DNA of 64,000 bases, taken from assembly GCF_900111745.1 (NCBI RefSeq), contig NZ_FOIJ01000003.1:372001-436000 (forward strand), read 5' to 3'. The notes beneath the pieces are model-generated. The model did not search any database. It saw only the letters and a program-made list of their open reading frames with translations, and had not been told where the DNA came from. Positions 1-64,000 of this stretch are shown here, piece by piece (the stretch's first letter is position 1; each line of letters opens with the position of its first letter). Source of the stretch: Stigmatella erecta. Its GTDB lineage: Bacteria; Myxococcota; Myxococcia; Myxococcales; Myxococcaceae. The position numbers were made by a program, and so were the translations under genes.

Positions 1-405
1 GTGCGCCGAGTCCCGGCGCAGCCGCTCCAGGGGCTCGCGCACGTAGCGCGGCATCTTGTCCACCTCGCCAATGGCGTTGAGGCGGATGCCGTTGTCGAGG
101 ATCTCCGAGTACTCGCTCTCCAGGAACTCGCGCAGCAGGTCCATGAGCCCGGCCACCTCCTCGGCGGGGCGGGCCCAGTTCTGCGAGGAGAAGGCGTAGA
201 GCGTCAGCGCGGAGATGCCCACGCGGCGCGCGGTGCGCGTCACCTCCCGCACGCTGGCGGAGCCCTCGCGGTGGCCCTCCAGACGGGGCAGGCCGCGAAC
301 CTCCGCCCACCGGCCATTGCCGTCCATGATGATGCCCACGTGGCGGGGCAGAGGCCGGGTCTTGACCTGATGTTCGAGCGCGCTGGCGACCGAGGGGCGT
401 TCCAT
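1..405 (-). CDS. uppS: Isoprenyl transferase (undecaprenyl-diphosphate synthase), C-terminus beyond the window
   Basis: Adds isopentenyl units in cis to farnesyl diphosphate to make the C55 carrier lipid for peptidoglycan and surface polysaccharides; cytosolic. Reading the minus strand from the ATG at 405 gives 135 codons without a stop. Near the start is the family signature [17 protein letters not shown], whose Asp is the catalytic/Mg-binding residue, then [14 protein letters not shown], which matches the conserved FSTENW-type segment. The rest of the protein (about 110 residues, including the RxxG..R region) lies left of base 1. An AAGGTG about 10 bases before the ATG supports this start; an in-frame GTG four codons upstream is the alternative. 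It is divergent from the kinase gene, with 162 bp between the starts. The family call is certain; the gene is only partly visible. Confidence 0.93.
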
Positions 406-526
406 GAAGCGCCGCACCTTAGAGGCCCCGCCGGGCGCCGTCCACGGGCGTGTGCGTCCCCTGTCTCCCCTTGGACCCTGATTGGCTGCCTGGCCAGGGG
501 TGGGTATGGGTTCACTCCCAGCTTGT

Positions 527-556
527 TTGACCCTGGAGCAACCTGCTCCGTAGGAT
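527..556 (+). promoter_or_regulatory. Candidate housekeeping promoter of the kinase gene with a palindrome in its spacer
   Basis: TTGACC at 527-532 (5 of 6 to TTGACA), an 18 bp spacer, then TAGGAT at 551-556 (4 of 6 to TATAAT). Transcription would start near 563, about 5 bases before the ATG at 568, so the mRNA would be leaderless or nearly so. This fits the lack of a Shine-Dalgarno sequence there. The spacer holds a perfect inverted repeat, GGAGCA-ACC-TGCTCC (535-549), placed where a repressor would block RNA polymerase. Read by eye only. Confidence 0.45.
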
Positions 557-567
557 CTGCCCCGCTC

Positions 568-1707
568 ATGCCCCCCAAGCTGATTGGTCCCTACCGCGTC
601 ATGGACACGCTTGGCAGCGGAGGGGTGGGGACCGTGTACCGGGCCCTGGACCGCCGCACCAACGATACCGTGGCCCTCAAGCTGCTGTCGGCGGCGCCTG
701 CCCTGGATGCCCGGGCGGCCCTGCGGCTGGCGCGAGAGTACGAGACGCTCGCGGAGCTGGCCCACCCCAACGTCGTGAAGGTGTTCGACGTGGGCGTCTT
801 TCAGGGCTATCCCTACCTCGTGATGGAACTCATCGAGGGGCTCACCCTCCGGCACTACCTGGACCTGCGCGGCAGTGACATCCACTCGCCCTCGGGCTCG
901 TACTCCGGGCCGCGCCTCCGCGCCCTGCCCCTCGACGATGACGACTCGGACTCGTGGGGAGAGGAGGCGGACTCGGACGACGGCGAGTCCCCGTTCAACC
1001 TGGCGGCCTTCAGCGAGGAGGAGCCCAGCGAGGACATCAGCCTGCAAGCGGGCACCGGGCCCGTGCGGGCACTGGCGGATGCCGCGGACGAGCCGGACAC
1101 GGACGGCCCGCCGGAGCCCCAGGTCCCCGCCGCGCCGCACGCGGATCCCAAGGTCCAGCTCGTGGAGCGCCGCATCCAGGAGGCCCGCACGGACGAGCTG
1201 AACCGGCCCGAGCGCATGGGCCGGCTCAAGGACGCCATGCTCCAGGTGTGCGAGGCGCTGGCGTACATCCACGGCCACGGCCTGGTGCACCGCGACCTCA
1301 AGCCCTCCAACATCATGGTGGACGAGGACCGGCAGGTGCGGCTGATGGACTTCGGGCTCGCCAAGTTCCTGGCGGACGACGCGGGCCTCACCGGCGATGG
1401 GCGCTTCGTGGGCACCTTCCGGTACATGTCCCCGGAGCAGATTCTCGGCGAGCCGCTGGATGCGCGGGCGGACCTCTACAGCCTGGGCGTCATCCTGTAC
1501 GAGCTGCTCAGCGGCCGGCCGCCCTTCGACGCGAAGACGCCCAGCCAGCTCTGGCAGCAGGTGCTGGAGGTGGAGCCCGCCCCCGTCCTGGCCATCAACC
1601 TGAAAGGAGACCCTCAGCTGGCGCGCGTGGCGCACCGGCTCCTGCGCAAGGAGCTGGATGACCGCTACCAGACGGCCGAGGAAGTCTACGAGGCGCTCGC
1701 CGAGTGA
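568..1707 (+). CDS. Soluble Hanks-type Ser/Thr protein kinase with an acidic insertion between the lobes
   Basis: 379 residues. Phosphorylates Ser/Thr of unknown partners; no membrane segment or sensor domain, so cytosolic. Kinase elements in order: glycine loop [12 protein letters not shown] (15-26), VALK lysine (38), catalytic loop HRDLKPSN (241-248), DFG (261-263), SPE in place of APE (288-290), and the [20 protein letters not shown] helix region (301-320). All catalytic residues are present. Unusually, about 110 residues (roughly 102-213), rich in Asp/Glu/Ser/Pro, separate the hinge strand ([11 protein letters not shown]) from the helix leading to the HRD loop. The remaining kinase core is of normal size. 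The ATG at 568 was chosen because it immediately precedes the conserved [12 protein letters not shown] start. The stop overlaps the next start (GTGA), so the RluA-type gene is probably translationally coupled. Confidence 0.93.
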
Positions 1708-2648
1708 ACTCCCCCACCACGCATACGCTCACCGTGGACGCCGCGAAGGCAGGCCAGCGCGTCGACCTCTTCATCGGCGAGGCCCTGGGCCTCTCTCGCG
1801 CGAAGCTCAAGCGCCTCTTCGAGGAGGGCGCGGTGCGGGTGGACGGCCGCCCCGCGAAGAAGGGGCTCCTGGTCGCCGCGGGCCAGCACATCCTCGTGAA
1901 GTGGGAGGAGGAGAGCCGCGAGGCGGTGCCGGACGCGGACTTCCCGCTGGCGGTGCTGCACGAGGACGCGGCGCTGGTGGTGGTAGACAAGCCCGCGGGC
2001 CGCCCCTCGCACCCACTGAAGCCCGGGGAGACGGGCACGGTGGCCAACGCCCTCATCGCCCGCTACCCCGAGTGTGCCCAGGCCTCCGAGGACTCGCGCG
2101 AGGGCGGGCTGTGCCACCGGCTGGACATCGAGACGTCCGGGGTGCTGCTCGCCGCGCGCACGCGCGAGGCCTGGCAGCGCATGCGCACGGCCTTCAGCGG
2201 CCGCGAGGTGGACAAGCACTACGTGGCGCTCGTCACCGGCCCCCTGGCGGACGAGGGCGAAATCGAGCTGCCGCTGCGCCACCACCCCCGGCACCCGGAC
2301 CGGGTGGAGCCCGCGCTGCCGGGCGAGGAAGGGGCGCGCGAGGCGCACTCGCTGTTCCAGGTCCAGGCCCGCGCGGGGGACTTCAGCCTCGTGGAGGTGC
2401 GCATCCTCACCGGCGTGCTGCACCAGGTGCGCGCGCACCTGGCCGGCATCGGCGCGCCCCTCGTGGGGGACACGCTCTATGGCGGGCGCGAGGAGCCGGG
2501 CCTGTCCCGCTTCTTCCTGCACGCCCGGGCCCTGGGCTTCACCCACCCGGAGACGGGCCAGCGGCTCCAGGTGGAGAGCCCCCTGCCCCCGGAGCTCACC
2601 GCGGTGCTCCGCCAGCACGGCCTCTCAGGCGGAGGGCGGCCCGCGTAG
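1704..2648 (+). CDS. RluA-family 23S rRNA/tRNA pseudouridine synthase
   Basis: 314 residues. Isomerises specific uridines in structured RNA to pseudouridine. The N-terminus (about 15-75) is an S4 RNA-binding domain ([20 protein letters not shown], then [10 protein letters not shown]). The catalytic motif [16 protein letters not shown] carries the essential Asp, followed by KHYVALV and later the family element [18 protein letters not shown]. Length and order fit RluC/RluD-type enzymes, but the exact target uridine cannot be read from sequence. It starts at a GTG inside the kinase stop (GTGA overlap), so the two genes form an operon. The 3' end overlaps the convergent acyl-CoA ligase gene by 24 bp. 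Confidence 0.92.
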
Positions 2649-4301
2649 CTCGCGGCGGAGAATCTTCCCCACGTTGCTCTTGGGCAGCTCCTGGCGGAAC
2701 TCCACCGAGCGGGGCCGCTTGTAGCCCGCGAGCTGCTCGCGGCAGAAGTCGAGCACCTGGGCCTCGGTGAGGGACGGGTCCTTCTTCACCACGAAGAGCT
2801 TCACGGCCTCGCCGGAGTGCGCGTCGGGCACGCCCACGGCGGCCGCCTCGAGGATGCCCGGGTGCATGGCGGCCACGCCCTCGATTTCGTTGGGATAGAC
2901 GTTGAAGCCCGAGACGAGAATCATGTCCTTCTTGCGGTCCACGATGCGGGTGTGGCCCCGCTCGTCCATGATGCCGATGTCGCCGGACTTGAAGAAGCCA
3001 TCGGGCGTCATGACCTGAGCCGTCTCATCCGGGCGCTTCCAGTAGCCCGCCATCACCTGCGGCCCCCGGATACAGATTTCCCCGGGCTGGCCCAGGGGCA
3101 CTTCCTTGCCCTCGTCGTCCCGGATGGAGAGCTCCGTGGACGGCATGGGCAGCCCGATGGTCCCGGAGTACTCCGTGGCATCCGGCAAGTTGCTGGTCAC
3201 CACGGGCGAGGTCTCCGACAGGCCATACCCCTCGATGAGGGGCACGCGCGTCAGGGCGATCCACTTCTCGGCGACCGCCTGTTGCACGGCCATGCCGCCG
3301 CCGTTGGCGATCATCAAATGGGTGAAGTCGAGCTTGTGGAAGTCCGGGTGATGGAGCAGCGCGTTGTAGAGCGTGTTGACGGCGGGCAGGACGTGGAAGG
3401 GCTGCTGGGACAGCGTCTTCACGAAGCCAGGAATGTCGCGGGGGTTGGGAATGAGGATGATCAGCGCCCCCAGGCGGATGCCCATCAGCCCGCAGACGGT
3501 GAGCGCGAAGATGTGATACATCGGCAGCGCGCAGACGAAGTGGAGCTGCTTCACGCCCTTGCGCTGGAAGGTGGGCTGGCTCCACGCATCCACCTGCAAG
3601 ATGTTGGCAATCACGTTGCGGTGCAGCAGCGTGGCGCCCTTGACGACCCCGGTGGTGCCCCCGGTGTATTGCAGGAAGGCCACGTCCTCCCGCGAGGTCT
3701 GCACGGGCGCCAGCGTCAGGGATTGCCCTTCCGCCAGCACGCGCTTGAACGGCACGGCGCCGGGCAGCTGGAAGGGGGGCACCATCTTCTTGACCTTGCG
3801 CACCACGGTGTTGACGAGCAGCCCCTTCAGGGTGCCCAGCAGGTCTCCCATCGTGGCCACCACCACGTGCTGGACGGCCGTGCGCGCCAGCACCTGCTGC
3901 AAGGTGACGGCGAAGTTCTCCAGGATGAAGAGGGCCTGGGCCCCGCTGTCCTTGAGCTGGTGCTCCAGCTCGCGGGGCGTGTAGAGCGGGTTGACGTTCA
4001 CCACCACGTAGCCCGCGCGCAGGATCGCCGCGACGCACACCGGATACTGCAACACATTGGGCATCATGACGGCGACGGTGGCGCCCCGCGGCAGCCCCCG
4101 CGCCTGCAACCACGCCCCCACCTGGCGCGACAGCCCGTCGAGCTCGCGGTAGGTAAGGGTGTGGCCCATGCACTTGAACGCGGGGCGATCGGCGAACTTG
4201 CGGAAGGACTCCTCCAGCAGGTGGGTCAACGACGGGTACTGCCGGTCATCGATTTCCGCCGGAATCCCCGGGGGGTAGTGCTTGAGCCAGATCTTCTCCA
4301 T
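2625..4301 (-). CDS. fadD: Long-chain fatty-acid--CoA ligase
   Basis: 558 residues from the ATG at 4301. Activates fatty acids through an acyl-AMP intermediate to acyl-CoA for beta-oxidation or lipid synthesis; probably associated with the inner membrane. ANL-superfamily motifs are all present: the AMP-binding loop YTGGTTGVVKGA, the adenine-site motif EGYGLSETSPV, SGDIGIMDERG, the hinge region RIVDRKKDMILVSGFNVYP, and the C-terminal catalytic lysine in [14 protein letters not shown]. The N-terminal MEKIWLKHYPPGIPAEI is typical of FadD, so this start was chosen over one 30 codons further upstream. The 3' end overlaps the RluA-type gene on the other strand. Several FadD paralogues are usual in myxobacteria, so the symbol denotes the family, not one-to-one orthology. 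Confidence 0.93.
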   Translation of the reverse strand: MEKIWLKHYPPGIPAEIDDRQYPSLTHLLEESFRKFADRPAFKCMGHTLTYRELDGLSRQVGAWLQARGLPRGATVAVMMPNVLQYPVCVAAILRAGYVVVNVNPLYTPRELEHQLKDSGAQALFILENFAVTLQQVLARTAVQHVVVATMGDLLGTLKGLLVNTVVRKVKKMVPPFQLPGAVPFKRVLAEGQSLTLAPVQTSREDVAFLQYTGGTTGVVKGATLLHRNVIANILQVDAWSQPTFQRKGVKQLHFVCALPMYHIFALTVCGLMGIRLGALIILIPNPRDIPGFVKTLSQQPFHVLPAVNTLYNALLHHPDFHKLDFTHLMIANGGGMAVQQAVAEKWIALTRVPLIEGYGLSETSPVVTSNLPDATEYSGTIGLPMPSTELSIRDDEGKEVPLGQPGEICIRGPQVMAGYWKRPDETAQVMTPDGFFKSGDIGIMDERGHTRIVDRKKDMILVSGFNVYPNEIEGVAAMHPGILEAAAVGVPDAHSGEAVKLFVVKKDPSLTEAQVLDFCREQLAGYKRPRSVEFRQELPKSNVGKILRRELRGPPSA

Positions 4302-4344
4302 ACGCGCGATTGCCTCGCCAGCCGAAGGTGCCGCCCCGACGATA

Positions 4345-4458
4345 CTACTCGCCCATCCCCTTGAGGATGACCCGCTTGCGGCGTTGGCCATCGAACTCGG
4401 CGTGGAACACCTGTTGCCAGGAGCCCAATCCCAGCCTCCCTGCGGTGAGGGGCTTCAT
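4345..4458 (-). pseudogene. Remnant of a YjbQ (UPF0047) family gene, 3' end only
   Basis: The minus strand encodes 37 residues ending [16 protein letters not shown], then [12 protein letters not shown] and a stop. This matches my knowledge of the C-terminus of YjbQ/UPF0047 proteins (GTWQ.I...EFDGPR.R.V....G). Family members are about 130-140 residues, so some 100 residues are missing. An in-frame TGA lies five codons upstream of the first ATG, and dinB begins on the other strand about 30 bases beyond it. The rest of the gene was therefore lost, probably by a deletion or rearrangement that brought dinB here. The alternative, a functional micropeptide, is less likely. Confidence 0.55.
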
Positions 4459-4490
4459 TCCCACGCTCCGTCAGGAGGGTCCGCTACAGT

Positions 4491-5690
4491 GTGAACCCCA
4501 TGCGCGCCATCATCCACGTCGATATGGACGCCTTCTATGCGTCCGTGGAGCAGCGGGACAACCCGTCCCTGCGGGGCAAGCCGGTGATTGTCGGCGGGCA
4601 CGCCCAGCGGGGCGTGGTCGTCGCCGCCTCGTACGAGGTGCGCCCCTTCGGCGTCCGCAGCGCGATGCCCATGGCCCGCGCCGTGAAGCTCGCCCCGCAT
4701 GCCCTGGTCGTCCGGCCCCGCTTCGCCGCCTACGCCGAGGCCAGCGAGCAGGTGTTCGCCATCTTCGAGCGGTACACCCCCCTCATCGAGCCGCTCTCGC
4801 TCGACGAGGCCTTCCTGGATGTCACCTCCTCCGTGGGGCTGTTCGGCGCGCCCGCGGACATCGCCCGCCGCATCCGCAAGGAGATCGCCGCCGAGCTGAG
4901 CCTGCCCGCCTCGGCGGGCATCGCCGGGGTGAAGTTCGTGGCGAAGATCGCCTCGGATCTCGCCAAGCCCAATGGCCAGCGCGAGGTAAAGCCCCACGAG
5001 ATGGTGGCCTTCCTGGCGGGCCTGCCCCTCTCACGCCTCTGGGGCGTGGGCCCGAAGACCGAGGAGGAGCTGACGCGCGCGGGGCTGAAGACCATTGGCG
5101 ATGTGGCCTCGCGCGACGTGGAGTGGCTGGAAGCGCGCCTGGGCAGCCAGGGGCGCCACCTCTGGGAGCTGGCCCAGGGGAATGATCCCCGCGAGGTCGT
5201 CCCGGACCGGGCCGCCAAGAGCGTGGGCGCCGAGGACACCTTCGAAGAGGACCTGACGGGCATGGACCTGCTGCGCCCCCACGTGCACGCCCAGGCGCTG
5301 CGCGTGGCCCGGCGCCTGCGCAAGGCGGGTGTGAAGGGGCGCGTCATCCAGCTCAAGCTGAAGTTCTCGGACTTCAGCCTCATCACCCGGCGCACCACCC
5401 TGCCCGCCCCCACGGACGATGGGCAGATGCTCTACCGGGCCGCCCTGGAGCTGCTGGAGCGCTCCCACGCGGACCGCCCCATCCGGCTCACGGGCGTGTC
5501 GGTGCAGTCCCTCGACGAACAGGAGCCGCAGCAGCTGGGCCTCTTCTCCGCCCCCCCGCCCCGCAGCGCGAAGCTGAACGCGGTGCTGGACCGCATCACC
5601 GAGCGCTTCGGCACCAAGGCCATCACCACCGCGGACATCGCCGGACACGGCGCCGAGGAGGAAGACGGAAATCCCGGCAAGCGGCATTGA
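4491..5690 (+). CDS. dinB: DNA polymerase IV (Y-family translesion polymerase)
   Basis: 399 residues. Error-prone synthesis across damaged bases. Catalytic motifs are intact: HVDMDAFYASVEQ at the N-terminus (first metal-binding Asp) and SLDEAFLDVT (the Asp-Glu pair). They are followed by the helix-hairpin-helix thumb region (LWGVGPKTEEELTRAG) and a little-finger domain. The C-terminus after about 345 (QLGLFSAPPPRSAKLN) has the QLxLF-type element known in this family as a beta-clamp binding peptide. The GTG at 4491 is preferred over the ATG at 4500 because AGGAGG at 4473-4478 is 12 bases before the GTG and 21 before the ATG. I see no clear LexA box upstream. The stop codon lies inside the left arm of the 5687-5720 repeat. 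Confidence 0.95.
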   Translation: MNPMRAIIHVDMDAFYASVEQRDNPSLRGKPVIVGGHAQRGVVVAASYEVRPFGVRSAMPMARAVKLAPHALVVRPRFAAYAEASEQVFAIFERYTPLIEPLSLDEAFLDVTSSVGLFGAPADIARRIRKEIAAELSLPASAGIAGVKFVAKIASDLAKPNGQREVKPHEMVAFLAGLPLSRLWGVGPKTEEELTRAGLKTIGDVASRDVEWLEARLGSQGRHLWELAQGNDPREVVPDRAAKSVGAEDTFEEDLTGMDLLRPHVHAQALRVARRLRKAGVKGRVIQLKLKFSDFSLITRRTTLPAPTDDGQMLYRAALELLERSHADRPIRLTGVSVQSLDEQEPQQLGLFSAPPPRSAKLNAVLDRITERFGTKAITTADIAGHGAEEEDGNPGKRH

Positions 5691-5720
5691 CACGTCATCC
5701 GGGCGCCATTGACGTGTCAA
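5687..5720. repeat. Inverted repeat of two TGACNNGTCA palindromes after dinB
   Basis: TTGACACGTCA (5687-5697) and TGACGTGTCAA (5710-5720) are perfect reverse complements separated by 12 bases. Each arm contains a near-palindrome, TGAC-NN-GTCA, with centres 22 bp apart (about two helical turns). It could be the dinB terminator (11 bp stem, but no U-run) or a double operator for the divergent side of the mscS promoter region. The half-site symmetry within each arm favours protein binding. Confidence 0.5.
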
Positions 5721-5846
5721 AAGGGTGCGCTGACATCCTGGCGAAGGCCGTATCCGAGGCAGTCCCCTCCCGGCACCGGATTTGCTAAATGAGCACGGAC
5801 CGTCTGGCCCCTGTGCTCTCCAGGCGGAGAACAGAAGGTTTCGATC

Positions 5847-6665
5847 GTGGAAGCGCTCCTTGCCCAGCTCCAGACCCTCGCGGTCGCGGAGGCCGTTCCT
5901 TTCCTGCTCAAGCTGTGTGGTGCCATTGCCCTGTGGTTCGCGGGGCGCACCCTCATCAACGGTTTCCGGCGCGTGCTGCAGCTCACGATGCAGCGCCGGA
6001 AGATCGACTCCACGTTGATCCGCTACGTCGAGTCCTTGTTCTCCGGCGCCCTCACCATTCTCCTGCTGCTGTCACTGCTGGGGCTGATCGGCGTCGAGAC
6101 CACGTCCTTCGCGGCCCTGCTGGCCGCGGCGGGCATCGCCATCGGCTCCGCCTGGGCGGGGCTGCTGTCCAACTTCGCCGCGGGCGTCTTCCTGCTCGTG
6201 CTCCGGCCCTTCCGGGTAGGGGATGAAATCAACGCGGGCGGCGTCACGGGGCTCGTGCAGGAGATTGGCCTGTTCGTGACGTCCATCGACACGGCCGACA
6301 AGCTGCGCATCGTCGTCGGCAACAGCAAAGTGCTGGGCGACAACATCACCAACTACGCCCACCACCCCCACCGGCAGCTCACCTTCAAGGTCCCCCTGAT
6401 GTATGGGATTGATCTGCCGGAGTTCCGGCGCCTGCTGGAAGCCCAGGTGACGGCGATTCCCGGGGTGCTGGCGCAGCCGGGGCCTTCCTTCGAGATCGCC
6501 GAGTTCACCGTGAACGGCCCGGTGCTCGCGGTGCAGGCCTGGTGTGAGCACCGGGAAGCAGGCCCGGTGGGCGCGCGCCTGAGCCGCGCCATCCAGGAGA
6601 CCCTCACCACCGTGGGCTACCTCCCCGCCATCCAGTCGGGCTGGGGGGCCTCCAAGGCGGCTTAG
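5847..6665 (+). CDS. mscS: Small-conductance mechanosensitive channel, MscS family
   Basis: 272 residues, close to the length of E. coli MscS. A pressure-relief channel of the inner membrane that opens on osmotic downshock. Three hydrophobic helices: about 15-35, about 65-90 (ALTILLLLSLLGLIGVE) and the Ala/Gly-rich pore helix (SFAALLAAAGIAIGSAWAGL, then NFAAGVFLLVLRPF). After the pore comes the signature RVGDEINAGGVTGLVQEIGL and the cytoplasmic vestibule (NSKVLGDNITNYAHHPHR). The GTG start at 5847 has AGAAGG (5833-5838) 8 bases upstream. Single gene, converging with pcnB. Confidence 0.92.
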   Translation: MEALLAQLQTLAVAEAVPFLLKLCGAIALWFAGRTLINGFRRVLQLTMQRRKIDSTLIRYVESLFSGALTILLLLSLLGLIGVETTSFAALLAAAGIAIGSAWAGLLSNFAAGVFLLVLRPFRVGDEINAGGVTGLVQEIGLFVTSIDTADKLRIVVGNSKVLGDNITNYAHHPHRQLTFKVPLMYGIDLPEFRRLLEAQVTAIPGVLAQPGPSFEIAEFTVNGPVLAVQAWCEHREAGPVGARLSRAIQETLTTVGYLPAIQSGWGASKAA

Positions 6666-6671
6666 CCGCCT
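6655..6671. terminator. Hairpin shared by the mscS and pcnB 3' ends
   Basis: AGGCGGC (6655-6661), loop TTA, GCCGCCT (6665-6671): a perfect 7 bp stem spanning the stop codons of two convergent genes. There is no U-run, as is usual in this window. Confidence 0.5.
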
Positions 6672-8389
6672 CAGGTGCTGGAGGACTCCGGCTCGAGCTC
6701 TTCCGAGTCCCCCTCCGGCTCACCGTCCGAGTCATCGTCCGAAGCCTCCGCCTCGGAGCCTTCCGCCAGGCCTGCCTCGGAGGAGGCGTCCGCGGCCCCG
6801 GGGCCCTCGGTGCCTCCGGACTTGCGGCCTCCCCTCCGGCGGCGGCGGCGGCGGCGCTTGCGGCCTGCCTCCACTTCCGCGGCAGAAGCCTCGGGGCGCG
6901 CCACGGGCACCTCGCCGCTCTTCCACGTGTTCAGGGCCTCGCTGAACTCCCCGGTGGCCTCCACGGACAGCTCGAAGACGGTGAGCGCCTCGCCGAACAG
7001 CGGGTGCCGGCGGAAGGCCGCGCCCCGGCGGCGGCGCTCCCCGGAGAGGGTGCGCTGGGCGAGCAGCAGCAACCGGCACCGCTCGGCGATCCGGCGCGGC
7101 AGCCGGGCGCTCTGCACGAAGCCCGCGAGCAGATCCTCGATGGACCGGGCGACCGAGGGCGGGGCGTCGGAGTTCTCGGACTCCTCGGGCGGCGGCGCCG
7201 CCCGGCTGATGGGCACCAGCAACGTGGCCAGCAGGATGGCGTCATCGAGCGGCTCGCCTTTCGCCACCCGCCGGTCCAGCGCCTCGGCGAAGGCGTAGAA
7301 GGTCCGCTCGTTCTCCCGGCTGCGCCGGATGTAGGCAGCCACGGGCGGCAGCAGGATCTTCAGCGCATCCAGCGCGTCGAGCAGCTTGAGGCTGGGGGCC
7401 GCCACCCCGCCCCGGATGAGGCGGAAGGTCTCCTCCAGCAGCCGGGCGGGTGCGCAGCGCGGCAGGTCCTCCACCGCGCCCTCCATGGCCGCGTAGGTGC
7501 GCGACTCGATGTCCAGGCCCAGCTTGCTCGCGAACCGCACCGCCCGGAGGATGCGCACCGGATCCTCGCGCATGCGGATCTCCGGATCGCCGATGGTGCG
7601 GATGTACCGCTCGTCGAGATCCCTCCGGCCACGCACGTAGTCGATCACCCGGCCTTCGGTGACGTCGTAGAACAGGCCGTTGATGGTGAAGTCGCGGCGG
7701 CGGGCGTCCTGCTCGGCGGTGCCGAAGACGTTGTCGTGGGTGATGAGCAGATCATCTCCCCCCTGGCCGTTGCCGTTCTCGGCCCCCTCCTCCTCGGTGG
7801 GCTCCACCATCAGCTCCGTGGGGTTGGCACGGAAGGTGGAGACCTCGATGATCTTCCCGCCCTTGAAGTACACGTGGGCCAGCCGGAACCGGCGCCCGAT
7901 GAGGCGGCAGTTGCGGAAGGTGGCGCGCACCTCGTTCGGGTGGGCGCTGGTGGCCACGTCGAAGTCCTTGGGCGTGCGGCCCAGGAGCAGATCCCGCACG
8001 CACCCGCCCACCAGGTAGGCCTGGTGGCCGTGCTGGTGCAGCCGGAGGACGACCTTGAGGGCGTCCGGGTCGAGCTTCAGGGGGTCAATCGCGGGGGGCT
8101 CGCCGGTGGGCGTGGTGGTCGGGGCCACCACCTCCGGCTCCGGGGGGGCGGCCTCGGCGGCCAGCGCTTCCGGAGGGGGCTCGGGGGGTTCGGCCCGTGG
8201 TTCCACGGGCTCGGTGGGCAGGGGCAGATCCAGGGATTCCGCCTGCAGCACAACATCAGACATGGGAAGGGCCTCGGTCGCGGGCTCGGAGACCGTCAGC
8301 ACCTCGGAAGAGGTGGCCTCGCGCGCGTTGTCGGGCGCAGGCAGGGACGGTCCATCGGCGGGCGGTGTTTCTGTCGAATCTCGCGTCAT
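6671..8389 (-). CDS. pcnB: Poly(A) polymerase / tRNA nucleotidyltransferase family protein with long disordered arms
   Basis: 572 residues. Class II nucleotidyltransferase adding 3' A tails (PcnB) or CCA. The catalytic head runs from about 115: AYLVGGCVRDLLLGRTPKDF with the metal-binding DFD just after, RRFRLAHVYF, the DARRRDFTINGLFYD motif, then the RNA-binding helices (RILRAVRFASKLGLDIE). PcnB is favoured over CCA-adding enzyme because of the C-terminal extension, which has a run of basic residues (RKRRRRRRRRGGRK) typical of PcnB RNA-binding tails, followed by an acidic Ser/Glu/Asp tail. The first about 110 residues are a Pro/Glu-rich low-complexity arm. An ATG further in could be the true start, but the GC and codon pattern stays coding-like to 8389. 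Monocistronic, convergent with mscS, divergent from the large subtilase. Confidence 0.85.
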   Translation of the reverse strand: MTRDSTETPPADGPSLPAPDNAREATSSEVLTVSEPATEALPMSDVVLQAESLDLPLPTEPVEPRAEPPEPPPEALAAEAAPPEPEVVAPTTTPTGEPPAIDPLKLDPDALKVVLRLHQHGHQAYLVGGCVRDLLLGRTPKDFDVATSAHPNEVRATFRNCRLIGRRFRLAHVYFKGGKIIEVSTFRANPTELMVEPTEEEGAENGNGQGGDDLLITHDNVFGTAEQDARRRDFTINGLFYDVTEGRVIDYVRGRRDLDERYIRTIGDPEIRMREDPVRILRAVRFASKLGLDIESRTYAAMEGAVEDLPRCAPARLLEETFRLIRGGVAAPSLKLLDALDALKILLPPVAAYIRRSRENERTFYAFAEALDRRVAKGEPLDDAILLATLLVPISRAAPPPEESENSDAPPSVARSIEDLLAGFVQSARLPRRIAERCRLLLLAQRTLSGERRRRGAAFRRHPLFGEALTVFELSVEATGEFSEALNTWKSGEVPVARPEASAAEVEAGRKRRRRRRRRGGRKSGGTEGPGAADASSEAGLAEGSEAEASDDDSDGEPEGDSEELEPESSST

Positions 8390-8407
8390 CGCGTTGCTGC
8401 CCCAGCA

Positions 8408-8436
8408 TTGGAGCTTTCGGGGCCCCCGTCTATACC
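8408..8436 (+). promoter_or_regulatory. Candidate promoter for the subtilase transcript
   Basis: TTGGAG (8408-8413), a 17 bp spacer, TATACC (8431-8436). The -10 matches 4 of 6 and the -35 only 3 of 6. If real, the subtilase mRNA has a leader of about 340 nt containing all the hairpins described next. Confidence 0.3.
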
Positions 8437-8564
8437 GAATCCGGGCCTGGAGGGGTGAAAAGGCCTCGGCTGCCCGTCCAGGAACGGGGCAACCTGGGCG
8501 CCCGAGGGGGGGCTGACACCGCCCCCTCCCCCCGCCAGGCCCCTACCCAAACGGGCCATTGTGC

Positions 8565-8646
8565 TTCACGGAAGTGAGCGCCGGGGCTCCGCCCCCTTCG
8601 CCCCCCCTGTTCACGGCGAAACCCCGCCGTCCTGGAAAAACCCAGG
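8565..8646 (+). other. Four consecutive short hairpins, possible structured RNA
   Basis: Reading the plus strand: TTCAC-GGAA-GTGAG (8565-8578, GNRA-type loop, one G-U pair), GGGGC-TCC-GCCCC (8583-8595), ACGGCG-AAACCC-CGCCGT (8613-8630), CCTGG-AAAAAC-CCAGG (8631-8646). Four nearly abutting stems in 82 nt, with A-rich loops in a GC-rich background, suggest a folded leader or small RNA. Chance pairing in GC-rich DNA is the alternative. Confidence 0.35.
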
Positions 8647-8686
8647 GCTATTGAACCGCCTGCCCCGTCCCCCCCCAATGGCAACC

Positions 8687-8707
8687 GGATTTCCGGAACC
8701 GGAATCC
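8687..8707. repeat. Operator-like inverted repeat upstream of the subtilase
   Basis: GGATTTCCGG (8687-8696), AA, CCGGAATCC (8699-8707): an inverted repeat with one unpaired T, ending 77 bases before the subtilase ATG. No known regulator is assigned. Confidence 0.35.
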
Positions 8708-8784
8708 GTTCGGGCTGGGGACCCGCCACCGACAGAACACGCACGTCCGAACGCTCATCGCTCAAGAGAAAGCAGGCATTGCTC

Positions 8785-11700
8785 ATGATGGGTTGGATGA
8801 AGCCGGGGGCGCTGGTGGCCCTGATCCTCGGACCGCTCCTGACGGTCCAGGGGTGCACGAAGAAGGAAGAGCCAGGAGCCGCCCCGCCCCGCGCGCCCCG
8901 CCTGGCCCCACACTCGCGCGCGCTGGCCTCCGGGGCTCAAGTCCTTCGAGCGCCGGAGGGGGCCGAATACGTCGAGGGCCAGGTGCTGGTGCGATTCAAG
9001 AAGGGCACCGGGCACTCCCTGGCCGCGGCCGCCCACGCCCGGCTGGGGGCGCAAGTGCTGCGCACGTACCGCTCCCTGCCCGGGTGGCAGCTCGTCACGG
9101 TGCCCAAGGCGTCCCTGAAGGACACCCTGGCGGCGTACCGGAAGGATCCCAGCGTCGAGCACGTGGAGCCCAACCTCGTCTACCGCCTCAGCGCGCTGCC
9201 CAATGATCCCCGCTTCGGAGACCTCTGGGGCCTGCACAACACCGGGCAGGCGGGGGGCACGGCCGACGTCGACATCAACGCCCCGGAGGCCTGGGAGCTG
9301 ACCCGGGGCAGCCGCGCCGCGGGCGTCATCGCGGTCATCGACACCGGCCTCGACTACACCCACGCGGACCTCCAGGCCAACCTGTGGACCAACCCGGGCG
9401 AGGTGCCGGGCAACCACGTGGACGACGATGGCAACGGCTTCATCGACGACGTCCACGGCATCAACGCCATCACCCTCAGCGGCGATCCGATGGATGACAA
9501 CGAGCACGGCACGCACTGCGCGGGCACCATCGCCGGGGCGGGCCACAACACCACCGGCGTGGTGGGGGTGAACTGGTCCGCCCAGCTCATGGCCTGCAAG
9601 TTCCTGGATGCCGGAGGCAGCGGCACCCTGGCGGATGCCGTCACCTGCCTCGACTACGTCCACCAGATGAAGACGCGGACCGCCCAGCCGGTCAACATCG
9701 TCGCCACCAACAACTCGTGGGGAGGCGGGGCCTACTCGCTGGCGTTGCAAGAGGCCATCACCCAGCAACGCGACGACGGCACCCTCTTCGTGACCGCAGC
9801 GGGCAACAACGCCACCGACAACGACTCCCTGGCCGCGTACCCGGGCAATTACTTTCTCTCCAACATCCTCTCCGTGGCCGCGCACGACCGGGACGATGCG
9901 CTCGCGGACTTCTCCAGCTATGGCCAGCGCACCGTGCACCTCGCGGCGCCGGGGGTCGACATCGTCAGCACCGTGCCGGGCAGCGGGTATGAGGCGTTCG
10001 ATGGCACCTCGATGGCCACCCCGCATGTGGCCGGCGTGATTGGACTGCTCAAGGCCCAGGATCCGGACCGCGACTGGCGGCAGCTCAAGAACCTGGTGCT
10101 CGCCGGCGCGGTGAACTCCGCCGCCGCCCAGGGCAAGACGCTGACGGGCAAGCGGCTGCGCGCCTCGGACACGGGCGGCAAGGGCTCGCTCACGTGCAAC
10201 AACCAGGTCTTCTCCAGCCGGGTGCGGCCCCTCCAGTCCACCGCCTCCGTGACCACGCAGGAGCCGCTGCAGATCGTCGCCTACCACATCAACTGCGACG
10301 CACCGGCGGGCGTGCTGGCCGTCACCGTGACGCCCGGCAACGAGACGTTCCTGCTCCAGGACAACGGGCAGCACGGGGACGAGGCGGCCGGAGACGGCAT
10401 GTACACCGGCTATTTCGAGCCGGGCGCCCCGGGCACCTATACCCTGACGCTGCCGGACGGGGAGACGCTGAACGTCCAGACGGCCCTGAGCTACGTGCGC
10501 ACGGAGGTGCCCCTGGAGTGGCGCACGTTCGCGGGGACCTCCCTGGAGCAGGGAGACGACACTGTCACGCCCCTCTCCAGCCCCTTCCCCATCCCGTTCG
10601 CCCAGGGGCCCGGGCAGAGCCTGCTGAACATCAGCATGAACGGCGTGCTGTCCTTCAGCAGCACGGAGATTGGCTTCACCAACGTCGCGCTGCCGGACTC
10701 GGGCCACACCACGCTGGTGGCGCCCTTCTGGGATGATCTCTACCCAGGCCCCACCCCCGGGGACAACGTGTACTGGGGCGTGCGGGGCGTGGCCCCCCGC
10801 CGGGAGCTCGTGGTGGAGTGGCGCAACGTCCACCACCGGGACACCCGCGCGGATGATCCCGCCGACACCCTGACCTTCCAGGTGGTCTTCTTCGAGGACA
10901 AGGCGGACATCCTCTTCAATTATCAGGACGTGCTCGTCAACCACCCGGACCTGGACCAGGGCGCGAGCGCCACCGTGGGCATCCAGACCGCCGGGCTGGC
11001 CGCGGTCCAGCACAGCAGCAACGCACCCACCCTGCGGAGCGGCACGGCGCTGCTGTGGCGCCTCCAGACGCCCAGCACCGCCCCGGTGGTCCAGCCGCTC
11101 TCGGTCACCCCGGACACGCTCACCGAGGGAGACCCCGTCACCCTCACGATGTCCTTCAGCGATGCGGACGGGGACACGGACGGCCCCTGGACGGTCCAGT
11201 TCGACACGGACTTCCCCGGCTGGTTCACCCCGGACATCGTCCATGAAACCGCCCAGCAGGGCAGCCTCTCCGCCTCGGCGCCGGTGTACGCGAGCGGAAC
11301 GGTCCTGATGGCGGTGCGCGTCACGGATGCCAGCGGAACCCGCTCCCTCGTGGAGAAGTTCCCCGTCACCGTGGCCGACGTGGCCCCCGTGCTCGACAGC
11401 CTCGTTACCGCCGGTGCTGCCCAGGAAAACAGGCCCACCGCCCTCACCGTCTCCTTCTCGGATCCAGGGCTGGATGCGCCCTGGAAGGTGGAGTGGGACC
11501 TCGACCACGATGGCGTCACCTTCTCGCCGGACCGGGTGTCCACCGTCTCCTCGGCCGGAAACGTCACCCTCGAGCACCTCTTCCCCCAGGATGGCACCTT
11601 CACCGTCGCCGCGCGCATCACCGACAAGGACGGGGTGCGGAGCAACGTCCAGGTGCTGGCCGTCACCGTCGAGGACCTGGCCCCCGCGCTGAGCGCCCTT

Positions 11701-14154
11701 CAAGGCAACACGTCACTGACCGAGGGCAGCGCCTTCCAGCTCACCTCCTCCTTCAGCAATCCGGGCGACACCGCCGCGCCGTGGAAGGTCCAATGGGACT
11801 ACGACTACGACGGGACCACCTTCACCGTGGATGCGGAGGAATCCCGGCTCACCGATGGGGCCATCACCCTCTCCGGCATCGCCTCGGACTCGGGCGCACG
11901 CCCGTATGCCCTGCGCGTGGTGGATGCCGATGGCAGCATCTCCGAGGTGCGCACCCTCACGCTGGACATCGCCGAGGCCCACCCGCACGCGGCGGAGCTG
12001 AAGGCCCTGGTCCTCACGGGCGGAGGAATGGAGCCCTCCACGATGACCTTTGATCTGCGCGCACACAGCGGCGCGGAGGAGTCCTCCGCCGATCCCCTCA
12101 AGGCGTTCCTGTGGGACTTCGAGGGCGATGGCACGTTCGATGCCCTGACCTCCACGCCCTACGCCCTGCACACCTTCCGCGACAACGCGGCCGGAGGGCA
12201 GCCCTTCACCACCGTCGTGCGCGTGATGGATGAGGACAGCTACACCGAGCTGTCCATCCCCGTCCCGGTCCAGAACGTGGTCCCCACCTTGGCACCGCCC
12301 GCCCCGGTGGAGGCCGTGGAGGGCAGCCTGCTCGCGCTGCGGCTCACGGCCACGGACCCCGGCTCGGACACGCTGACCTTCAGCGCCAGCGGCGCCCCGG
12401 AGGGCCTGAACGTGACGGCCGATGGCCTGCTGCTGTGGACGCCCCGCTTCGCGCAGGGCAGCGGCGAGGGGAAGCCCCACACCGTCACCGTCACCGTCAC
12501 CGATGACGATGGTGCCTCGGACTCGAAGGCCCTCACCCTCACCGTCCGGTGGAAGGACGCCGATGGCGATGGGATGGCGGACAGCTGGGAGGAGGCGCAC
12601 GGCCTGGATCCCGCGCGCGACGACGCGGCCGAGGACCGGGACGGCGACGGGGTGAACAACCTCGAGGAGTTCCTCTCCGAGCACGGGGGGCTGCTCCTCC
12701 CCGAGGCGGCCGTGGCCCACGCGCCCTTGTCTGGCACCCAGGTGGATGCGCCCGAGCTGGTGCTCACCACGGAGAACGTGACGGAGGCGGGCCACCTCAC
12801 CACGGTGCGCTACCAGTTCCAGCTCTTCGCCGGCTGGGACTTCACCCAGCCGGTCCGCGACGTCACGGTGGACCAGACCCCGGGGGCCACCACCTCGGCC
12901 ACGCTGACGGATGGCACGGAGAGCGAGACGCTGGAGGACCTCACGGACAACGCCTCCTATACCTGGCGCGTGCGCGCCACGGATGAGGCGCTCCACGGCC
13001 CCTGGAGCGTGCTGCAGTCCATCACCTTCAACCCCGTCAACGATGCCCCGGGCGCCCCGCGTCCGGCCCACCCCCTGGACGGGACGCAGGTGTCCACCGG
13101 CACGCCCACGCTCATCACCGACAACGCGCTCGATATCGACGATGAGGTGCTCACCTATACATTCACGCTCGCCACGGACCCGGAGCTGCGCCAGCCGCTG
13201 CTCACTTCCCATACCACCGTGGCGGGCGCTCACGGCAGCACGGCCTGGACCGTGCCTTCGGCCCTCGCGCCCGCCACCACGTATTACTGGCGGGTCACGG
13301 CGGAGGATCCCCACGGGGCCACGGCCCACAGCCCCGTGGCCTCCTTCTCCACCGCCCTCGGCCGTCCGTCCAACCATGAGCCGGGCCTGCCCGGGCTCGC
13401 GGAGCCGTCCGCCGACGGCCACGTGGCCTCGTTCACCCCCACGCTCGTGGCCCATGCCGCGCAGGATGCCGATGGGGACACGCTCTCCTATGTCTTCGAG
13501 CTCGACACCACCGCGCGCTTCAGCACCCCGGACCACCCGGTCTCTCCGCCCGTGGCCCTGGACGCGGACGGCCAGGTGCGCTGGCGGACGCCCGAGCTGA
13601 AGGAGAACACGCGCTACTTCTGGCGCATCCGGGCGCTGGATGGCTTCTCCGCGAGCGAGTGGGCGCTCAACGCGTTCATCGTCAACACGCGCAATGACGC
13701 CCCCTCGGCCCCCGTCGCGCTCAATCCCTCCGACGCCATCATCTCCAGCCGCACGCCCACCCTGCGAATCCAGAACGCCGTGGACCCCGAGGGGGATGAG
13801 CTCACCTACATCTTCGAGGTGCGGCGGGCCGATGGGAGGCTGGTGGCCTCGGGCCAGGGTGTGACCGAGGAGGGCCAGGCCCAGACGCGCTTCACCCTCC
13901 CCGACCAGCTCCACCGGGGCGGGACGTATGTCTGGACCGCCTACGCGACGGACTCCTCCGGAACCGCGGGGCCCCGTTCCGCCAAGGCCCGCTTCAGGGT
14001 CCACCGGGGCTCGGACCGCACGCCGGGCTCCGATGACCGCTACGGGGGATGCAGCACGGGCGGCGGCGCGGTGGGAAGCCTCCTGCCGCTGGTGGCCCTG
14101 GGGCTCGGGCGGCTTCGCCGGTCCCGCCGCGCGCCCCGGAGCCGTCCGGACTGA
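8785..14154 (+). CDS. Giant subtilisin-like (S8) surface protease with lipobox and MYXO-CTERM-like tail
   Basis: 1789 residues from the ATG at 8785 (AGCAGG 8 bases upstream). The N-terminus is a lipoprotein signal ending LLTVQGC (Cys24). Next is an I9-like propeptide (about 62-135) and the S8 catalytic domain with Asp186 (VIDTGLDYTHADL), His241 (NEHGTHCAGTIAG) and Ser409 (GTSMATPHVAGV). Then come a beta-sandwich region (about 480-760), several PKD-like repeats, and a Ca-binding segment (DADGDGMADSWEEAHGLDP, then DRDGDGVNN). Three to four Fn3-like repeats follow, each starting near N(D/E)AP.AP...P. The end, GGCSTGGGAVGSLLPLVALG plus RLRRSRR, is a Cys-Gly motif, a hydrophobic helix and a basic tail, as in MYXO-CTERM sorting signals. 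It should act at the cell surface, degrading proteins or prey. Carrying both N- and C-terminal anchors is odd. Confidence 0.92.
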   Translation: MMGWMKPGALVALILGPLLTVQGCTKKEEPGAAPPRAPRLAPHSRALASGAQVLRAPEGAEYVEGQVLVRFKKGTGHSLAAAAHARLGAQVLRTYRSLPGWQLVTVPKASLKDTLAAYRKDPSVEHVEPNLVYRLSALPNDPRFGDLWGLHNTGQAGGTADVDINAPEAWELTRGSRAAGVIAVIDTGLDYTHADLQANLWTNPGEVPGNHVDDDGNGFIDDVHGINAITLSGDPMDDNEHGTHCAGTIAGAGHNTTGVVGVNWSAQLMACKFLDAGGSGTLADAVTCLDYVHQMKTRTAQPVNIVATNNSWGGGAYSLALQEAITQQRDDGTLFVTAAGNNATDNDSLAAYPGNYFLSNILSVAAHDRDDALADFSSYGQRTVHLAAPGVDIVSTVPGSGYEAFDGTSMATPHVAGVIGLLKAQDPDRDWRQLKNLVLAGAVNSAAAQGKTLTGKRLRASDTGGKGSLTCNNQVFSSRVRPLQSTASVTTQEPLQIVAYHINCDAPAGVLAVTVTPGNETFLLQDNGQHGDEAAGDGMYTGYFEPGAPGTYTLTLPDGETLNVQTALSYVRTEVPLEWRTFAGTSLEQGDDTVTPLSSPFPIPFAQGPGQSLLNISMNGVLSFSSTEIGFTNVALPDSGHTTLVAPFWDDLYPGPTPGDNVYWGVRGVAPRRELVVEWRNVHHRDTRADDPADTLTFQVVFFEDKADILFNYQDVLVNHPDLDQGASATVGIQTAGLAAVQHSSNAPTLRSGTALLWRLQTPSTAPVVQPLSVTPDTLTEGDPVTLTMSFSDADGDTDGPWTVQFDTDFPGWFTPDIVHETAQQGSLSASAPVYASGTVLMAVRVTDASGTRSLVEKFPVTVADVAPVLDSLVTAGAAQENRPTALTVSFSDPGLDAPWKVEWDLDHDGVTFSPDRVSTVSSAGNVTLEHLFPQDGTFTVAARITDKDGVRSNVQVLAVTVEDLAPALSALQGNTSLTEGSAFQLTSSFSNPGDTAAPWKVQWDYDYDGTTFTVDAEESRLTDGAITLSGIASDSGARPYALRVVDADGSISEVRTLTLDIAEAHPHAAELKALVLTGGGMEPSTMTFDLRAHSGAEESSADPLKAFLWDFEGDGTFDALTSTPYALHTFRDNAAGGQPFTTVVRVMDEDSYTELSIPVPVQNVVPTLAPPAPVEAVEGSLLALRLTATDPGSDTLTFSASGAPEGLNVTADGLLLWTPRFAQGSGEGKPHTVTVTVTDDDGASDSKALTLTVRWKDADGDGMADSWEEAHGLDPARDDAAEDRDGDGVNNLEEFLSEHGGLLLPEAAVAHAPLSGTQVDAPELVLTTENVTEAGHLTTVRYQFQLFAGWDFTQPVRDVTVDQTPGATTSATLTDGTESETLEDLTDNASYTWRVRATDEALHGPWSVLQSITFNPVNDAPGAPRPAHPLDGTQVSTGTPTLITDNALDIDDEVLTYTFTLATDPELRQPLLTSHTTVAGAHGSTAWTVPSALAPATTYYWRVTAEDPHGATAHSPVASFSTALGRPSNHEPGLPGLAEPSADGHVASFTPTLVAHAAQDADGDTLSYVFELDTTARFSTPDHPVSPPVALDADGQVRWRTPELKENTRYFWRIRALDGFSASEWALNAFIVNTRNDAPSAPVALNPSDAIISSRTPTLRIQNAVDPEGDELTYIFEVRRADGRLVASGQGVTEEGQAQTRFTLPDQLHRGGTYVWTAYATDSSGTAGPRSAKARFRVHRGSDRTPGSDDRYGGCSTGGGAVGSLLPLVALGLGRLRRSRRAPRSRPD

Positions 14155-14178
14155 CAGGCTCAGGCAGGACATGACGCC

Positions 14179-14210
14179 CCGGGCACCGCACGAAGGGGTG
14201 CGGTGCCCGG
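14179..14210. terminator. Bidirectional terminator hairpin
   Basis: CCGGGCACCGCAC (14179-14191), loop GAAGGG, GTGCGGTGCCCGG (14198-14210): a perfect 13 bp stem between the convergent subtilase and HAD genes. No U-run. Confidence 0.7.
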
Positions 14211-14218
14211 CCACGCGC

Positions 14219-15253
14219 CTACTTCTTGCGGTCCTTGTGGGTGCGCGGCAGGGCGTGGGCCACCAGCGCGAGGTAGTCCACCGCCTGCACCCGGGGAGGC
14301 GGGGGCGGCGTGCCGAGGGCGGCCAGGCGCTTGGTGAAGGCGGCGATGATGTCTGGCACCGGCCGCATCGCCTGCAAGAGGCCGTTGGGCCCGTCCAGCG
14401 CCTGGGACAGCGCCACCGCGGCCTGTTGCAGCGGCAGGCCGCGCCGCAGCAGATCCTGGAACGAGTTGGACAGGGTGATGATGTTGTGCCCCGCCGTCTG
14501 CACCATCTCCACGGCGATCTTGATGACCTGCGGGGCCGTCAGGTGCCCATCCGCCAGCAGCACCAGCGCCGCCTGGAAGTAGTTGAAGATGGGCACCACG
14601 CGCGGGCCATACGCCGCGAAGTGGGCCGGCGGCGTCAGCCGGTCCAGGTGGATGAAGATGCGGCGCACGGGGTCCGCCACGGGGATCTTCTTCCAGGCCT
14701 GGCGCACCCGCTCGGCGTCATCCGGGTAGACGGAGCCTGCCTCCATCACCTGGTTGAGCACGCGCTCGTCCACCCGTCCGGCGATGAGGTCCGCATAGAG
14801 CGAGTAGATGAACGCATCGGCCTCCGCGTCATCCCCGAAGAGCACCTCCTCGGCCTCGACGGGGGCGCTCGCCCGGCTCTCCAGGATGGCGGGCAGCTTG
14901 TAGCCCACCTGCCCGCGCAGCGCCCGGAAGCGCCCGCGCAGCAGGTTGCCCACGTTGTCCTTGAGGACGAACTCGTCCCACTTCACCCCGTCCAGCTTGA
15001 GCTTCTCCTCCAGCACCGCGCGCATCTGCGTGGGGCTGCCGGAGACGATGCACAGCCGGGAGTCACCCTTGTCCGCCAGCTCCTTGATGAGCGCGGAGGC
15101 CCCCGGCACGGCCACCTTCTGGTGGGCCTTCTGCATCGCGGTGCGCACCAGGTCCCGGAACGAGTCGAAGTCCGTGCGCAGGTATGTCTTGTCCAGGTCC
15201 CACCGGTAGATGCGCTTCGGCGGCGGGGGATCGATGCGGTCCGGCAGGCTCAC
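14219..15253 (-). CDS. HAD-superfamily, App1-like phosphatase-domain protein
   Basis: 344 residues from a GTG at 15253. Probably a phosphohydrolase; the substrate is not readable. Features: the HAD nucleophile motif YRWDLDKTYLRTD (DxDxT), motif II SGSPTQM, FVLKDN, the lysine in QVGYKLPAIL, and the acidic motif LFGDDAEADAF. This order resembles phosphatidate phosphatases of the App1 (DUF2183) type. The C-terminal half (about 190-344) is helical with no motif I recognise. The GTG overlaps the plsX stop (GTGA), so it is translated after plsX. A role in phospholipid metabolism is inferred from that coupling. Confidence 0.7.
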   Translation of the reverse strand: MSLPDRIDPPPPKRIYRWDLDKTYLRTDFDSFRDLVRTAMQKAHQKVAVPGASALIKELADKGDSRLCIVSGSPTQMRAVLEEKLKLDGVKWDEFVLKDNVGNLLRGRFRALRGQVGYKLPAILESRASAPVEAEEVLFGDDAEADAFIYSLYADLIAGRVDERVLNQVMEAGSVYPDDAERVRQAWKKIPVADPVRRIFIHLDRLTPPAHFAAYGPRVVPIFNYFQAALVLLADGHLTAPQVIKIAVEMVQTAGHNIITLSNSFQDLLRRGLPLQQAAVALSQALDGPNGLLQAMRPVPDIIAAFTKRLAALGTPPPPPRVQAVDYLALVAHALPRTHKDRKK

Positions 15254-16302
15254 CGGGGCAGGCCTTCCTGGATGGCGGTGCCGAGCTGGTGCGCCACGGC
15301 CTTGGCCGCCACCTTGCCCGCGTTGGTGATGGCGCGCGCCTTCGAACGCCCATGCGCCTTGATGAAGATGCGGTCGAAGCCGAGCACCGGCGCCCCGCCG
15401 TACTGCTCCCAGTCGGTGATGTCCTTGATGCGCTGGATGCCGCTGGAGAGCATGGCCAGCCCCGCGCGCCAGCGCAGCTTCTCCTTGTAGGCGTACTGGG
15501 CCAGCTCCACCACCGTGTCGTGCACGCCCTCCAGCATCTTCAGGCACACGTTGCCCATGAAGCCGTCCGTGACGATGACGTCCACGGTGCCCTTGGGAAT
15601 GTCCACGCCCTCCACGTTGCCCACGAAGTTCACGCCCGCCATGCTGGACAGGCGCGCGTGCGCCTCCACCACCCGGGGCGGCCCCTTCTGCGGCTCCACC
15701 CCGTTGGAGAGCAGCGCCACCTTGGGGCGCTCGTTGCGGGAGATGATGCGCGCGTACGCCGAGCCCATCACCGCGAAGGTGACCAGGTCCTCCGCCGTGG
15801 CCTCCACCGTGGCCCCCACGTCCAGGATGAGGGAGAACGGATCCTCCTTCTCCCCGCGGGTGCCGCGCGTGGGGTACACCGCCGCCAGCGCCGCCCGGCG
15901 CACCCCGGGAATGAGCTGGAAGAAGCGCGCGCACGCCAGCACGCACGCCCCCGTGTTGCCCGCGGAGACGAGCGCGTGCGCCTCGCCCTCGGCGACGAGC
16001 TGGGCGGCCACCGCCACCGAGGCGTTCTTCTTGCGCGCCAGCGCCTCGCCCGGCTTCTCGTCCATGGCGATGAACTCGCTCACGTGCTGCACGGAGATGC
16101 GCTCGGCGCGGTGCTTCGTCTCGGCGAGCACCGCGTCGATGGCATCGCGGTCTCCCACCAGCAGCGCGTGGATGTGGGGCGACTCCAAGGAGAGCTGCGC
16201 GGCACCCCGCACCACCTCCTCGGGTCCGTGATCGCTGCCCATCACATCGAAGGCAATGGTGATGTCCTTGAGGTCCTGCGACGTGCCCACCATGTCCCCC
16301 AT
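15250..16302 (-). CDS. plsX: Phosphate acyltransferase PlsX
   Basis: 350 residues. Converts acyl-ACP plus phosphate to acyl-phosphate, the donor for PlsY in making lysophosphatidate; a peripheral membrane enzyme. Recognised by ITIAFDVMGSDHGPEEVVRG at the N-terminus, ALVSAGNTGACV, LDVGATVEATAEDLVTFA, VIVTDGFMGNVCLKMLEG, and the C-terminal YGGAPVLGFDRIFIKAHGRS. Length is typical. MGDMVGTS has two possible starts (16302 and 16293); the first is used. The usual partners rpmF and fabH are absent. Instead plsX starts one base after an MFS transporter gene and overlaps the HAD gene, at the end of the gliding-motility operon. Confidence 0.95.
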   Translation of the reverse strand: MGDMVGTSQDLKDITIAFDVMGSDHGPEEVVRGAAQLSLESPHIHALLVGDRDAIDAVLAETKHRAERISVQHVSEFIAMDEKPGEALARKKNASVAVAAQLVAEGEAHALVSAGNTGACVLACARFFQLIPGVRRAALAAVYPTRGTRGEKEDPFSLILDVGATVEATAEDLVTFAVMGSAYARIISRNERPKVALLSNGVEPQKGPPRVVEAHARLSSMAGVNFVGNVEGVDIPKGTVDVIVTDGFMGNVCLKMLEGVHDTVVELAQYAYKEKLRWRAGLAMLSSGIQRIKDITDWEQYGGAPVLGFDRIFIKAHGRSKARAITNAGKVAAKAVAHQLGTAIQEGLPR

Positions 16303-16303
16303 C

Positions 16304-17611
16304 TTACGGGCTTTGCCGCGCGCCCGCGTCCGCCATTCGCATGCGCGACACCAATCCCAGTGCCAGGGCCGCGCCCACCCCCAGCATCCCCGCCGCCGTG
16401 CCATACGGCATGGCCGGGCCAAAGCGGGTGAAGAACCATCCTCCCAGCGCCGGACCCAGAATCCGCCCCAGGGAGCTGAAGGCTTGATAGGTACCCAACA
16501 CAGCCCCCTGCCGCTCCGCCGGCGCGTGCAGGGACACCACCGCGGACAGGGAGGGGTGGGTGAAGGCCGAGCCCACCGCCAACAGCCCCATGGCCGGGAA
16601 GAGCCAGCCATAGGTGGGCGCCAGCGGTAGCACGGCGAGTCCCAGTGCTGTCACCGCGAATCCCACCCCCACCAGCACCGCCTCCCGGCCCGTCCGGGAG
16701 CCCGTGCCGGGCGCGGGGTGCCGGTCCGGCAGCAGCCTCCGGAGCAGCCCGCCCTGCAGCACGGCCGACAGCACGCCCACCAGGGCGAACAGCCAGCCGG
16801 TGCGGAGGCTGGCCTGGGCCAGCGCCTCCGGGCTCGCGCTGGCGCCGAGGAAGAAGAGCCCCCCCTCCAGCGGCACCGGCCCCGAGGAGAGGAACCGGGA
16901 GAGGAGGAACACCGAGAAGGTGCCCTCCATCTGCGCGAAGGCGGTGGTGAACAGCAGGATGAGGGCCAGGCACCGGCCCACCACCGGCAGCCGCAGCGCG
17001 CCGAGGGCCCCACGCACCGAGCGCACCGGTGCCCCCGGCGAGCGGCCCTGCTGGAGGGACTCCGGCAGGAAGAGGTAGGTGACGAGCAGGTTGAGCCCCG
17101 CGAGCCCCGCGGCGAACAGGCCAATGGCCAGGTTGCCGCCCCAGGCCCCCAGGAAACCACCCAGCGCCGGGCCCAGCACGAAGCCCAGGCCAAACGCGGC
17201 GCCGATGAGCCCCATGCCCTTGGCACGCTCCTCGGGACGGGTGACATCCGCCACGTACGCCTGGGCGGTGGCGATGTTGCCCCCGCTCACCCCGTCGATG
17301 ATGCGCGCCAGGAACAGCAGCGGCAGCGAGTGGGCGAAGGCGAACAGCACATAGCCGGCCAGGGAGCCCGCCAGGCTCACGAGGAGCACGGGCCTGCGGC
17401 CATACCGGTCCGACAGCCGCCCCAGCACCGGGGCGAACAGCAGCTGCATCAGCGAGTACACGGACACCAGCAGCCCCGCCGTGAAGGCCGAGGCGCCGAA
17501 CTTCACTCCGTACACCCCCAGCTGCGGGATGAGGATGCCGAACCCGATGAGGTCCAGCGCCACGATACCAAAGACGGCGCGCAGGGATGCGCGCCGGGCA
17601 GGCTCCTCCAT
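16304..17611 (-). CDS. MFS transporter, TetA/multidrug-like, 12 membrane helices
   Basis: 435 residues, inner membrane, probably a proton-coupled exporter. The first helix (FGIVALDLIGFGILIPQLGVY) and the loop 2-3 signature GRLSDRYGRRPVLLVSL are typical of TetA-like drug:H+ antiporters. The motif-C region GLIGAAFGLGFVLGPALGGF in helix 5 is characteristic of exporters. A second six-helix half follows a loop at about 190-215. The ATG at 17611 was chosen over one 22 codons upstream because the latter would lie inside gltC. The gap to gltC is 8 bp, and the gap to plsX is 1 bp. The substrate is unknown. Confidence 0.87.
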   Translation of the reverse strand: MEEPARRASLRAVFGIVALDLIGFGILIPQLGVYGVKFGASAFTAGLLVSVYSLMQLLFAPVLGRLSDRYGRRPVLLVSLAGSLAGYVLFAFAHSLPLLFLARIIDGVSGGNIATAQAYVADVTRPEERAKGMGLIGAAFGLGFVLGPALGGFLGAWGGNLAIGLFAAGLAGLNLLVTYLFLPESLQQGRSPGAPVRSVRGALGALRLPVVGRCLALILLFTTAFAQMEGTFSVFLLSRFLSSGPVPLEGGLFFLGASASPEALAQASLRTGWLFALVGVLSAVLQGGLLRRLLPDRHPAPGTGSRTGREAVLVGVGFAVTALGLAVLPLAPTYGWLFPAMGLLAVGSAFTHPSLSAVVSLHAPAERQGAVLGTYQAFSSLGRILGPALGGWFFTRFGPAMPYGTAAGMLGVGAALALGLVSRMRMADAGARQSP

Positions 17612-17619
17612 GCTCCCGC

Positions 17620-19632
17620 TTACCGCGCCTGACTCGACGCCTGGACGTCGCGGTTGGCCGAGTCGCGCTCGATGCAACCCTTGGTCATCGTGTACTGGTA
17701 GGTGCCCAGCTCGTCGCGCCAGTACTCACCCTCGTACGGCCAGTAGAGCTGATCATCCGGCACCGCCACCGAGTACCGGTACTTCTTCACGATGGCCGTG
17801 CGCCCACCCGCCTTGAGCTGCTCCTCGAGGAACTCCTTCTCCTTCGTGGTCGTCTCGAACTTGATGCGCAGCCCGTTGGCCAAGAGCTGCTTGAGCGCCA
17901 TCAGCTCCGACTCCAGCTTGCCCTTGGCCATGATGCCCGCGCGCGAGATGAGCGAGACGCGCTGTTCCTTGAGCCCCTCCAGCAGGGCCTTGGACAGCTC
18001 GGAGTACTTGAAGGTGTCCTTCTTCTCGCCAAACAGATCCATCTCGTTCTCCAGCTCGAGGATGGAGTCGTTGGTCTTCTTCAGGTCCTGATCCGTGAGG
18101 GCCAGGCGCAGGATGCGCTCCAGGATGATGTCCGTGCCGTTCTTCTCCAGCCCCTCCTTGTTCTTCTTCTGCACCTCGGAGAGCACGCCGTAGTACTCGT
18201 CGGCGTTGCGGTTCTCCTTCACCAGCTTGTCCAGCTGGTCGTGCACCGGCAGGTAGGTGCGCTCGAAGTCCTGGAGGATGAGGGTGGACTCGCGGTAGCG
18301 GCAGTTCTCGTAATAGATGACCGCCTTGAGGATGAGCGCCTCGGGGAAGTACTCCTCCCGGAAGAAGGGCGAGGACAGGGTGATGAGGTTGCCCAGCGCC
18401 TGCTCGTACTGGCCCACGCGGTAGTTGGCCCAGCTCGACTCGAACATCGACTCCAGCCACTGCGTGGTGCCGCGCTCGATCTTGTTGAAGTAGAAGATGG
18501 CGTAGCGGTTCTGCTGCATGCCGTAGTGCGTCCGGGCCAGCTGCATGAACGCCAGCTCGCGCAGGGACTGATCCAGCTTCGCCTCCTCGCCGCCCTTGGC
18601 GGGGTTGGGACGCGTGAGGCGGACGACTTCCTTCATCGCCTCGATGGACTGCATCATGTTGGTGTCGCCGCGGCGCCCATCGGCGCTCTTCTGCTTGGTG
18701 CCGAAGCGGAACAGCGCGATGCCCTGCAGGAACTTCACGCGCGGGTAGAACGCGTCGGTGCGCGGCACCGTCAGCGCCAGCCGCTTCACTTCCTCGAAGC
18801 TCTTGTCCGCCTCGGCCGTCTGCCCCACCTGGTCGAGCGCGCGGCCGCGCACGAAGTGGTAGCGCGCCAGCAGGTAACGGAACTCGCTGCGGAACTTCTC
18901 GGGGAACTCGTAGTTGGCGTAGCGGGCGATCTCATCGAGAACGACCGTCTCGTTCTTCGTCTTGCGGCTGATGAAGAACAGCCACTCCAGGCTCGTCTTG
19001 AAGAACTTCGTCTGGGGGCCCAGCGCGAGGATCTTCGAGAACTCGCCGAGCGCCGAGTGGTACAGCCCCATGCGGTACAGGGCCTTGGCCACCACGTAGC
19101 GCGCCTCGGTGTGCAGGCCCGACATCTTCGGGTCCTGGAGCACCTCGTAGGCCGACATGGAGGCCTGCTCGTACTCGTCGTTCTTGAAGAGCGACACGGC
19201 CACGTCCAGGCGCTGCCGGTCCGCGGTCTTGCCGGACACGTCCACCGCATCAAAGGACATGGTGGGCGCGGTGCCCTTGGACGAGCTGCCCGTCAGGTCC
19301 AGCCCCAGCCCCTCGGTCTGCGCGGGCGCGGGGGCAGCCTCCGGCGTGGGCACCGGATCCGGCGCGACGCCCGGCGAGGGCGTGGGCGCCTCTTCAGCGG
19401 CCGCCTCGGCCGGAGCCTCGGCGGGCGTGGACTCGGCCTCGGGGGGCGCCTCGGCCGGGACGGCCTTCTTGCCACGCGCGGGCTTCTTCTTCTTGGAAGC
19501 CTGCTTGCCGCGCTTCTTCTTCGAAGCGCCGGGCGTGTCGAGGCCCTCGAAGCTCTGGGCAGGGGCGGGGCTGGCCCACACGAGCGTAAGCCCGAGCAGG
19601 GCGAAACGGAGGAGTCGGGAGGTGCGCATCAT
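17620..19632 (-). CDS. gltC: GltC-like periplasmic TPR protein of the gliding (A-motility) machinery
   Basis: 670 residues. In Myxococcus, GltC is a periplasmic helical-repeat protein that works with the outer-membrane barrels GltA and GltB at focal adhesion sites. Seen here: a signal peptide (LLRFALLGLTLVWASPAPAQ), a Lys-rich then Pro/Ala/Glu-rich linker (about 35-120), the short motif EGLGLDLTGS, and then TPR-like helical repeats to about 430 (QASMSAYEVLQD, YHSALGEFSKILALGP). A long coiled region follows (about 430-590), then a compact C-terminus rich in Tyr/Trp (DDQLYWPYEGEYWRDELG). The start overlaps the stop of the upstream barrel gene (ATGA). The assignment rests on length, architecture and the two adjacent paralogous barrel genes; I could not align it. 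Confidence 0.72.
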   Translation of the reverse strand: MMRTSRLLRFALLGLTLVWASPAPAQSFEGLDTPGASKKKRGKQASKKKKPARGKKAVPAEAPPEAESTPAEAPAEAAAEEAPTPSPGVAPDPVPTPEAAPAPAQTEGLGLDLTGSSSKGTAPTMSFDAVDVSGKTADRQRLDVAVSLFKNDEYEQASMSAYEVLQDPKMSGLHTEARYVVAKALYRMGLYHSALGEFSKILALGPQTKFFKTSLEWLFFISRKTKNETVVLDEIARYANYEFPEKFRSEFRYLLARYHFVRGRALDQVGQTAEADKSFEEVKRLALTVPRTDAFYPRVKFLQGIALFRFGTKQKSADGRRGDTNMMQSIEAMKEVVRLTRPNPAKGGEEAKLDQSLRELAFMQLARTHYGMQQNRYAIFYFNKIERGTTQWLESMFESSWANYRVGQYEQALGNLITLSSPFFREEYFPEALILKAVIYYENCRYRESTLILQDFERTYLPVHDQLDKLVKENRNADEYYGVLSEVQKKNKEGLEKNGTDIILERILRLALTDQDLKKTNDSILELENEMDLFGEKKDTFKYSELSKALLEGLKEQRVSLISRAGIMAKGKLESELMALKQLLANGLRIKFETTTKEKEFLEEQLKAGGRTAIVKKYRYSVAVPDDQLYWPYEGEYWRDELGTYQYTMTKGCIERDSANRDVQASSQAR

Positions 19633-20441
19633 GACTCGGGAAGGGCAGTGGGGAAGAAGAAGGAGAAGCCCAGCTCGAACATCAGCTGGTTGCGCAGCGT
19701 GGTGGAGGGAAGGACCGCCTTCTCCACATAGATGAGGTCACGCACCTCGGTGCGCACCGTCATGTACCGGTTGAGGAAGAAGCGGAAGCCGATGCCCACG
19801 TTTCCGCCCACCGTCGTGAAGCTCTGGCCCCCCTCGCCCTCGCTGGCGCGCCGTCCCTTGTACTGGACCGCCGAGGCACCCACGATGCCGTACATGTCGA
19901 AGTGGAGGAACTTCTCGGCCAGCACGGAGATCTTCCCGTAGATGGGCGCCCACTGCAGGTCCACCCCCGCCATCAGGGTGAGCAGGCCGGGGGCCTCGCC
20001 ATCCAGCTGCTCGAAGGTCGGCGAGCGGCACCCGCGGGTGACGCCCCCCTCCACCTGGGTGAAGGTGCAGATCTGCGCCGAGCCGGACACCGCCGAGAGC
20101 GCGTACCCGGCGCGCAGCCCCACTCCGAGCGTCTCCAGGGGGTGGTAGGTCAGCGACGCCCCCAGGATGTACTTGGAGAAGAACGCATCCCGGAAGGTGA
20201 CGGTGGCCGAGGGGCTGACCTCGAAGCGGCCCTTCTTGAGGAACAGGTGGCCAGACACGGGGCGGATGCGCTCGCGCAGCGGGCCGAGCGCGTCCTTGTC
20301 CACCTCGGACACGTCGCCGGCCTCGACCTCTGAGGAGGACGCGGCGGGCGCGGGCTCCGAGGCCGCGGGGGGTGGAGCGGTCTGGGCCAGGGCCACGGCC
20401 GGCGCCCAGCAGAGCACCCACATCAGAGAGAAGGCGCGCAT
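19629..20441 (-). CDS. Outer-membrane beta-barrel protein, GltA/GltB-like (second of pair)
   Basis: 270 residues. Signal peptide MRAFSLMWVLCWAPAVALAQ, a Pro/Ala/Ser linker to about 45, then alternating strands (LFLKKGRFEVSPSATVTFRD, ASLTYHPLETLGVGLRAGY, VGGNVGIGFRFFLNRYMTVR) and an aromatic-rich last strand (FELGFSFFFP). It is clearly related to the upstream 275-residue protein: both have L.KKGRFE..P....F.D....K.GASL and end in a FFFP/LFFP strand. In Myxococcus, two such barrels (GltA, GltB) form the outer-membrane gliding complex with GltC. Which is A and which is B is not decided here. Start and stop overlap both neighbours (TGATG upstream, ATGA downstream), so expression is coupled. Confidence 0.72.
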   Translation of the reverse strand: MRAFSLMWVLCWAPAVALAQTAPPPAASEPAPAASSSEVEAGDVSEVDKDALGPLRERIRPVSGHLFLKKGRFEVSPSATVTFRDAFFSKYILGASLTYHPLETLGVGLRAGYALSAVSGSAQICTFTQVEGGVTRGCRSPTFEQLDGEAPGLLTLMAGVDLQWAPIYGKISVLAEKFLHFDMYGIVGASAVQYKGRRASEGEGGQSFTTVGGNVGIGFRFFLNRYMTVRTEVRDLIYVEKAVLPSTTLRNQLMFELGFSFFFPTALPES

Positions 20442-21268
20442 CACTCGCCCTCCCGGCCAGTGGACTGCAGGGGGAAGAACAGCGAGATGCCTGCGTTGAT
20501 CGTCATGACGTTCTGCAGCGCCCCCTTGCTGGTACCCAGGGGCTGATCCACGTACGAGGTGTTGATCAAGGAAGTGTTCACCGCCAGGAAGTCCTTGGCC
20601 ACGAAGCGCAGGCCCACGCCCAGGTCGGTGGCGATGTTGAGCCCGCGGCCCGGCAGCGAGGACGTCTCGGTCTGCACCACGCCCAGGCCGCCCACGAGGT
20701 AGCCGTCGAAGTGGAGAATGGAGTTGAGGAAGGCCACCTTGCCATACAGGGGGCTCCACTCCACGTCGCCCATGGCGGCCCAGTTGGGCACCGAGTTGTA
20801 GATGGCCGCCTGGAAGCTGCGCTTGGCGATGCGCACGTCCTCGGAGGGAATCACCTGCATCACCGAGCCACGCACGGCCACCGCCAGGGTGTCCGCGAAG
20901 TAGTACGCCCCGCGCAGCGAGGCGCCCAGCTTCGAGTAATACGGATCATTGATGGAGAAGCTCACCTGGGGCGTCAGCTCGAAGCGGCCCTTCTTCAGGT
21001 ACACCTTTCGCTGAACGCTCTTGACCCGGTCCTCCAAGGTCACGTCCGTGGAGACGGCCACGGGCTCCGGAGGGGGCTCGGCGGCCGGCGGGGCGGCCTC
21101 CGGGGCGGGTGGGGTTTCAGCGGCAGGAGGGGTCTCTTCGGTCTGCGACTCCTCGGCCTGATTGGCGTCCGAGCCGCTGAGGTCGAGTCCCATCCCCTCT
21201 TGGGATTGGGCGAGCGCCAGTGCGGGTCCAAAGCACAGCGCAAGCAGGGTGGCCTTGAGGCGATTCAC
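20441..21268 (-). CDS. Outer-membrane beta-barrel protein, GltA/GltB-like (first of pair)
   Basis: 275 residues. Signal peptide MNRLKATLLALCFGPALALA, then the motif EGMGLDLSGSD, also present in GltC as EGLGLDLTGSS. An acidic/Pro-rich linker follows (to about 80), then a barrel-type domain starting YLKKGRFELTPQVSFSIND and ending INAGISLFFPLQ. It is a paralogue of the next gene by tandem duplication. It is the first gene of a minus-strand unit that continues through gltC, the MFS gene, plsX and the HAD gene (to 14219) with overlaps or gaps of 8 bp or less. Its promoter must lie in the 260 bp shared with the divergent lipoprotein gene; I cannot pick out a convincing -35/-10 there. Confidence 0.72.
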   Translation of the reverse strand: MNRLKATLLALCFGPALALAQSQEGMGLDLSGSDANQAEESQTEETPPAAETPPAPEAAPPAAEPPPEPVAVSTDVTLEDRVKSVQRKVYLKKGRFELTPQVSFSINDPYYSKLGASLRGAYYFADTLAVAVRGSVMQVIPSEDVRIAKRSFQAAIYNSVPNWAAMGDVEWSPLYGKVAFLNSILHFDGYLVGGLGVVQTETSSLPGRGLNIATDLGVGLRFVAKDFLAVNTSLINTSYVDQPLGTSKGALQNVMTINAGISLFFPLQSTGREGE

Positions 21269-21528
21269 TTCCGGGGGCTCCGTGGTGGAGGGGCGATCAG
21301 CCGCCCGCGAATGTTCGGAGTGTCAACGGCGGGGGCATCCTATCCGTCCACTTCCACCCCTACAACCAATCCGAGCATACCCCGGACAGGATCCCGTCAT
21401 CTCCCCTGCCTGAACTATTCTACCCAGGCCGCTTGTGGCGGAAACGGTTGGCAGCGCGAGCCGCTATGCTACGGTCCGGGGCTCACCCCTCCTTTGTCTC
21501 CCCTCCCCTCATGAGGTGCACACCGGTC

Positions 21529-22005
21529 ATGTCTGCGCGTCTGGTCATCGTTCTGAGTGCCGCCCTGCTCGCCAGCGCGTGCGAGGTCACCACCCAGCTG
21601 GGCCAGGAGTGCCTGCTGATCAAACAGGATCCGGACCGCCCCGGGGAGTCCACGGCCATCCTCGAGCGGGAGATCCTCGCCGGCCAGGACTTCATCTCCT
21701 TTGGCGTCACGGACTGTGAGGACCTCGTCTGCGTCCGGGATGCGAACTTCGCGAAGGATCCGAACCCGGAGGCCCAGGCCAAGGGCTACTGCAGCCAGGA
21801 CTGCGTGGAGGGCTCGGGCAAGTCGGGCTGCGAGGTCACGGACACGGGTGTGGCCGAGAGCATCCGCAACGGCATCACCTGCCGCTCGCTGCTGCTGGAC
21901 CAGGCCTCGCTGGAGCGGCTGCGCCAGGAGGACCCCGTGGCCTACCGGCGGACGTTCGGGGAGAACAACTCGCCGTACTTCTGCGCGGTCACGCTGACGC
22001 CCTGA
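21529..22005 (+). CDS. Cys-rich outer-membrane lipoprotein, possibly the gliding lipoprotein CglC/GltK
   Basis: 158 residues from the ATG at 21529, chosen because GAGGTG lies 10 bases upstream. Signal peptide MSARLVIVLSAALLASAC with the lipid-modified Cys. The mature part has about nine more cysteines (GQECLL, TDCEDLVC, YCSQDC, SGCEV, TCRSLLL, FCAV), so it is probably disulfide-bonded outside the cytoplasm. I do not recognise a domain with certainty. The position, divergent from the barrel-GltC operon by 260 bp, fits the Myxococcus arrangement where a lipoprotein gene (cglC, called gltK) sits beside gltB-gltA-gltC. That link is an inference from context. Confidence 0.6.
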   Translation: MSARLVIVLSAALLASACEVTTQLGQECLLIKQDPDRPGESTAILEREILAGQDFISFGVTDCEDLVCVRDANFAKDPNPEAQAKGYCSQDCVEGSGKSGCEVTDTGVAESIRNGITCRSLLLDQASLERLRQEDPVAYRRTFGENNSPYFCAVTLTP

Positions 22006-22043
22006 AGAAGCCGTAGACCTTTTTTCCGCCTCATCCGTCTGAA

Positions 22044-22076
22044 GCAGGGCCCGCTGTTCTCCTTAAGGAGCCCTGC
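22044..22076 (+). promoter_or_regulatory. Hairpin enclosing the ribosome-binding site of the VWA gene
   Basis: GCAGGGC (22044-22050) pairs with GCCCTGC (22070-22076). Within it the 12-base palindrome CTCCTTAAGGAG (22059-22070) contains the Shine-Dalgarno AAGGAG (22065-22070). The start ATG is at 22078. If folded, the ribosome site is hidden; this could be a translational switch. Confidence 0.4.
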
Positions 22077-22077
22077 C

Positions 22078-23505
22078 ATGAACAAGACCACCACCCTGCT
22101 GGCTTTGGCCGGAGGGCTCGCGCTGACCGCCCTCGTGCTGGGGCTGCCGCAGTTGACCGCCCCCGCGATGCATGGGGCCACGCCCCTCCCGGCCCCTCCG
22201 CCCCCGGCCCTGCCGTCCCCGCCGCCCAGCACCTCGCAGGGCTCGCTGGCGATGACGAGCCGCCTGTCCCACCCCTACATCTCCCCGGGCAGCTCGGACC
22301 TCTTCGTCACCGTGGACCTCCAGGGCCAGGAGGTGCCGGGGGCCCAGCGCAGCCCGGTGAACCTGGCGCTCATCATCGACCGGTCCGGCTCCATGAGCGG
22401 CTACAAGCTGGAGCAGGCCAAGCAGGCCGCGCGGCACCTCGTGAAGCTGCTCAAGGACGAGGACCGGCTGGCCATCGTTCACTACGGCTCGGATGTGAAG
22501 AGCCTGCCGGGCATGCAGGCCACCCCCGCGAACCGCGAGCGGATGGCGCAGTACATCGAGGGCATCTGGGACGAGGGCGGCACCAACATCAGCGCGGGCC
22601 TGCTCGCGGGCCAGGCCCAGGTCGAGGCCGCGCGCTCGAACTACCGCGTCAACCGCCTCATCCTCATCAGCGATGGGCAGCCCACCGAGGGCAGCACCGA
22701 CGCGGGCAGCCTCCAGCAGCTGGTCAAGGACATCCGCGCCCGGGACATGACGGTGAGCTCCATCGGCGTGGGCACGGACTTCAACGAGGACCTGATGCAG
22801 GCGTTCGCCGAGTACGGCGCCGGCGCCTACGGCTTCCTGGAGGACGCGGGGCAGCTCGCCACGCTCTTCCAGAAGGACTTGCAGCAGGCCACCACCCAGG
22901 TGGCGCGCAACGTGGAGCTCTCCTTCGAGCTGCCCGAGGGGGTGACGCTGGGGGAGGTGCTCGGCTACCGCTCCAGCACCGCGGGCCACACGGTGCGCGT
23001 GGCCCTGCCGGACTTCTCCGCCGGCCAGGCGGAGCGCGTGGTGGCCCGGGTGGTGGTGACGGGCTCGCGCGTGGGCCAGGCGGTGGACGTGACCGGGCTG
23101 AAGCTCGCCTACACGGACCTCTTGAAGGACAAGACCGTGGGCACCACCGCCCGCCTGTCGGCGATGGTCACGGACCGGCGCGAGGAGGTGCTCGCCCGCC
23201 AGGACAAGGACGCCACCGTGTTCGCCACCCGCGCCCGCAGCGCGCAGAACCTCCAGAAGGCCGCCGAGGCCCTCAAGCAGGGACGGAAGGATGAGGCCAA
23301 GAAGCTCATCCAGCAGAACCAGCAGATGTTCCACGAGGCCGCCTCGGTGGCGGGCGCGCCGGCGGTGGCCGCCGACATGGCCGACCAGGACTCGGCCATG
23401 GCCGAGTACGAGCGCGCCGCGAGCGCGGACGACGTGAACACGGCCGTCAAGCGCTCGAAGACCCAGGCGCTCAAGAGCTTCGGGCGCATGGGCTCCACCT
23501 ACTGA
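22078..23505 (+). CDS. von Willebrand factor A domain protein, membrane-anchored
   Basis: 475 residues. N-terminal hydrophobic anchor ([20 protein letters not shown]), Pro-rich linker (about 35-55), then a VWA domain from about 95. It has an intact metal-ion adhesion site: DRSGSMSG (first loop, Asp101), the conserved Thr in [11 protein letters not shown], and [10 protein letters not shown]. After about 275 comes a beta-rich region ([20 protein letters not shown]) and a helical C-terminus ([20 protein letters not shown]). Such proteins mediate metal-dependent protein contact or adhesion outside the inner membrane. It is not CglB, which is a Cys-rich lipoprotein. Strong Shine-Dalgarno AAGGAG 7 bases before the ATG, lying inside the hairpin described above. 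Confidence 0.88.
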
Positions 23506-23513
23506 GGGGATGC

Positions 23514-23536
23514 TGGGGGGCCCAACGTCCCCCCCA
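23514..23536 (+). terminator. Candidate terminator after the VWA gene
   Basis: TGGGGGG (23514-23520), loop of 9, CCCCCCA (23530-23536), starting 8 bases after the stop codon. Confidence 0.4.
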
Positions 23537-23638
23537 CCGCACACGCCACGCGCTTCTCGGTTGACCGGCGGAATCGCGCCGCCCTATCTCCGCATTCTCC
23601 CGCCCCTGGCGGGAAAGCGCAGGGAGGCGCAAGACAGC

Positions 23639-24136
23639 ATGGCGAGTGCGGACACCCCGTGGGTCGGAGTCATCATGGGCGGCAAGAGCGATCTCGAGTA
23701 CCTGCGCCCTGCCATCGACATCCTCACCGAGCTGGGCATCCCCCACGAGGTGCGCATCGTCTCCGCCCACCGCACCCCGGACTGGATGATCGAATACGCC
23801 TCCACGGCGGAGTCCCGGGGGCTGTCGGTCATCATCGCGGCGGCAGGTGGCGCGGCCCACTTGCCGGGCATGGTGGCCAGCAAGACGCTGCTGCCCGTGC
23901 TGGGGGTGCCCATGCCCACCACGGTGCTCAACGGCTTCGATGCGCTGCTGTCCATCGTCCAGATGCCCAAGGGCGTCCCCGTGGGCACGCAGGCCATCGG
24001 CAAGCCCGGCGCGGCCAACGCCGCGCTCCATGCCGCCTCCATCCTCGCGCTCCAGCGCCCGGAGCTGCGCGCGCGGCTGGCCAGCTGGCGCAAGGCCCGC
24101 ACCGACGAGGTTCTCCACGAGCGGGAGCTGTCATGA
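23639..24136 (+). CDS. purE: N5-carboxyaminoimidazole ribonucleotide mutase
   Basis: 165 residues. Converts N5-CAIR to CAIR in purine synthesis; forms a soluble octamer. Signature elements: [16 protein letters not shown] (phosphate-binding start), [13 protein letters not shown] (catalytic His), [19 protein letters not shown], and [18 protein letters not shown]. Length is typical of class I PurE, which needs PurK, and purK follows directly. GGGAGG precedes the ATG at 23639. Its stop overlaps the purK start (ATGA). Confidence 0.96.
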
Positions 24137-25269
24137 AAACCGTGCTTCCCGGAGGTACCCTCGGCATCCTGGGCGGTGGACAGCTCGGCCGGATGATGGC
24201 GCTGTCGGCCCGCACGCTCGGCTTCCAGGTCCAGGCGCTGGATCCGGATCCCGCCTGCCCCGCCCGCTGGGTGGTGGACCAGTGCTACACGGCCGACTTC
24301 GGTGACACGAAGGCGGCGGCCCAGCTCGCCCGGGCGTGCGAGGTGGTGACGCTGGAGATCGAAAAGATCCCCCTCGCCTCGCTGAGGGCGGCGGCGGAGC
24401 ACGCGCCGGTGCGCCCCTCCGCCGAGGTCCTGGAAGTCGTGCAGCACCGGGGACGGCAGAAGGCGTGGCTGGCCAAGAACGGCTTCCCGCTGGGCCCCTG
24501 GCGTGAGGTGGGCCGCGCGGAGGACCTCGCCGCGGAGGTGAGCGCCCTGGGCGGGCGCTGCTTCGTGAAGTCCTGCGAGGGCGGCTACGACGGCCGCGGG
24601 CAGGTGGTGGTGAAGTCCGCCACGGAGGCCCCCCAGGCCTGGCGCGAGCTGGGCGGGCGCGCGGTGGTGGTGGAGGCCACGCTGGACCTGGAGGCCGAGC
24701 TGTCCGTGCTGGTGGCCCGCAACCCCCGGGGCGAGACGGCGGTGTATCCGCCCGCGTTCAACCACCACGAGGACCGCATCCTCGCCTGGTCGCTGCTCCC
24801 GGGCCCGGTGCCCCCCACCGTGGCCGCGCAGGCCGCGGACATCGCCCGCGCCATGGCCCACGCGCTCCAGGTCGAGGGGCTCCTGGTGGTGGAGATGTTC
24901 CTGTTGAAGGACGGCACGCTGCTGGTGAACGAGCTGGCCCCCCGGCCGCACAACAGCTTCCACGCCACGGAGGTGGCCTGCCTCACCAGCCAGTTCGAGC
25001 AGGCCGTGCGCGCGGTGTGCAACCTGCCCCTGGGCTCGGTCGAGGTGGTGCGCCCCGCGGCCATCGTCAACCTGCTGGGGGACCTGTGGCTGAGCGAGGG
25101 CGGCCCCCGCTTCGAGCAGGTGCTGGCGATGCCGGGCGTCCGGCTGCACCTGTACGGCAAGCGCGAGGCGCGCAAGGGCCGGAAGATGGGACACCTGTCC
25201 GCCGTGGGCACCACGCCCGAGGAGGCGCTCACCCGGGTCAAGGCCGCCGCCCAGGCCCTGGGGATGTGA
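24133..25269 (+). CDS. purK: N5-carboxyaminoimidazole ribonucleotide synthase
   Basis: 378 residues. ATP-grasp ligase making N5-CAIR from AIR, ATP and bicarbonate, the step before PurE. Motifs: [20 protein letters not shown] (N-terminal nucleotide fold), VTLEIEKIP, the ATP-grasp loop [48 protein letters not shown] (metal-binding Glu/Asn) and [18 protein letters not shown]. All expected residues are visible. Translationally coupled to purE. Confidence 0.96.
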
Positions 25270-25273
25270 GGCC

Positions 25274-25750
25274 GTGAAGACGAACGCCGCCCGCCTGCTG
25301 GACACGCTCGGGGTCGCCTACGAGCTGCGCGAGTACGCGGTGGACCCCGAGGACCTGTCCGCGGAGACGGTGGCCGCCAAGGTGGGGCTGCCCGCGGAGC
25401 AGGTGTTCAAGACGCTGGTGGCGCGCGGCGACCGGACGGGCGTCCTCCTGGCGGTGGTGCCCGGCGACGCCGAGCTGGACCTGAAGGCGCTGGCCCGGCT
25501 GAGCGGGGACCGGAAGGTGGACACCGTGCCCCTGAAGGAGCTTCAGCCGCTCACGGGCTACATCCGTGGCGGCGTGACGGCCATTGGCGGCAAGAAGGAG
25601 TACCCCGTCTTCGCGGACGAGACGATCGAGCTGTTCGACCTCATCTCCGTGTCCGCGGGCGTACGGGGCACCCAGCTCCTGCTGGCCCCGGCCGCCTACC
25701 GGCAGGTGACGAAGTGCAAGGTGGGCCCCATCTCCCGCCCGAAGGGCTGA
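25274..25750 (+). CDS. ybaK: Cys-tRNA(Pro)/Cys-tRNA(Cys) deacylase, YbaK/EbsC type
   Basis: 158 residues. Hydrolyses mischarged Cys-tRNA(Pro) to protect translation fidelity. YbaK signatures: VFKTLVARGDRTGVLLAVVP (with the conserved Lys of the active-site groove), LDLKALARLSGDRKVDTVP, and GYIRGGVTAIGGKKEYPVFA (GG..P loop). It starts at a GTG 4 bases after purK and probably shares its mRNA. Converges on the oxidoreductase gene with a 13 bp gap. Confidence 0.92.
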   Translation: MKTNAARLLDTLGVAYELREYAVDPEDLSAETVAAKVGLPAEQVFKTLVARGDRTGVLLAVVPGDAELDLKALARLSGDRKVDTVPLKELQPLTGYIRGGVTAIGGKKEYPVFADETIELFDLISVSAGVRGTQLLLAPAAYRQVTKCKVGPISRPKG

Positions 25751-25763
25751 GGCCCTCCAGGGC

Positions 25764-26780
25764 TCAGGGGTTCGGGGTGAAGAACACCTTGCCCGCCGTC
25801 ATGTCCGTCCCGGCCAGGCGCAACGCCTCTTCCGCCGCTTCGAGCGGAAAGCGCGCGCGCACGGGCGTCTCGAACGCCTTGCTCATCCGCAGGGGCACCT
25901 CCACCATCGCCCGGAGCTGGGACTTGCCGAAGCCCTGGGAGAGCCACGTGCCCAACCAGAACCCCTCCACCTTCTGGCGGCGGAAGATGAGTTCGCCCAC
26001 CGGCACGCGGCTCTCCTCGCCGGAGAGCGCGCCGTAGACCACCACCGTTCCGCCCTCGGGCAGCGCTTGCAGCAGCTGCCCCGTCATCGCGCCCGCCACC
26101 GCGTCGAAGGCCAGCGTCACCCCCAGCTCGTGGCAGAGCAGCCGCAGGCGCTCCTCGAACTCCGGCTCGCTGCTGTTCACCACGTGCTCGGCGCCCAGCC
26201 CGCGCAGCAGCTCCTCCTGCTCCGCCCGGCGGACGACGTTCACCAGCGGAATCCCCGCCTGGCGCGAGAGCCGCAGCAGCATGCGCCCCAGGGTGCTCGC
26301 CGCGGCGCTCTGCACCAGCGCCGGGTGCTTGCCCTGGCGCGCCAGCTCCATCATCGCCCAGGCCGAGAAGGGGTTGACGAAGAGGCTCGCCCCTTGCGTG
26401 TCATCGATGCCCGGCCAGAGCGGCAGGCACTGGGACACGGGCACCGCCACGTACTCCGCCCACGTCCCATCCGGGCTCTGCGCGGTGGACACCCCCACCC
26501 GCCGCCCCACCAGCAGCCTTCCGCCCAGGCTCCCCGCGGCCACCACCGTGCCGCTGCCCTCGAAGCCGGGCACCACCGGCAGCGGCTTCTTCACCCCGTA
26601 CTGGCCCCGCAGGAACATCTGGTCCGCGGGGTGGATGGGGGCGGCCTTCACGCGCACCAGGAGCTGCCCCGGCGCGGGCTTCGGCACCGGGCGCCGCACG
26701 AGCTGCAGCGCGCCGGGCCCCCCGCCGTAGTCCATCAGGCACAGGGCACGCATGGTCTCGGGAAGCGCTTCAGCCGTCAT
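25764..26780 (-). CDS. Zinc-independent alcohol dehydrogenase / quinone oxidoreductase family (MDR)
   Basis: 338 residues. NAD(P)H-dependent reductase of quinones, enals or enoyl thioesters. GroES-like N-terminal half (LLVRVKAAPIHPADQMFLRG, PVVPGFEGSGTVVAAG) and a Rossmann half (VQSAAASTLGRMLLRLSRQA, NVVRRAEQEELLRGLGAEHV, LAFDAVAGAMTGQLLQAL). The catalytic-zinc Cys/His of true alcohol dehydrogenases and the structural four-Cys loop are absent. The nucleotide loop reads SAAASTLGRM rather than the usual GAAGGVG. The ATG at 26780 was chosen because GGAGGG lies 5 bases upstream; the frame is also open 6 codons earlier. Confidence 0.87.
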   Translation of the reverse strand: MTAEALPETMRALCLMDYGGGPGALQLVRRPVPKPAPGQLLVRVKAAPIHPADQMFLRGQYGVKKPLPVVPGFEGSGTVVAAGSLGGRLLVGRRVGVSTAQSPDGTWAEYVAVPVSQCLPLWPGIDDTQGASLFVNPFSAWAMMELARQGKHPALVQSAAASTLGRMLLRLSRQAGIPLVNVVRRAEQEELLRGLGAEHVVNSSEPEFEERLRLLCHELGVTLAFDAVAGAMTGQLLQALPEGGTVVVYGALSGEESRVPVGELIFRRQKVEGFWLGTWLSQGFGKSQLRAMVEVPLRMSKAFETPVRARFPLEAAEEALRLAGTDMTAGKVFFTPNP

Positions 26781-26813
26781 AGTTCCCTCCGGAGGCATCC
26801 AGGCACGGCGGGC

Positions 26814-27356
26814 TCAAGGAACGATGGGGATGGAGGCGACACCCTCGAACTCCACGGTGGTGCCCTTCACCACCCCCACCGACTGGCACCAGCCGCCAGG
26901 GACCTCCAGCACGAACTGGCTGGGCAGCCCCACCGAGCGCGGCGAGAGCGTGCGCGGCACGGCCCGTTCGCTGATGCCCACCAGCTGCATCTTCGAGTTG
27001 ATGAAGAGGATGTCCAGGGGGATGAGCGTGTTGCGCATCCAGAAGCTCTGCGTCTCTTCGTCGGGGAAGAGAAAGAGCATGCCCTTGCCGGCGGCCAGCT
27101 CCTTGCGCCACATCAGCCCGCGCGTGCGGGACTCCGGCGTGGCGGCCACTTCCACCTCCACCCGGTGAATGCCCCCGAAGGCATCCTTGAGGCGGACCCA
27201 GGCACGCGGCAGCGGGGGCAGCACATAATCCTCGGCGGACACATCGGTGACAGGAGGGCGGCTCGCGGGAGGCTTGCCCTGGGCCTCGGGCGCCTGGCAG
27301 GCCAGGAGCAGCAGCAAGGCCCCCAGGGCCCCCGTCATGACGGAGGAGGGCCTCAT
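26814..27356 (-). CDS. DUF192 family lipoprotein
   Basis: 180 residues. Signal peptide with lipobox ALLLLLACQA, a short Pro-rich linker, then a DUF192 domain: VEVAATPESRTRGLMWRKEL, GMLFLFPDEETQSFWMRNTL (the conserved FWM+NT signature), IPLDILFINSK and LEVPGGWC. The function of DUF192 is not established. Exported to the outer or inner membrane. Its ATG overlaps the stop of the PilZ gene (ATGA), so the two are co-translated. It is followed after 33 bp by the oxidoreductase gene on the same strand. Confidence 0.88.
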   Translation of the reverse strand: MRPSSVMTGALGALLLLLACQAPEAQGKPPASRPPVTDVSAEDYVLPPLPRAWVRLKDAFGGIHRVEVEVAATPESRTRGLMWRKELAAGKGMLFLFPDEETQSFWMRNTLIPLDILFINSKMQLVGISERAVPRTLSPRSVGLPSQFVLEVPGGWCQSVGVVKGTTVEFEGVASIPIVP

Positions 27357-27745
27357 GAATGCAGGGGCTTCTTGAGGAGCTTCTCGGTCAGGTCCGTGCC
27401 CAGGCTGTCGGCCATGAGCTTCTCGACGACGGCCTCGAACTCCGTGCGCTGGGCGTCATTGCTGTAGATGAAGCGGATGCCCATGCCGGGCTCGTCCCCA
27501 TCCCCCTTGGACCAGACCACCTCGCCCAGCAGCTCGAAGGGCGCCTCGCGCTGAGGCACCGTCAGCTTGAAGAGGAAGCGCGTGCCGATGGGCAGCGGCT
27601 TCTTCGTCTTGATGAAGGTGCCACCCTTGGAGATGTTCTTCGTGTAGTCGGCGAAGAAGGAGTTGAGCTTCTTGTAATCGACTTTCAGTTCGATGGGCGC
27701 CCGCGTGTGCTGGCGGTGCTCGGGACCGGTCTTCTGTTCGGGCAT
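27353..27745 (-). CDS. PilZ-domain protein (probable c-di-GMP receptor)
   Basis: 130 residues. Small stand-alone PilZ protein. The c-di-GMP signature is present: the Arg-containing N-terminal stretch (RQHTRAPIELKVDY, an RxxxR-type motif) and the DxSxxG-type motif as NISKGGTFIKT. These are followed by PIGTRFLFKLTVP, GEVVWSKGDGDEPGMGIRFI and a helical C-terminus. Myxobacteria have many such paralogues linked to motility and polysaccharide control; this one's partner is unknown. The ATG at 27745 is only 25 bases from the start of the divergent metalloprotease gene, so each promoter must lie within or next to the other gene's 5' end. Confidence 0.87.
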   Translation of the reverse strand: MPEQKTGPEHRQHTRAPIELKVDYKKLNSFFADYTKNISKGGTFIKTKKPLPIGTRFLFKLTVPQREAPFELLGEVVWSKGDGDEPGMGIRFIYSNDAQRTEFEAVVEKLMADSLGTDLTEKLLKKPLHS

Positions 27746-27770
27746 GCTGGCAGGGAGTATAGGGGAGCCC

Positions 27771-30137
27771 ATGCAGCAAGTCCCATCATCCCGAGTTCTC
27801 GCCCTGCTGCGCCGCCGCGCGGTGCTCTGTGGGGTGGGTGCCCTGGCCCTCGGAGGCTCCGCGCTGGTCTTCCTCCCGCTGTTCGGGGTGCCCGGTTTCG
27901 AGCTGGGGCTCGCCCTGGCCATCGCCGTGGGCACCCTGGGGGGAGGCGTGGGCATCGCCGCCGCCGCCCAGGAGCGCCGCATCCTCCGGGGGGAGGAGCC
28001 CCGCTGGAAGGATCTTCCCCAGCCGGAACGCCCCGGGGTGGCCGTGGCCCACGCCCTGGGCGCCGCCCTGCTGCTGAACACCGCGGTGCTCCTGCCCCCC
28101 TTCCTCAGTGCCACCCTCTTCGCGTGGCTCACCACCCCGTGTGATCCCTTCGAACTCGTGGGCTTCTACCCCCTGCTCACCCTGCCCTCCGCCGCCCTGG
28201 CCTCCGCAGCCGGTGTGCTCTGCGGCTTCGGGGCCCGGCGGCCCGCGCGCGCGGTGCTCGCCTATGCCGCCCTGGTGCTCGCCTCGGGCCTGCTCACCGC
28301 CTGGCCCATCGTCTTCGGCCCCCAGGTGTATGCCTTCAACCACTTCCTCGGACATCTGCCCGGCCCGCTCTATGACGAGGCGCTGGAGGTGACACCCCGC
28401 CTGGCCTGGTTCCGGCTGGAGACGCTGCTGGGGGCCGCCGTGCTGGCGCTGCTGGCGGCCCTGAGCCTGGACGTCCGGGAAGGCCGCCTCGCCCGGCCGC
28501 ACGTGGGGCTGGGCATGGGCGGGCTGCTGGCGCTGCTCCTGGGAAGCATCGCCCTCATCGAGGTGCAGGCCCCGGCGCTGGGGCTGCGGATGACGGACGC
28601 CACCCTCTCCGAGCGCCTCGGCGGCGTCCGGGACACGCCCCACTTCCGCCTCCACTACCCGCGCGGCAAGCCCCGGCAGGACGTGGAGCGCCTGGCCAGG
28701 GACCTGGAGTTCCGCCACACCCAGCTCGCCCGCTTCCTGGGACAGGCCCCCCCGGAGACGATCCACGTCTACCTCTACCGCTCGGACGAGGAGAAGCAGG
28801 CGCTGGTGGGCGCCGGGCGGACCCAGTTCGCCAAGCCCTGGCGCTACGAGCTGCACATCAACGAGCGGCCCTTCCCCCACTCCAGCCTCCACCACGAGCT
28901 GGCGCACGTGATGGCGGCCCCCGCCGGCAGCGGCCCCTTCCGCGTCACCACCCGCTTCGGGGTCTGGCCCCTGATGGGCGTGATTGAGGGCTACGCGGTG
29001 GCGGCGGACGATCCCATCCAGGGAGACCTCACCCTGCACCAGTGGGCCGCGGGCATGCGCCGGCAGGGACTGGCGCCGGACATGCGCGGGCTGATGGGCC
29101 CCGAGAGCTTCTACCAGGCCGCGCCCACGCGGGCGTACACCGTCGCGGGCTCCTTCATCCGTTATCTGGCGGACACCTACGGCGCCGAGAAGGTCCGCCT
29201 CCTCTATGCCCACGCGGACTTCCCCGCCGCCTATGGCCGCTCCGTGGACGAGCTCGCCACCGAGTGGGAGCGCTTCCTGGACTCCCTGCCGCTGGACGAG
29301 GCGGCGCTGAGCCGCGCCCTGCTGCGCTTCCGCACCGGCAGCCTCTTTTCCCGCACGTGCGCGCGCGAGGTGGCGCGGCTGTCCGAGGCGGCCGCCAGCT
29401 CCATCCTGGGAGATCCCGAGGAGTCCCTGAAGCTCTACCAGCGCGCCGCGGCGCTCCAGCCCGAGGAGCCCACCTACCAGATGGGCCAGGCCTCCGCGCT
29501 GGATCAGCTCGACCAGACGGCCGAGGCGGCCCAGGTGCTGGCGCGCCTGGCCGAGAAGGCCCAGTCCCAGCCCGCGCTGGAGGCCGAGGTGGCGATGAAG
29601 CAGGCGGACATGGCCCTGCGCCTGACGCAGCTCGACGGGGCCCGGCGATACCTGGACCGGGTGCTCGCCCTGGCGCCCAGCCCCGAGCTGGAGCGCACCG
29701 CCCAGATCAAGCTCTCCGCGCTCGATGCCCCCTCCCGGTTGGAGACGCTGGAGCGCTTCTTCCGGGACCCGCGCGAGGACCTGCGCCTGGTGCGCCTGGC
29801 CTGGGCGCTGGAGACGGCGCCCAGGGACCCCATCCTCCACTACCTGCTGGGGCGGCGGCTGCACCAGGTGGGCGAGCCCGTGCTCGCGGCGGAGCACCTG
29901 CGCCAGGCGCTGGAGGCCACCCCGCCGCTGTCCGAGGCCCTGCGCCGGGAGACCCTGCGGCTCTTGGTGGAGTCCTCCTACCTCGCCGGAGACTGCGGCG
30001 CGGTGAGGCACGAGGTGGGGGCCCTGCCGGATTTTGGACCTGCCTTCAAGAAGGCGGCCACCGAGTGGGTGGACCGGTGTGCATTCGAGGATGGTGCCTT
30101 CGGCGGACCTCTGGTGCCCCGGCGGGCTTTCCGCTAG
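27771..30137 (+). CDS. Membrane gluzincin-type metallopeptidase with C-terminal TPR repeats
   Basis: 788 residues. N-terminal half has about seven hydrophobic helices (about 17-270: GVGALALGGSALVFLPLFGV, LLNTAVLLPPFLSATLFAWL, GLGMGGLLALLLGSIALIEV). A peptidase-like domain follows with the zinc motif HELAH (375-379) and a downstream Glu in GVIEGYA (Glu406), the gluzincin pattern; KVRLLYAHADFPAAYG is typical of M1/M61-like C-terminal helices. From about 540 there are TPR-like repeats (ESLKLYQRAAALQPEEPTYQ, ARRYLDRVLALAP). The substrate is unknown; the active site would face the periplasm or cytoplasm depending on topology. The ATG at 27771 follows AGGGGAG at a short spacing. No family name is certain. 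Confidence 0.72.
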   Translation: MQQVPSSRVLALLRRRAVLCGVGALALGGSALVFLPLFGVPGFELGLALAIAVGTLGGGVGIAAAAQERRILRGEEPRWKDLPQPERPGVAVAHALGAALLLNTAVLLPPFLSATLFAWLTTPCDPFELVGFYPLLTLPSAALASAAGVLCGFGARRPARAVLAYAALVLASGLLTAWPIVFGPQVYAFNHFLGHLPGPLYDEALEVTPRLAWFRLETLLGAAVLALLAALSLDVREGRLARPHVGLGMGGLLALLLGSIALIEVQAPALGLRMTDATLSERLGGVRDTPHFRLHYPRGKPRQDVERLARDLEFRHTQLARFLGQAPPETIHVYLYRSDEEKQALVGAGRTQFAKPWRYELHINERPFPHSSLHHELAHVMAAPAGSGPFRVTTRFGVWPLMGVIEGYAVAADDPIQGDLTLHQWAAGMRRQGLAPDMRGLMGPESFYQAAPTRAYTVAGSFIRYLADTYGAEKVRLLYAHADFPAAYGRSVDELATEWERFLDSLPLDEAALSRALLRFRTGSLFSRTCAREVARLSEAAASSILGDPEESLKLYQRAAALQPEEPTYQMGQASALDQLDQTAEAAQVLARLAEKAQSQPALEAEVAMKQADMALRLTQLDGARRYLDRVLALAPSPELERTAQIKLSALDAPSRLETLERFFRDPREDLRLVRLAWALETAPRDPILHYLLGRRLHQVGEPVLAAEHLRQALEATPPLSEALRRETLRLLVESSYLAGDCGAVRHEVGALPDFGPAFKKAATEWVDRCAFEDGAFGGPLVPRRAFR

Positions 30138-30166
30138 ACGCATCCGCCTACTCGACAGGAGGGGAT

Positions 30167-30691
30167 ATGCGGTTCGAAGCGCGGCAGCGGATTCAGGGGA
30201 CGGTGGACGAGGTGGAGCGCGCGTTGCTCGACGAGCGGTACTCCGATTTTCTGCTCAAGCACCACGGCGTGCTCCTGGAGGTACAGTCGCTGGAGGTCAA
30301 GGACGAGGGCAACGTCGTGCGCCGGCGGATCCGCTACCGCCCCAAGCCCGTCATCAGCTCCATCGGCCCGAAGAAGGTTCCCCCCGAGTGGTTCGCCTTC
30401 ATCGAGACGTCCACCTATGACAAGCGCACCAAGGAGCTGACGTTCGCCAACGTGCCCACCTCCAACGCCATCTCCAAGATGATGGTGAACACCGGCGTGC
30501 TGCGCCTGCGGGACGTCAACGGCGAGACCGAGCGCACCATGGAGGGAGAGATTTCCCTCAAGCTGCCGTTCCTGCTCAAGCCCCTGGCGCTCATTGGCGA
30601 GAAGGTCATCCAGTCCGAGGGGCTGAAGATTCTCGATGCCGAGCCCGCGGTGCTCAACCGCTTCATCGCCGAGCACGTGCGCAAGGCCTGA
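30167..30691 (+). CDS. DUF2505-like (START/SRPBCC-fold) protein
   Basis: 174 residues, cytosolic, no signal peptide. Begins MRFEARQRIQGTVDEVERAL and includes EVKDEGNVVRRRIRYRPK, VPPEWFAFIETSTYDK and a helical end (PLALIGEKVIQSEGLKILD). This fits proteins of about this length annotated DUF2505, which have a lipid-binding START-like fold; the ligand is unknown. A perfect AGGAGGGG lies 3-9 bases before the ATG. It is 29 bp after the metalloprotease gene and probably co-transcribed with it. Confidence 0.6.
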   Translation: MRFEARQRIQGTVDEVERALLDERYSDFLLKHHGVLLEVQSLEVKDEGNVVRRRIRYRPKPVISSIGPKKVPPEWFAFIETSTYDKRTKELTFANVPTSNAISKMMVNTGVLRLRDVNGETERTMEGEISLKLPFLLKPLALIGEKVIQSEGLKILDAEPAVLNRFIAEHVRKA

Positions 30692-30719
30692 ACGCTCTGC
30701 CGGCCGGCCGGGGAATGAG

Positions 30720-30748
30720 TTGACACCGGAGCGGTTGGACTCATAGAG
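30720..30748 (+). promoter_or_regulatory. Candidate promoter of the NTF2-like lipoprotein gene
   Basis: A perfect -35 TTGACA (30720-30725). With an 18 bp spacer the -10 is TAGAGG (30744-30749, 3 of 6). The start codon at 30760 is about 5 bases downstream of the expected transcription start and has no Shine-Dalgarno, so the mRNA is probably leaderless. Confidence 0.4.
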
Positions 30749-30759
30749 GCCACCAAACC

Positions 30760-31227
30760 ATGAACGTCCGATCGCTCCTTGTCCTGCCCCTGCTGCTCCT
30801 GGCCACGGCATGCGCCACCCGGCGCATTGCCGGCACCGATATCGAAGACACCGAGGACTCGCGCGCCATCCTCGCCGTGATGGAGCGCTACCGGTCCGGC
30901 CTGGAGGCCAAGGACGCCCGCGCCATCCTGGCCATCGTCTCCGAGAACTTCCGCGAGGACTCCGGCACGGAGACGCTGGAGGACGATCTCACCTATGCCA
31001 ATCTGGCAGACCACCTGAAGAACCTCTTCTCCCGGCTGGACAACCCCAAGGTGGACGTCAACGTGCGCCGGCTGGACATCAACAAGAACCAGGCCGTCGC
31101 CATCTACTACTGGAACGCGAGCTGGCGTCTGCCCTCGCTGACGTCCCGGGCCCAGAGCGACTCGGAGCTGGAGCAGATGGTGCTCGAGAAGCGCGACGGC
31201 CAGTGGAAGATCGTCTCCGGCATTTAG
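30760..31227 (+). CDS. Lipoprotein with an NTF2/SnoaL-like domain
   Basis: 155 residues. Signal peptide with lipobox LLLLATAC, then one small alpha+beta domain: RAILAVMERYRSGLEAKDAR, AILAIVSENFREDSG, and later strands NKNQAVAIYYWNASWRLP and LEKRDGQWKIVSGI. The helix-strand order and closing R.G.W.I...I are typical of NTF2-like (DUF4440/SnoaL) folds, which can bind ligands or simply stabilise complexes. No catalytic residues are evident. Converges on the homoserine-kinase-like gene with a 22 bp gap. Confidence 0.75.
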   Translation: MNVRSLLVLPLLLLATACATRRIAGTDIEDTEDSRAILAVMERYRSGLEAKDARAILAIVSENFREDSGTETLEDDLTYANLADHLKNLFSRLDNPKVDVNVRRLDINKNQAVAIYYWNASWRLPSLTSRAQSDSELEQMVLEKRDGQWKIVSGI

Positions 31228-31249
31228 GAGACGCGCCCGGCCGCCCCGC

Positions 31250-32221
31250 TCACAGCCCCATGAGATGGAGGAACCCCGCGGGCCCCAGGGCCACCAGCGC
31301 CCGGGCCCGCGCCAGGTAGGTGCGGAAGCTCTTGCGGGTGAGCTGCTCCGCGGGCAGCGGCGACAGGTGGAAGTCCCGGATGCGGCTGGCGGTGTAGCGC
31401 ACCGCCCCGAAGAGCGCGTGCCCGAAGAGGTGCTCGCGCTCCACCGTCGACAGGGGGCGCGCGTCCTGGTAGCCCCGGAAGAAGGCCTGGCACAGCGCGG
31501 GCACGTACTGCTCCTCGAAGCACCAGGCGTTCAGGGTAATGGCCACGTCCAGCGCGTAGGCATCCCGGCACGCCATCTCGAAGTCGAAGAAGGCGCCCAC
31601 CCGGTCCGCCAGCCACTTCACGTTGTCCATGAAGAGGTCCGCGTGGATGACGCCGCGCGGCTCCAGCCCGCCCGCGCGCTCCTGCTCGGCCCGCGCCAGG
31701 TACCCTTCCAGCTCCCCGGCCACCTGGGCCACCTCCGCGTCCGGGTTCCGCCGCAGCCCCGTGAGCCACTGCTGCACCTGCCAGGCGCTGTAGGGATTGT
31801 CCCGGTGGCCGCCGAAGGACTGGGTGAGCCGGTGCATCTTCCCCAGCTCCTGGCCCAGGCGCTCCAGGTGCTCCGCGGTGAGCTGCGGGCGCTTCAACTC
31901 CTCGCCCGCGAGCCACCGGAACACCGACACCCGCCCGCCCTGCAGCTCCAGGAAGGGGGCGCCCTGCACCGTGAGCACGGGCGCGGGGCCCGGGAACTGG
32001 GACTCGGCGAGGTGGGCCAGCAGCGCGGCCTCGAAGCGTAAGTCCTCCGCCGAGCGCACCGTGGTGTGCCTCACGAAGAAGCGCCCCGAGGACGTGAGGA
32101 ACCGGTGGTTGGTATTGATGGAGCCCTCGGGGATGGCCTCGACCGTGTGCACCGCGCCCAGCCCAAAAGCCTCGGCGATCCGCGCGAACGCCCCGGAGTC
32201 CAGCACCGTGTACACCGCCAT
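31250..32221 (-). CDS. thrB: Homoserine kinase type II-like (aminoglycoside phosphotransferase fold)
   Basis: 323 residues. Phosphorylates homoserine in threonine synthesis if the assignment is right. MAVYTVLDSGAFARIAEAFG with IPEGSINTNHRFLTSSGRFF is the usual start of the ThrB2/APH-fold homoserine kinases. The catalytic loop is GVIHADLFMDNVKWLADR (Asp as base, Asn for metal), followed by FFDFEMACRDAYALDVAITL (metal Asp). The ATG at 32221 has GGAGG 7 bases upstream; a GTG one codon earlier is less well spaced. No other threonine genes are adjacent, so a related small-molecule kinase (choline, fructosamine) cannot be excluded. Confidence 0.82.
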   Translation of the reverse strand: MAVYTVLDSGAFARIAEAFGLGAVHTVEAIPEGSINTNHRFLTSSGRFFVRHTTVRSAEDLRFEAALLAHLAESQFPGPAPVLTVQGAPFLELQGGRVSVFRWLAGEELKRPQLTAEHLERLGQELGKMHRLTQSFGGHRDNPYSAWQVQQWLTGLRRNPDAEVAQVAGELEGYLARAEQERAGGLEPRGVIHADLFMDNVKWLADRVGAFFDFEMACRDAYALDVAITLNAWCFEEQYVPALCQAFFRGYQDARPLSTVEREHLFGHALFGAVRYTASRIRDFHLSPLPAEQLTRKSFRTYLARARALVALGPAGFLHLMGL

Positions 32222-32272
32222 CACTCCACCTCCAGGAGTCGACAGCCGCTCAACCCTCCGCCCCCCCCTACG

Positions 32273-32301
32273 TTGACACCCGGAGACAGCGGCCTTAAGT
32301 A
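32273..32301 (+). promoter_or_regulatory. Weak candidate promoter of the TPR gene
   Basis: A perfect TTGACA (32273-32278), a 17 bp spacer, but a poor -10 (TAAGTA, 32296-32301). Included because of the perfect -35 in the only stretch between the two divergent genes. Confidence 0.28.
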
Positions 32302-32371
32302 GCCCCGGCTCCCCTTATCACGCATAAACGTCCGAAACCATTCAAATTTCCAGTCCGGAAGGCGGTCGCGC

Positions 32372-33976
32372 ATGGGCATGGCAAGCGGCAGTAGCGGCGG
32401 GCAACGGGACTGGAAGCGGCGCGAGAGCCTCGGCAGTGCGCTGGCCCAGGTGGCGCTGGTGGCCGTGCTGCTGGGCGGCGCCGTCACCTTCGTGGTGCAC
32501 CGGGGCCAGGTGCGGCGCGACACGGAGACGCACCTCAAGGCGGCCCAGGGGCTGGCGCAGCGAGGCAACCCCGCGGACCTCACGAAGGCGCTCCAGGAGC
32601 TGGACGCCCTGTTCGCCCTGGATGCGGACGTCTACGGCGCGCACGCCCTGGCGGCCGACCTGCACGCGGCGCTGTGGCTGGAGCACCACCAGCCCGGCTC
32701 GGAGGCCCCCGCGCGCGAGCACCTGGCCCGGGCCGAGGCCCTGGAGTCCAAGGATGCCGAGCGCTATGGCGCCCGGGTCGTCCGGGCCTGGGTGACGCTG
32801 TCCGAGGGCAAGGCCCCGGAGGCCGCCGGGCTGTTGAAGGCGCTGCGCGAGCGCGGGGCGAGCAACCCCAAGCTGTGGCTCGTCCAGGCGCGGACGGACC
32901 AGGCGCTGGGCAACCTCCAGGCCGCGCGCCAGGCGTACGCCCGCGCCACGGATGGGGCCTGGAAGGATCCCCGCTTCGCCACGGCCTACGGCGAGGCCCT
33001 GCTGCAGGAGGGGCTGTTCGCCCAGGCCGGTGAGGCGCTGGGCCGGGCCACCTCGGCCAACCCGGACCACCTCCAGGCCCGGCTGACGGCGGCGCTGGCC
33101 ACCCTGGCCCTGCACGGCAGGCCGGACGAGGTGGAGCGCACCCTGAAGGATCTCCAAGCCCGGGAGGCGGAGCTGAGCCCCGCGCTGAAGGCCCGGGCCC
33201 TCGCCACCCGCGCGGAGCTCGCGCTGACCCGGGGCAACCCGGACGCGGCGCTCCAGGAGGCGGACGCGGCGCTCGCCGTCTCCCCGAAGGAGCCCTATGC
33301 CCTCTTCGCCCGGGCCAAGGCGCTGACGGCGAAGAAGGACCCGGGGGCCCGCGCGGCCTTCGAGGCCGCGGCGGCCCAGCACAAGACGGCGCCCCTCTTC
33401 TCTTTCGAGGGGGCCAAGGCGCTCCAGCAGCTGGGCGACACCGCCGGCGCCCTGGCGCTGCTCGATGGCTACGAGGCCACGTTCCGCAACATCCAGGTGA
33501 GCGCCGGAGAGGGCAAGACGGTGAGCGCGCTGGAGCGGGACGACCGGTACTGGCTGACGCGCGGCAACGTGCTGGAGGCGTCGGGCCGACAAGACGAGGC
33601 GCTGGCCGCCTATGCGCAGGCCCTGGCCGTGAAGGGGCCGCAGCAGGCCCGCGCGCAGTACGCCCAGGGCGCGCTGCTCCTGGCGCGCAAGGACTACGAG
33701 GGGGCGAAGGCGGTGCTCACGGCCGTCACCCCGGACAACGGCACCAGCTCCGTGCCCGAGGCCTACACGGCCATGGCCGAGCTGCTCTTCGCCCAGGGCG
33801 ACTACGCCACGGGCTGCCAGCACCACTTCTTCGCCCTGAGCCGGGCCCGGGGCCGCGGCGTTCCCTCCGAGCAGCTCCAGGCCCAGGTGGCGCAGATCGG
33901 CAAGCAGCTCACGGACGCCGGCCAGGTGAAGATGGCCCAGGCCTGGAAGACCGAGGCCGAGGCCCTGCTGAAGTAG
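32372..33976 (+). CDS. Single-pass membrane TPR protein
   Basis: 534 residues. A short basic N-terminus, one membrane helix (about 24-43: ALAQVALVAVLLGGAVTFVV), then almost entirely Ala/Leu-rich helical repeats of TPR type (AAGLLKALRERGASNPKLWL, AARQAYARATDGAWKDPRF, AALQEADAALAVSPKEPYAL, EALAAYAQALAVKG). No enzymatic domain. The repeats would lie in the periplasm by the positive-inside rule (RRES and WKRR before the helix). Acts as a scaffold; the partner is unknown. GGAAGG 9 bases before the ATG at 32372. Stands alone; the DNA just downstream is a decayed gene. Confidence 0.82.
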   Translation: MGMASGSSGGQRDWKRRESLGSALAQVALVAVLLGGAVTFVVHRGQVRRDTETHLKAAQGLAQRGNPADLTKALQELDALFALDADVYGAHALAADLHAALWLEHHQPGSEAPAREHLARAEALESKDAERYGARVVRAWVTLSEGKAPEAAGLLKALRERGASNPKLWLVQARTDQALGNLQAARQAYARATDGAWKDPRFATAYGEALLQEGLFAQAGEALGRATSANPDHLQARLTAALATLALHGRPDEVERTLKDLQAREAELSPALKARALATRAELALTRGNPDAALQEADAALAVSPKEPYALFARAKALTAKKDPGARAAFEAAAAQHKTAPLFSFEGAKALQQLGDTAGALALLDGYEATFRNIQVSAGEGKTVSALERDDRYWLTRGNVLEASGRQDEALAAYAQALAVKGPQQARAQYAQGALLLARKDYEGAKAVLTAVTPDNGTSSVPEAYTAMAELLFAQGDYATGCQHHFFALSRARGRGVPSEQLQAQVAQIGKQLTDAGQVKMAQAWKTEAEALLK

Positions 33977-33983
33977 GGCCCGC

Positions 33984-34122
33984 TCAGAGGCTGGAGCGGA
34001 TGGCCTGGTACCAGCGCTCGGCCATCCTCGCGGTTCTGACCGAGCTTCTGAACGGTGCTGTCCACGGTCTGCCCCTGAAGCATGTCATTGGTGCCCAGGT
34101 GAATGAGCGCGATGTTCCCCAA
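33984..34122 (-). pseudogene. Remnant of an SGNH/GDSL-type hydrolase gene
   Basis: Two pieces of one family lie in different frames of the minus strand. The first, from 34122, reads LGNIALIHLGTNDMLQGQTV and continues DSTVQKLGQN; this is the block-III GTND motif of SGNH hydrolases. The second, ending at 33984, reads MAERWYQAIRSSL and stop, the usual C-terminal end of such enzymes. About 60-80 residues that should separate them, including the DxxH catalytic pair, are missing and the frame changes at the join. An in-frame TGA lies four codons upstream of the first piece. The gene is therefore internally deleted and 5'-truncated. Confidence 0.62.
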
Positions 34123-34365
34123 CGTCGCTCTTCACTTTTTCAAAGACATGCGAACCACATGGTGCGGGAAGAGCTAAACCCTCTCATATTCCTGACATGG
34201 AAAACACGCCTTACCACTCTCTCGCCACCAGAATACATTTCATGATCTGAAAACATTCACTCTCAATGAAATACAAAAATGACTCAGCGTCTCACTTTCT
34301 GCTTTTCTCATGACAGTCATCACGCTCATACTCGTGCTCAACCCCAACCCCCAGAGGCACCAGCT
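34123..34365. other. AT-rich intergenic patch
   Basis: No gene seen. Base composition falls well below that of the flanks (runs such as CATTTCATGATCTGAAAACA). It lies between the hydrolase remnant and a lipoprotein gene that also has lower GC than its neighbours, suggesting an insertion or recombination scar. Confidence 0.5.
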
Positions 34366-34827
34366 ATGAGCAATCCCCTCTGTTTCACGAAGGCTCCCCG
34401 CCGCTCGTTGGTGTTGTCTTCTCTGATCAGCCTGGCCCTCGCGGCAAGCGCCTGTGGCTCCGAGACCAACGAGCCCAGCCAGGATGTGAGTGCTCAAAGC
34501 CAGACATTGGACTCCGGCTGCGAGACCGAAAACCCCACCCTGACGGTGAGTGGCCCCACCACCATCACCCTCCAGTGCAACGAGCCCTGGGTGGTTCCGG
34601 CCGTCTCCGCGGTGGATGCCTGCGGCAATCCCTTGCCCGTGTACCGCTACAATTCGGGGGATGACGACCAGGATGGCATTCCAGGCTCCATCGATCCGGA
34701 TGACTACGGCCCGGGCCCCAGCACCGCCAGAAATGGCGAGTATGAGGTGCAATTCCTGGCGTGGGATGAGTATTACAACATCACGGGAGAGGTTCTCTAC
34801 GTGAACGTCGTGAATTGCCCTGAATGA
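34366..34827 (+). CDS. Small secreted lipoprotein with an Ig-like (HYR/DUF5011-type) domain
   Basis: 153 residues from the ATG at 34366. Signal peptide with lipobox SLALAASACGS. The mature domain has TLTVSGPTTITLQCNEPWVV, SAVDACGNPLPV, an acidic loop (GDDDQDGIPGSIDPDDYGPG) that could bind Ca2+, and ends GEVLYVNVVNC. The Cys pairing and the A.D.CG..L.V...G.Y.V.....D...N pattern resemble Ig-like hyalin/DUF5011 repeats of surface proteins. GC is lower than in neighbouring genes and it follows an AT-rich patch, which hints at separate ancestry. Function unknown. Confidence 0.75.
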   Translation: MSNPLCFTKAPRRSLVLSSLISLALAASACGSETNEPSQDVSAQSQTLDSGCETENPTLTVSGPTTITLQCNEPWVVPAVSAVDACGNPLPVYRYNSGDDDQDGIPGSIDPDDYGPGPSTARNGEYEVQFLAWDEYYNITGEVLYVNVVNCPE

Positions 34828-34841
34828 CAGGCGAAGCCTGT
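34827..34841. terminator. Small hairpin between convergent genes
   Basis: ACAGGC-GAA-GCCTGT (34827-34841): a perfect 6 bp stem joining the stop of the lipoprotein gene to the stop of the leftward 163-residue gene. Confidence 0.4.
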
Positions 34842-35332
34842 TAGAACAGCTCCGCGGGCTCCAAGCGGCGGTGAGTGGCGCGCACCATGCGCCATTCACC
34901 GTCCTCGTTCTCGAAGGAGCCCTCCACCCGCCACGCGCTCATCACGCTGTCCTGCCCGAGCTGCTCGAGCTCCTTCGCCTCCGAGCGGCCGAAGATGAAC
35001 TTCACCGTGAAGTCTCCCCGCGAAGGGGACACCTCGGTGACTTCGAGATCCGTGGTGAACAGCCGCAGCCACTGCCCGCGCAGCACCTGCGCCAGGAGCA
35101 CGCCCCGGACCCGCGGCTTGTCCCAGCCCTGGTCCGTCTTGAAGCGCTCGGACACGCCTTCCATCACCGCGCCAATGTCCTTCTGCTCGGCGGCGTGTGT
35201 CATCTCACCGATCTTCCGGCGGATGGCCTCCTCCACGGGCGGCTCCTCGTGCGGCCAGAAGGCCAGCACCAGCCCCGCAGCCAGCAGGGCCAGCCCTCCT
35301 CCCACCACGTGTGAGCGCGTCAGGGCCACCAT
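34841..35332 (-). CDS. Membrane-anchored small protein, NTF2-like
   Basis: 163 residues. One N-terminal hydrophobic helix (VVGGGLALLAAGLVLAFWPH), then a single domain: EEAIRRKIGEMTHAAEQKDI, GAVMEGVSERFKTD, VLLAQVLRGQWLRL, strand SRGDFTVKFIFGRSE, WRVEGSFENEDGEWRMVRAT. The helix-helix-then-sheet order and closing GEWR....  fit an NTF2-like fold facing the periplasm. It is the last gene of a minus-strand operon, 14 bp after the cyclic-nucleotide-binding-domain gene, with the FHA gene upstream. It may be a periplasmic partner of the FHA protein; that is inference. Confidence 0.7.
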   Translation of the reverse strand: MVALTRSHVVGGGLALLAAGLVLAFWPHEEPPVEEAIRRKIGEMTHAAEQKDIGAVMEGVSERFKTDQGWDKPRVRGVLLAQVLRGQWLRLFTTDLEVTEVSPSRGDFTVKFIFGRSEAKELEQLGQDSVMSAWRVEGSFENEDGEWRMVRATHRRLEPAELF

Positions 35333-35346
35333 GAGGGGCTCCCGGC

Positions 35347-36687
35347 TCAGCCCGCCCGGGCCACGTCCGGCTCGATGACCAGCTCATCCGCGTCGATGAT
35401 CTCCGCGGGCCGCAGGGCCTCGGCCGTCCGCTGGATGCGCTGCTCCGAGAGCTGCTCCAGGTACGTCTTGATGGAGGGGTACTCCTGCGTCAGCTCGGCG
35501 AAGGCCTCGCGCGGCAGGAAGGCGGTGGCCGTCTTGCGCGTGGCCGCCACGGTGGCGGTGGCATTGGCGCCGGTGAGCAGGGAGATTTCCCCCGCCACCT
35601 CGCCCTCCCGCAGGATGCCCAGGCTCACCGCGCCGCCGCCCGGGTCTCCCTTCTGCACCACCAGCTCGCCGGCGAGCACCAGGAACAGGCCCGGCGAGGG
35701 CTCGCCCTCCACCAGCGCCTTGTCCCGCGACTGAAGCGCCCGGAAGGTGAAGCGCTCCAGGAGCGCGGCCCGGTCGGACTCGGGCAGCTGCTGGAAGAGC
35801 GGCGAGGTGGCCATCATGTTGCGCGCCATGCGCTGCTGGGCGAACTCCGCCAGCACCTGGGGCACGGAGGGGTGGTTGCGCGCCACGGCGTTGAGGTGCT
35901 CGCGGCGGACCTCGAACACCTCCGTGTCCACCGTCGAGGTGACGCTGGCGGTGGGCGAGGTGTTGGTGATGAGCGACAGCTCCCCGAAGATGGAGCCGCC
36001 GCCCAGGAAGCCCAGCGTCTTGCGCTGCCCTTCCGTCAGCCGCGTCACCTCCGCCTTGCCGGCGACGATGACGTGGAGGTGGTCTCCCGTCTCCCCCTCC
36101 TGGCTCATGACGGTGCCCGGCGGCACGCTGCGCCAGGCCATCCGGTACACCAGGTCCAGGAAGGCCTCGCGCTCCAGCGCCGCGAACAGCGGCAGCGGCG
36201 GGCGGCTGTTCGGGTCCGCCGCCCCACCCGGGTCCGGCGCCGCCAGCACCTCGATGGCGTGCTGCGTCAGCTCCTCGCCCACCATGCCCAGCAGATCCTT
36301 CTCCACCTTGCCCTCGAACATCGTCTCGGGCGGCAGCGGCGGGGGCACGGAGGCGCGCCCCGCGGCATGGCGCGAGGCCCGGGCGTGGATGCGCACCAGC
36401 GTGTCCTTCAACCGGCGCTCCTGGGGGGCCAGCTCCAGCGCCAGCTTGCAGGCGGCCATGGCCGACAGCAGGTAGTCCCGGCGCAGGAGGCCCTCGGCGC
36501 ACGCGTGGTAGGCCGTCACCGCGCGCTCCCGCTCCCCCATCTCGGCCAGGCACCGCGCCGCGAGCATCCGCGAGCGGTGGTCCGCAGGCCGGCGGCGTAC
36601 GGCTTCTGAGAACACCCCGAGGGCCCGCTCGAACTGGCGATCCTCGATCAGATCCATTCCGAGCTCTCGCAGCGACGACTCACTCAT
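35347..36687 (-). CDS. TPR protein with two cyclic-nucleotide-binding-like domains
   Basis: 446 residues from the ATG at 36687 (GGGAG upstream). N-terminal TPR-like helices (about 1-95: FERALGVFSEAVRRRPADHR, AVTAYHACAEGLLRRDYLLS), a Pro-rich linker, then two CNB domains (about 170-290 and 295-420). CNB hallmarks: GTVMSQEGETGDHLHVIVAG, KAEVTRLTEGQ and GSIFGELSLITNTSPTASV in the first; LFLVLAGELVVQKG and GEVAGEISLLTGANATATV in the second. In both, the Arg that normally contacts the cNMP phosphate (as in FGELALxxxxPRAATV) is replaced (PTASV, ATATV), so nucleotide binding is doubtful. Soluble. In an operon with the FHA protein upstream and a small membrane protein downstream. Confidence 0.85.
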   Translation of the reverse strand: MSESSLRELGMDLIEDRQFERALGVFSEAVRRRPADHRSRMLAARCLAEMGERERAVTAYHACAEGLLRRDYLLSAMAACKLALELAPQERRLKDTLVRIHARASRHAAGRASVPPPLPPETMFEGKVEKDLLGMVGEELTQHAIEVLAAPDPGGAADPNSRPPLPLFAALEREAFLDLVYRMAWRSVPPGTVMSQEGETGDHLHVIVAGKAEVTRLTEGQRKTLGFLGGGSIFGELSLITNTSPTASVTSTVDTEVFEVRREHLNAVARNHPSVPQVLAEFAQQRMARNMMATSPLFQQLPESDRAALLERFTFRALQSRDKALVEGEPSPGLFLVLAGELVVQKGDPGGGAVSLGILREGEVAGEISLLTGANATATVAATRKTATAFLPREAFAELTQEYPSIKTYLEQLSEQRIQRTAEALRPAEIIDADELVIEPDVARAG

Positions 36688-36755
36688 TGCCACTCTCCCA
36701 CAAGCTATTGAACGGCGGCGGGTGCCCCCGCCCCACCTTACCGCACGCCGCGCCG

Positions 36756-38885
36756 TCAGGGCTGAAGTGCTTGCAGGTGCGTCTCCGCCTTTTGTCGCAT
36801 CTCGGAGTCCGGGGGGGAGGCGTCGATGACGATCCTGAACTTTTCCGCCGCGGAGCGAGGATCCCGGTCCCGCTCGATGTAGGCACGCTTGAACAGCTCC
36901 TCCACCTGGCCCTCCAGGCTGTTGAGCCCCTCCTGGGCGCCCGCGTCCCCGGGGTTGATGCGCAGGGCCTCCCGGAAGCTGCGGGCCGCGCTGGCCACGT
37001 CGCGGCGCGCCAACGCCGCCTTGCCCGCGCTCACGGAGGCCCGGGCGAGCTGCTCGTTGAGCGTCTCCTGGAGGCCGCCGTTGAAGCCGATCTGCTGGTA
37101 CAGCTCGGAGGAGCGCTTCAGGGGCCGCACGGCGGCCTCCAGCGAGCGGGCCTGGACCTTGCGCTGGGCGTCCTCGAAGGACTTGGCGAACTGGGGGATG
37201 AGCCGCTTCAGGCTCTTGGCGCGATCGCGGATCTCCGTGTCGCCCTTGTGGGCCTCCAGCACGCGGTCGCACTCGAGCACCGCGCGCGCGTAGTCCCCGT
37301 TGTCGAACTTGCGCTCCACCGCCTCGAAGGCCTCGGCGATGAACTGGGCGCGCTTCTCGGCCGCCAGCTTCGCCGCCAGGGCCTTGTTCTGCCGCGACTG
37401 GCGGGCCAGCTCCTTGGCCTCGTCCTCCAGCGCCTTCTCCAGGTCCGCCAGCTTCTGGCGGTAGAGGGGCTGGGCCGACGGCGGGAGCTTGGCGATGAGC
37501 GCGCGCAGCCCTTCCACGTCGCGCTGCTCCAGCAGGGCCTCCGCGCGCTTCACCAGGAAGGCGGACTCGCGCTCATCCAGCTCCTTCTCCAGCTTCTCGC
37601 GCTCCTCGTCGCTCTGGGCCGTGGTGCCCAGCGGCGTGTCCTTCAGCTTCTGACGGGCCTCCTCGAAGCGCTCCTCGTCCATGAGCGCGCGCACGGCCTG
37701 GAAGGCCTCCATGACGGCCAGCTCCTTGCGTGCCGCCTGGGCCAGCCCCTCCGTGTCGATGCCGGGCTTGAGCGCCTCGGCCTCTTCGATGAGCTTCACC
37801 GCGAGCGCGAAGTCCCCGCTGCGCACCGCGTTGTACGCCTGCTGCATCTTCGTGGCGGCGATGGCCTCCTTCGGGTCCGGAGGCTGCACCTCGGGCTGGG
37901 ACGGGCGCCCCATGAGGATGATGGCCACCACCAGCGCCACCACCACCGCGACGCCGATGCCGCCGCCGATGAGGACCTTGTTGCCCCCGAACTTGCTGTC
38001 CCCTCCCCGGCCGGGCCGGGGCCGGACGGGCGCATCCAGCAGCTCCTGGGGGGCCGGGAAGCGGGCCTGGGTGGCCTGGTTGAGGCGCGGGTCCGACGGG
38101 TCGACCTCGTCCTTGCTGGCGGCGCTGACGCTGGCGGCGGACTCCTTGCGCGCCGCGGCCTCCGCCTCGGCCTTCTTCTGGGCCTCCTCCGCGGCCTTCT
38201 TCTCCCCGGCCTCCCGCGCGTCCTGCTCGGCGCGCAGCTGCTTCACCTGCGCCAGCTCGTCCACGTAGCGGATGCGCGTCTTGCCGATGGCAATCACATC
38301 GCCATGCTTGAGCAGCTGCTCATCCACGCGCTCATCGTTCACCAGCGTGCCGTTGATGGTGCCCAGGTCCCTCATGAGCGTGCCGGCTTCGCTGTGGATC
38401 AGCTCCAGGTGGCGGCGCGACACGGACTGGTCGGACAGCTGCAGCTCGATCTTCTTGCCGCGCCCCACCACCATGCGCACGCCCTTGAAGCGCCGCTTCT
38501 TGCCCTGGTCCGGGCCCTCCACGATGTGGAGCGACACGGGGGGCCCCGCCCGGGTCGAGTCCGGGTTGTCATCGTCCTCCTCGGGCAGGGGCTCGTCGTC
38601 GTCCTGCTCGGAGAGCGCGTCCATGCCGCTCGCGCGGCCGACCGACCGCGCCGACGGGGTCGGCGTGCCCTCCTCTCCCATGTCCTCCTCGCCCTCGTCG
38701 GGGTAGTGGTTGGAGGTGTGGTACTCCTCGTCCACCTCGACGGAGCGGGGACGGGCCCCCGCGCGGGAGCGCTCGCCGTTGGCGAAGGGCGACGGCCGGA
38801 GCTCGGTGCGCTCATTCCGCGAGGCACCCCCCGAGGGCTTCGGGGCGTCATCGGCGTGGGGAGGAGGGGGTCGGCGTGGGGGCAT
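36756..38885 (-). CDS. FHA-domain, single-pass membrane protein with periplasmic helical repeats
   Basis: 709 residues. Disordered Pro/Arg/Asp-rich start (1-110); FHA domain (about 115-215) with its phosphothreonine-binding residues intact (VVGRGKK, SVSRRHLEL, GTINGTLVN); Ala/Glu/Lys-rich coiled linker (about 220-265); membrane helix (KVLIGGGIGVAVVVALVVAI, about 305-325). Then about 380 residues of helical, TPR-like repeats ending AYIERDRDPRSAAEKFRIVI. It can read a kinase signal in the cytoplasm and pass it to a periplasmic scaffold. A Glt/A-motility-type protein with similar architecture exists in Myxococcus, but I do not claim orthology. First gene of an operon with the CNB and NTF2-like genes. 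Confidence 0.85.
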   Translation of the reverse strand: MPPRRPPPPHADDAPKPSGGASRNERTELRPSPFANGERSRAGARPRSVEVDEEYHTSNHYPDEGEEDMGEEGTPTPSARSVGRASGMDALSEQDDDEPLPEEDDDNPDSTRAGPPVSLHIVEGPDQGKKRRFKGVRMVVGRGKKIELQLSDQSVSRRHLELIHSEAGTLMRDLGTINGTLVNDERVDEQLLKHGDVIAIGKTRIRYVDELAQVKQLRAEQDAREAGEKKAAEEAQKKAEAEAAARKESAASVSAASKDEVDPSDPRLNQATQARFPAPQELLDAPVRPRPGRGGDSKFGGNKVLIGGGIGVAVVVALVVAIILMGRPSQPEVQPPDPKEAIAATKMQQAYNAVRSGDFALAVKLIEEAEALKPGIDTEGLAQAARKELAVMEAFQAVRALMDEERFEEARQKLKDTPLGTTAQSDEEREKLEKELDERESAFLVKRAEALLEQRDVEGLRALIAKLPPSAQPLYRQKLADLEKALEDEAKELARQSRQNKALAAKLAAEKRAQFIAEAFEAVERKFDNGDYARAVLECDRVLEAHKGDTEIRDRAKSLKRLIPQFAKSFEDAQRKVQARSLEAAVRPLKRSSELYQQIGFNGGLQETLNEQLARASVSAGKAALARRDVASAARSFREALRINPGDAGAQEGLNSLEGQVEELFKRAYIERDRDPRSAAEKFRIVIDASPPDSEMRQKAETHLQALQP

Positions 38886-39044
38886 GGAGGTGGGGCCTGG
38901 AGCGGGGCCGGGGCATCTTAGAGCGCACGCCCCGTCAGGGGAATGCAGACCTGTCCGGAACAGCCCGTGTGCGTTGTCCGTTGCCCGGAGGATACGCCCT
39001 CATTACGGTCCCATCCCACCTCCTCTCGTGTTTGGAGAAATTGA

Positions 39045-40529
39045 ATGCCCCGTGCGTCGGTGCTGACGAAAAAGCGTCCCTCCCCGGCCTTGCTCGCCCC
39101 CCTGGCCACCCGGCAGAAGGTGCTCCCTCCCCTGCTGCCCCAGCCCTTGCTCGAGCGGCTGCTCGCGGTGGCGATGGAGCGAGGGGCGGAGTTCGCCGAG
39201 GTCTACGTCGAGCGGGCGCAGTCCACGGCGGTCATCCTGGAGGAGGGGCGCATCAAGAGCGGCCAGACCGGGCTGTCCCAGGGCGTGGGCGTGCGCGTCA
39301 TCGCCGGGCCCAAGGTGGGCTACGCGTATTCGGATGATCTGGACGAGGAGGCGCTGCTGCGCGCGGCCCGCACGGCGGCGATGATTGCCCAGGGCGGCGG
39401 CTCTCCCCAGAGCTTCAAGGTCAGCCGGGCCCCCGCCCCCACCTATTACAAGGTCGCCACGCCGCTGGCGGACATCGAGGTGTCGCGCAAGGCGGAGCTG
39501 GTGCTGCGGGCGGACAAGGCGGCGCGGGCGTTCGACGCGCGCGTCAAGCAGGTGAACGGCTCCTACGCGGATGTCACCAAGCGCATCGCCGTGGGCAACA
39601 CCCAGGGCCACTACTCGGAGGACACGCAGGACCTGTGCCGGCTGTCCATCCAGGTGATGGCCGAGGGCAAGAACAAGGAGCGGCGCACGGGCTTCTACGG
39701 GGGCGGCGGCCGGGTGTCCTTCAACCACTTCGACACCTTCACGCCCGAGAGCGTGGGGCGCGAGGCGGCCCGGCAGGCCATCGCCACGCTGGGGTCCGTG
39801 GAGTGCCAGGCGGGCCCGCAGACGGTGGTGCTCGCCCCGGGCTGGAGCGGCATCCTCCTGCACGAGGCGGTGGGCCACGGCCTGGAGGCGGACTTCATCC
39901 GCAAGGGCACCTCCCTGTTCGCGGGCAAGCTGGGCGAGAAGGTGGCCTCGGACCTGGTCACCGTCATCGACGATGGCACCATGGCCAACAACCGCGGCTC
40001 CATCAACGTGGATGACGAGGGCGCGCCGGGCCAGCACAAGGTCCTCATCGAGAAGGGCGTGCTCAAGGGCTACCTGTACGACCAGCTCAACGCGAAGCTG
40101 ATGGGCCAGCGCTCCACGGGCAGTGGCCGGCGCGAGTCCTTCAAGCACATGCCGCTGCCGCGCATGACGAACACCTACCTGGCCCCGGGTGACCACGCCC
40201 CCGAGGACATCCTCAAGGAGGTGAAGCGCGGCCTGTACTGCGCCCACTTCGGCGGCGGCCAGGTGGACATCACCAACGGCAACTTCGTCTTCGAAGTGTC
40301 CGAGGCCTATCAGATCGAAGACGGCAAGCTGGGCAAGCCGGTGAAGAACGCCATCCTCATCGGGGTGGGGCCCGAGGCGCTGAAGAACGTGTCGCGCGTG
40401 GGGAACGATCCCATGCCCGACCCGGGCCTGGGCACCTGCGGCAAGGATGGCCAGAGCGTGCCGGTGGGCGTGGGGCTGCCCACGCTGCGCATCGACAACA
40501 TGACGGTGGGTGGAACGAAGGTCGCCTGA
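39045..40529 (+). CDS. tldD: TldD-type metalloprotease subunit
   Basis: 494 residues. With TldE/PmbA it forms a zinc protease that degrades unfolded peptides and, in other bacteria, matures microcins and CcdA. Signatures: FAEVYVERAQSTAVILEEGR, GQTGLSQGVGVRVI, and the zinc motif HEAVGH (His273) in ILLHEAVGHGLEADFIRKGT. Then FAGKLGEKVASDLVTVIDDG, MTNTYLAPGDHAPEDIL and FGGGQVDITNGNFVFEVSEA. All are typical of the active TldD subunit. The first about 30 residues (Pro/Leu-rich) are an extension. GGAG 7 bases before the ATG. Divergent from the FHA operon (159 bp) and followed after 14 bp by the partner gene. Confidence 0.94.
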   Translation: MPRASVLTKKRPSPALLAPLATRQKVLPPLLPQPLLERLLAVAMERGAEFAEVYVERAQSTAVILEEGRIKSGQTGLSQGVGVRVIAGPKVGYAYSDDLDEEALLRAARTAAMIAQGGGSPQSFKVSRAPAPTYYKVATPLADIEVSRKAELVLRADKAARAFDARVKQVNGSYADVTKRIAVGNTQGHYSEDTQDLCRLSIQVMAEGKNKERRTGFYGGGGRVSFNHFDTFTPESVGREAARQAIATLGSVECQAGPQTVVLAPGWSGILLHEAVGHGLEADFIRKGTSLFAGKLGEKVASDLVTVIDDGTMANNRGSINVDDEGAPGQHKVLIEKGVLKGYLYDQLNAKLMGQRSTGSGRRESFKHMPLPRMTNTYLAPGDHAPEDILKEVKRGLYCAHFGGGQVDITNGNFVFEVSEAYQIEDGKLGKPVKNAILIGVGPEALKNVSRVGNDPMPDPGLGTCGKDGQSVPVGVGLPTLRIDNMTVGGTKVA

Positions 40530-40543
40530 GGCACACGGACTCC

Positions 40544-41893
40544 ATGACTGGTTACGAACAGCTCGCGAAGAAGCTCGTCCAACGCGCCAAGAAGAAGGGC
40601 GCGAAGCAAGCAGAGGCCTTCATCGAAGCAGGCCGGCAGAGCAGCTGCCGGGTGCGCGATGGCGAAATCGAGGACCTGACCGAGGCCACCAGCAAGGGCG
40701 TGGGCCTGCGCGTCATCACCAAGGATCACCGCCTGGGCTTCGCCTACACCTCGGACTTCGAGCCCTCCTCCCTGGAGGGCTTCGTGGACCGGGCGCTGCA
40801 ACTGGCCCAGGCCGCGGCCCCCAACAAGCTCAACGGCCTGCCCACCCTGAAGGAACTGGGCAAGCTGGGGGACACCGGGGAGCTGTATGATCCGGCGGTG
40901 GCGAACCTCGCCGGGGACTGGAAGATCAAGGCCGCGCTGGAGATGGAGAAGGCGGGCAAGGCGGTGGACCCGCGCATCACCACCTTCGACAACGTGGGCG
41001 CCGGGGACTACGTCTCCGAGGTGTATGTCGCCTCCAGCGAGGGCATGTCGGCCGGCTACGCGGGCACGTACGTGTACCTGGCCGCCTCCCCCGTGGCCTC
41101 CGAGAAGGGCCAGCTCCAGACGAGCTACTGGATCGACTACAAGCGCTTCCTGGCGGACCTGGACTCGCCCGAGTCGGTGGGGCGCGAGGCGGCGCGGCGC
41201 GCGGTGCGCATGCTCGGCGCGAAGCGGGCGAAGACCCAGCAGGTGCCGGTGATTTTCGATCCGCTCGTGGCCTCCTCCTTCGTGAACAACATCGCCGGGG
41301 CGGCCGACGGCAACGCCATCTACAAGAACTCCAGCATCTTCGTCTCCAAGCTGGGCAAGCGCCTGGCCCCCGAGACCGTGACGGTGGTGGACGATGGCCT
41401 GCTCAAGCGCGGGCTGGGCACCTCCCCGTTCGACGGCGAGGGCGTGGCCACCCGCCGCACCGCCCTGATCGACAAGGGCGTGCTGCGCAACTACCTGTAC
41501 GACTCGTTCACCGCCCGCAAGGCGAAGGCGAAGACGACGGGCAACGCGTCCCGGGGCTACAGCTCGCTGCCCCACATCGGCACGAACAACCTGTACCTGG
41601 AGCCGGGCACGCGCACCCCGGAGGAGCTGGTGCGCGAGGTGAAGAACGGCTTCTACGTCACCGCCATGCTGGGCAGCGGGGCCAACCCGGTGACGGGCGA
41701 CTACTCGCGCGGCGCCAACGGCCTCTGGATCGAAAACGGCGAGCTGACCTACGCGGTGCAGGAAGTCACCGTGGCGGGCAACCTCCTGCAGATGCTCCAG
41801 GACCTGGACGGCATCGGCAACGATCTCCAGTTCCGTGGCTCGTCGGGCGCCCCCACCTTGCGCTTCAAACAGCTCACCATCTCGGGAGACTGA
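40544..41893 (+). CDS. pmbA: TldE/PmbA-type metalloprotease partner subunit
   Basis: 449 residues. Non-catalytic partner of TldD: same fold (AEAFIEAGRQSSCRVRDGEI, ATSKGVGLRVITKDHRLGFA, FVNNIAGAADGNAIYKNSSI, FYVTAMLGSGANPVTGDYSR, ANGLWIENGELTYAVQEVTV), but with FVNNIAGAAD in place of the HExxxH zinc motif, as expected for TldE. Gene order tldD-tldE with 14 bp between them indicates one mRNA. Next to it is a ParB-like gene 39 bp downstream. Confidence 0.93.
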   Translation: MTGYEQLAKKLVQRAKKKGAKQAEAFIEAGRQSSCRVRDGEIEDLTEATSKGVGLRVITKDHRLGFAYTSDFEPSSLEGFVDRALQLAQAAAPNKLNGLPTLKELGKLGDTGELYDPAVANLAGDWKIKAALEMEKAGKAVDPRITTFDNVGAGDYVSEVYVASSEGMSAGYAGTYVYLAASPVASEKGQLQTSYWIDYKRFLADLDSPESVGREAARRAVRMLGAKRAKTQQVPVIFDPLVASSFVNNIAGAADGNAIYKNSSIFVSKLGKRLAPETVTVVDDGLLKRGLGTSPFDGEGVATRRTALIDKGVLRNYLYDSFTARKAKAKTTGNASRGYSSLPHIGTNNLYLEPGTRTPEELVREVKNGFYVTAMLGSGANPVTGDYSRGANGLWIENGELTYAVQEVTVAGNLLQMLQDLDGIGNDLQFRGSSGAPTLRFKQLTISGD

Positions 41894-41932
41894 GCCCCAG
41901 CGGCTTCCCGTCTCTCCGGAGGAAAGGGACGT

Positions 41933-42925
41933 ATGGCAGCGAAGAAGGCAGGCACCCGGGCCCGGAGCACCACGCCCCGCAAGCCCCGCCGCAAGAAGGC
42001 CGAGCCCCGCTCACGGGGGCTCTCCGCGGCGGAGGTGGCCAGCGAGGCCGCCACGCCCCCCACCGAGCTCATCCAGGGCATCCAGCAGGATGGGGGCGAG
42101 GTGCTCGCGGTGTACCGGGATCCGCTGGGCGCCCACACGGTGGTGTTCGCCGCGCTGCCCATCGACAAGGTCGAGCCCACGCCCTACCAGCGCGACCTGT
42201 CCGAGCCCCACGTGAAGCGGCTGGTGGGTGCCATGGAGCGGCTGGACCGCTTCCTGGACCCCGTCATCGCCATCCGCAAGGACGGGCGCTACTGGACGCC
42301 CAACGGCAACCACCGCCTGCACGCCTCGAAGATGCTGGGCGCCAAGGCGATGGTGGCCCTGGTGCTGCCCGAGGAGGACGTGGCCTATCAGATCCTCGCC
42401 CTCAACACGGAGAAGGCCCACAACCTCAAGGAGCGCTCGCTGGAGGTCATCCGCATGCACCGGGGGCTCACGGGCTCCCGCGCGGGCAAGGAGTCGGACT
42501 TCGCCCACCTCTTCGAGGAGCCCGCCTTCATCACCCTGGGCGCGGCGTACGAGAAGCGGCCCCGCTACTCGGCGGGCGCCTACCACCCCTTCGTCAAGCG
42601 GGTGGAGCGCTTCCTGGACCTGCCGCTGGAGGAAGCGCTCCGGGAGCGGGAGGCGCGCGCGGACCGGCTGCTGGAGCTGGACGACGAGGTGACCCGCATC
42701 GTCACCGCGCTCAAGGAGCGGGGCCTGCAGAACCCCTACCTGAAGAACTTCGTCGTCGCGCGCATCAACTTCCTGCGCTTCAAGAAGGACGACAGCCCCT
42801 CGGAGTTCGGCCCGAGCGTGGCGCGGATGCTCTCCAGCGCCCGGAAGTTCAACCTCGACAAGGTGAACAAGGACGACATCTCCCGCATGGGCGGCGGGGG
42901 CGGCGCGGAGCCGGACGAGGAGTAG
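41933..42925 (+). CDS. ParB N-terminal-domain (ParB/sulfiredoxin-fold) protein
   Basis: 330 residues. A basic, Pro/Arg/Lys-rich N-terminal tail (about 1-35), then a ParB-like domain: LPIDKVEPTPYQRDLSEPHV, ERLDRFLDPVIAIRKDGRYW, and the nucleotide box TPNGNHRLHASKMLG. The box reads GNHRLHA where ParB proteins have GERRYRA, keeping GxxRxxA. The remainder is helical (ILALNTEKAHNLKERSLEVI) with no clear ParB helix-turn-helix, so it is probably not the chromosome-segregation ParB. It could be a CTP/ATP-binding switch or nuclease. Strong GGAGGAAAGG upstream of the ATG. Same strand as tldD-tldE, 39 bp after it. Confidence 0.83.
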   Translation: MAAKKAGTRARSTTPRKPRRKKAEPRSRGLSAAEVASEAATPPTELIQGIQQDGGEVLAVYRDPLGAHTVVFAALPIDKVEPTPYQRDLSEPHVKRLVGAMERLDRFLDPVIAIRKDGRYWTPNGNHRLHASKMLGAKAMVALVLPEEDVAYQILALNTEKAHNLKERSLEVIRMHRGLTGSRAGKESDFAHLFEEPAFITLGAAYEKRPRYSAGAYHPFVKRVERFLDLPLEEALREREARADRLLELDDEVTRIVTALKERGLQNPYLKNFVVARINFLRFKKDDSPSEFGPSVARMLSSARKFNLDKVNKDDISRMGGGGGAEPDEE

Positions 42926-42927
42926 CG

Positions 42928-44748
42928 TCAGCCCAGCAGCGCCACCAGGCCGATGAGCCCCACGACGAGGAAGAAGAGCGACTCGCCGGCGATGAGGCCC
43001 CCGCCCAGCAGGGAGGTGGTGCTCATGTCCTCGGGCACCGCCTCTCCCCCCTCGCCCGGCGTTCCCGAGGCCTGGGGGGCGCCGCGCTTCGTCCAGGTGT
43101 TCCAGAGCGACGAGGCGATGCCGCCCACGCCGAACCAGATGGCCGACGGCAGGCTGACGAAGGCGCCGAACGACGAGGCGTAGGGGCTGGCCAGCACCAC
43201 CGAGTCCATCGTCCACCCCACCGCGGCGCCCCGGGGCGAGCCCTTCACGAACCCCTGGTAGCGCGCGTTGCTCCGGAGCACCTTACGGGCGACCTCCAGG
43301 ACGAAGCCCAGCCCCAGGCCCACCGCCAGCGCCTTCAGGGTGTGGTCCGACAGCGCCCCCAGGCTCCGGATGGCGCCCACGAGCTTGTAGGTCATCGCCG
43401 AGTTCCACTGCCCCACGTCCGCGCCCGGCGTGTCGAGCTGGTTGATGGCCAGCACCGGGTAGGCGGTCATGAAGACGCGCGCCAGCCCCACGCACAGCAC
43501 CGAGCCCATCACGATGCCCACCACCTGGTAACGGAACTGAATCGTGCGGTCCGTGCCCAGCCGCCAGCCGGTGGAGCGGTCCTGCTGCATGTCACAGCCC
43601 ACCGAGGTGCAGATGAGCAGGATGCTGGAGGACATCACCGCCACCACCGGGTTCTTCAGCCCCAGCATCGACATCAACAGCACCGAGACGACGAAGGCGC
43701 TGGAGATGGGGTTCTGATCGGTGATGCCGTAGGAGATGCCGTTGATGAGCACGAAGAGCAGCGCCAGCGCCATGCCGAACAGGACGAAGCCCAGGGGCTG
43801 ATTCAGCAGCTGCGTGGCCACGGCCACCACCGCCACGCCCCAGAAGGCCACCCACGCGAACAGCCGGGGCAGGCTCACCTGCTTCCAGGCGGGCACCTCG
43901 CCTTCCACCGCTTGCGCCCGGTTGCGCACGCGGTCCACCGCCTGCCCCGCCAGCAAGGCCAGGTCGACCACGGCGGCGCCGCAGATCATCCCCAGGCCGG
44001 CCAGGAAGCCGACCTTGCGGAACGGATCCTGGGGGCCCAGCCAGCCCCACTCCCGCAGGGTGGGCGTGAGGGCCGCGCCCACGAGGCCCCCCAGGAGGGC
44101 CGGCACCGTGACGCGGCTGCCCACCACCATGCCCGCGCCCAGCGTGGAGCCGCTCACCCCCAGGCTCGCCAGGGCGCGCGACGTCTCGGTGAGCCAGGCC
44201 ACCAGCGCGCCCAGGGCCGTGCCGCCGCCCAGCTTGGCGATGGAGACCTTGAGGATCCGCTTGTCGGTGAGCGCCCGGAGGATGTTGGCCACCGCGTAGC
44301 CCGAGGGGTAGTCGAGCTGCAGCCGGTCCACGAGCAGCGGCGTGTAGAGCATCCCCACGCCCACGCCGAACATGCCCACGCACCCGACGAAGAGCATCAG
44401 GTGCCAGGCGGGCGGCTGCGGCATGCCCAGCCACACCATGGCCTGGAGCAGCACCGCCATGGCGCACAGGGACGCCACCGAGGCGGCCATCGTCTGCATG
44501 AAGTTGGCGCCGTGCTTGCCCTCGGGGCCATAGCCGTACGTGACGGCGCTGCCCAGAATGCCCGCCAGCACCTGCCCCCCCACGAAGAACCCCAGGCTGA
44601 AGTTCATATAGGAGGCGGCCACGCCGCCCAGCGGCCCCAGGATGAAGATGGCCACCGCGCTCAGGAGCAGGTGGAACTTCCAGGAGCCTGGCGCCGGCAA
44701 CCAGCCAAACCGGGCACTTCCGGGAGAAGACGAAGACACATCGGCCAT
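42928..44748 (-). CDS. Oligopeptide transporter (OPT) family protein
   Basis: 606 residues, inner membrane, about 14-16 helices. Proton-coupled uptake of peptides or metal chelates. OPT features: the N-terminal VAASYMNFSLGFFVGGQVLA, the long Gly-rich helices (GMFGVGVGMLYTPLLVDRLQ, YPSGYAVANILRALTDKRI with the family's PSG.A.A motif), LICTSVGCDMQQDRSTGWRL and WTMDSVVLASPYASSFGAFV. The C-terminus has a hydrophilic loop (TKRGAPQASGTPGEGGEAVP) before two last helices. Ends 2 bp from the convergent ParB-like gene. Given tldD-tldE nearby, peptide uptake and peptide breakdown may be linked, but they are not in one operon. Confidence 0.88.
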   Translation of the reverse strand: MADVSSSSPGSARFGWLPAPGSWKFHLLLSAVAIFILGPLGGVAASYMNFSLGFFVGGQVLAGILGSAVTYGYGPEGKHGANFMQTMAASVASLCAMAVLLQAMVWLGMPQPPAWHLMLFVGCVGMFGVGVGMLYTPLLVDRLQLDYPSGYAVANILRALTDKRILKVSIAKLGGGTALGALVAWLTETSRALASLGVSGSTLGAGMVVGSRVTVPALLGGLVGAALTPTLREWGWLGPQDPFRKVGFLAGLGMICGAAVVDLALLAGQAVDRVRNRAQAVEGEVPAWKQVSLPRLFAWVAFWGVAVVAVATQLLNQPLGFVLFGMALALLFVLINGISYGITDQNPISSAFVVSVLLMSMLGLKNPVVAVMSSSILLICTSVGCDMQQDRSTGWRLGTDRTIQFRYQVVGIVMGSVLCVGLARVFMTAYPVLAINQLDTPGADVGQWNSAMTYKLVGAIRSLGALSDHTLKALAVGLGLGFVLEVARKVLRSNARYQGFVKGSPRGAAVGWTMDSVVLASPYASSFGAFVSLPSAIWFGVGGIASSLWNTWTKRGAPQASGTPGEGGEAVPEDMSTTSLLGGGLIAGESLFFLVVGLIGLVALLG

Positions 44749-44826
44749 GGGGGGCGCACATTAGCGCACGGCCTGGTCCCGCGGTGCGGCTTGATGGGGA
44801 GGAGGCAGCGGGCGTATGGGGGCGGG

Positions 44827-45300
44827 ATGCACACCCCTCGCGCTTCGGTTTTCCGCTCCCTGGCCCACTTCGCCGTGGGTGGCAGCCTGCTGGGGCTGCT
44901 TGCCTGCGGTGACTCCGATCCAGAGGTCTTCCAGCGGCTCCTCGTGGAGAGCGCGCAAGGCCCCTGCTCGGAGGGGATGGACTGCGAAGGCTCGGACGAG
45001 GTGCGGGCGGATGGCACCTTCCGCGTGGACCGCTTCCATGCCCCCGGCGCGCCCATCCAGCAAGTCCTCCTGCCCCCGCATGAGGTGGAAGACGTCCGGG
45101 AGGCCGCCACGGACTCCGGTTTGCTGGAGCTCCTGGAGCGCGGGGAGCACCCCTGCGGCACCGTCACCGATGCCAGCGTCTGGCTCACCCTGGAGTTGGA
45201 GGACCGGAGCTACCGGGCGCAGCTGGCCGGCTGCGATGCGCCGGGCGTGGGCCGGCTGACCGCGCTCCTGAAGCGTCTGCGTGACACCTACACGCCGTGA
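44827..45300 (+). CDS. Small lipoprotein of unknown function
   Basis: 157 residues. Signal peptide with lipobox GLLACGDSD. The mature part has four Cys in two pairs (GPCSEGMDC; HPCGTVTD and LAGCDAPG) and strands such as ASVWLTLELEDRSYRAQLAG, suggesting a compact disulfide-bonded domain. I recognise no family. It starts 78 bp from the divergent OPT gene and precedes the ECF sigma gene by 59 bp, so it may be read together with it. Confidence 0.7.
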   Translation: MHTPRASVFRSLAHFAVGGSLLGLLACGDSDPEVFQRLLVESAQGPCSEGMDCEGSDEVRADGTFRVDRFHAPGAPIQQVLLPPHEVEDVREAATDSGLLELLERGEHPCGTVTDASVWLTLELEDRSYRAQLAGCDAPGVGRLTALLKRLRDTYTP

Positions 45301-45345
45301 GCCCCCCGGCCCCTGCCTCGCCTCCGGAAAGGGCGAAAGCCGGGG

Positions 45346-45351
45346 GATAAT
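45346..45351 (+). promoter_or_regulatory. Candidate -10 element of the ECF operon
   Basis: GATAAT (5 of 6 to TATAAT), 9 bases before the GTG at 45360, which would give a leaderless sigma-factor mRNA. No good -35 at 17 bp; GGAA at 45326-45329 resembles an ECF-type -35, which would allow autoregulation. Confidence 0.3.
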
Positions 45352-45359
45352 TCGGGGGT

Positions 45360-45971
45360 GTGGCCGATCCGCGCGCCGGGAGGTCTGGAGGCCAGGTGGG
45401 TGAAACAGAGGGACTCACGGACCAGGTGCGGCGGGCGGCCCAAGGGGAGAGGTCTGCCTTCAATGCGCTGTACCGGCGCACCCGTCCCCTGGTGGCGCGG
45501 CTGGTCGCGGGTTTCGGCACGTTGGATGCCGACGAGGTGGAGGACGTCATTCAAGAGGCCTATGTGCGGGCGTTCCGGGGGCTGCCCCGGCTGAAGGAGG
45601 CCACGGCGTTCGAGCCGTGGCTGCTGGCCATTGCCCGGAACCGGGCCCGCACGCGCCTGGAGCGCCGCTCGTCCCTCCGGCGGCTGGCAGAGGAACTGCC
45701 GGATCCGGCCCCCGAAGCGGTACCGGCCTTTCCCGAGGCGCTCCAGGTGGAGCGGGACATCGCGGTGGTGCGCCAGCTCATCGCCGAGCTGCCCGAGGGT
45801 GAGGAGAAGACGACCGTGCACCTGTTCTACATCGAGGGGCAGCTCACGGCGCGGGAGATCGCCGAGCAGCTCGGGGTCGGCAAGAGCGCGGTGACGATGC
45901 GCCTGGAGCGCTTCCGGGGGCGCATCAAACGGGAGCTGCTCCAGCGGGTGCTCGCCGGACGGTGGGAGTGA
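45360..45971 (+). CDS. ECF-type RNA polymerase sigma factor
   Basis: 203 residues. Region 2: ERSAFNALYRRTRPLVARLV and VEDVIQEAYVRAFRGLPRLK, with FEPWLLAIARNRARTRLERR. Region 4: LIAELPEGEEKTTVHLFYIE and the helix-turn-helix LTAREIAEQLGVGKSAVTMR. No region 1 or 3, as in ECF sigma factors. Start GTG at 45360. The gene is 3 bp from its anti-sigma gene and heads an operon with a caspase-like protein and a lipoprotein. The regulon is unknown; autoregulation is likely for the class. Confidence 0.92.
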   Translation: MADPRAGRSGGQVGETEGLTDQVRRAAQGERSAFNALYRRTRPLVARLVAGFGTLDADEVEDVIQEAYVRAFRGLPRLKEATAFEPWLLAIARNRARTRLERRSSLRRLAEELPDPAPEAVPAFPEALQVERDIAVVRQLIAELPEGEEKTTVHLFYIEGQLTAREIAEQLGVGKSAVTMRLERFRGRIKRELLQRVLAGRWE

Positions 45972-45974
45972 GAC

Positions 45975-46751
45975 ATGAGACACCTGGATGCCGCCGCGAT
46001 GCACGCGCTCTCCACCCGGGAGCCCGAGGCCGTCGCCTACTTCCGTGAGCACCTGGCCTCCCCCTGCGAGGCCTGCGAGACCTTCCTTGCCCGCCACGAC
46101 GGGCCAGGACTTCTCGATGGCCAGGCGGACGCCGCGCTGCTGCGGCTCGCCCCCGCGCCCGCGGCGGAGGACCTCCCGGCCCCGCTCCCCCCCGTGCGCG
46201 CCCTGAAGCCACCCCGGCGCCTCCCCTCCCCCTCCGCGCGGCAGTGGGGATGGATGGCTGGAGCCCTCGCGGCCTGCCTGCTGGCGGTGGTGCTGGTGCC
46301 CTCGCTGCGCGCCCCCTCCACCGCCCCGGAGACGCCCTGGACCGGGGTCAAGGGCCCGGGCCGCATCTCCCTGGAGCTGGCGGTGGTGGCCCAGGGCCAG
46401 GAGGGGCACCTGCGCCGGTTGGATCCCGGGGCCACCGTGACCCCACAGGAGGTGCTGCTCCTGCGCTACCACGCCACCGAGAGCGGCACCGCCCTGCTCT
46501 ACCAGCAGCGCGAGGGCCAGCGTCCAGAGTTGCTCGGCCGCTTTCCCCTGGAAGCCGGGACGCATGACCTGGAGGGCCCGCAGGGCCTCGCGGGAGTGAG
46601 CCTGGAGGGAGACGAGGGCTCGCTGACGCTGATGCTGGTGGCCTTCGCCGCAGGGGAGGCGCCTTCCGAGGCGGCCACGGAAGCCCCCCCAGGCACCGTG
46701 GCGCGGTTCGACGTGCGCGTCCAACCGGGACAAACTCCTCCCCGACCGTGA
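45975..46751 (+). CDS. Membrane anti-sigma factor with zinc-binding (ZAS-like) N-terminus
   Basis: 258 residues. N-terminal cytoplasmic part has FREHLASPCEACETFLAR, a His-x4-Cys-x2-Cys cluster like the ZAS motif that holds ECF sigma factors. A Pro-rich linker follows, then one membrane helix (about 90-110: WGWMAGALAACLLAVVLVPS). The outer domain (about 125-240) is beta-rich (GRISLELAVVAQGQEGHLRR, GTALLYQQREGQRPELLGRF), similar in feel to DUF4384-type domains often found with caspases. It should bind the sigma factor until an envelope signal is sensed. The stop overlaps the GTG of the caspase gene. Confidence 0.82.
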   Translation: MRHLDAAAMHALSTREPEAVAYFREHLASPCEACETFLARHDGPGLLDGQADAALLRLAPAPAAEDLPAPLPPVRALKPPRRLPSPSARQWGWMAGALAACLLAVVLVPSLRAPSTAPETPWTGVKGPGRISLELAVVAQGQEGHLRRLDPGATVTPQEVLLLRYHATESGTALLYQQREGQRPELLGRFPLEAGTHDLEGPQGLAGVSLEGDEGSLTLMLVAFAAGEAPSEAATEAPPGTVARFDVRVQPGQTPPRP

Positions 46752-48394
46752 AGCGCTTCATCCCCATCCTGCTCGCCGTGCTCACCGCCTGCGCGAGCCC
46801 GTCCGCCACGTCCCGGGAGAAGGGGGGCCTCGTCCCCCTCCGGCTCGACGCAACGGACCTGTCGCGCGCCTACACCCCCCGGCGGTTCGCGTTGCTGGTG
46901 GGGGTGTCCTCTTTCGATGATCCGCAGTGGCGCGGCCTGCGCTACTCCGCGAAGGACGCCACGGATCTGGCGGCGGTGCTGGGAGATCCGGCACGGGGCC
47001 ACTTCGATCAGGTGCGCGTCCTCACGCGCCCGGAGGAGACCACGCGCGAGGCCATCCTCGCGGCCCTGCGGAAGCTCAAGCGGGAGGCCACCCGGCCCGA
47101 TGACGTGGTGCTGGTGTACCTGTCCGCCCACGGCACGCTGGCGCGCGATGGCCGGGGCGAGCTGAGCCGCTACCTCGTCACGCGGGATGCCTCCTACCGC
47201 GCCATCCCCCAGACGGCGCTCGCCATGGACGCGCTCAAGGCGGAGTTCGAGCAGTTGCCCAGCCGGCGGCGGCTGCTGGTGCTGGCCACGTGCCACAGCG
47301 GCAGCGGCAAGTCGCTCCTGCCCCAGGAGCTGGAGGTGGAGCTGGCCGGCATCAAGTCCGGCTTCTACGCGCGGCCGATGGAGGAGTCCTCCCGGGCCTC
47401 CATGGTGTTCGCCGCGAGCGACTGGGGCGAGACGGCGCGCGAGGACGAGAGCCTGCGGAACGACATCTATACGCACTTCCTCATCGAGGGCCTGGGCGGC
47501 GCCGCGGACCGCAACGCGGACGGCGCCGTCACCGCCACCGAGGCCCACGACTATTCGCGCCGCCGCACCTTCGCCTTCACCGAGGGCCGGCAGCGGCCGT
47601 CGGCGGAGATCCTCGAGGTGGGCGCGGACCCCATCCTCCTCTCCGGGCACCTGCGCCGCACGGGCCAGCCCGAGCTGTTCTCCTACCACCCGCGGCTGGA
47701 CGGCTTCACGCTCAAGGTGGACGGCGAGCCGCGCCTGGAGCTGCCCGGCGGCGCGGCGGTGGGGCCCGGCCGGCGCACGGTGGAGCTCACCAAGGGCGGC
47801 GCGGTCCTCGTCCGGCGCGAGCTCGACGTGGCGCCCGGAGAGCGGCTGCCCCTGGAGCGGCTGCTGTCGGACGCCCTGCCCCGGCGGTCGCTGTCGCTCG
47901 TGGGCGGCGTGTTCTCCTTCGTGGATGGCGCCCGGAGGCGCACCGTCCTGCCCCCGGCGCCCCAGGCCGGCGTGGTGCTGCGGCTGGAGGACGCGCCCCT
48001 CCAGAACCTGGGGCTGCTCGCCGACCTGAGCCTGGGCCGGGGGCGGCGCGCGCTCCAGGTGGCCCAGGGCAGCGAGGTCCCCTTCGGCTACACCACGCTC
48101 ACGGTGGGTGCGGCGGTGCCGTACCTGTGGCGCTGGGAGCGGCTGACGCTTTTCGCGGGGCCCCGTGTGGCCGCGCTGTACCTGCGCAGGTCCTTTGACG
48201 TGGAGGCGTTTTCCGGCGCTCAGCGCTACTTCACCGTCAGCCCGGGGGTGGTGGGAGGCGTGGTGTGGCGCCTGGGCGAGCGGCTGGAGCTCACGTCTCA
48301 AGCGCAGCTGATGCTGACGTATGTGGTGGTGGACGGACAGGGCCAGGCCGTGGGCTTCACGGGTGGACACGCTGGAGTGGGGTACCGCTTCTGA
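46748..48394 (+). CDS. Caspase-like (peptidase C14) lipoprotein with C-terminal beta-barrel-like domain
   Basis: 548 residues, GTG start overlapping the anti-sigma stop. Lipobox VLTACAS. Caspase domain (about 45-290): RRFALLVGVSSFDD, catalytic His128 in VYLSAHGTL, catalytic Cys182 in LLVLATCHSGSG; both catalytic residues are present. A small PEGA-like beta domain follows (DGFTLKVDGEPRLELPGG). The last about 170 residues alternate hydrophobic and polar (SLSLVGGVFSFVDG, LTLFAGPRVAALYLRR, LELTSQAQLMLTYVVV) and end GVGYRF, an aromatic C-terminus typical of outer-membrane barrels. The protease would therefore sit at the outer membrane. Orthocaspases usually cut after Arg/Lys. Part of the sigma operon. 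Confidence 0.85.
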   Translation: MKRFIPILLAVLTACASPSATSREKGGLVPLRLDATDLSRAYTPRRFALLVGVSSFDDPQWRGLRYSAKDATDLAAVLGDPARGHFDQVRVLTRPEETTREAILAALRKLKREATRPDDVVLVYLSAHGTLARDGRGELSRYLVTRDASYRAIPQTALAMDALKAEFEQLPSRRRLLVLATCHSGSGKSLLPQELEVELAGIKSGFYARPMEESSRASMVFAASDWGETAREDESLRNDIYTHFLIEGLGGAADRNADGAVTATEAHDYSRRRTFAFTEGRQRPSAEILEVGADPILLSGHLRRTGQPELFSYHPRLDGFTLKVDGEPRLELPGGAAVGPGRRTVELTKGGAVLVRRELDVAPGERLPLERLLSDALPRRSLSLVGGVFSFVDGARRRTVLPPAPQAGVVLRLEDAPLQNLGLLADLSLGRGRRALQVAQGSEVPFGYTTLTVGAAVPYLWRWERLTLFAGPRVAALYLRRSFDVEAFSGAQRYFTVSPGVVGGVVWRLGERLELTSQAQLMLTYVVVDGQGQAVGFTGGHAGVGYRF

Positions 48395-48981
48395 TGCTTC
48401 GCACATGCTCGCGGGTGACAGGGGTGCTGCTGGTGCTGGGCCTGGGGGCCTGCGGCAGCCTGGACAACGCGCCGTTCCGCTCGGGCACCGTGCACGGGCG
48501 GCTCACCGAGTTCGATCCGGCGGTGGCGCTGATCTCCCGGGTGGGAGCGCCCAGCGTGCGCGGCACGCTGGAGGCGGATGGCCACTTCACGCTGGAGGAC
48601 GTGCCCGCGGGCCCAGCGGAGCTGTTCATCGTGGCCTCGGAGCAAAAGGCCGCGCGCGTGGCGCTCACGGTGCCAGGGGGCCAGTCCGTGGAGGTGGCGG
48701 ACGTGGCGCCCCAGCCGGCCAGCACCCTCTTCTTGAAGGTGCAGGCCCGGGGCAACCTGCGGGTGGCGCAGGCCGTCGCCTCCGTGGAGGGCACGCCCTT
48801 CGAGTCCCTCCCGCTCGACACCGAGGACAACGAGGGCGTGCGGCGGGTGGGGCCCCTGCCCGATGGGTGCTACGAGGTACGTGTCTCCGCGCCAGGCTTC
48901 CTGGATGCGGCGGGCCAGGGCTGCGTGGGCCACGGCGAGCAGAAGGTGCTGAGGATCGAGCTGACGCCGGACGAGAACTAG
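48394..48981 (+). CDS. Lipoprotein with carboxypeptidase-regulatory-like repeats
   Basis: 195 residues from the ATG at 48394, overlapping the caspase stop (TGATG). Lipobox VLGLGACGS. The mature part looks like two beta-sandwich repeats of carboxypeptidase-regulatory/Ig type: VRGTLEADGHFTLEDVPAGP with AELFIVASEQKAARV, and later VASVEGTPFE with RVGPLPDGCYEVRVSAPGFL. Such domains support protein contact or adhesion. It is the last gene of the ECF sigma / anti-sigma / caspase operon and is probably delivered to the same membrane as the caspase. Confidence 0.8.
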   Translation: MLRTCSRVTGVLLVLGLGACGSLDNAPFRSGTVHGRLTEFDPAVALISRVGAPSVRGTLEADGHFTLEDVPAGPAELFIVASEQKAARVALTVPGGQSVEVADVAPQPASTLFLKVQARGNLRVAQAVASVEGTPFESLPLDTEDNEGVRRVGPLPDGCYEVRVSAPGFLDAAGQGCVGHGEQKVLRIELTPDEN

Positions 48982-49039
48982 CGGGAAAACACGCCGGCCC
49001 CGTGGCCGCTCAGCCACCTCGCGGGTCTTCCTGTTGCCA

Positions 49040-49070
49040 GGGAGGCGCAGAAAGCCTCCCCCGGCTTTCT
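49040..49070 (+). promoter_or_regulatory. Two mutually exclusive hairpins before the knottin-like lipoprotein gene
   Basis: Hairpin A: GGGAGGC (49040-49046) with GCCTCCC (49054-49060). Hairpin B: AGAAAGCC (49049-49056) with GGCTTTCT (49063-49070), loop TCCCCC. They share bases 49054-49056, so only one can form. Hairpin B ends 2 bases before the GGAGG that serves the ATG at 49084. This geometry is that of an attenuator or translational switch; termination of the upstream operon is the simpler alternative. Confidence 0.4.
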
Positions 49071-49083
49071 CTGGAGGATGCCG

Positions 49084-49584
49084 ATGCGAAAAGTGACTGC
49101 TTCTTCGTCCGCGGTGCTGATGGCGCTGTGCGTGCTGATGGCCAGTGGCTGCGGCGACACCGTGGAGACGGACCCCACGCTCAGCAACGGGGACAACAAC
49201 CTGGGCGCTGGCGCGAACCCAGGCGAGGTCCAGGACGGAGGCGCAGGCCCGGGTGGCACCGGCGCCATCACGCTCTGCCACATCCCCCCCGGCAACCCCG
49301 CCAACGCGCACACCATCACGGTCGGCCAGCCCGCGCTGCGCGCACACCTGCGCCATGGCGACTCCGTGGGCCCCTGCGGCGGTGAGCCGGAAACGCCCCC
49401 GGACGGCGGGGGCTCCTTCCCCGGCGAGGGTGGAGGCGAGGGTGGAGGTGAGGGTGGAGGCGGAGACGAGGACGGGGGCGCCGCCTGCCTCCCCTCGGGC
49501 TCCGAGTGCAATGCCGAAGGGTCCACCCCCTGCTGCAACGGCCTCTCGTGCGTTCAGGGCCTGTGCTGGCCCAGCATCGGCTGA
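49084..49584 (+). CDS. Secreted lipoprotein with a CHIPPGNP domain and a knottin-like Cys motif
   Basis: 166 residues from the ATG at 49084 (GGAGG at 49073-49077, ideal spacing; an ATG two codons earlier abuts the GGAGG). Lipobox VLMASGCGD. Three parts: ITLCHIPPGNPANAHTITVG with later HGDSVGPCGG, a widespread surface-protein motif of unknown role; a Gly/Glu repeat (GGGEGGGEGGG); and a C-terminal 30 residues with six Cys spaced C-x6-C-x7-CC-x4-C-x4-C (CLPSGSEC, STPCCNGLSC, VQGLC). This spacing fits inhibitor cystine knots, which include toxins and protease inhibitors. No known function here. Confidence 0.82.
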   Translation: MRKVTASSSAVLMALCVLMASGCGDTVETDPTLSNGDNNLGAGANPGEVQDGGAGPGGTGAITLCHIPPGNPANAHTITVGQPALRAHLRHGDSVGPCGGEPETPPDGGGSFPGEGGGEGGGEGGGGDEDGGAACLPSGSECNAEGSTPCCNGLSCVQGLCWPSIG

Positions 49585-49616
49585 GCCCCGCTGTCCTCCA
49601 GGACCTGCCTTCTGAC

Positions 49617-49651
49617 GCCCGCGGTGAGCGTTGGCTGTGGCCACCGCGGGC
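49617..49651 (+). terminator. Terminator hairpin
   Basis: GCCCGCGGTG (49617-49626) and CACCGCGGGC (49642-49651): a perfect 10 bp stem with a 15-base loop, 33 bases after the lipoprotein stop. Confidence 0.55.
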
Positions 49652-49702
49652 CCCGGCGGGTCTCCTTGCCGTTCACCCTTCCTTTTTCACGAGTTCCATT
49701 TC

Positions 49703-50617
49703 ATGACGACCCTCCGTTCCCTGCTTTCCAGCCTGCTGCTTGCCACCGGCGTTCTTGGCCTGGCGGCCTGCGGCGATGACTCCACGGCCCGTGTCACGGT
49801 GAAGCTGACCGACGCGCCGGGGGACAACTTCGAGAAGGCGGTGGTCACGATCACCAAGGTGTATCTGAAGGGCAGTGAAGACGTGGTGCTGCTCGACGAG
49901 CCGGTGACGGTCAACCTGCTCACCCTGGCCAATGACGCGGCGGACCTGGTGAAGGACGCGGAGGTTCCCCAGGGCACCTACCGCGAGCTGCGCTTCGTCA
50001 TCTCGGGCGGCTATATCCAGGTGAACGAGGACGGGCAGAGCCGCATCTACGCCACCTCGCCCAACTACGCGGGGCTGCCCGAGGGCACCCGGGCCGATGG
50101 CGAGCTGCACATGCCGAGCGCCAGCAGCTCGGGCCTCAAGGTGAAGTTCGACAAGGACGCGGACGTCACCATCACCAGCGAGGACACCCAGAAGGTCATC
50201 CTCGTGGACTTCGACGTGGCGCAGAGCTTCGGCCGGGCCGCCGGCAACTCGGGCCGGTGGGTGATGGGGCCCGTCATCAAGGGCGCGGACCTCCAGTTCT
50301 CGGGCAACGTGAAGGCCACGTTGGCACTGGGCACCGGTGTGCAGCTGCCCGGCGGTGACACCCCGCTGGAGCTGAGCGCCTTCTCCGCCGTGCTCATCAA
50401 CGCGGACGGCAGCCGTGAGACGTTGCCCTTCAGCGCCAGCCCGGACGGCCTCTTCGTGGCGAACTTCAAGTTCCTGCTGCCCGGCACCTACCAGGTGGAC
50501 GTGGTGGCGCCCGCGGGCGTGAGCTTCACCACGGCCCCCAGCCACCCCGCGTCCGCCACCATCGGCTCGGGGGCCGAGACGGCCGTGAACTTCACCCTCA
50601 CCTCCGTCTCCCGCTAA
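49703..50617 (+). CDS. DUF4382-domain lipoprotein
   Basis: 304 residues. Lipobox VLGLAACGDD. From about 28: ARVTVKLTDAPGDNFEKAVV and TITKVYLKGSEDVVLLDEPV, the hallmark start of DUF4382 (surface lipoproteins beginning V.L.DAP.D...V.VTI..V). QGTYRELRFVISGGYIQVNE and the beta-rich middle follow. The C-terminal about 90 residues form a second beta-sandwich ending GSGAETAVNFTLTSVSR. The function of the family is unknown. Stands alone between two hairpins. No clear Shine-Dalgarno near the ATG. Confidence 0.88.
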   Translation: MTTLRSLLSSLLLATGVLGLAACGDDSTARVTVKLTDAPGDNFEKAVVTITKVYLKGSEDVVLLDEPVTVNLLTLANDAADLVKDAEVPQGTYRELRFVISGGYIQVNEDGQSRIYATSPNYAGLPEGTRADGELHMPSASSSGLKVKFDKDADVTITSEDTQKVILVDFDVAQSFGRAAGNSGRWVMGPVIKGADLQFSGNVKATLALGTGVQLPGGDTPLELSAFSAVLINADGSRETLPFSASPDGLFVANFKFLLPGTYQVDVVAPAGVSFTTAPSHPASATIGSGAETAVNFTLTSVSR

Positions 50618-50625
50618 CCGTGTCG

Positions 50626-50657
50626 CGGCCGGCGCGGGAAGATTGCCCGCCCGGCCG
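50626..50657. terminator. GC-rich terminator hairpin between convergent genes
   Basis: CGGCCGGCGCGGG (50626-50638) pairs with CCCGCCCGGCCG (50646-50657) with one bulged base and a loop of 7. Confidence 0.5.
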
Positions 50658-50686
50658 GGAGGCCGCCGGGGCGTAGCGCCGCGGGC

Positions 50687-52309
50687 TCACGGACGCCCGG
50701 TGCGGCGCTTGTACTGTTTGAGCTTGCGGTAGAGCGTCGTCGCTCCAATGCCGAGCTGGGCCGCGGTCCGCCCCTGGTGGCCCGCGTTGCGCTCGAGCGC
50801 GGCCAGGATGGCGGCCTTCTCGATGGCCTCCAACGTCTGGCCCTCCCCGGAGGCTGGCGGAGGCGCCTGCGCCTGGCGGACATCCTCGGGCAGGTCCTCC
50901 AGCTCCGCACGGCGGCCCTGAGCCAGGGCCGCCGCCCGCTCCATGGCATTCGCGAGCTCCCGGACATTTCCGGGCCAGTCATGGCGCACGAGCTGATCGG
51001 CGGCCGGGGCCGTCAGTCCAGCCAGGGACCGTTGCATGCGCTGGGCGGCCTCCGCGAGCAACTCCCTCGCCAGGGGCAGGATGTCTTCCCGCCGCTCGCG
51101 CAGCGGAGGCACGCGCAGCTCAATCACCCGCAGGCGGTAGTAGAGATCCTTGCGGAACCGCCCCGCCGCCACCTCCTCGGCGAGCTCCCGGTTGGTGGCC
51201 GCGAGGATGCGCGCCTCGATGGGCCGGGTGCGGTTCTCCCCCACCCGCCGCACCTGACGCTCCTGGAGGGCCCGTAGCAGCTTCGCCTGCACGCCAAGCG
51301 GCAGCTCCCCCACCTCATCGAGGAAGAGGGTGCCGCCATGGGCCGCCTCGAAGAGGCCCGGACGGTCCTGGACGGCGCCGGTGAAGGCGCCCCGCGCGTG
51401 GCCAAACAGCTCGCTCTCGAGCAGGGTCTCGGGGATGGCCCCACAGTTGAGGGCCAGGAAAGGCCCCGCCGCCCGCGCGGACACCTCGTGGATGAGCCGT
51501 GCCACCCGCTCCTTGCCCACACCGCTCTCGCCCGTGAGGAAGACCGTGGACTCCACCTTCGCCATCCGCCGGGCCAGGTCCAGCACCCGCCGCATCGCGG
51601 GGCCCCGCGCGATGAGGCCGGAGGGATCCCCGGGCGCCTGGGCGAGACGGGCCAGGGCGCGCTGCTTCTCCCGGAGCTTGCGCTCGGTGCGCTTGAGGGC
51701 GCCGGACAGCGCGGGCAGCGCCGCCTCGATGCCCCCCTCCTGGAAAAAGGGCAAGTGCGGCCCGAGTGCCTCGCCCCACTCCAGGCGCGTCTGGCCCCGG
51801 ACGTGGCACGCCGCGTCCCCCTGGCCCTGGCACCGGTCCTCCAGGACAAAGACTTCCTGGCCCAGGGTGCGGCTGAGGTACCCGCTCCCGATGCCGCAGA
51901 GGGTCCAGCACACCGGGGCCTCGGCCTGGCCCAGGTGCAGCAGGTGCTGCTCCGCTTCATAGGAGGACTCCAGGGTGGCGCCCCGGGGCGAGAGCGGATC
52001 GCTCTCCGGTGCCAGCCGGAGGTGGCCCTGCAGCATGTGGATGACGCCTCCGGCGTTGCGCCACGCCTCCTCGCTGTCCCAGGTGAGCTCGGCGTGCATC
52101 GCCTCCGCCATGCGCCAGCCGTGCACGAAGCCGAAGCGTGTGAGCACCGCGCGCGCGGCCGACAGCCCGAAGGAGTCCACCAACTGCTTGCGCAGCAGGC
52201 CCATGGCCACCGCATCCAGGATGAGCACCTTGCGCCCCGCGAAGCGGACCTCCCCCCGCTCCGCATCCACCTCCAGCAGCTCCCGGATATCGAGGTCTTC
52301 CACGCGCAT
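50687..52309 (-). CDS. Sigma-54-dependent activator with V4R (XylR/DmpR-type) ligand-binding domain
   Basis: 540 residues. N-terminal XylR_N part (about 1-100: VLILDAVAMGLLRKQLVDSF, RAVLTRFGFVHGWRMAEAMH), then a V4R domain with its zinc-type CQGQGDAACHV (about 170-180). Next come a coiled linker and the AAA+ domain: Walker A GESGVGKE, sigma-54 contact loop GAFTGA, Walker B GGTLFLDEVGELP, and LYYRLRVIELRVPPLRERRE. A Fis-type helix-turn-helix closes it (GHQGRTAAQLGIGATTLYRK). In XylR/DmpR the first two domains bind aromatic effectors and relieve inhibition. Divergent from a P450 gene with a consensus sigma-54 promoter in between, so this P450 is the likely target. AAAGGATG precedes the ATG at 52309. 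Confidence 0.94.
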   Translation of the reverse strand: MRVEDLDIRELLEVDAERGEVRFAGRKVLILDAVAMGLLRKQLVDSFGLSAARAVLTRFGFVHGWRMAEAMHAELTWDSEEAWRNAGGVIHMLQGHLRLAPESDPLSPRGATLESSYEAEQHLLHLGQAEAPVCWTLCGIGSGYLSRTLGQEVFVLEDRCQGQGDAACHVRGQTRLEWGEALGPHLPFFQEGGIEAALPALSGALKRTERKLREKQRALARLAQAPGDPSGLIARGPAMRRVLDLARRMAKVESTVFLTGESGVGKERVARLIHEVSARAAGPFLALNCGAIPETLLESELFGHARGAFTGAVQDRPGLFEAAHGGTLFLDEVGELPLGVQAKLLRALQERQVRRVGENRTRPIEARILAATNRELAEEVAAGRFRKDLYYRLRVIELRVPPLRERREDILPLARELLAEAAQRMQRSLAGLTAPAADQLVRHDWPGNVRELANAMERAAALAQGRRAELEDLPEDVRQAQAPPPASGEGQTLEAIEKAAILAALERNAGHQGRTAAQLGIGATTLYRKLKQYKRRTGRP

Positions 52310-52319
52310 GCCGCATCCT

Positions 52320-52330
52320 TTCAAATTGAA
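52320..52330. promoter_or_regulatory. Perfect palindrome, candidate activator site (UAS)
   Basis: TTCAA-A-TTGAA, located about 115-125 bp upstream of the predicted P450 transcription start and 11 bases upstream of the activator's own ATG. This suits both activation of the P450 and repression of the activator gene. Confidence 0.4.
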
Positions 52331-52418
52331 CGGAGGCATAGGCCAATTCGACCGGCTCGCGCGGCCTCTTATCCCAGGAAGGACGGCCTCCCCCTCGGAC
52401 GCCTGGGAAGGCTCGCGG

Positions 52419-52433
52419 TGGCACACACCTTGC
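52419..52433 (+). promoter_or_regulatory. Sigma-54 (-24/-12) promoter of the P450 gene
   Basis: TGGCAC-ACACC-TTGC matches the sigma-54 consensus TGGCAC-N5-TTGC exactly, with GG and GC ten bases apart. Transcription would start near 52445, 40 bases before the P450 ATG. The divergent gene encodes a sigma-54 activator. Confidence 0.8.
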
Positions 52434-52484
52434 CCAGGTCCGGCCCCGGGTCCTTTCGCCCCTCCCTGCCCGAGGCATGAACCG

Positions 52485-53669
52485 ATGCGTCCTCCCTTGA
52501 ACCTGATGGCCCCCGACGTGCGGGCCAACCCCTACCCGCTCTATGCACAGCTCCGGCGAGGCCCGGTGTGCCAGGTGGAGCCGGGAGGCATGTGGGCCGT
52601 CAGCCGGTATGACGACGTGGTGACGGTCCTCAAGGACACCCGCCGCTTCTCCTCCGTGGGCCTGGGCCGGGGGTTTCTGCCGCCCTGGTTGGCGCGAAAC
52701 CCCGTGGCCCACTCGCTGGTGATGAAGGATCCGCCAGAGCACACCCGGCTGCGGGGCCTGGTCAGCAAGGCCTTCAGCGGCCCGGCCCTCCAGCGGCTGG
52801 AGGCCCAGGTGCGCACCCTCGCGGAGGAACTCGCGGAGGCCACGGTCCAGCAGCGGGAGGTGGACTTCACCGCCGCCTTCGCCCTGCCACTTCCCGTCCG
52901 GGTGCTCAACCTGCTGTTCGGGCTGGACCCGGAACGGTGGCCGGACATGCGGCGGTGGGCGGAGGATCTGCTCAGCATTCCCGCGAGCCAACCCACCCCG
53001 GAACGCAGGGAGGACATCCGCCGCAGCATCCAGGAGATGGAGGCGTGCTTCCAGGTGCTCATCGCCACGCGCCGGGCCCGGCCCGGGGAGGATCTCGTGA
53101 GCGAGCTGGTCCGCGCCCAGAGCATGACGGAGGACGAGCTCATGAGCTTCCTCTTCAGCCTGTTGCCCGCCGGCTTCGAGACGACGGCCCACCTGCTCTC
53201 CAACACCCTGCTCGTGTTGGCCCAGCATCCGGACGAGCTGGAGCGCGTGAGGGAGGACCCGCGCCGCATCCCCCTCCTCATCGAGGAGGTGCTGCGCTAC
53301 GAGCCACCGGCCCAGTCCAGCCTCCGGCTGGTGACCGAGGACACGGACCTGGGCGGCGTGCGCATCCCCCGGGGAGCCCTCGTCGCCGTCCTGCTGGGCG
53401 CGGCGCTCCGGGATGAGCAACGCTTCACGGAGGCGGACCGCTTCCACCCCGGCCGGGAAGCCCAGGCCCACCTGCCCTTCGGCCATGGCATCCATTTCTG
53501 CCTGGGGGCGATGCTGGCCCGCATGGAAGCCCGCCTGGGGTTGGAAGCCCTCTTCCGACGCATCCGCGGCGTCTCACTCACCCGGCAGGAGGTGCAGTGG
53601 TCCCAGTCATACATCGCGCGGGGCCCCCTGAGCCTCCCGCTCCGGTGGGAGCCCCGCGTGGAAACCTGA
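52485..53669 (+). CDS. Cytochrome P450 (bacterial class I type)
   Basis: 394 residues, soluble haem monooxygenase needing ferredoxin partners, none of which is in this window. Motifs: VMKDPPEHTRLRGLVSKAFS (C-helix), the I-helix LLPAGFETTAHLLSN with the acid-Thr pair as E-T, the K-helix EEVLRYEPPAQ (ExxR), and the haem loop FGHGIHFCLGAMLAR with Cys339 as ligand. It resembles CYP107-type hydroxylases of small molecules or polyketides; the substrate is unknown. GAGG 9 bases before the ATG. Regulated by the divergent V4R/sigma-54 activator, so the inducer may be the substrate. Confidence 0.95.
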   Translation: MRPPLNLMAPDVRANPYPLYAQLRRGPVCQVEPGGMWAVSRYDDVVTVLKDTRRFSSVGLGRGFLPPWLARNPVAHSLVMKDPPEHTRLRGLVSKAFSGPALQRLEAQVRTLAEELAEATVQQREVDFTAAFALPLPVRVLNLLFGLDPERWPDMRRWAEDLLSIPASQPTPERREDIRRSIQEMEACFQVLIATRRARPGEDLVSELVRAQSMTEDELMSFLFSLLPAGFETTAHLLSNTLLVLAQHPDELERVREDPRRIPLLIEEVLRYEPPAQSSLRLVTEDTDLGGVRIPRGALVAVLLGAALRDEQRFTEADRFHPGREAQAHLPFGHGIHFCLGAMLARMEARLGLEALFRRIRGVSLTRQEVQWSQSYIARGPLSLPLRWEPRVET

Positions 53670-53686
53670 CTCCGCAGGCCCGGGAA

Positions 53687-55276
53687 CTACAGGCCGGAGG
53701 CCGCCTTGACCGCGGCGCTCGCGTTCACGAGCCCGTAGCCGTAGGTGGTGTCGTAGCCCGCGGCGCCCAGGTTCGTCGCCGTGTTGAAGAGGTGGGTCTC
53801 CACCTGGCTGTTGGTGAGCGCGGGCTTCGAGGACCAGATGAGGCCCAGGACACCCGACACGTGCGGGGTGGCCATCGAGGTGCCGTCATACAAGTCCCAC
53901 GCCGAGGCCTGGTTCACCACCGTGCCGCTGGCGCCCGCCTGGGCCTTGAGGCTGGCACCGGTGGTGTCGGACACGCCGATGGTGGGGACCCACGCGCGGC
54001 CGTCGGCGGTGGTGGCCGTGCCCAGGGTGCCACTGAATTCCCCCGCGACGTTGTTGTAGAGGATGGCCGCCACGGCCCCCTGGTTCATCGCGTTCAGCAC
54101 CTTGTCCGAGAAGTTGATCGTCCCGCGCTGGATGAGGGCGATGTTGCCGCTCACCGAGGCGGGGCACTCCCCAACCTGGCCGAGGCCACAGTGGACGATC
54201 GTCTGGGTGATGCCCGCCGTGCGGCCCGCGAACTCGAAGCCCAGGCCCATGAAGGTGGCGGAGGTGGACACCGACGCCTCGCTGCCCGTCCCGCCGGGCA
54301 CCGACGAGAGCACCATCACGCCCGGCGCCACCACGTCGATGTTGGTGCCCCGGTTGGAGAAGGTGGCCAGGGCGTTGTTCACATCCACCGCGCCCACGGC
54401 GATGTTGGTGGCGTAGCCAGCCGGGAAGGAGACCTTCGAGGCTCCGTCATTGCCCGTGGCCGCGACGATGAGGGCGCCCTTGGTGCGCATCTCCTTGTAG
54501 AAGTTCTCCTCGATGCGCGACTTCGTGCCGCCACCCAGGCTCAGGTTGACGATCTTGCAGCCGGCCGTCTCCACCAGCCAGCGCACGCCGTCCATGATGT
54601 CCGAGGTCGTCCCGCCGTTGGGGCCGAGCACGCGCGCGTGGTACAGCTGGGCGCCGTAGGCCACGCCGTAGACGCCCGCGCTGTTGTGAGCCGCCACGAT
54701 GGTGCCCGCCACGTGGGTGCCGTGCGTCTCGTTCACGTCGTTGTTCCACCACGGATCCGAGTCATTGCTGACCGTGTCGATGCCGCCCTTGTAAATGGGG
54801 GCGATGTCCGGGTGGGTGTAGTCCAGGCCGGTATCCGCCACGCCAATCTTGATGCCGGCGCCGGTGATGCCCCGGGCGTGCACCGCGGTGGCCTGGGTGG
54901 TGATGAGGCCGTAGAGGCCGTTGCCCGTGGACGGGGTGAGCTGGCTGGTGGCGAGCCCCAGCGGCATGCGGATGGCGTCCTCTTCGATGGTCTCGATGAG
55001 GTTGGAGCGCATCAGCGCGGCCATCTTCGACGGCTTCATCTCCACGGCGGCCACGTTCAGCTCGGAGAAGTCCTTGCGAAGGTTGGCGCCCATCTGCTTG
55101 AGCAGCGCGTGCTCGGCGGCCCCCGGCCGGTTCTTGAAGGCCACCAGGTAGCGGCCCGAGGACTCCAGCGAGGCGGCATCCACACCGGGCTCGGATTGAG
55201 GGGCTCCCTCATCCAGGGGACCGGTCCCGCAGGCGGACAACAGCATCAACGCGGCAAACACGGACGACTTCTTCAT
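53687..55276 (-). CDS. Subtilisin-like (S8) serine protease lipoprotein with PA-domain insertion
   Basis: 529 residues. Lipobox ALMLLSACGTG; I9-type propeptide (about 40-105: RYLVAFKNRPGAAEHALLKQ, LNVAAVEMKPSKMAALMR). Catalytic Asp148 (VADTGLDYTHPDI), His185 (NETHGTHVAGTIVA), oxyanion Asn276 (AATGNDG), Ser467 (YDGTSMATPHVSG). Between about 336 and 455 an inserted protease-associated (PA) domain (SGNIALIQRGTINFSDKVLN, AVAAILYNNVAGEFSG) probably helps choose substrates. The protein ends soon after the catalytic domain, unlike the giant subtilase at 8.8 kb. Secreted and self-processed at the cell surface. A 9 bp hairpin lies in its leader. Confidence 0.94.
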   Translation of the reverse strand: MKKSSVFAALMLLSACGTGPLDEGAPQSEPGVDAASLESSGRYLVAFKNRPGAAEHALLKQMGANLRKDFSELNVAAVEMKPSKMAALMRSNLIETIEEDAIRMPLGLATSQLTPSTGNGLYGLITTQATAVHARGITGAGIKIGVADTGLDYTHPDIAPIYKGGIDTVSNDSDPWWNNDVNETHGTHVAGTIVAAHNSAGVYGVAYGAQLYHARVLGPNGGTTSDIMDGVRWLVETAGCKIVNLSLGGGTKSRIEENFYKEMRTKGALIVAATGNDGASKVSFPAGYATNIAVGAVDVNNALATFSNRGTNIDVVAPGVMVLSSVPGGTGSEASVSTSATFMGLGFEFAGRTAGITQTIVHCGLGQVGECPASVSGNIALIQRGTINFSDKVLNAMNQGAVAAILYNNVAGEFSGTLGTATTADGRAWVPTIGVSDTTGASLKAQAGASGTVVNQASAWDLYDGTSMATPHVSGVLGLIWSSKPALTNSQVETHLFNTATNLGAAGYDTTYGYGLVNASAAVKAASGL

Positions 55277-55295
55277 GCGGCAACTCCAGGGGGAT

Positions 55296-55319
55296 ACGGA
55301 CGCTCCGAAAAGCGTCCGT
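55296..55319 (-). promoter_or_regulatory. Leader hairpin of the S8 protease gene
   Basis: A perfect 9 bp stem, ACGGACGCT (55296-55304) and AGCGTCCGT (55311-55319), loop of 6, ending 20 bases before the start codon. On the sense strand the loop reads TTTCGG. May stabilise or control the mRNA. Confidence 0.4.
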
Positions 55320-55442
55320 TGTGGGCACTACATCTGGAGATTGCGTGGAGCGTGGTGTGTTGGATCTCAGATAGCGAGAAAAATTCAATCTTGAGAAAAT
55401 CACTCCGCGTGACCGTTCCTAGGACCAGGAGCGAAGGACACG

Positions 55443-56534
55443 TTAATGTGGCTCGAGCGCCTGCAAGAGGCGCTGAGCGACCGCCCCCAGCTCGGACTGC
55501 GGGAGGTCCGTGTTGTTGAGAATCACGACGGTGGCGCCCCCCCCCGGCACGTGGGCCACGACGGACTTGAAGGCCCCCAGCTGGCCGGTCTCCCACGCCA
55601 CTTCCCGGCTCCGGCCACCCAGCAGCACCGTCTCGACACGGCCGCCGAGCGCATAGCGGGCCTCGGGCACGGTGACCGTCGACAGCTCCCGTACGGAGTC
55701 CGCCGACAGGAAGCCGCCCCCATCAATGGCCTCGGCGATGCGGCGCAGGTCCTCCGCGGTGCTGTAGAAGGTGCCCGAGGCCGCCGCATAGGCAGGCACC
55801 GGCTCCAGCTTGCGCCGGGGAACCGGCTGCAGGGCGGTGTACCCCATGGCAGCCCCCGGCACGTCCGCGAAGCTCCCGGCGGGAAGGCCCGTGTCCTTCA
55901 GCTTCAGCGGCCCGAGCAGCTCCTCCTCCACGGTCTGCTCGAAGGACTTGCCGTTGGCCTGCTCGAGGAGGGCCCTCACCAGCACCCAGTTGGTGAGGGA
56001 GTAATCCCAGACGGCCCCAGGCACGGATTGCAGCGCCCCCGAGCCGTAGGTGAGCGAGGCCTCCGCGGCGGTCATCTGCCGGAGCGCCATGCTCCGGTCC
56101 TTCTTGTAGGCCTCCATGACGCCGTTGGGAATGCCGCTCGTGTTCGACAGCAGGTGGCGAAGCCGCACCCGCTCCCGCGTCTCCTCCGGCAGGAAGGGCA
56201 GCCACTGCCCGATGGGCGTGTCGAGGCCGAGCTTTCCCTGCTCTACCAAGCGCAAGACGACGATCGACGTCAGCCACTTGGAAACAGAGCCGATCTGGTA
56301 GCGCGTCGCCGCCGTGGCGGCCACGCCGGCCTCGGCGTTGGCCATGCCGTGGGCGCGAAGATACGGCGCTTGCCCCCGCCCGGCGGCCACCAGCACGACG
56401 CCGTGGAAGTCCGGCCTCGCCGTCAGCGCGTCCACCTCCCCCACCATGCGGCGGTGGGCCGCACTCGTGGCGCAGCCCGACAGCCACAGGACCAGCCACA
56501 GTCCCCACCCCATCCGGCACATGCCCGTGTTCAT
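55443..56534 (-). CDS. Serine hydrolase of the beta-lactamase / family VIII esterase fold, lipoprotein
   Basis: 363 residues. Lipobox WLSGCATS. Nucleophile motif SVSK (SxxK) in YQIGSVSKWLTSIVVLRLVE; HLLSNTSGIPNG; the second motif is YSLTNW. This is YxL rather than the YxN of class C beta-lactamases and DD-peptidases, as in family VIII carboxylesterases. The third motif region is ETGQLGAFKS. It is likely an esterase or D-aminopeptidase acting outside the cytoplasm, not necessarily a beta-lactamase. AAGAAGG precedes the ATG. 39 bp after the sulfatase-fold gene on the same strand, probably one mRNA. Confidence 0.88.
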   Translation of the reverse strand: MNTGMCRMGWGLWLVLWLSGCATSAAHRRMVGEVDALTARPDFHGVVLVAAGRGQAPYLRAHGMANAEAGVAATAATRYQIGSVSKWLTSIVVLRLVEQGKLGLDTPIGQWLPFLPEETRERVRLRHLLSNTSGIPNGVMEAYKKDRSMALRQMTAAEASLTYGSGALQSVPGAVWDYSLTNWVLVRALLEQANGKSFEQTVEEELLGPLKLKDTGLPAGSFADVPGAAMGYTALQPVPRRKLEPVPAYAAASGTFYSTAEDLRRIAEAIDGGGFLSADSVRELSTVTVPEARYALGGRVETVLLGGRSREVAWETGQLGAFKSVVAHVPGGGATVVILNNTDLPQSELGAVAQRLLQALEPH

Positions 56535-56573
56535 CGCGCCTTCTTAACCCGCGCCGTTACCGGGCTGGAAACG

Positions 56574-58427
56574 TCACGGCCCGGAGGCAGGGGTGGAACC
56601 GGGAGTGGACGGCGCACTTCCCCCGTCGCGCAACCGGCGCAGGAGCCGGGGCACCTCGGCGGCGAAGCGGCTGCTTGCATCCAGCAGCGGCCGGTCATCC
56701 GGGGTGGTGATGAGCGTGCCCGGCTGGGCAGGGCCGAACACCACCTTGAGGGACTGGCCAATCAGCGCATAGCGGGGCTCCCAGCCCACGGTGGCCAGCA
56801 GGTAGCGCGTGGGGTCCGGGGTGAGCATGGAGGCGCCATCCCCGAACAGCGCCGGGTCATGCGCATCCCCCAGGAGCGAGAAGAGCGTGGGCACCACGTC
56901 GATGTGGCCCGTGAGGGTCTCGACCCGGCCCGGAGGCATCCGCTCGTCGATGATGACCATGGGGACATGGAGCTGGGAGCTGGTCACGTCCGAGCCATGG
57001 CCCACCCGGCCATGCTCCCGGAACTCCTCGCCGTGGTCGGAGCTGAAGACGATGAGCGGTGCCCGCCCCCGGGTCTCCTCCATCTCGGTGAGCAGCTCGT
57101 CGATCTTCAGGTCCACCTCGTAGGCGGCGTTCTGGGCCCGGGCGCGCAGCTGTCCGGCGGGAATCTGCGTGGCGGACAGGGAGCCCTTCCCGTCCCACGC
57201 CGGCGAGAACACCGCGGCCCGGGGCGGATAGTCGTAGTTGAAGTGCGTTCCCACGAAGAAGACGAAGAGGAACAGCGGCTGATCCGCCGGCGTGTCCCGG
57301 AGAATGCGCCGGGCATCCTCCACCATCGCGGCATCCTTGACCCGGTGCTTCCCCTCGTAGTTGGTAATCAACCCGTCGCGGACATCGCGGAACACCGTGT
57401 CCTTCAGCCCCATCCAGTCCACCGAGGACGCGGCGAGCAGGGCCACCCGGTAGCCATTCTGGCGCAGCACGGGAAAGAGCAGCGGCGTCTGCCCCGCGCC
57501 CATCACCGCGTCCCGCCGCTGGGCATCCAGCGAGTAGAACAGGCTGAAGAGCGAGTAGTCCGTGGAGCTGGCCGCGCTGTAGTGGCGCAGGAAGGTGGTG
57601 CCCCCTTCGGCGCGCCGGCTCATGAGCGGCATGACCTCCGGGGTGAAGAAGTCGGCGCGCAGGCTCTCGGCCAGGAAGAGCACCACGTCGGGGCGCCGGG
57701 TGAAGCGCACCTCGGAGGGCGCCACCTTCGCCGCGGACGTGCCTGCCTGAGGCGTCGCCCCGAAGCGCAGCCCCTGCGAGGCCGGGCGGCCGGTGAGCGA
57801 CGCCAGAATGCGGTTCATGCGCACGGGCGGCTGGAGGGGAAGAATGGTGGCCGCGGCCTGGACGGACTCCCCGGCCGAGAAGAGCAGGTAGGCGGTGGTG
57901 ACCCGCTCCGCGCCCCAGAGCAGCACGAGCCCCAGCACCCAGCGCCACGGGCCGCGCGGCGTGGCGAACCGGCGCATCACCCACGCGCCCACCCACACAT
58001 CCACCGCCAGCACCACGGCCCCGATGGCGGCGATCTCCACCACCTCTTCCCGCCGCAGCCCCGTCTCCCCGATCGCCGAGGCCTGCATCGCCACCGCGAT
58101 GACCAGCCCATTCACGTGGAAGCCCATGGAGGCGTGGACCAGGGAATCCAGCACCAGGAAGGCCAGCAGCAGGGCCGTGACGAGCGAGGCCGCCCACACG
58201 TACCCGCGCCGCAGCACGAGGAACGGGAGCGTCGCGGTGAAGGCCACCAGCCCCAGGAAGAGCGCCTGCACGAACGCCCCCACGGCCAGCGCGGCGCGCG
58301 GGTCCGCCGGGGCGCGCTCGATGGCCCGCAGCAGCTCGGCGCCGAAGAGCGGCAGGGCGCCCAGGCCGTGGAGCAAGCACCAGCCCAGGGCGGGAAGAAG
58401 GTAAGCGCGCGGTGAACCGGTTTCCAT
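56574..58427 (-). CDS. Membrane sulfatase-fold enzyme (LtaS/EptA-like phosphoglycerol or phosphoethanolamine transferase)
   Basis: 617 residues. N-terminal five hydrophobic helices (about 10-210: LFLGLVAFTATLPFLVL, LVTALLLAFLVLDSLVHASM, VVEIAAIGAVVLAVDVWVGA), then a large extracytoplasmic alkaline-phosphatase/sulfatase domain. It has VVLFLAESLRADFF (metal-binding Glu), the nucleophile region in RHYSAASSTDYSLF (Ser/Thr), VFFVGTHFNYDYPP and IVFSSDHGEEFREHGRVGHG (Asp-His pair). The architecture is that of LtaS, OpgB and EptA, which move head groups between lipids and glycans. True sulfatase activity is unlikely without a CxPxR motif. Forms an operon with the serine hydrolase gene downstream. Confidence 0.87.
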   Translation of the reverse strand: METGSPRAYLLPALGWCLLHGLGALPLFGAELLRAIERAPADPRAALAVGAFVQALFLGLVAFTATLPFLVLRRGYVWAASLVTALLLAFLVLDSLVHASMGFHVNGLVIAVAMQASAIGETGLRREEVVEIAAIGAVVLAVDVWVGAWVMRRFATPRGPWRWVLGLVLLWGAERVTTAYLLFSAGESVQAAATILPLQPPVRMNRILASLTGRPASQGLRFGATPQAGTSAAKVAPSEVRFTRRPDVVLFLAESLRADFFTPEVMPLMSRRAEGGTTFLRHYSAASSTDYSLFSLFYSLDAQRRDAVMGAGQTPLLFPVLRQNGYRVALLAASSVDWMGLKDTVFRDVRDGLITNYEGKHRVKDAAMVEDARRILRDTPADQPLFLFVFFVGTHFNYDYPPRAAVFSPAWDGKGSLSATQIPAGQLRARAQNAAYEVDLKIDELLTEMEETRGRAPLIVFSSDHGEEFREHGRVGHGSDVTSSQLHVPMVIIDERMPPGRVETLTGHIDVVPTLFSLLGDAHDPALFGDGASMLTPDPTRYLLATVGWEPRYALIGQSLKVVFGPAQPGTLITTPDDRPLLDASSRFAAEVPRLLRRLRDGGSAPSTPGSTPASGP

Positions 58428-58446
58428 GCTGAGCGTTGCCCGGGAG

Positions 58447-58465
58447 CCCCTCCAGAAAGGAGGGG
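58447..58465. repeat. Hairpin in the divergent sulfatase-fold/EamA intergenic region
   Basis: CCCCTCC-AGAAA-GGAGGGG: a perfect 7 bp stem with a 5-base loop, in the leader of either divergent transcript (143 bp gap). Its role is unknown. Confidence 0.35.
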
Positions 58466-58570
58466 GGGGAGCGTTCCTATGTCCTCATCCGGCCAAAACT
58501 CAAGGAGTTAACAAGCACCGCCCGGGGGGGCTGCATGCCCTGCGCATGGACTCGCGGCGGCAGGCCCGCT

Positions 58571-59449
58571 ATGTCCCGCCGCCACCGCCCCATGCTCCGT
58601 CCCCGACTCTACCTGCTAGGTGCCGCCGCGCTCTGGTCCACGGCGGGCGCCGCCATCAAGCTGTCCCACCTCGACGCCTTCCAGCTCTCCTCCGGGCGGT
58701 CCTTGATTGCCGCCGCGGTGCTCTTCCTCCTCTTCCCCGAGAGCCGCCGCCGCCCCACCCCGCGGATGCTCGGCGTGGCGGCGGCGTATGCGGCCACGGT
58801 GGTGCTGTTCATCTTCGCCAACAAGCTCACCACCTCCGCCAACGCCATCTTCCTGCAGGACACCGCCCCCCTCTATGTCCTGCTGCTCTCGCCGCTGGTG
58901 CTCCGGGAGCGGCCCTCGCGGGGCGAGCTGGCCGCGGTGCCCATCTTCCTGCTCGGATTGAGCCTGTTCTTCCTCGACCAGCTCTCCCCGGGACAGTTCC
59001 AGGGCAACCTCGTCGCGCTGGGCTCGGGCGTGGCCTTCGCGATCACGATCCTCGGCATGCGCGCGGCGAGCACCGAGGGCTCCGCCATCCTGTTCTATGG
59101 CAACCTGATCGCCGGCTTCGGCCTCCTGACACCCGCCCTGTCCGGCCCCGCGCCCACCCTCCTGGACGCCGGACTGCTCGCCTTCCTCGGTATCTTCCAG
59201 CTCGGCCTGGGCTATGCCTTCTTTCAACGGGGGCTGCGTGACGTGCCCGCCGTGGAGGCCTCGCTGCTGGTCCTCCTGGAGCCCGTGCTCAACCCCGTGT
59301 GGGCCTTCATCTTCGCCGGCGAGCAACCCGGCCCCTGGGCCCTCGTCGGAGGCGCCATCATCCTGCTGGCCACCGCGTGGCGCACCGTGGTGGGGGTGCG
59401 CGGCACCGGGGCGGCCCCCACCAAGGTCTCCGCGCAGGGGAAGGCCTAG
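58571..59449 (+). CDS. EamA/DMT-family transporter, 10 membrane helices
   Basis: 292 residues from the ATG at 58571 (an ATG 7 codons later is also possible). Two EamA repeats of five helices: RLYLLGAAALWSTAGAAIKL, ATVVLFIFANKLTTSANAIF, LQDTAPLYVLLLSPLVLRER in the first; LVALGSGVAFAITILGMRAA, LEPVLNPVWAFIFAGEQPGP in the second. The signature around helix 4 (NAIFLQDTAPLY) and the E.P...P.WA motif are typical. Exports or imports small metabolites such as amino acids; the substrate is not known. Frames upstream of 58571 (for example from 58436) lack hydrophobic sequence and are not used. Confidence 0.88.
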   Translation: MSRRHRPMLRPRLYLLGAAALWSTAGAAIKLSHLDAFQLSSGRSLIAAAVLFLLFPESRRRPTPRMLGVAAAYAATVVLFIFANKLTTSANAIFLQDTAPLYVLLLSPLVLRERPSRGELAAVPIFLLGLSLFFLDQLSPGQFQGNLVALGSGVAFAITILGMRAASTEGSAILFYGNLIAGFGLLTPALSGPAPTLLDAGLLAFLGIFQLGLGYAFFQRGLRDVPAVEASLLVLLEPVLNPVWAFIFAGEQPGPWALVGGAIILLATAWRTVVGVRGTGAAPTKVSAQGKA

Positions 59450-59473
59450 TCCGCCCTCCCCCGCGCGGGCGCC

Positions 59474-61093
59474 TCAGAAGATGTAGTCCGTCGTGAGGAA
59501 GGCCGAGTCCCGCTCGGTGAGGATGTGCTGGACGAGGGCCTTGTTCTCCGGCGTCGTCTTCGTGGCCACCAGCGTGCGGATGGAGAACACGCGCAGCGCG
59601 TCCGCCACCGACAGGGTGCCCTCGGCCGAGTCCTTGCGGCCACTGAAGGGGAAGGTGTCCGGCCCGCGCTGGCACTGGGTGTTGAGGTTGATGCGGCCCG
59701 CCTGGTTGGCGAAGGCATCAATGAGGGCCCCGATGCGCTTGGCATCCTTGCCGAAGAGGCTCAGCTGCTGCCCATAGGGCGAGTTCACCACGTAGCGGAT
59801 GGCCTCCTCGTCCTCCTCGAAAGGGACAATGGGAATGACGGGGCCGAACTGCTCCTCGTAGTACAGCCGCATCTTCTCATTCACCGGCGACACGATGGCC
59901 GGGTAGAAAAAGGAGCCGCGGGCCTCGCCTCCATTCGGGTTGAGCACCTGGGCCCCGTGCCGGACCGCATCGTCCACGAGCCCCTTGAGGTAGGCGGGCT
60001 TGCCCGGCTCCGGCAGCGGCGTGAGCGACACGCCGGGCTCCCAGGGCAAGCCTGGCTTGAGCTTGCCCACCGCGGCGATGAACTTCTCCAGGAAGGGCCC
60101 GAGGATCTTCTTGTGCACCAGCAGCACCTTGAGTGCCGTGCACCGCTGGCCGTTGAAGGAGAGCGCGCCCAGGACGCACTCGTTCACCGCGTTCTCCAGG
60201 TCCGCGTCCGGAAGGATGATGGCCGGATTCTTCGCATCCAGGCCGAGCACCGCCTTCAGCCGGTGGGGCTTGGGGTGCATTCGCTTCAGCTCGCTGGCGC
60301 CCTGGTTGGTGCCGATGAAGGCGAACACATCCACCTTGCCGCTCTCCATGAGCGCGCCCACCGTCTCCCGGCCCCGGCCGTAGATGATGTTGATGACGCC
60401 CGGCGGAAAGCTGTCGCGGAACGCCTCCAGCAACGGGCGGATGAGCAGCACGCCGAACTTGGCGGGCTTGAAGACCACGGTGTTGCCCATGAGCAGCGCG
60501 GGGAACAGCGTGGAGAACGTCTCGTTGAGTGGGTAGTTGTAGGGCCCCATGCACAGGGCCACGCCCAGCGGCACGCGGCGCACCTGCCCCATGATGCCCT
60601 GCTCCTGGACGAACCGGGCCGAGTTGCGGTCCAGCTCCTTGAGGGCCGACAGCGTCTCGACGAGGTAGTCGCGGGTGCGGTCGAACTCCTTCTCGGCATC
60701 CTTCTGCGTCTTGCCGATCTCCCACATGAGGAGGTTCACGACGGGCTGACGCTGCTCCTGCATCCGGGTGAGGAAGCGCTCCACGTGCTCGATGCGCTCG
60801 GCCAGCCGCATCGTGGGCCACAGGCCACGGCCCAGGTCATACGCCCGCACCGCCGCATCCAGCGCGGCCAGCGACTCCTTCGAGGTGAGCAGCGGCGTGC
60901 TGCCGATGACCTTCTGCTCGAGCCCCCGCACCGTCTGCACACACACGGGGCTGCGCACGGGATTGAGTTCGCCCTGCCAGGTGAGCAGCTTGCCGTCGAT
61001 GAGGTACTCGCGCTGCTCGGTGAAGTCCGGAATACGGGCGGCCGCTGGGACCGCATCCACCGAGGAAAAGAGGTTGTCGAGCAGGCTCTGCAT
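59474..61093 (-). CDS. gapN: Aldehyde dehydrogenase, GapN-type (NADP-dependent glyceraldehyde-3-phosphate)
   Basis: 539 residues from the ATG at 61093. Irreversibly oxidises glyceraldehyde-3-phosphate to 3-phosphoglycerate, giving NADPH and bypassing GAPDH and PGK. ALDH features: LGVALCMGPYNYPLNETFST, FKPAKFGVLLIRPLLEAF, VDVFAFIGTNQGASELKRMH, catalytic Glu region LKAVLGLDAKNPAIILPDAD, catalytic Cys318 in FNGQRCTALKVL, EEQFGPVIPIVPF. GPYNYPLNE and INLNTQCQRGPDTFPFSGRK are characteristic of GapN (Arg for the substrate phosphate). Longer at the N-terminus than streptococcal GapN (about 475). Cytosolic, monocistronic. Confidence 0.87.
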   Translation of the reverse strand: MQSLLDNLFSSVDAVPAAARIPDFTEQREYLIDGKLLTWQGELNPVRSPVCVQTVRGLEQKVIGSTPLLTSKESLAALDAAVRAYDLGRGLWPTMRLAERIEHVERFLTRMQEQRQPVVNLLMWEIGKTQKDAEKEFDRTRDYLVETLSALKELDRNSARFVQEQGIMGQVRRVPLGVALCMGPYNYPLNETFSTLFPALLMGNTVVFKPAKFGVLLIRPLLEAFRDSFPPGVINIIYGRGRETVGALMESGKVDVFAFIGTNQGASELKRMHPKPHRLKAVLGLDAKNPAIILPDADLENAVNECVLGALSFNGQRCTALKVLLVHKKILGPFLEKFIAAVGKLKPGLPWEPGVSLTPLPEPGKPAYLKGLVDDAVRHGAQVLNPNGGEARGSFFYPAIVSPVNEKMRLYYEEQFGPVIPIVPFEEDEEAIRYVVNSPYGQQLSLFGKDAKRIGALIDAFANQAGRINLNTQCQRGPDTFPFSGRKDSAEGTLSVADALRVFSIRTLVATKTTPENKALVQHILTERDSAFLTTDYIF

Positions 61094-61268
61094 GAGGAAT
61101 CCCCAAAGAAAGCGCCAGGTGCGCTGGATTCTACTGAGCCCTCCCACGCCGTGCCGCAGAATCCTCACGCGGGTGGCTTGTCCCGCGGCCGTGCCTTTCG
61201 TTGCACGGCCTTCCCTCGGCCCTGTGATATCCGGCCCCTCTCACCCCAACGCACCCGGAGAAATGACC

Positions 61269-61913
61269 ATGAAGCCGATGTTCCGCGCCATGCTGATGAC
61301 CTGTCTGACGGCCCTGGTGGGCTGTGCATCCCTGAGGGGAGGCACCCAGCCGCCGGACACGGGCGCGCCTGGCCCCGGGTCCCTGGTGGAGCACTGCGAT
61401 GACACGCAGAAGGAGATCTCCAAGCAGGCGGACGCGATGGCGAGCCCCTACGGCATCGATCAGCACGTGGAGAAGAACTTCTCCGGCCGCAAGGTGTCCT
61501 GGCTGATGACGGACAGCGCGTACCAGAAGTTCGTGGTGCAGACGGGCGCGAAGAACTTCGGCCGCTGCAACGACGTGGCCTGCTACCTGTTCGCGGCGCC
61601 GGCGGCGACCATCCAGGGGGCGGTGGAGAAGGCGAAGACGCCGGACGGGAAGCATGATCCGGCGGTGCTGGGCCAGGCGCTGGGCCTGCCCGCGAAGAAC
61701 TTCGAGGGCCCGCTGCGGATGATGACGCTGGACCTGGCGGCGCAGAAGGTCTGCGCGCGGCTGCCGGTGGAGGCGGACCCGGGCGTGTGGAAGTGCACCA
61801 CGCCCGAGGAGAAGGACTGCTTCAAGTTCGGCGGCTACACGTCCGGCGGCGTGCCGGAGATGATGGTCATCAACGCCCCGGTGGCCGGGACGCAGGTGGC
61901 GGAGATTCCGTGA
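61269..61913 (+). CDS. Lipoprotein of unknown function
   Basis: 214 residues from the ATG at 61269, chosen over one two codons earlier because GGAG (61257-61260) is 8 bases away. Lipobox CLTALVGCAS. The mature part includes DDTQKEISKQADAMASPYGI, FSGRKVSWLMTDSAYQKFVV, six further Cys (EHCDD, GRCNDVACYLF, KVCARL, WKCTT, KDCFKFG) and a Gly-rich end. No family recognised; the Cys content suggests disulfides outside the cytoplasm. Its stop overlaps the GTG of the next small gene. Confidence 0.72.
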   Translation: MKPMFRAMLMTCLTALVGCASLRGGTQPPDTGAPGPGSLVEHCDDTQKEISKQADAMASPYGIDQHVEKNFSGRKVSWLMTDSAYQKFVVQTGAKNFGRCNDVACYLFAAPAATIQGAVEKAKTPDGKHDPAVLGQALGLPAKNFEGPLRMMTLDLAAQKVCARLPVEADPGVWKCTTPEEKDCFKFGGYTSGGVPEMMVINAPVAGTQVAEIP

Positions 61914-62155
61914 GCGCCGAGGAGGTGCTCCTCCAGAGCCCCCTCCTGTACCGCGTGCTGCGAGGCCAGGAGGGGGCGCTGTCCATCGAGGTGCTGGTGG
62001 GCGGCATCGTCCAGTTCGAGGTGCGCGTGCGCCTGACGCCGGAGGAGGCCGCGGCCTTCGCCCGGGAGGGTCGCGCCTTCTCGGACCGGCTGGCCCAGGC
62101 CATCCAGGCCGATCCGCCCTTCGGCGGGCGGTCGATGCGCTCTCCCACCCCGTGA
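61910..62155 (+). CDS. Small conserved-looking hypothetical protein
   Basis: 81 residues, GTG start overlapping the lipoprotein stop (GTGA). Sequence such as LLYRVLRGQEGALSIEVLVG and FEVRVRLTPEEAAAFAREGR suggests a beta-hairpin followed by a helix; no signal peptide, no Cys. No family recognised. Coupling to the lipoprotein gene and good codon usage support a real gene. Confidence 0.6.
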   Translation: MSAEEVLLQSPLLYRVLRGQEGALSIEVLVGGIVQFEVRVRLTPEEAAAFAREGRAFSDRLAQAIQADPPFGGRSMRSPTP

Positions 62156-62158
62156 GAA

Positions 62159-62192
62159 GGGGACGGGGCCCGCCAGTGGGGGCCCCGTCCCC
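62159..62192. terminator. Bidirectional terminator hairpin
   Basis: GGGGACGGGGCCC (62159-62171), loop of 8, GGGCCCCGTCCCC (62180-62192): a perfect 13 bp stem between convergent genes. Confidence 0.7.
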
Positions 62193-62197
62193 GCTCC

Positions 62198-63724
62198 TCA
62201 GGGCGTCCCGGGGGCCCAGTACGCCCGCGCCCGGGGCCAGAGGAAGTCCGCCACGTCGCGTCCGAGCTCCAGGCCCGCGATGTTGTCCGCCTGGATGTGG
62301 TAGCCGCCCATCACCCGCGAGATGCCCGCCAGCTCCGCCGTCTCGCTGAAGGTCGGCAGCTCCAAGGTCACCTCGCAGTCCTCGGGCGTATCGTTGGAGG
62401 GCCGCCTCCGGCGCTGCTGGATGATGTTGCAGGCAAAGCCCGGCTCCGTGAGGGCCCCGGCGGTGAGGTGCTCCACCTTGCCGAAGGTGTCGCTGCCCGT
62501 GAACAGCTCCAGCACCCGGGCGCACGCGGCGCTCACCGTGCTGTGGCCCGAGACGTAGCCCGGGAATGGCGGCGTGATGAAGGTGGAGGGCGAATACGGG
62601 CGCCACTGCTCCGCGGGAATCCGGTCCACCCCTTGGCCCGGTCCCACCCAGCCCATCAACTCGCCGCCCTCGCGGTAGTACCGGACGAGCGTCCATGGGC
62701 GGGAGGAGTCGTAGAAGCGCTTGGACTCCCACGCGGCGATGAAGGCATCCAGGGCCGCATTGCCCACGGTGAAGAAGAGCTTCACGTCCCGGTCCAGGCC
62801 GTACCCATCGCGGCGGGACACGTCCTGCGCGAACCGCAGCCAGTGGCCCGACTGGGCCGTGGACCGGGGGCCATCTCGCATGAACTCGACGAGGGCCTTC
62901 TGCTCCGGGGTGAGGTTCGCGTTGAACCGGATGATCTCCCGCACCTCCCGGGCGAGTTCGCGGGAGCCCACCTTCGGCGGAGGCGCGGGGCGGAACTGGT
63001 CACTGGACACGAGCGCGAAAGGCCGCACCAGGTACCAATGGGGGGTCAGGAAGCCGGGGGTGATGGTGCCGCCGTTGCCATCATCGAAGGAGATGGGCTG
63101 CCACCGGTCCGGGTCGATGATGACGTTCGGCGGGTTGACGGGGGTATACCCGGTGTAGTCGGAGTACGGGCCGCTGGAGCCTGGCGCGTCTCCCAGCTGG
63201 TTGGCGCCGTCGTGCCGCCGCCAGGTCAGGAGCGCGTCCGCCACGGTGTTCCCCACCCCCTGGGGCGTGGAGGGCTGGGTCGAGGTGTCGTCCGGGTCGT
63301 ACCCCATGTGCCGCATCTGCTCCGCGAGCCAGGCGGCATCCTGCGGGAACAGGTCCACCAGGGCACGGTAGGCGGCGAAAGCAATGGCCTTGCGCTTGTT
63401 GGCCAGGGTCCGCTCCCCGGGAGGCCGGCGCAGGGAGCCTCCCAGCCGGGTGCCCACGGCGCGCGCGTCATACGCCGCCCAGGCATCGAACATGGCGGTC
63501 ACCACGATGGCGTGTGAGCGGGAGATGACCGTGGGGCGCGCACCCCGCCGTTCCACCTCCCGGGCCGTGGCTTCCAGCGCGATGTCCACCCACCGGTAGG
63601 CATCCGAAGGGGCACTGCCGTGAGCAGGCAGCACAGGCTCCGCCTGGGCGGATGGAATCAGAAAACAAAGCGTGGCGAGAAAGACGAAGAGCCGTTGGGG
63701 TGGGGTCACAAGTGAGCGAGCCAA
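62198..63724 (-). CDS. Vanadium-dependent haloperoxidase-like (PAP2 superfamily) secreted protein
   Basis: 508 residues from a TTG at 63724, supported by AGGAGA about 8 bases upstream; a GTG five codons in is the alternative. Signal peptide RLFVFLATLCFLIPSAQA. Vanadate/phosphate pocket residues in order: Lys in AWESKRFYDSSRPWTLVR with its Arg, the SGH motif in GYVSGHSTVSAACARV, and Arg/His in SRVMGGYHIQADN. This is the arrangement of vanadium haloperoxidases and PAP2 acid phosphatases; the long N-terminal region (about 30-300) favours the haloperoxidase group. It would oxidise halides with H2O2, or hydrolyse phosphate, in the periplasm or outside. Confidence 0.88.
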   Translation of the reverse strand: MARSLVTPPQRLFVFLATLCFLIPSAQAEPVLPAHGSAPSDAYRWVDIALEATAREVERRGARPTVISRSHAIVVTAMFDAWAAYDARAVGTRLGGSLRRPPGERTLANKRKAIAFAAYRALVDLFPQDAAWLAEQMRHMGYDPDDTSTQPSTPQGVGNTVADALLTWRRHDGANQLGDAPGSSGPYSDYTGYTPVNPPNVIIDPDRWQPISFDDGNGGTITPGFLTPHWYLVRPFALVSSDQFRPAPPPKVGSRELAREVREIIRFNANLTPEQKALVEFMRDGPRSTAQSGHWLRFAQDVSRRDGYGLDRDVKLFFTVGNAALDAFIAAWESKRFYDSSRPWTLVRYYREGGELMGWVGPGQGVDRIPAEQWRPYSPSTFITPPFPGYVSGHSTVSAACARVLELFTGSDTFGKVEHLTAGALTEPGFACNIIQQRRRRPSNDTPEDCEVTLELPTFSETAELAGISRVMGGYHIQADNIAGLELGRDVADFLWPRARAYWAPGTP

Positions 63725-63739
63725 GGGTTTCTCCTGATG

Positions 63740-63764
63740 CGAGGCCCCGGCCAGGCGGGCCTCG
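63740..63764 (-). promoter_or_regulatory. Leader hairpin of the haloperoxidase gene
   Basis: CGAGGCCC (63740-63747) with GGGCCTCG (63757-63764): a perfect 8 bp stem with a 9-base loop, just upstream of the Shine-Dalgarno AGGAGA. Similar in placement to the hairpin before the S8 protease gene. Confidence 0.4.
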
Positions 63765-63967
63765 TGGCGCTCTCTCTATCCCTCCTGTCTGACCCGGTCC
63801 GCGCCCGAAGGCCCCCAGCACGGCGCCGGACCGGAGAATCGTGAGCCCGTTGTCCGGCTTTCAACTTCGGCCCGGCATGATGCAGCGCGCCAGCATTTCA
63901 CGGCCTTGGGGCACACCCGATTTTCCTGACATACCTTTGAAAGCCGTCTTGGTATTCCGTCGGCCAA

Positions 63968-63987
63968 TTGACTTTTCATTTTGTCAA
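63968..63987. repeat. AT-rich inverted repeat near the window end
   Basis: TTGAC-TTTTCATTTT-GTCAA: 5 bp arms around a T-rich centre, in a low-GC stretch about 245 bases upstream of the haloperoxidase start. Could be an operator. No gene is seen between 63725 and 64000. Confidence 0.3.
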
Positions 63988-64000
63988 AGAGCACCCTTTC

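Follow-up and report, generated by a model that had tools for sequence, protein, structure and literature searches.

Lipobox-like and MYXO-CTERM-type signals at opposite ends of a giant pro-subtilase encoded by Stigmatella erecta

MYXO-CTERM proteins, such as TraA, are described in the available text of PMC11980579 as carrying a tripartite tail with a Cys, as being cleaved by the myxosortase MrtX, and as being transported by the type II system, with Lgt as the leading candidate for lipidating the MYXO-CTERM Cys. In the model given there, the signal peptide is removed by signal peptidase, and the generic tail motif is GCGC. The gene described here, which lies in a 64,000-nucleotide stretch of the Stigmatella erecta genome (the window), encodes a subtilase that resembles this system in its Cys-containing tripartite tail, and the same genome encodes both MrtX and a type II secretin. 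It departs from the published model in that its N-terminal signal is lipobox-like and its tail has a single Cys within GGCS, with no GCGC motif. Judged from sequence, the anatomy of both end signals is real, and predicted double-ended tagging is shared with other surface proteins of relatives.

The gene occupies a single open frame (positions 8785 to 14154, + strand, as for all of its features below; 1789 amino acids [aa] plus stop), the ATG start of which aligns with the starts of relatives. The sequence-only reading of this DNA had described a giant subtilase, which was borne out by a Peptidase S8 catalytic domain within the 1789-aa frame (PF00082, 164.3 bits; residues 181 to 445, positions 9325 to 10119). 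The S8 motifs VIDTG, HGTH, AAGNN, and GTSMA were located at residues 184, 241, 338, and 407, respectively, and the catalytic residues are presumably D186, H241, N341, and S409. Upstream of this domain is a fervidolysin-type N-terminal propeptide (PF22148, 55.5 bits, cut-off 21; residues 51 to 130, positions 8935 to 9174), which together with the catalytic motifs places the protein among the S8 peptidases with a propeptide. Downstream lie a choice-of-anchor X domain (NF041940, 46.9 bits, cut-off 25; residues 524 to 555, positions 10354 to 10449) and a stalk of Pfam-annotated PKD and Ig-like domains (residues 866 to 1731, from the best PKD_4 stretch to Big_13; positions 11380 to 13977).

Relatives were sought in 39 genomes, including that of S. 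erecta itself. Whole-length relatives were found at 89, 75, 74, and 56%, and a shorter relative (L076) was found at 59 to 60% in another genus of the same family. Two further copies, L077 (genome G001) and L176 (genome G002), lack the propeptide and the S8 domain and retain both end signals; G002 also carries a full-length copy. No such relative was among the matches listed for G006, a genome of the window's genus. Across the 39 genomes, the double-tagged pro-subtilase was confined to two genera of the family, one of them that of the window.

Cys24 and Cys1756 are present in all eight aligned sequences (this protein and seven relatives). None of the remaining five of the protein's seven cysteines is shared by all eight, partly because two of the sequences lack the domains bearing them; four of these five occur in each of the six sequences that possess those domains. 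Residues Q22, G23, and Cys24 were invariant (8/8), and the tail likewise retained its Cys, Gly, Leu, and Arg positions in 8/8. In comparison with L075, 9 of 22 aligned positions were identical in the linker that follows Cys24 (residues 25 to 50, positions 8857 to 8934), as were 5 of 16 in the stretch preceding the tail. Identity over the 29-residue tail ranged from 13/29 to 26/29 across the seven relatives; on these alignments, the motif residues of the tail are kept, and conservation of the tail as a whole does not exceed that of the remaining sequence. In L076, 297 aligned stalk columns are missing before the tail, and the tail is still there. The end of L076, with part of the stalk missing, has a collagen-like spacer (DGKDGKDGKDG) directly before the tail.

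The N terminus comprises a signal peptide (residues 1 to 23, positions 8785 to 8853) with K6, a hydrophobic core, and a VQG end, followed by Cys24 (codon TGC, positions 8854 to 8856) and TKKEEP. Under a home-made rule it has the basic n-region, hydrophobic core, and Cys at +1 of a type II signal. The residue at +2 is Thr, not the Lys that is associated in PMC3222651 (available text) with inner-membrane lipoproteins of M. xanthus. With Gln at −2, VQGC falls outside both the strict lipobox pattern [LVI][ASTVI][GAS]C (PMC5472700, available text) and the form given for M. xanthus, L-[AST]-[GA]-C (PMC3222651), and it is called lipobox-like here for that reason. Of the lipobox Cys24 named in the sequence-only reading, the conserved Cys stands, and the motif around it is atypical of a strict lipobox. 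Lipid on Cys24 is a prediction. Wider lipobox patterns admit Gln, and signal peptidase I might also accept VQG at −3 to −1.

If signal peptidase I cut at or near Cys24, the protein would have no N-terminal lipid, and the C-terminal tag would be the sole anchor. The Gln at −2 agrees with such a cut, as do the relatives of the protease core (44 rows): of the 17 that lie outside the close group, are complete at the 5′ end, and match from residue ≤67, none had a lipobox, 15 had a signal without one, and two (the giant frames L216 and L218) had no signal called. The invariance of Q22, G23, and Cys24 in all eight sequences, while the following linker diverges, argues the other way, and a protein with no N-terminal lipid is considered improbable.

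The tail (residues 1754 to 1782, positions 14044 to 14130) has the sequence GGCSTGGGAVGSLLPLVALGLGRLRRSRR. The C terminus was reported earlier as a Cys-Gly motif, a hydrophobic helix, and a basic cluster; Cys1756 (codon TGC, positions 14050 to 14052), a hydrophobic stretch, and RRSRR were confirmed, and the motif was corrected to Gly-Gly-Cys-Ser (GGCSTG). An invariant Cys, a hydrophobic helix, and an Arg-rich end constitute the MYXO-CTERM layout. The TIGR03901 model scored 17.2 bits on the tail in a whole-protein scan and 24.2 bits in a frame search (curated cut-off, 20), and TIGR03382 scored 12.0 bits in the whole-protein scan (cut-off, 15.85). Five of seven relatives were scanned; TIGR03901 gave 24.1 bits for L076, 19.9 for L075, 19.1 for L077, and 15.0 for L072, with no match for the L073 tail at E ≤ 0.1, and TIGR03382 gave 20.0 bits for L076, 16.1 for L075, and 15.9 for L077. 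Because the TIGR03901 scores straddle the cut-off of 20, the tail is labeled MYXO-CTERM-type.

A tail that does not work as a sorting tag, whether a plain membrane helix or a decayed signal, would leave the protease bound to the inner membrane or released. Consistent with this are the whole-protein score of 17.2 against 20, the failure of L073 to be listed at E ≤ 0.1, the lack of a GCGC motif, and the want of special conservation over the whole tail. The probability of a nonworking tail is nevertheless low, as the Cys, Gly, Leu, and Arg positions are kept in every sequence, and L076 exceeds the cut-off and has kept its tail despite the missing stalk columns. The genome also encodes candidate machinery for tail sorting. 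Of five genomic matches to the CPBP family, one, at locus L033, is the myxosortase gene that the sequence-only reading had proposed to look for, assigned as MrtX (NCBIfam NF040593, 443.8 bits, cut-off 180). The type II secretin GspD was present as well (649.2 bits, cut-off 351.35). Cleavage by MrtX and surface anchoring via Cys1756 are proposed.

A structure model of residues 24 to 470, built from 20 sequences (mean pLDDT 77.1, pTM 0.80), has a disordered start at residues 24 to 58 (model residues 1 to 35, pLDDT <50), consistent with a flexible linker after Cys24. The propeptide was modeled confidently (pLDDT 86 to 96 over residues 64 to 133), and stretches of low confidence occur at residues 137 to 154 (model residues 114 to 131) and 165 to 178. 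In a fold search, the model matched solved proforms, including pro-Tk-subtilisin, SUB1, and fervidolysin, over 383 to 453 columns. In a separate alignment, the deposited deseasin chain (3vv3) matched the protein from its own residue 3 at residue 138. The probable junction between propeptide and mature protease (residues 136 to 154, positions 9190 to 9246) was assigned by homology, low pLDDT, and the 3vv3 alignment; a cleavage site near residue 135 is placed by homology only.

In the scheme proposed here, the protein would be exported by Sec with a type II signal peptide, and Lgt and LspA would leave a lipid on Cys24. By analogy with TraA, the tail helix would hold the C terminus in the inner membrane while Cys1756 is modified and MrtX removes the helix and the Arg cluster. 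The type II system might then carry the protein to the surface, a route published for MYXO-CTERM proteins (PMC11980579, available text) and for some lipoproteins as well. Judging from domain order and homologues, the propeptide would aid folding of the S8 domain and be cut near residue 135, so that the lipid-bearing piece is detached and the mature enzyme and its Ig-like stalk are held by the C-terminal Cys. The features seen directly are both end signals and their conservation, the catalytic motifs, where the propeptide lies, and the genes for MrtX and the type II secretin.

A surface pro-subtilase with a transient N-terminal anchor and a lasting C-terminal one is given an even chance of being the correct description. 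The order of lipobox, disordered linker, propeptide, low-confidence junction, and S8 domain favors loss of the N-terminal anchor: since the lipobox precedes the propeptide, self-cleavage near residue 135 should shed the former and leave the C-terminal anchor. The absence of Lys at +2 and the frequent placement of a lipobox before the propeptide in the subtilases of this genome also speak for a transient anchor, and the Gln at −2, the whole-protein tail score below the cut-off, and a cut placed by homology speak against it, as do L077 and L176 and the double-tagged proteins described below in which no S8 domain, or no propeptide family ahead of it, is listed.

The combination of end signals was then surveyed among other proteins with MYXO-CTERM tails, the N termini being classed by a home-made signal rule, revised after the first results, and then by eye. 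In S. erecta, 42 TIGR03901 matches were found, 33 with at least 17 bits, and 10 of these 33 were double-tagged by rule and eye. In five other genomes (G013, G014, G017, G027, and G032), 14 of 75 MYXO-CTERM matches were double-tagged (13 by rule and L116 by eye); these 75 were what remained of 95 matches in six genomes after the 20 of G005 were left out, and they include 11 with no signal called and the rule-positive L173, set aside as ambiguous. The first version of the rule had given 10/33 (with L037 in and L059 out) and 17/75. The frame search scored 150 of 268 first-look candidates, and L177 and L178, discussed below, were not among the matches listed, so tails are undercounted. Eight of the 10 double-tagged S. 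erecta proteins exceeded the TIGR03901 cut-off in the frame search, one of them together with its neighbors; in whole-protein scans of eight of the others besides the gene in question, none reached 20 bits and one passed TIGR03382.

When Cys in the rule was replaced by H, W, Y, N, Q, M, F, or D as a control, 0 to 3 proteins were called in the S. erecta set and 1 to 8 in the others; replacement by proline gave 10 and 15, respectively. In a 400-kb background sample, the control gave 14 calls for Cys and 2 to 13 for nine substitutes (Met, 12; Phe, 13). A lipobox was called in 15 of 41 exported-type genes of that sample, a rough figure because the rule control was poor there, and some of the listed signals look false by eye. 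Lipobox enrichment among the MYXO-CTERM matches was not seen against this rough background (10/33 versus 15/41, P = 0.63). The idea that the double tag is unique to this gene was ruled out by the 10/33 and 14/75 counts and by two more giant subtilases. A single-Cys tail, which had appeared to mark double tagging in the first genome, was rejected as a mark on more data; two Cys were found in 5 of 22 double-tagged proteins with a readable tail and in 26 of 72 others (Fisher's test, P = 0.31). Among 19 clusters with at least two members, two mixed lipobox and other signals (a 20-member cluster and the one with L116), and the ambiguous L173 falls in another. None of the 24 rule-called double-tagged proteins had Lys at +2.

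Eight of the nine other double-tagged S. erecta proteins (all except L059) were scanned for domains. They comprised a trypsin, an MXAN_6640-type metalloprotease, and proteins with ELWxxDGT/HYR, choice-of-anchor D repeats, Kelch/HYR, cadherin-like repeats, or cadherin-like repeats plus a sub-cut-off AgmC match, as well as one with the tail as its only match; an S8 domain was found in none of the eight. L059 and L066 are adhesin-like and double-tagged, with the MYXO-CTERM-type tail internal to a longer frame; L066 has a partial AgmC match, below its cut-off. This internal position recalls MXAN_5598 as described in the available text of PMC11980579. From these predicted signals, the lipobox together with a MYXO-CTERM-type tail is a recurrent combination, a class rather than a single protein. 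In the literature listings and text passages covered, to which Haft 2024 (J Bacteriol, on myxosortases) and supplementary files did not belong, double tagging was not described, and it is not claimed as unpublished.

Double-tagged proteins were long, with a median of 1638 versus 553.5 aa (24 versus 72 proteins, P = 1.9e-6; other genomes by protein, P = 2.2e-6). The link was not significant in the S. erecta genome alone (P = 0.14) and was weak by family (8 versus 33, P = 0.045, with the mixed 20-member cluster entered as double-tagged); in the background sample, lipobox genes had a median of 383 versus 292 aa. The length of these proteins, the existence of double-tagged proteins without a subtilase domain, and the retention of both ends by L077 and L176 without propeptide and protease are all compatible with a permanent double tether, in which lipids at Cys24 and Cys1756 would hold the chain as an arch on the outer membrane, its propeptide uncut or still bound. 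The S8 domain has its catalytic motifs, and maturation of S8 proteases that carry such propeptides normally involves cleaving the propeptide away, which counts against a permanent tether, as does the weakness of the length link; for this protein it is unlikely. Of the two outcomes offered in the sequence-only reading, a double tether or release of the N-terminal anchor, release is the likelier for this protease by its lipobox-propeptide-S8 order.

The built-in switch of attachment suggested there was not supported as an explanation of why proteins are double-tagged: L077 and L176 are double-tagged without a propeptide and S8 domain, and the eight other members scanned without an S8 domain, so double tagging needs no switch; in L177 and L178, Pfam lists no propeptide family ahead of the S8 domain. 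A broader reading, held tentatively and with less than even probability, is a Myxococcaceae class of surface proteins with two lipid anchors per chain that form long adhesin-like arches, in which the lipid of some subtilases would be borne by the propeptide and self-cleavage would convert the arch to a C-terminal tether.

The S. erecta genome has 24 S8 matches, corresponding to 22 genes. A lipobox was found in 17 of the 22 (15 of 21 by rule, plus two by eye, L179 and the window gene; for L263, the outcome varies with the distance over which start codons are searched), compared with the rough exported-type background of 15/41 (P = 0.003). In six of seven scanned lipobox-only subtilases, the lipobox and the S8 domain are separated by an Inhibitor_I9 propeptide. 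A second subtilase in the window (positions 53687 to 55276, − strand; 529 aa) has the lipobox LSAC and, by eye, no C-terminal tag. MYXO-CTERM-type tails were found in three S8 genes, the gene at positions 8785 to 14154, L177 (5395 to 13251, 2619 aa), and L178 (221 to 5968, − strand, 1916 aa), which all have a lipobox and are the three longest frames of the S8 genes. L177 and L178 belong to a separate family, which also includes L110, L136, and L144 (from G017 and G013), with no BLAST match to the 1789-aa protein at E ≤ 1e-5. In both, the S8 domain starts at about residue 323. The L178 tail passed TIGR03382 (21.3 versus 15.85 bits), and that of L177 was not listed.

A chain with both a lipobox-type and a MYXO-CTERM-type Cys offers an internal control, in that both ends can be labeled and mapped together. 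Such a chain would also show how the cell deals with a protein lipidated at its two termini, and whether the propeptides of lipobox subtilases serve to hold zymogens in place.

Among described systems, the GlyGly-CTERM proteins sorted by rhombosortase, such as the serine protease VesB, are similar in combining C-terminal sorting with an N-terminal signal and differ in both tag and enzyme (PMC13393428 and PMC3237569, available texts); the words lipobox and lipoprotein are absent from the available text of PMC3237569. Pullulanase and InvL, as presented in the available text of PMC13393428, differ in that no C-terminal tag is mentioned for them. By sequence, the closest solved catalytic domain is that of deseasin MCP-01 (3vv3, E = 2.1e-103), which was also at the top of the fold search. 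NalP and SphB1 (PMC9289746, available text) are autotransporters without a C-terminal sorting tag such as the one found here, and they resemble the protein in being subtilases for which temporary surface retention through an N-terminal lipid is proposed.
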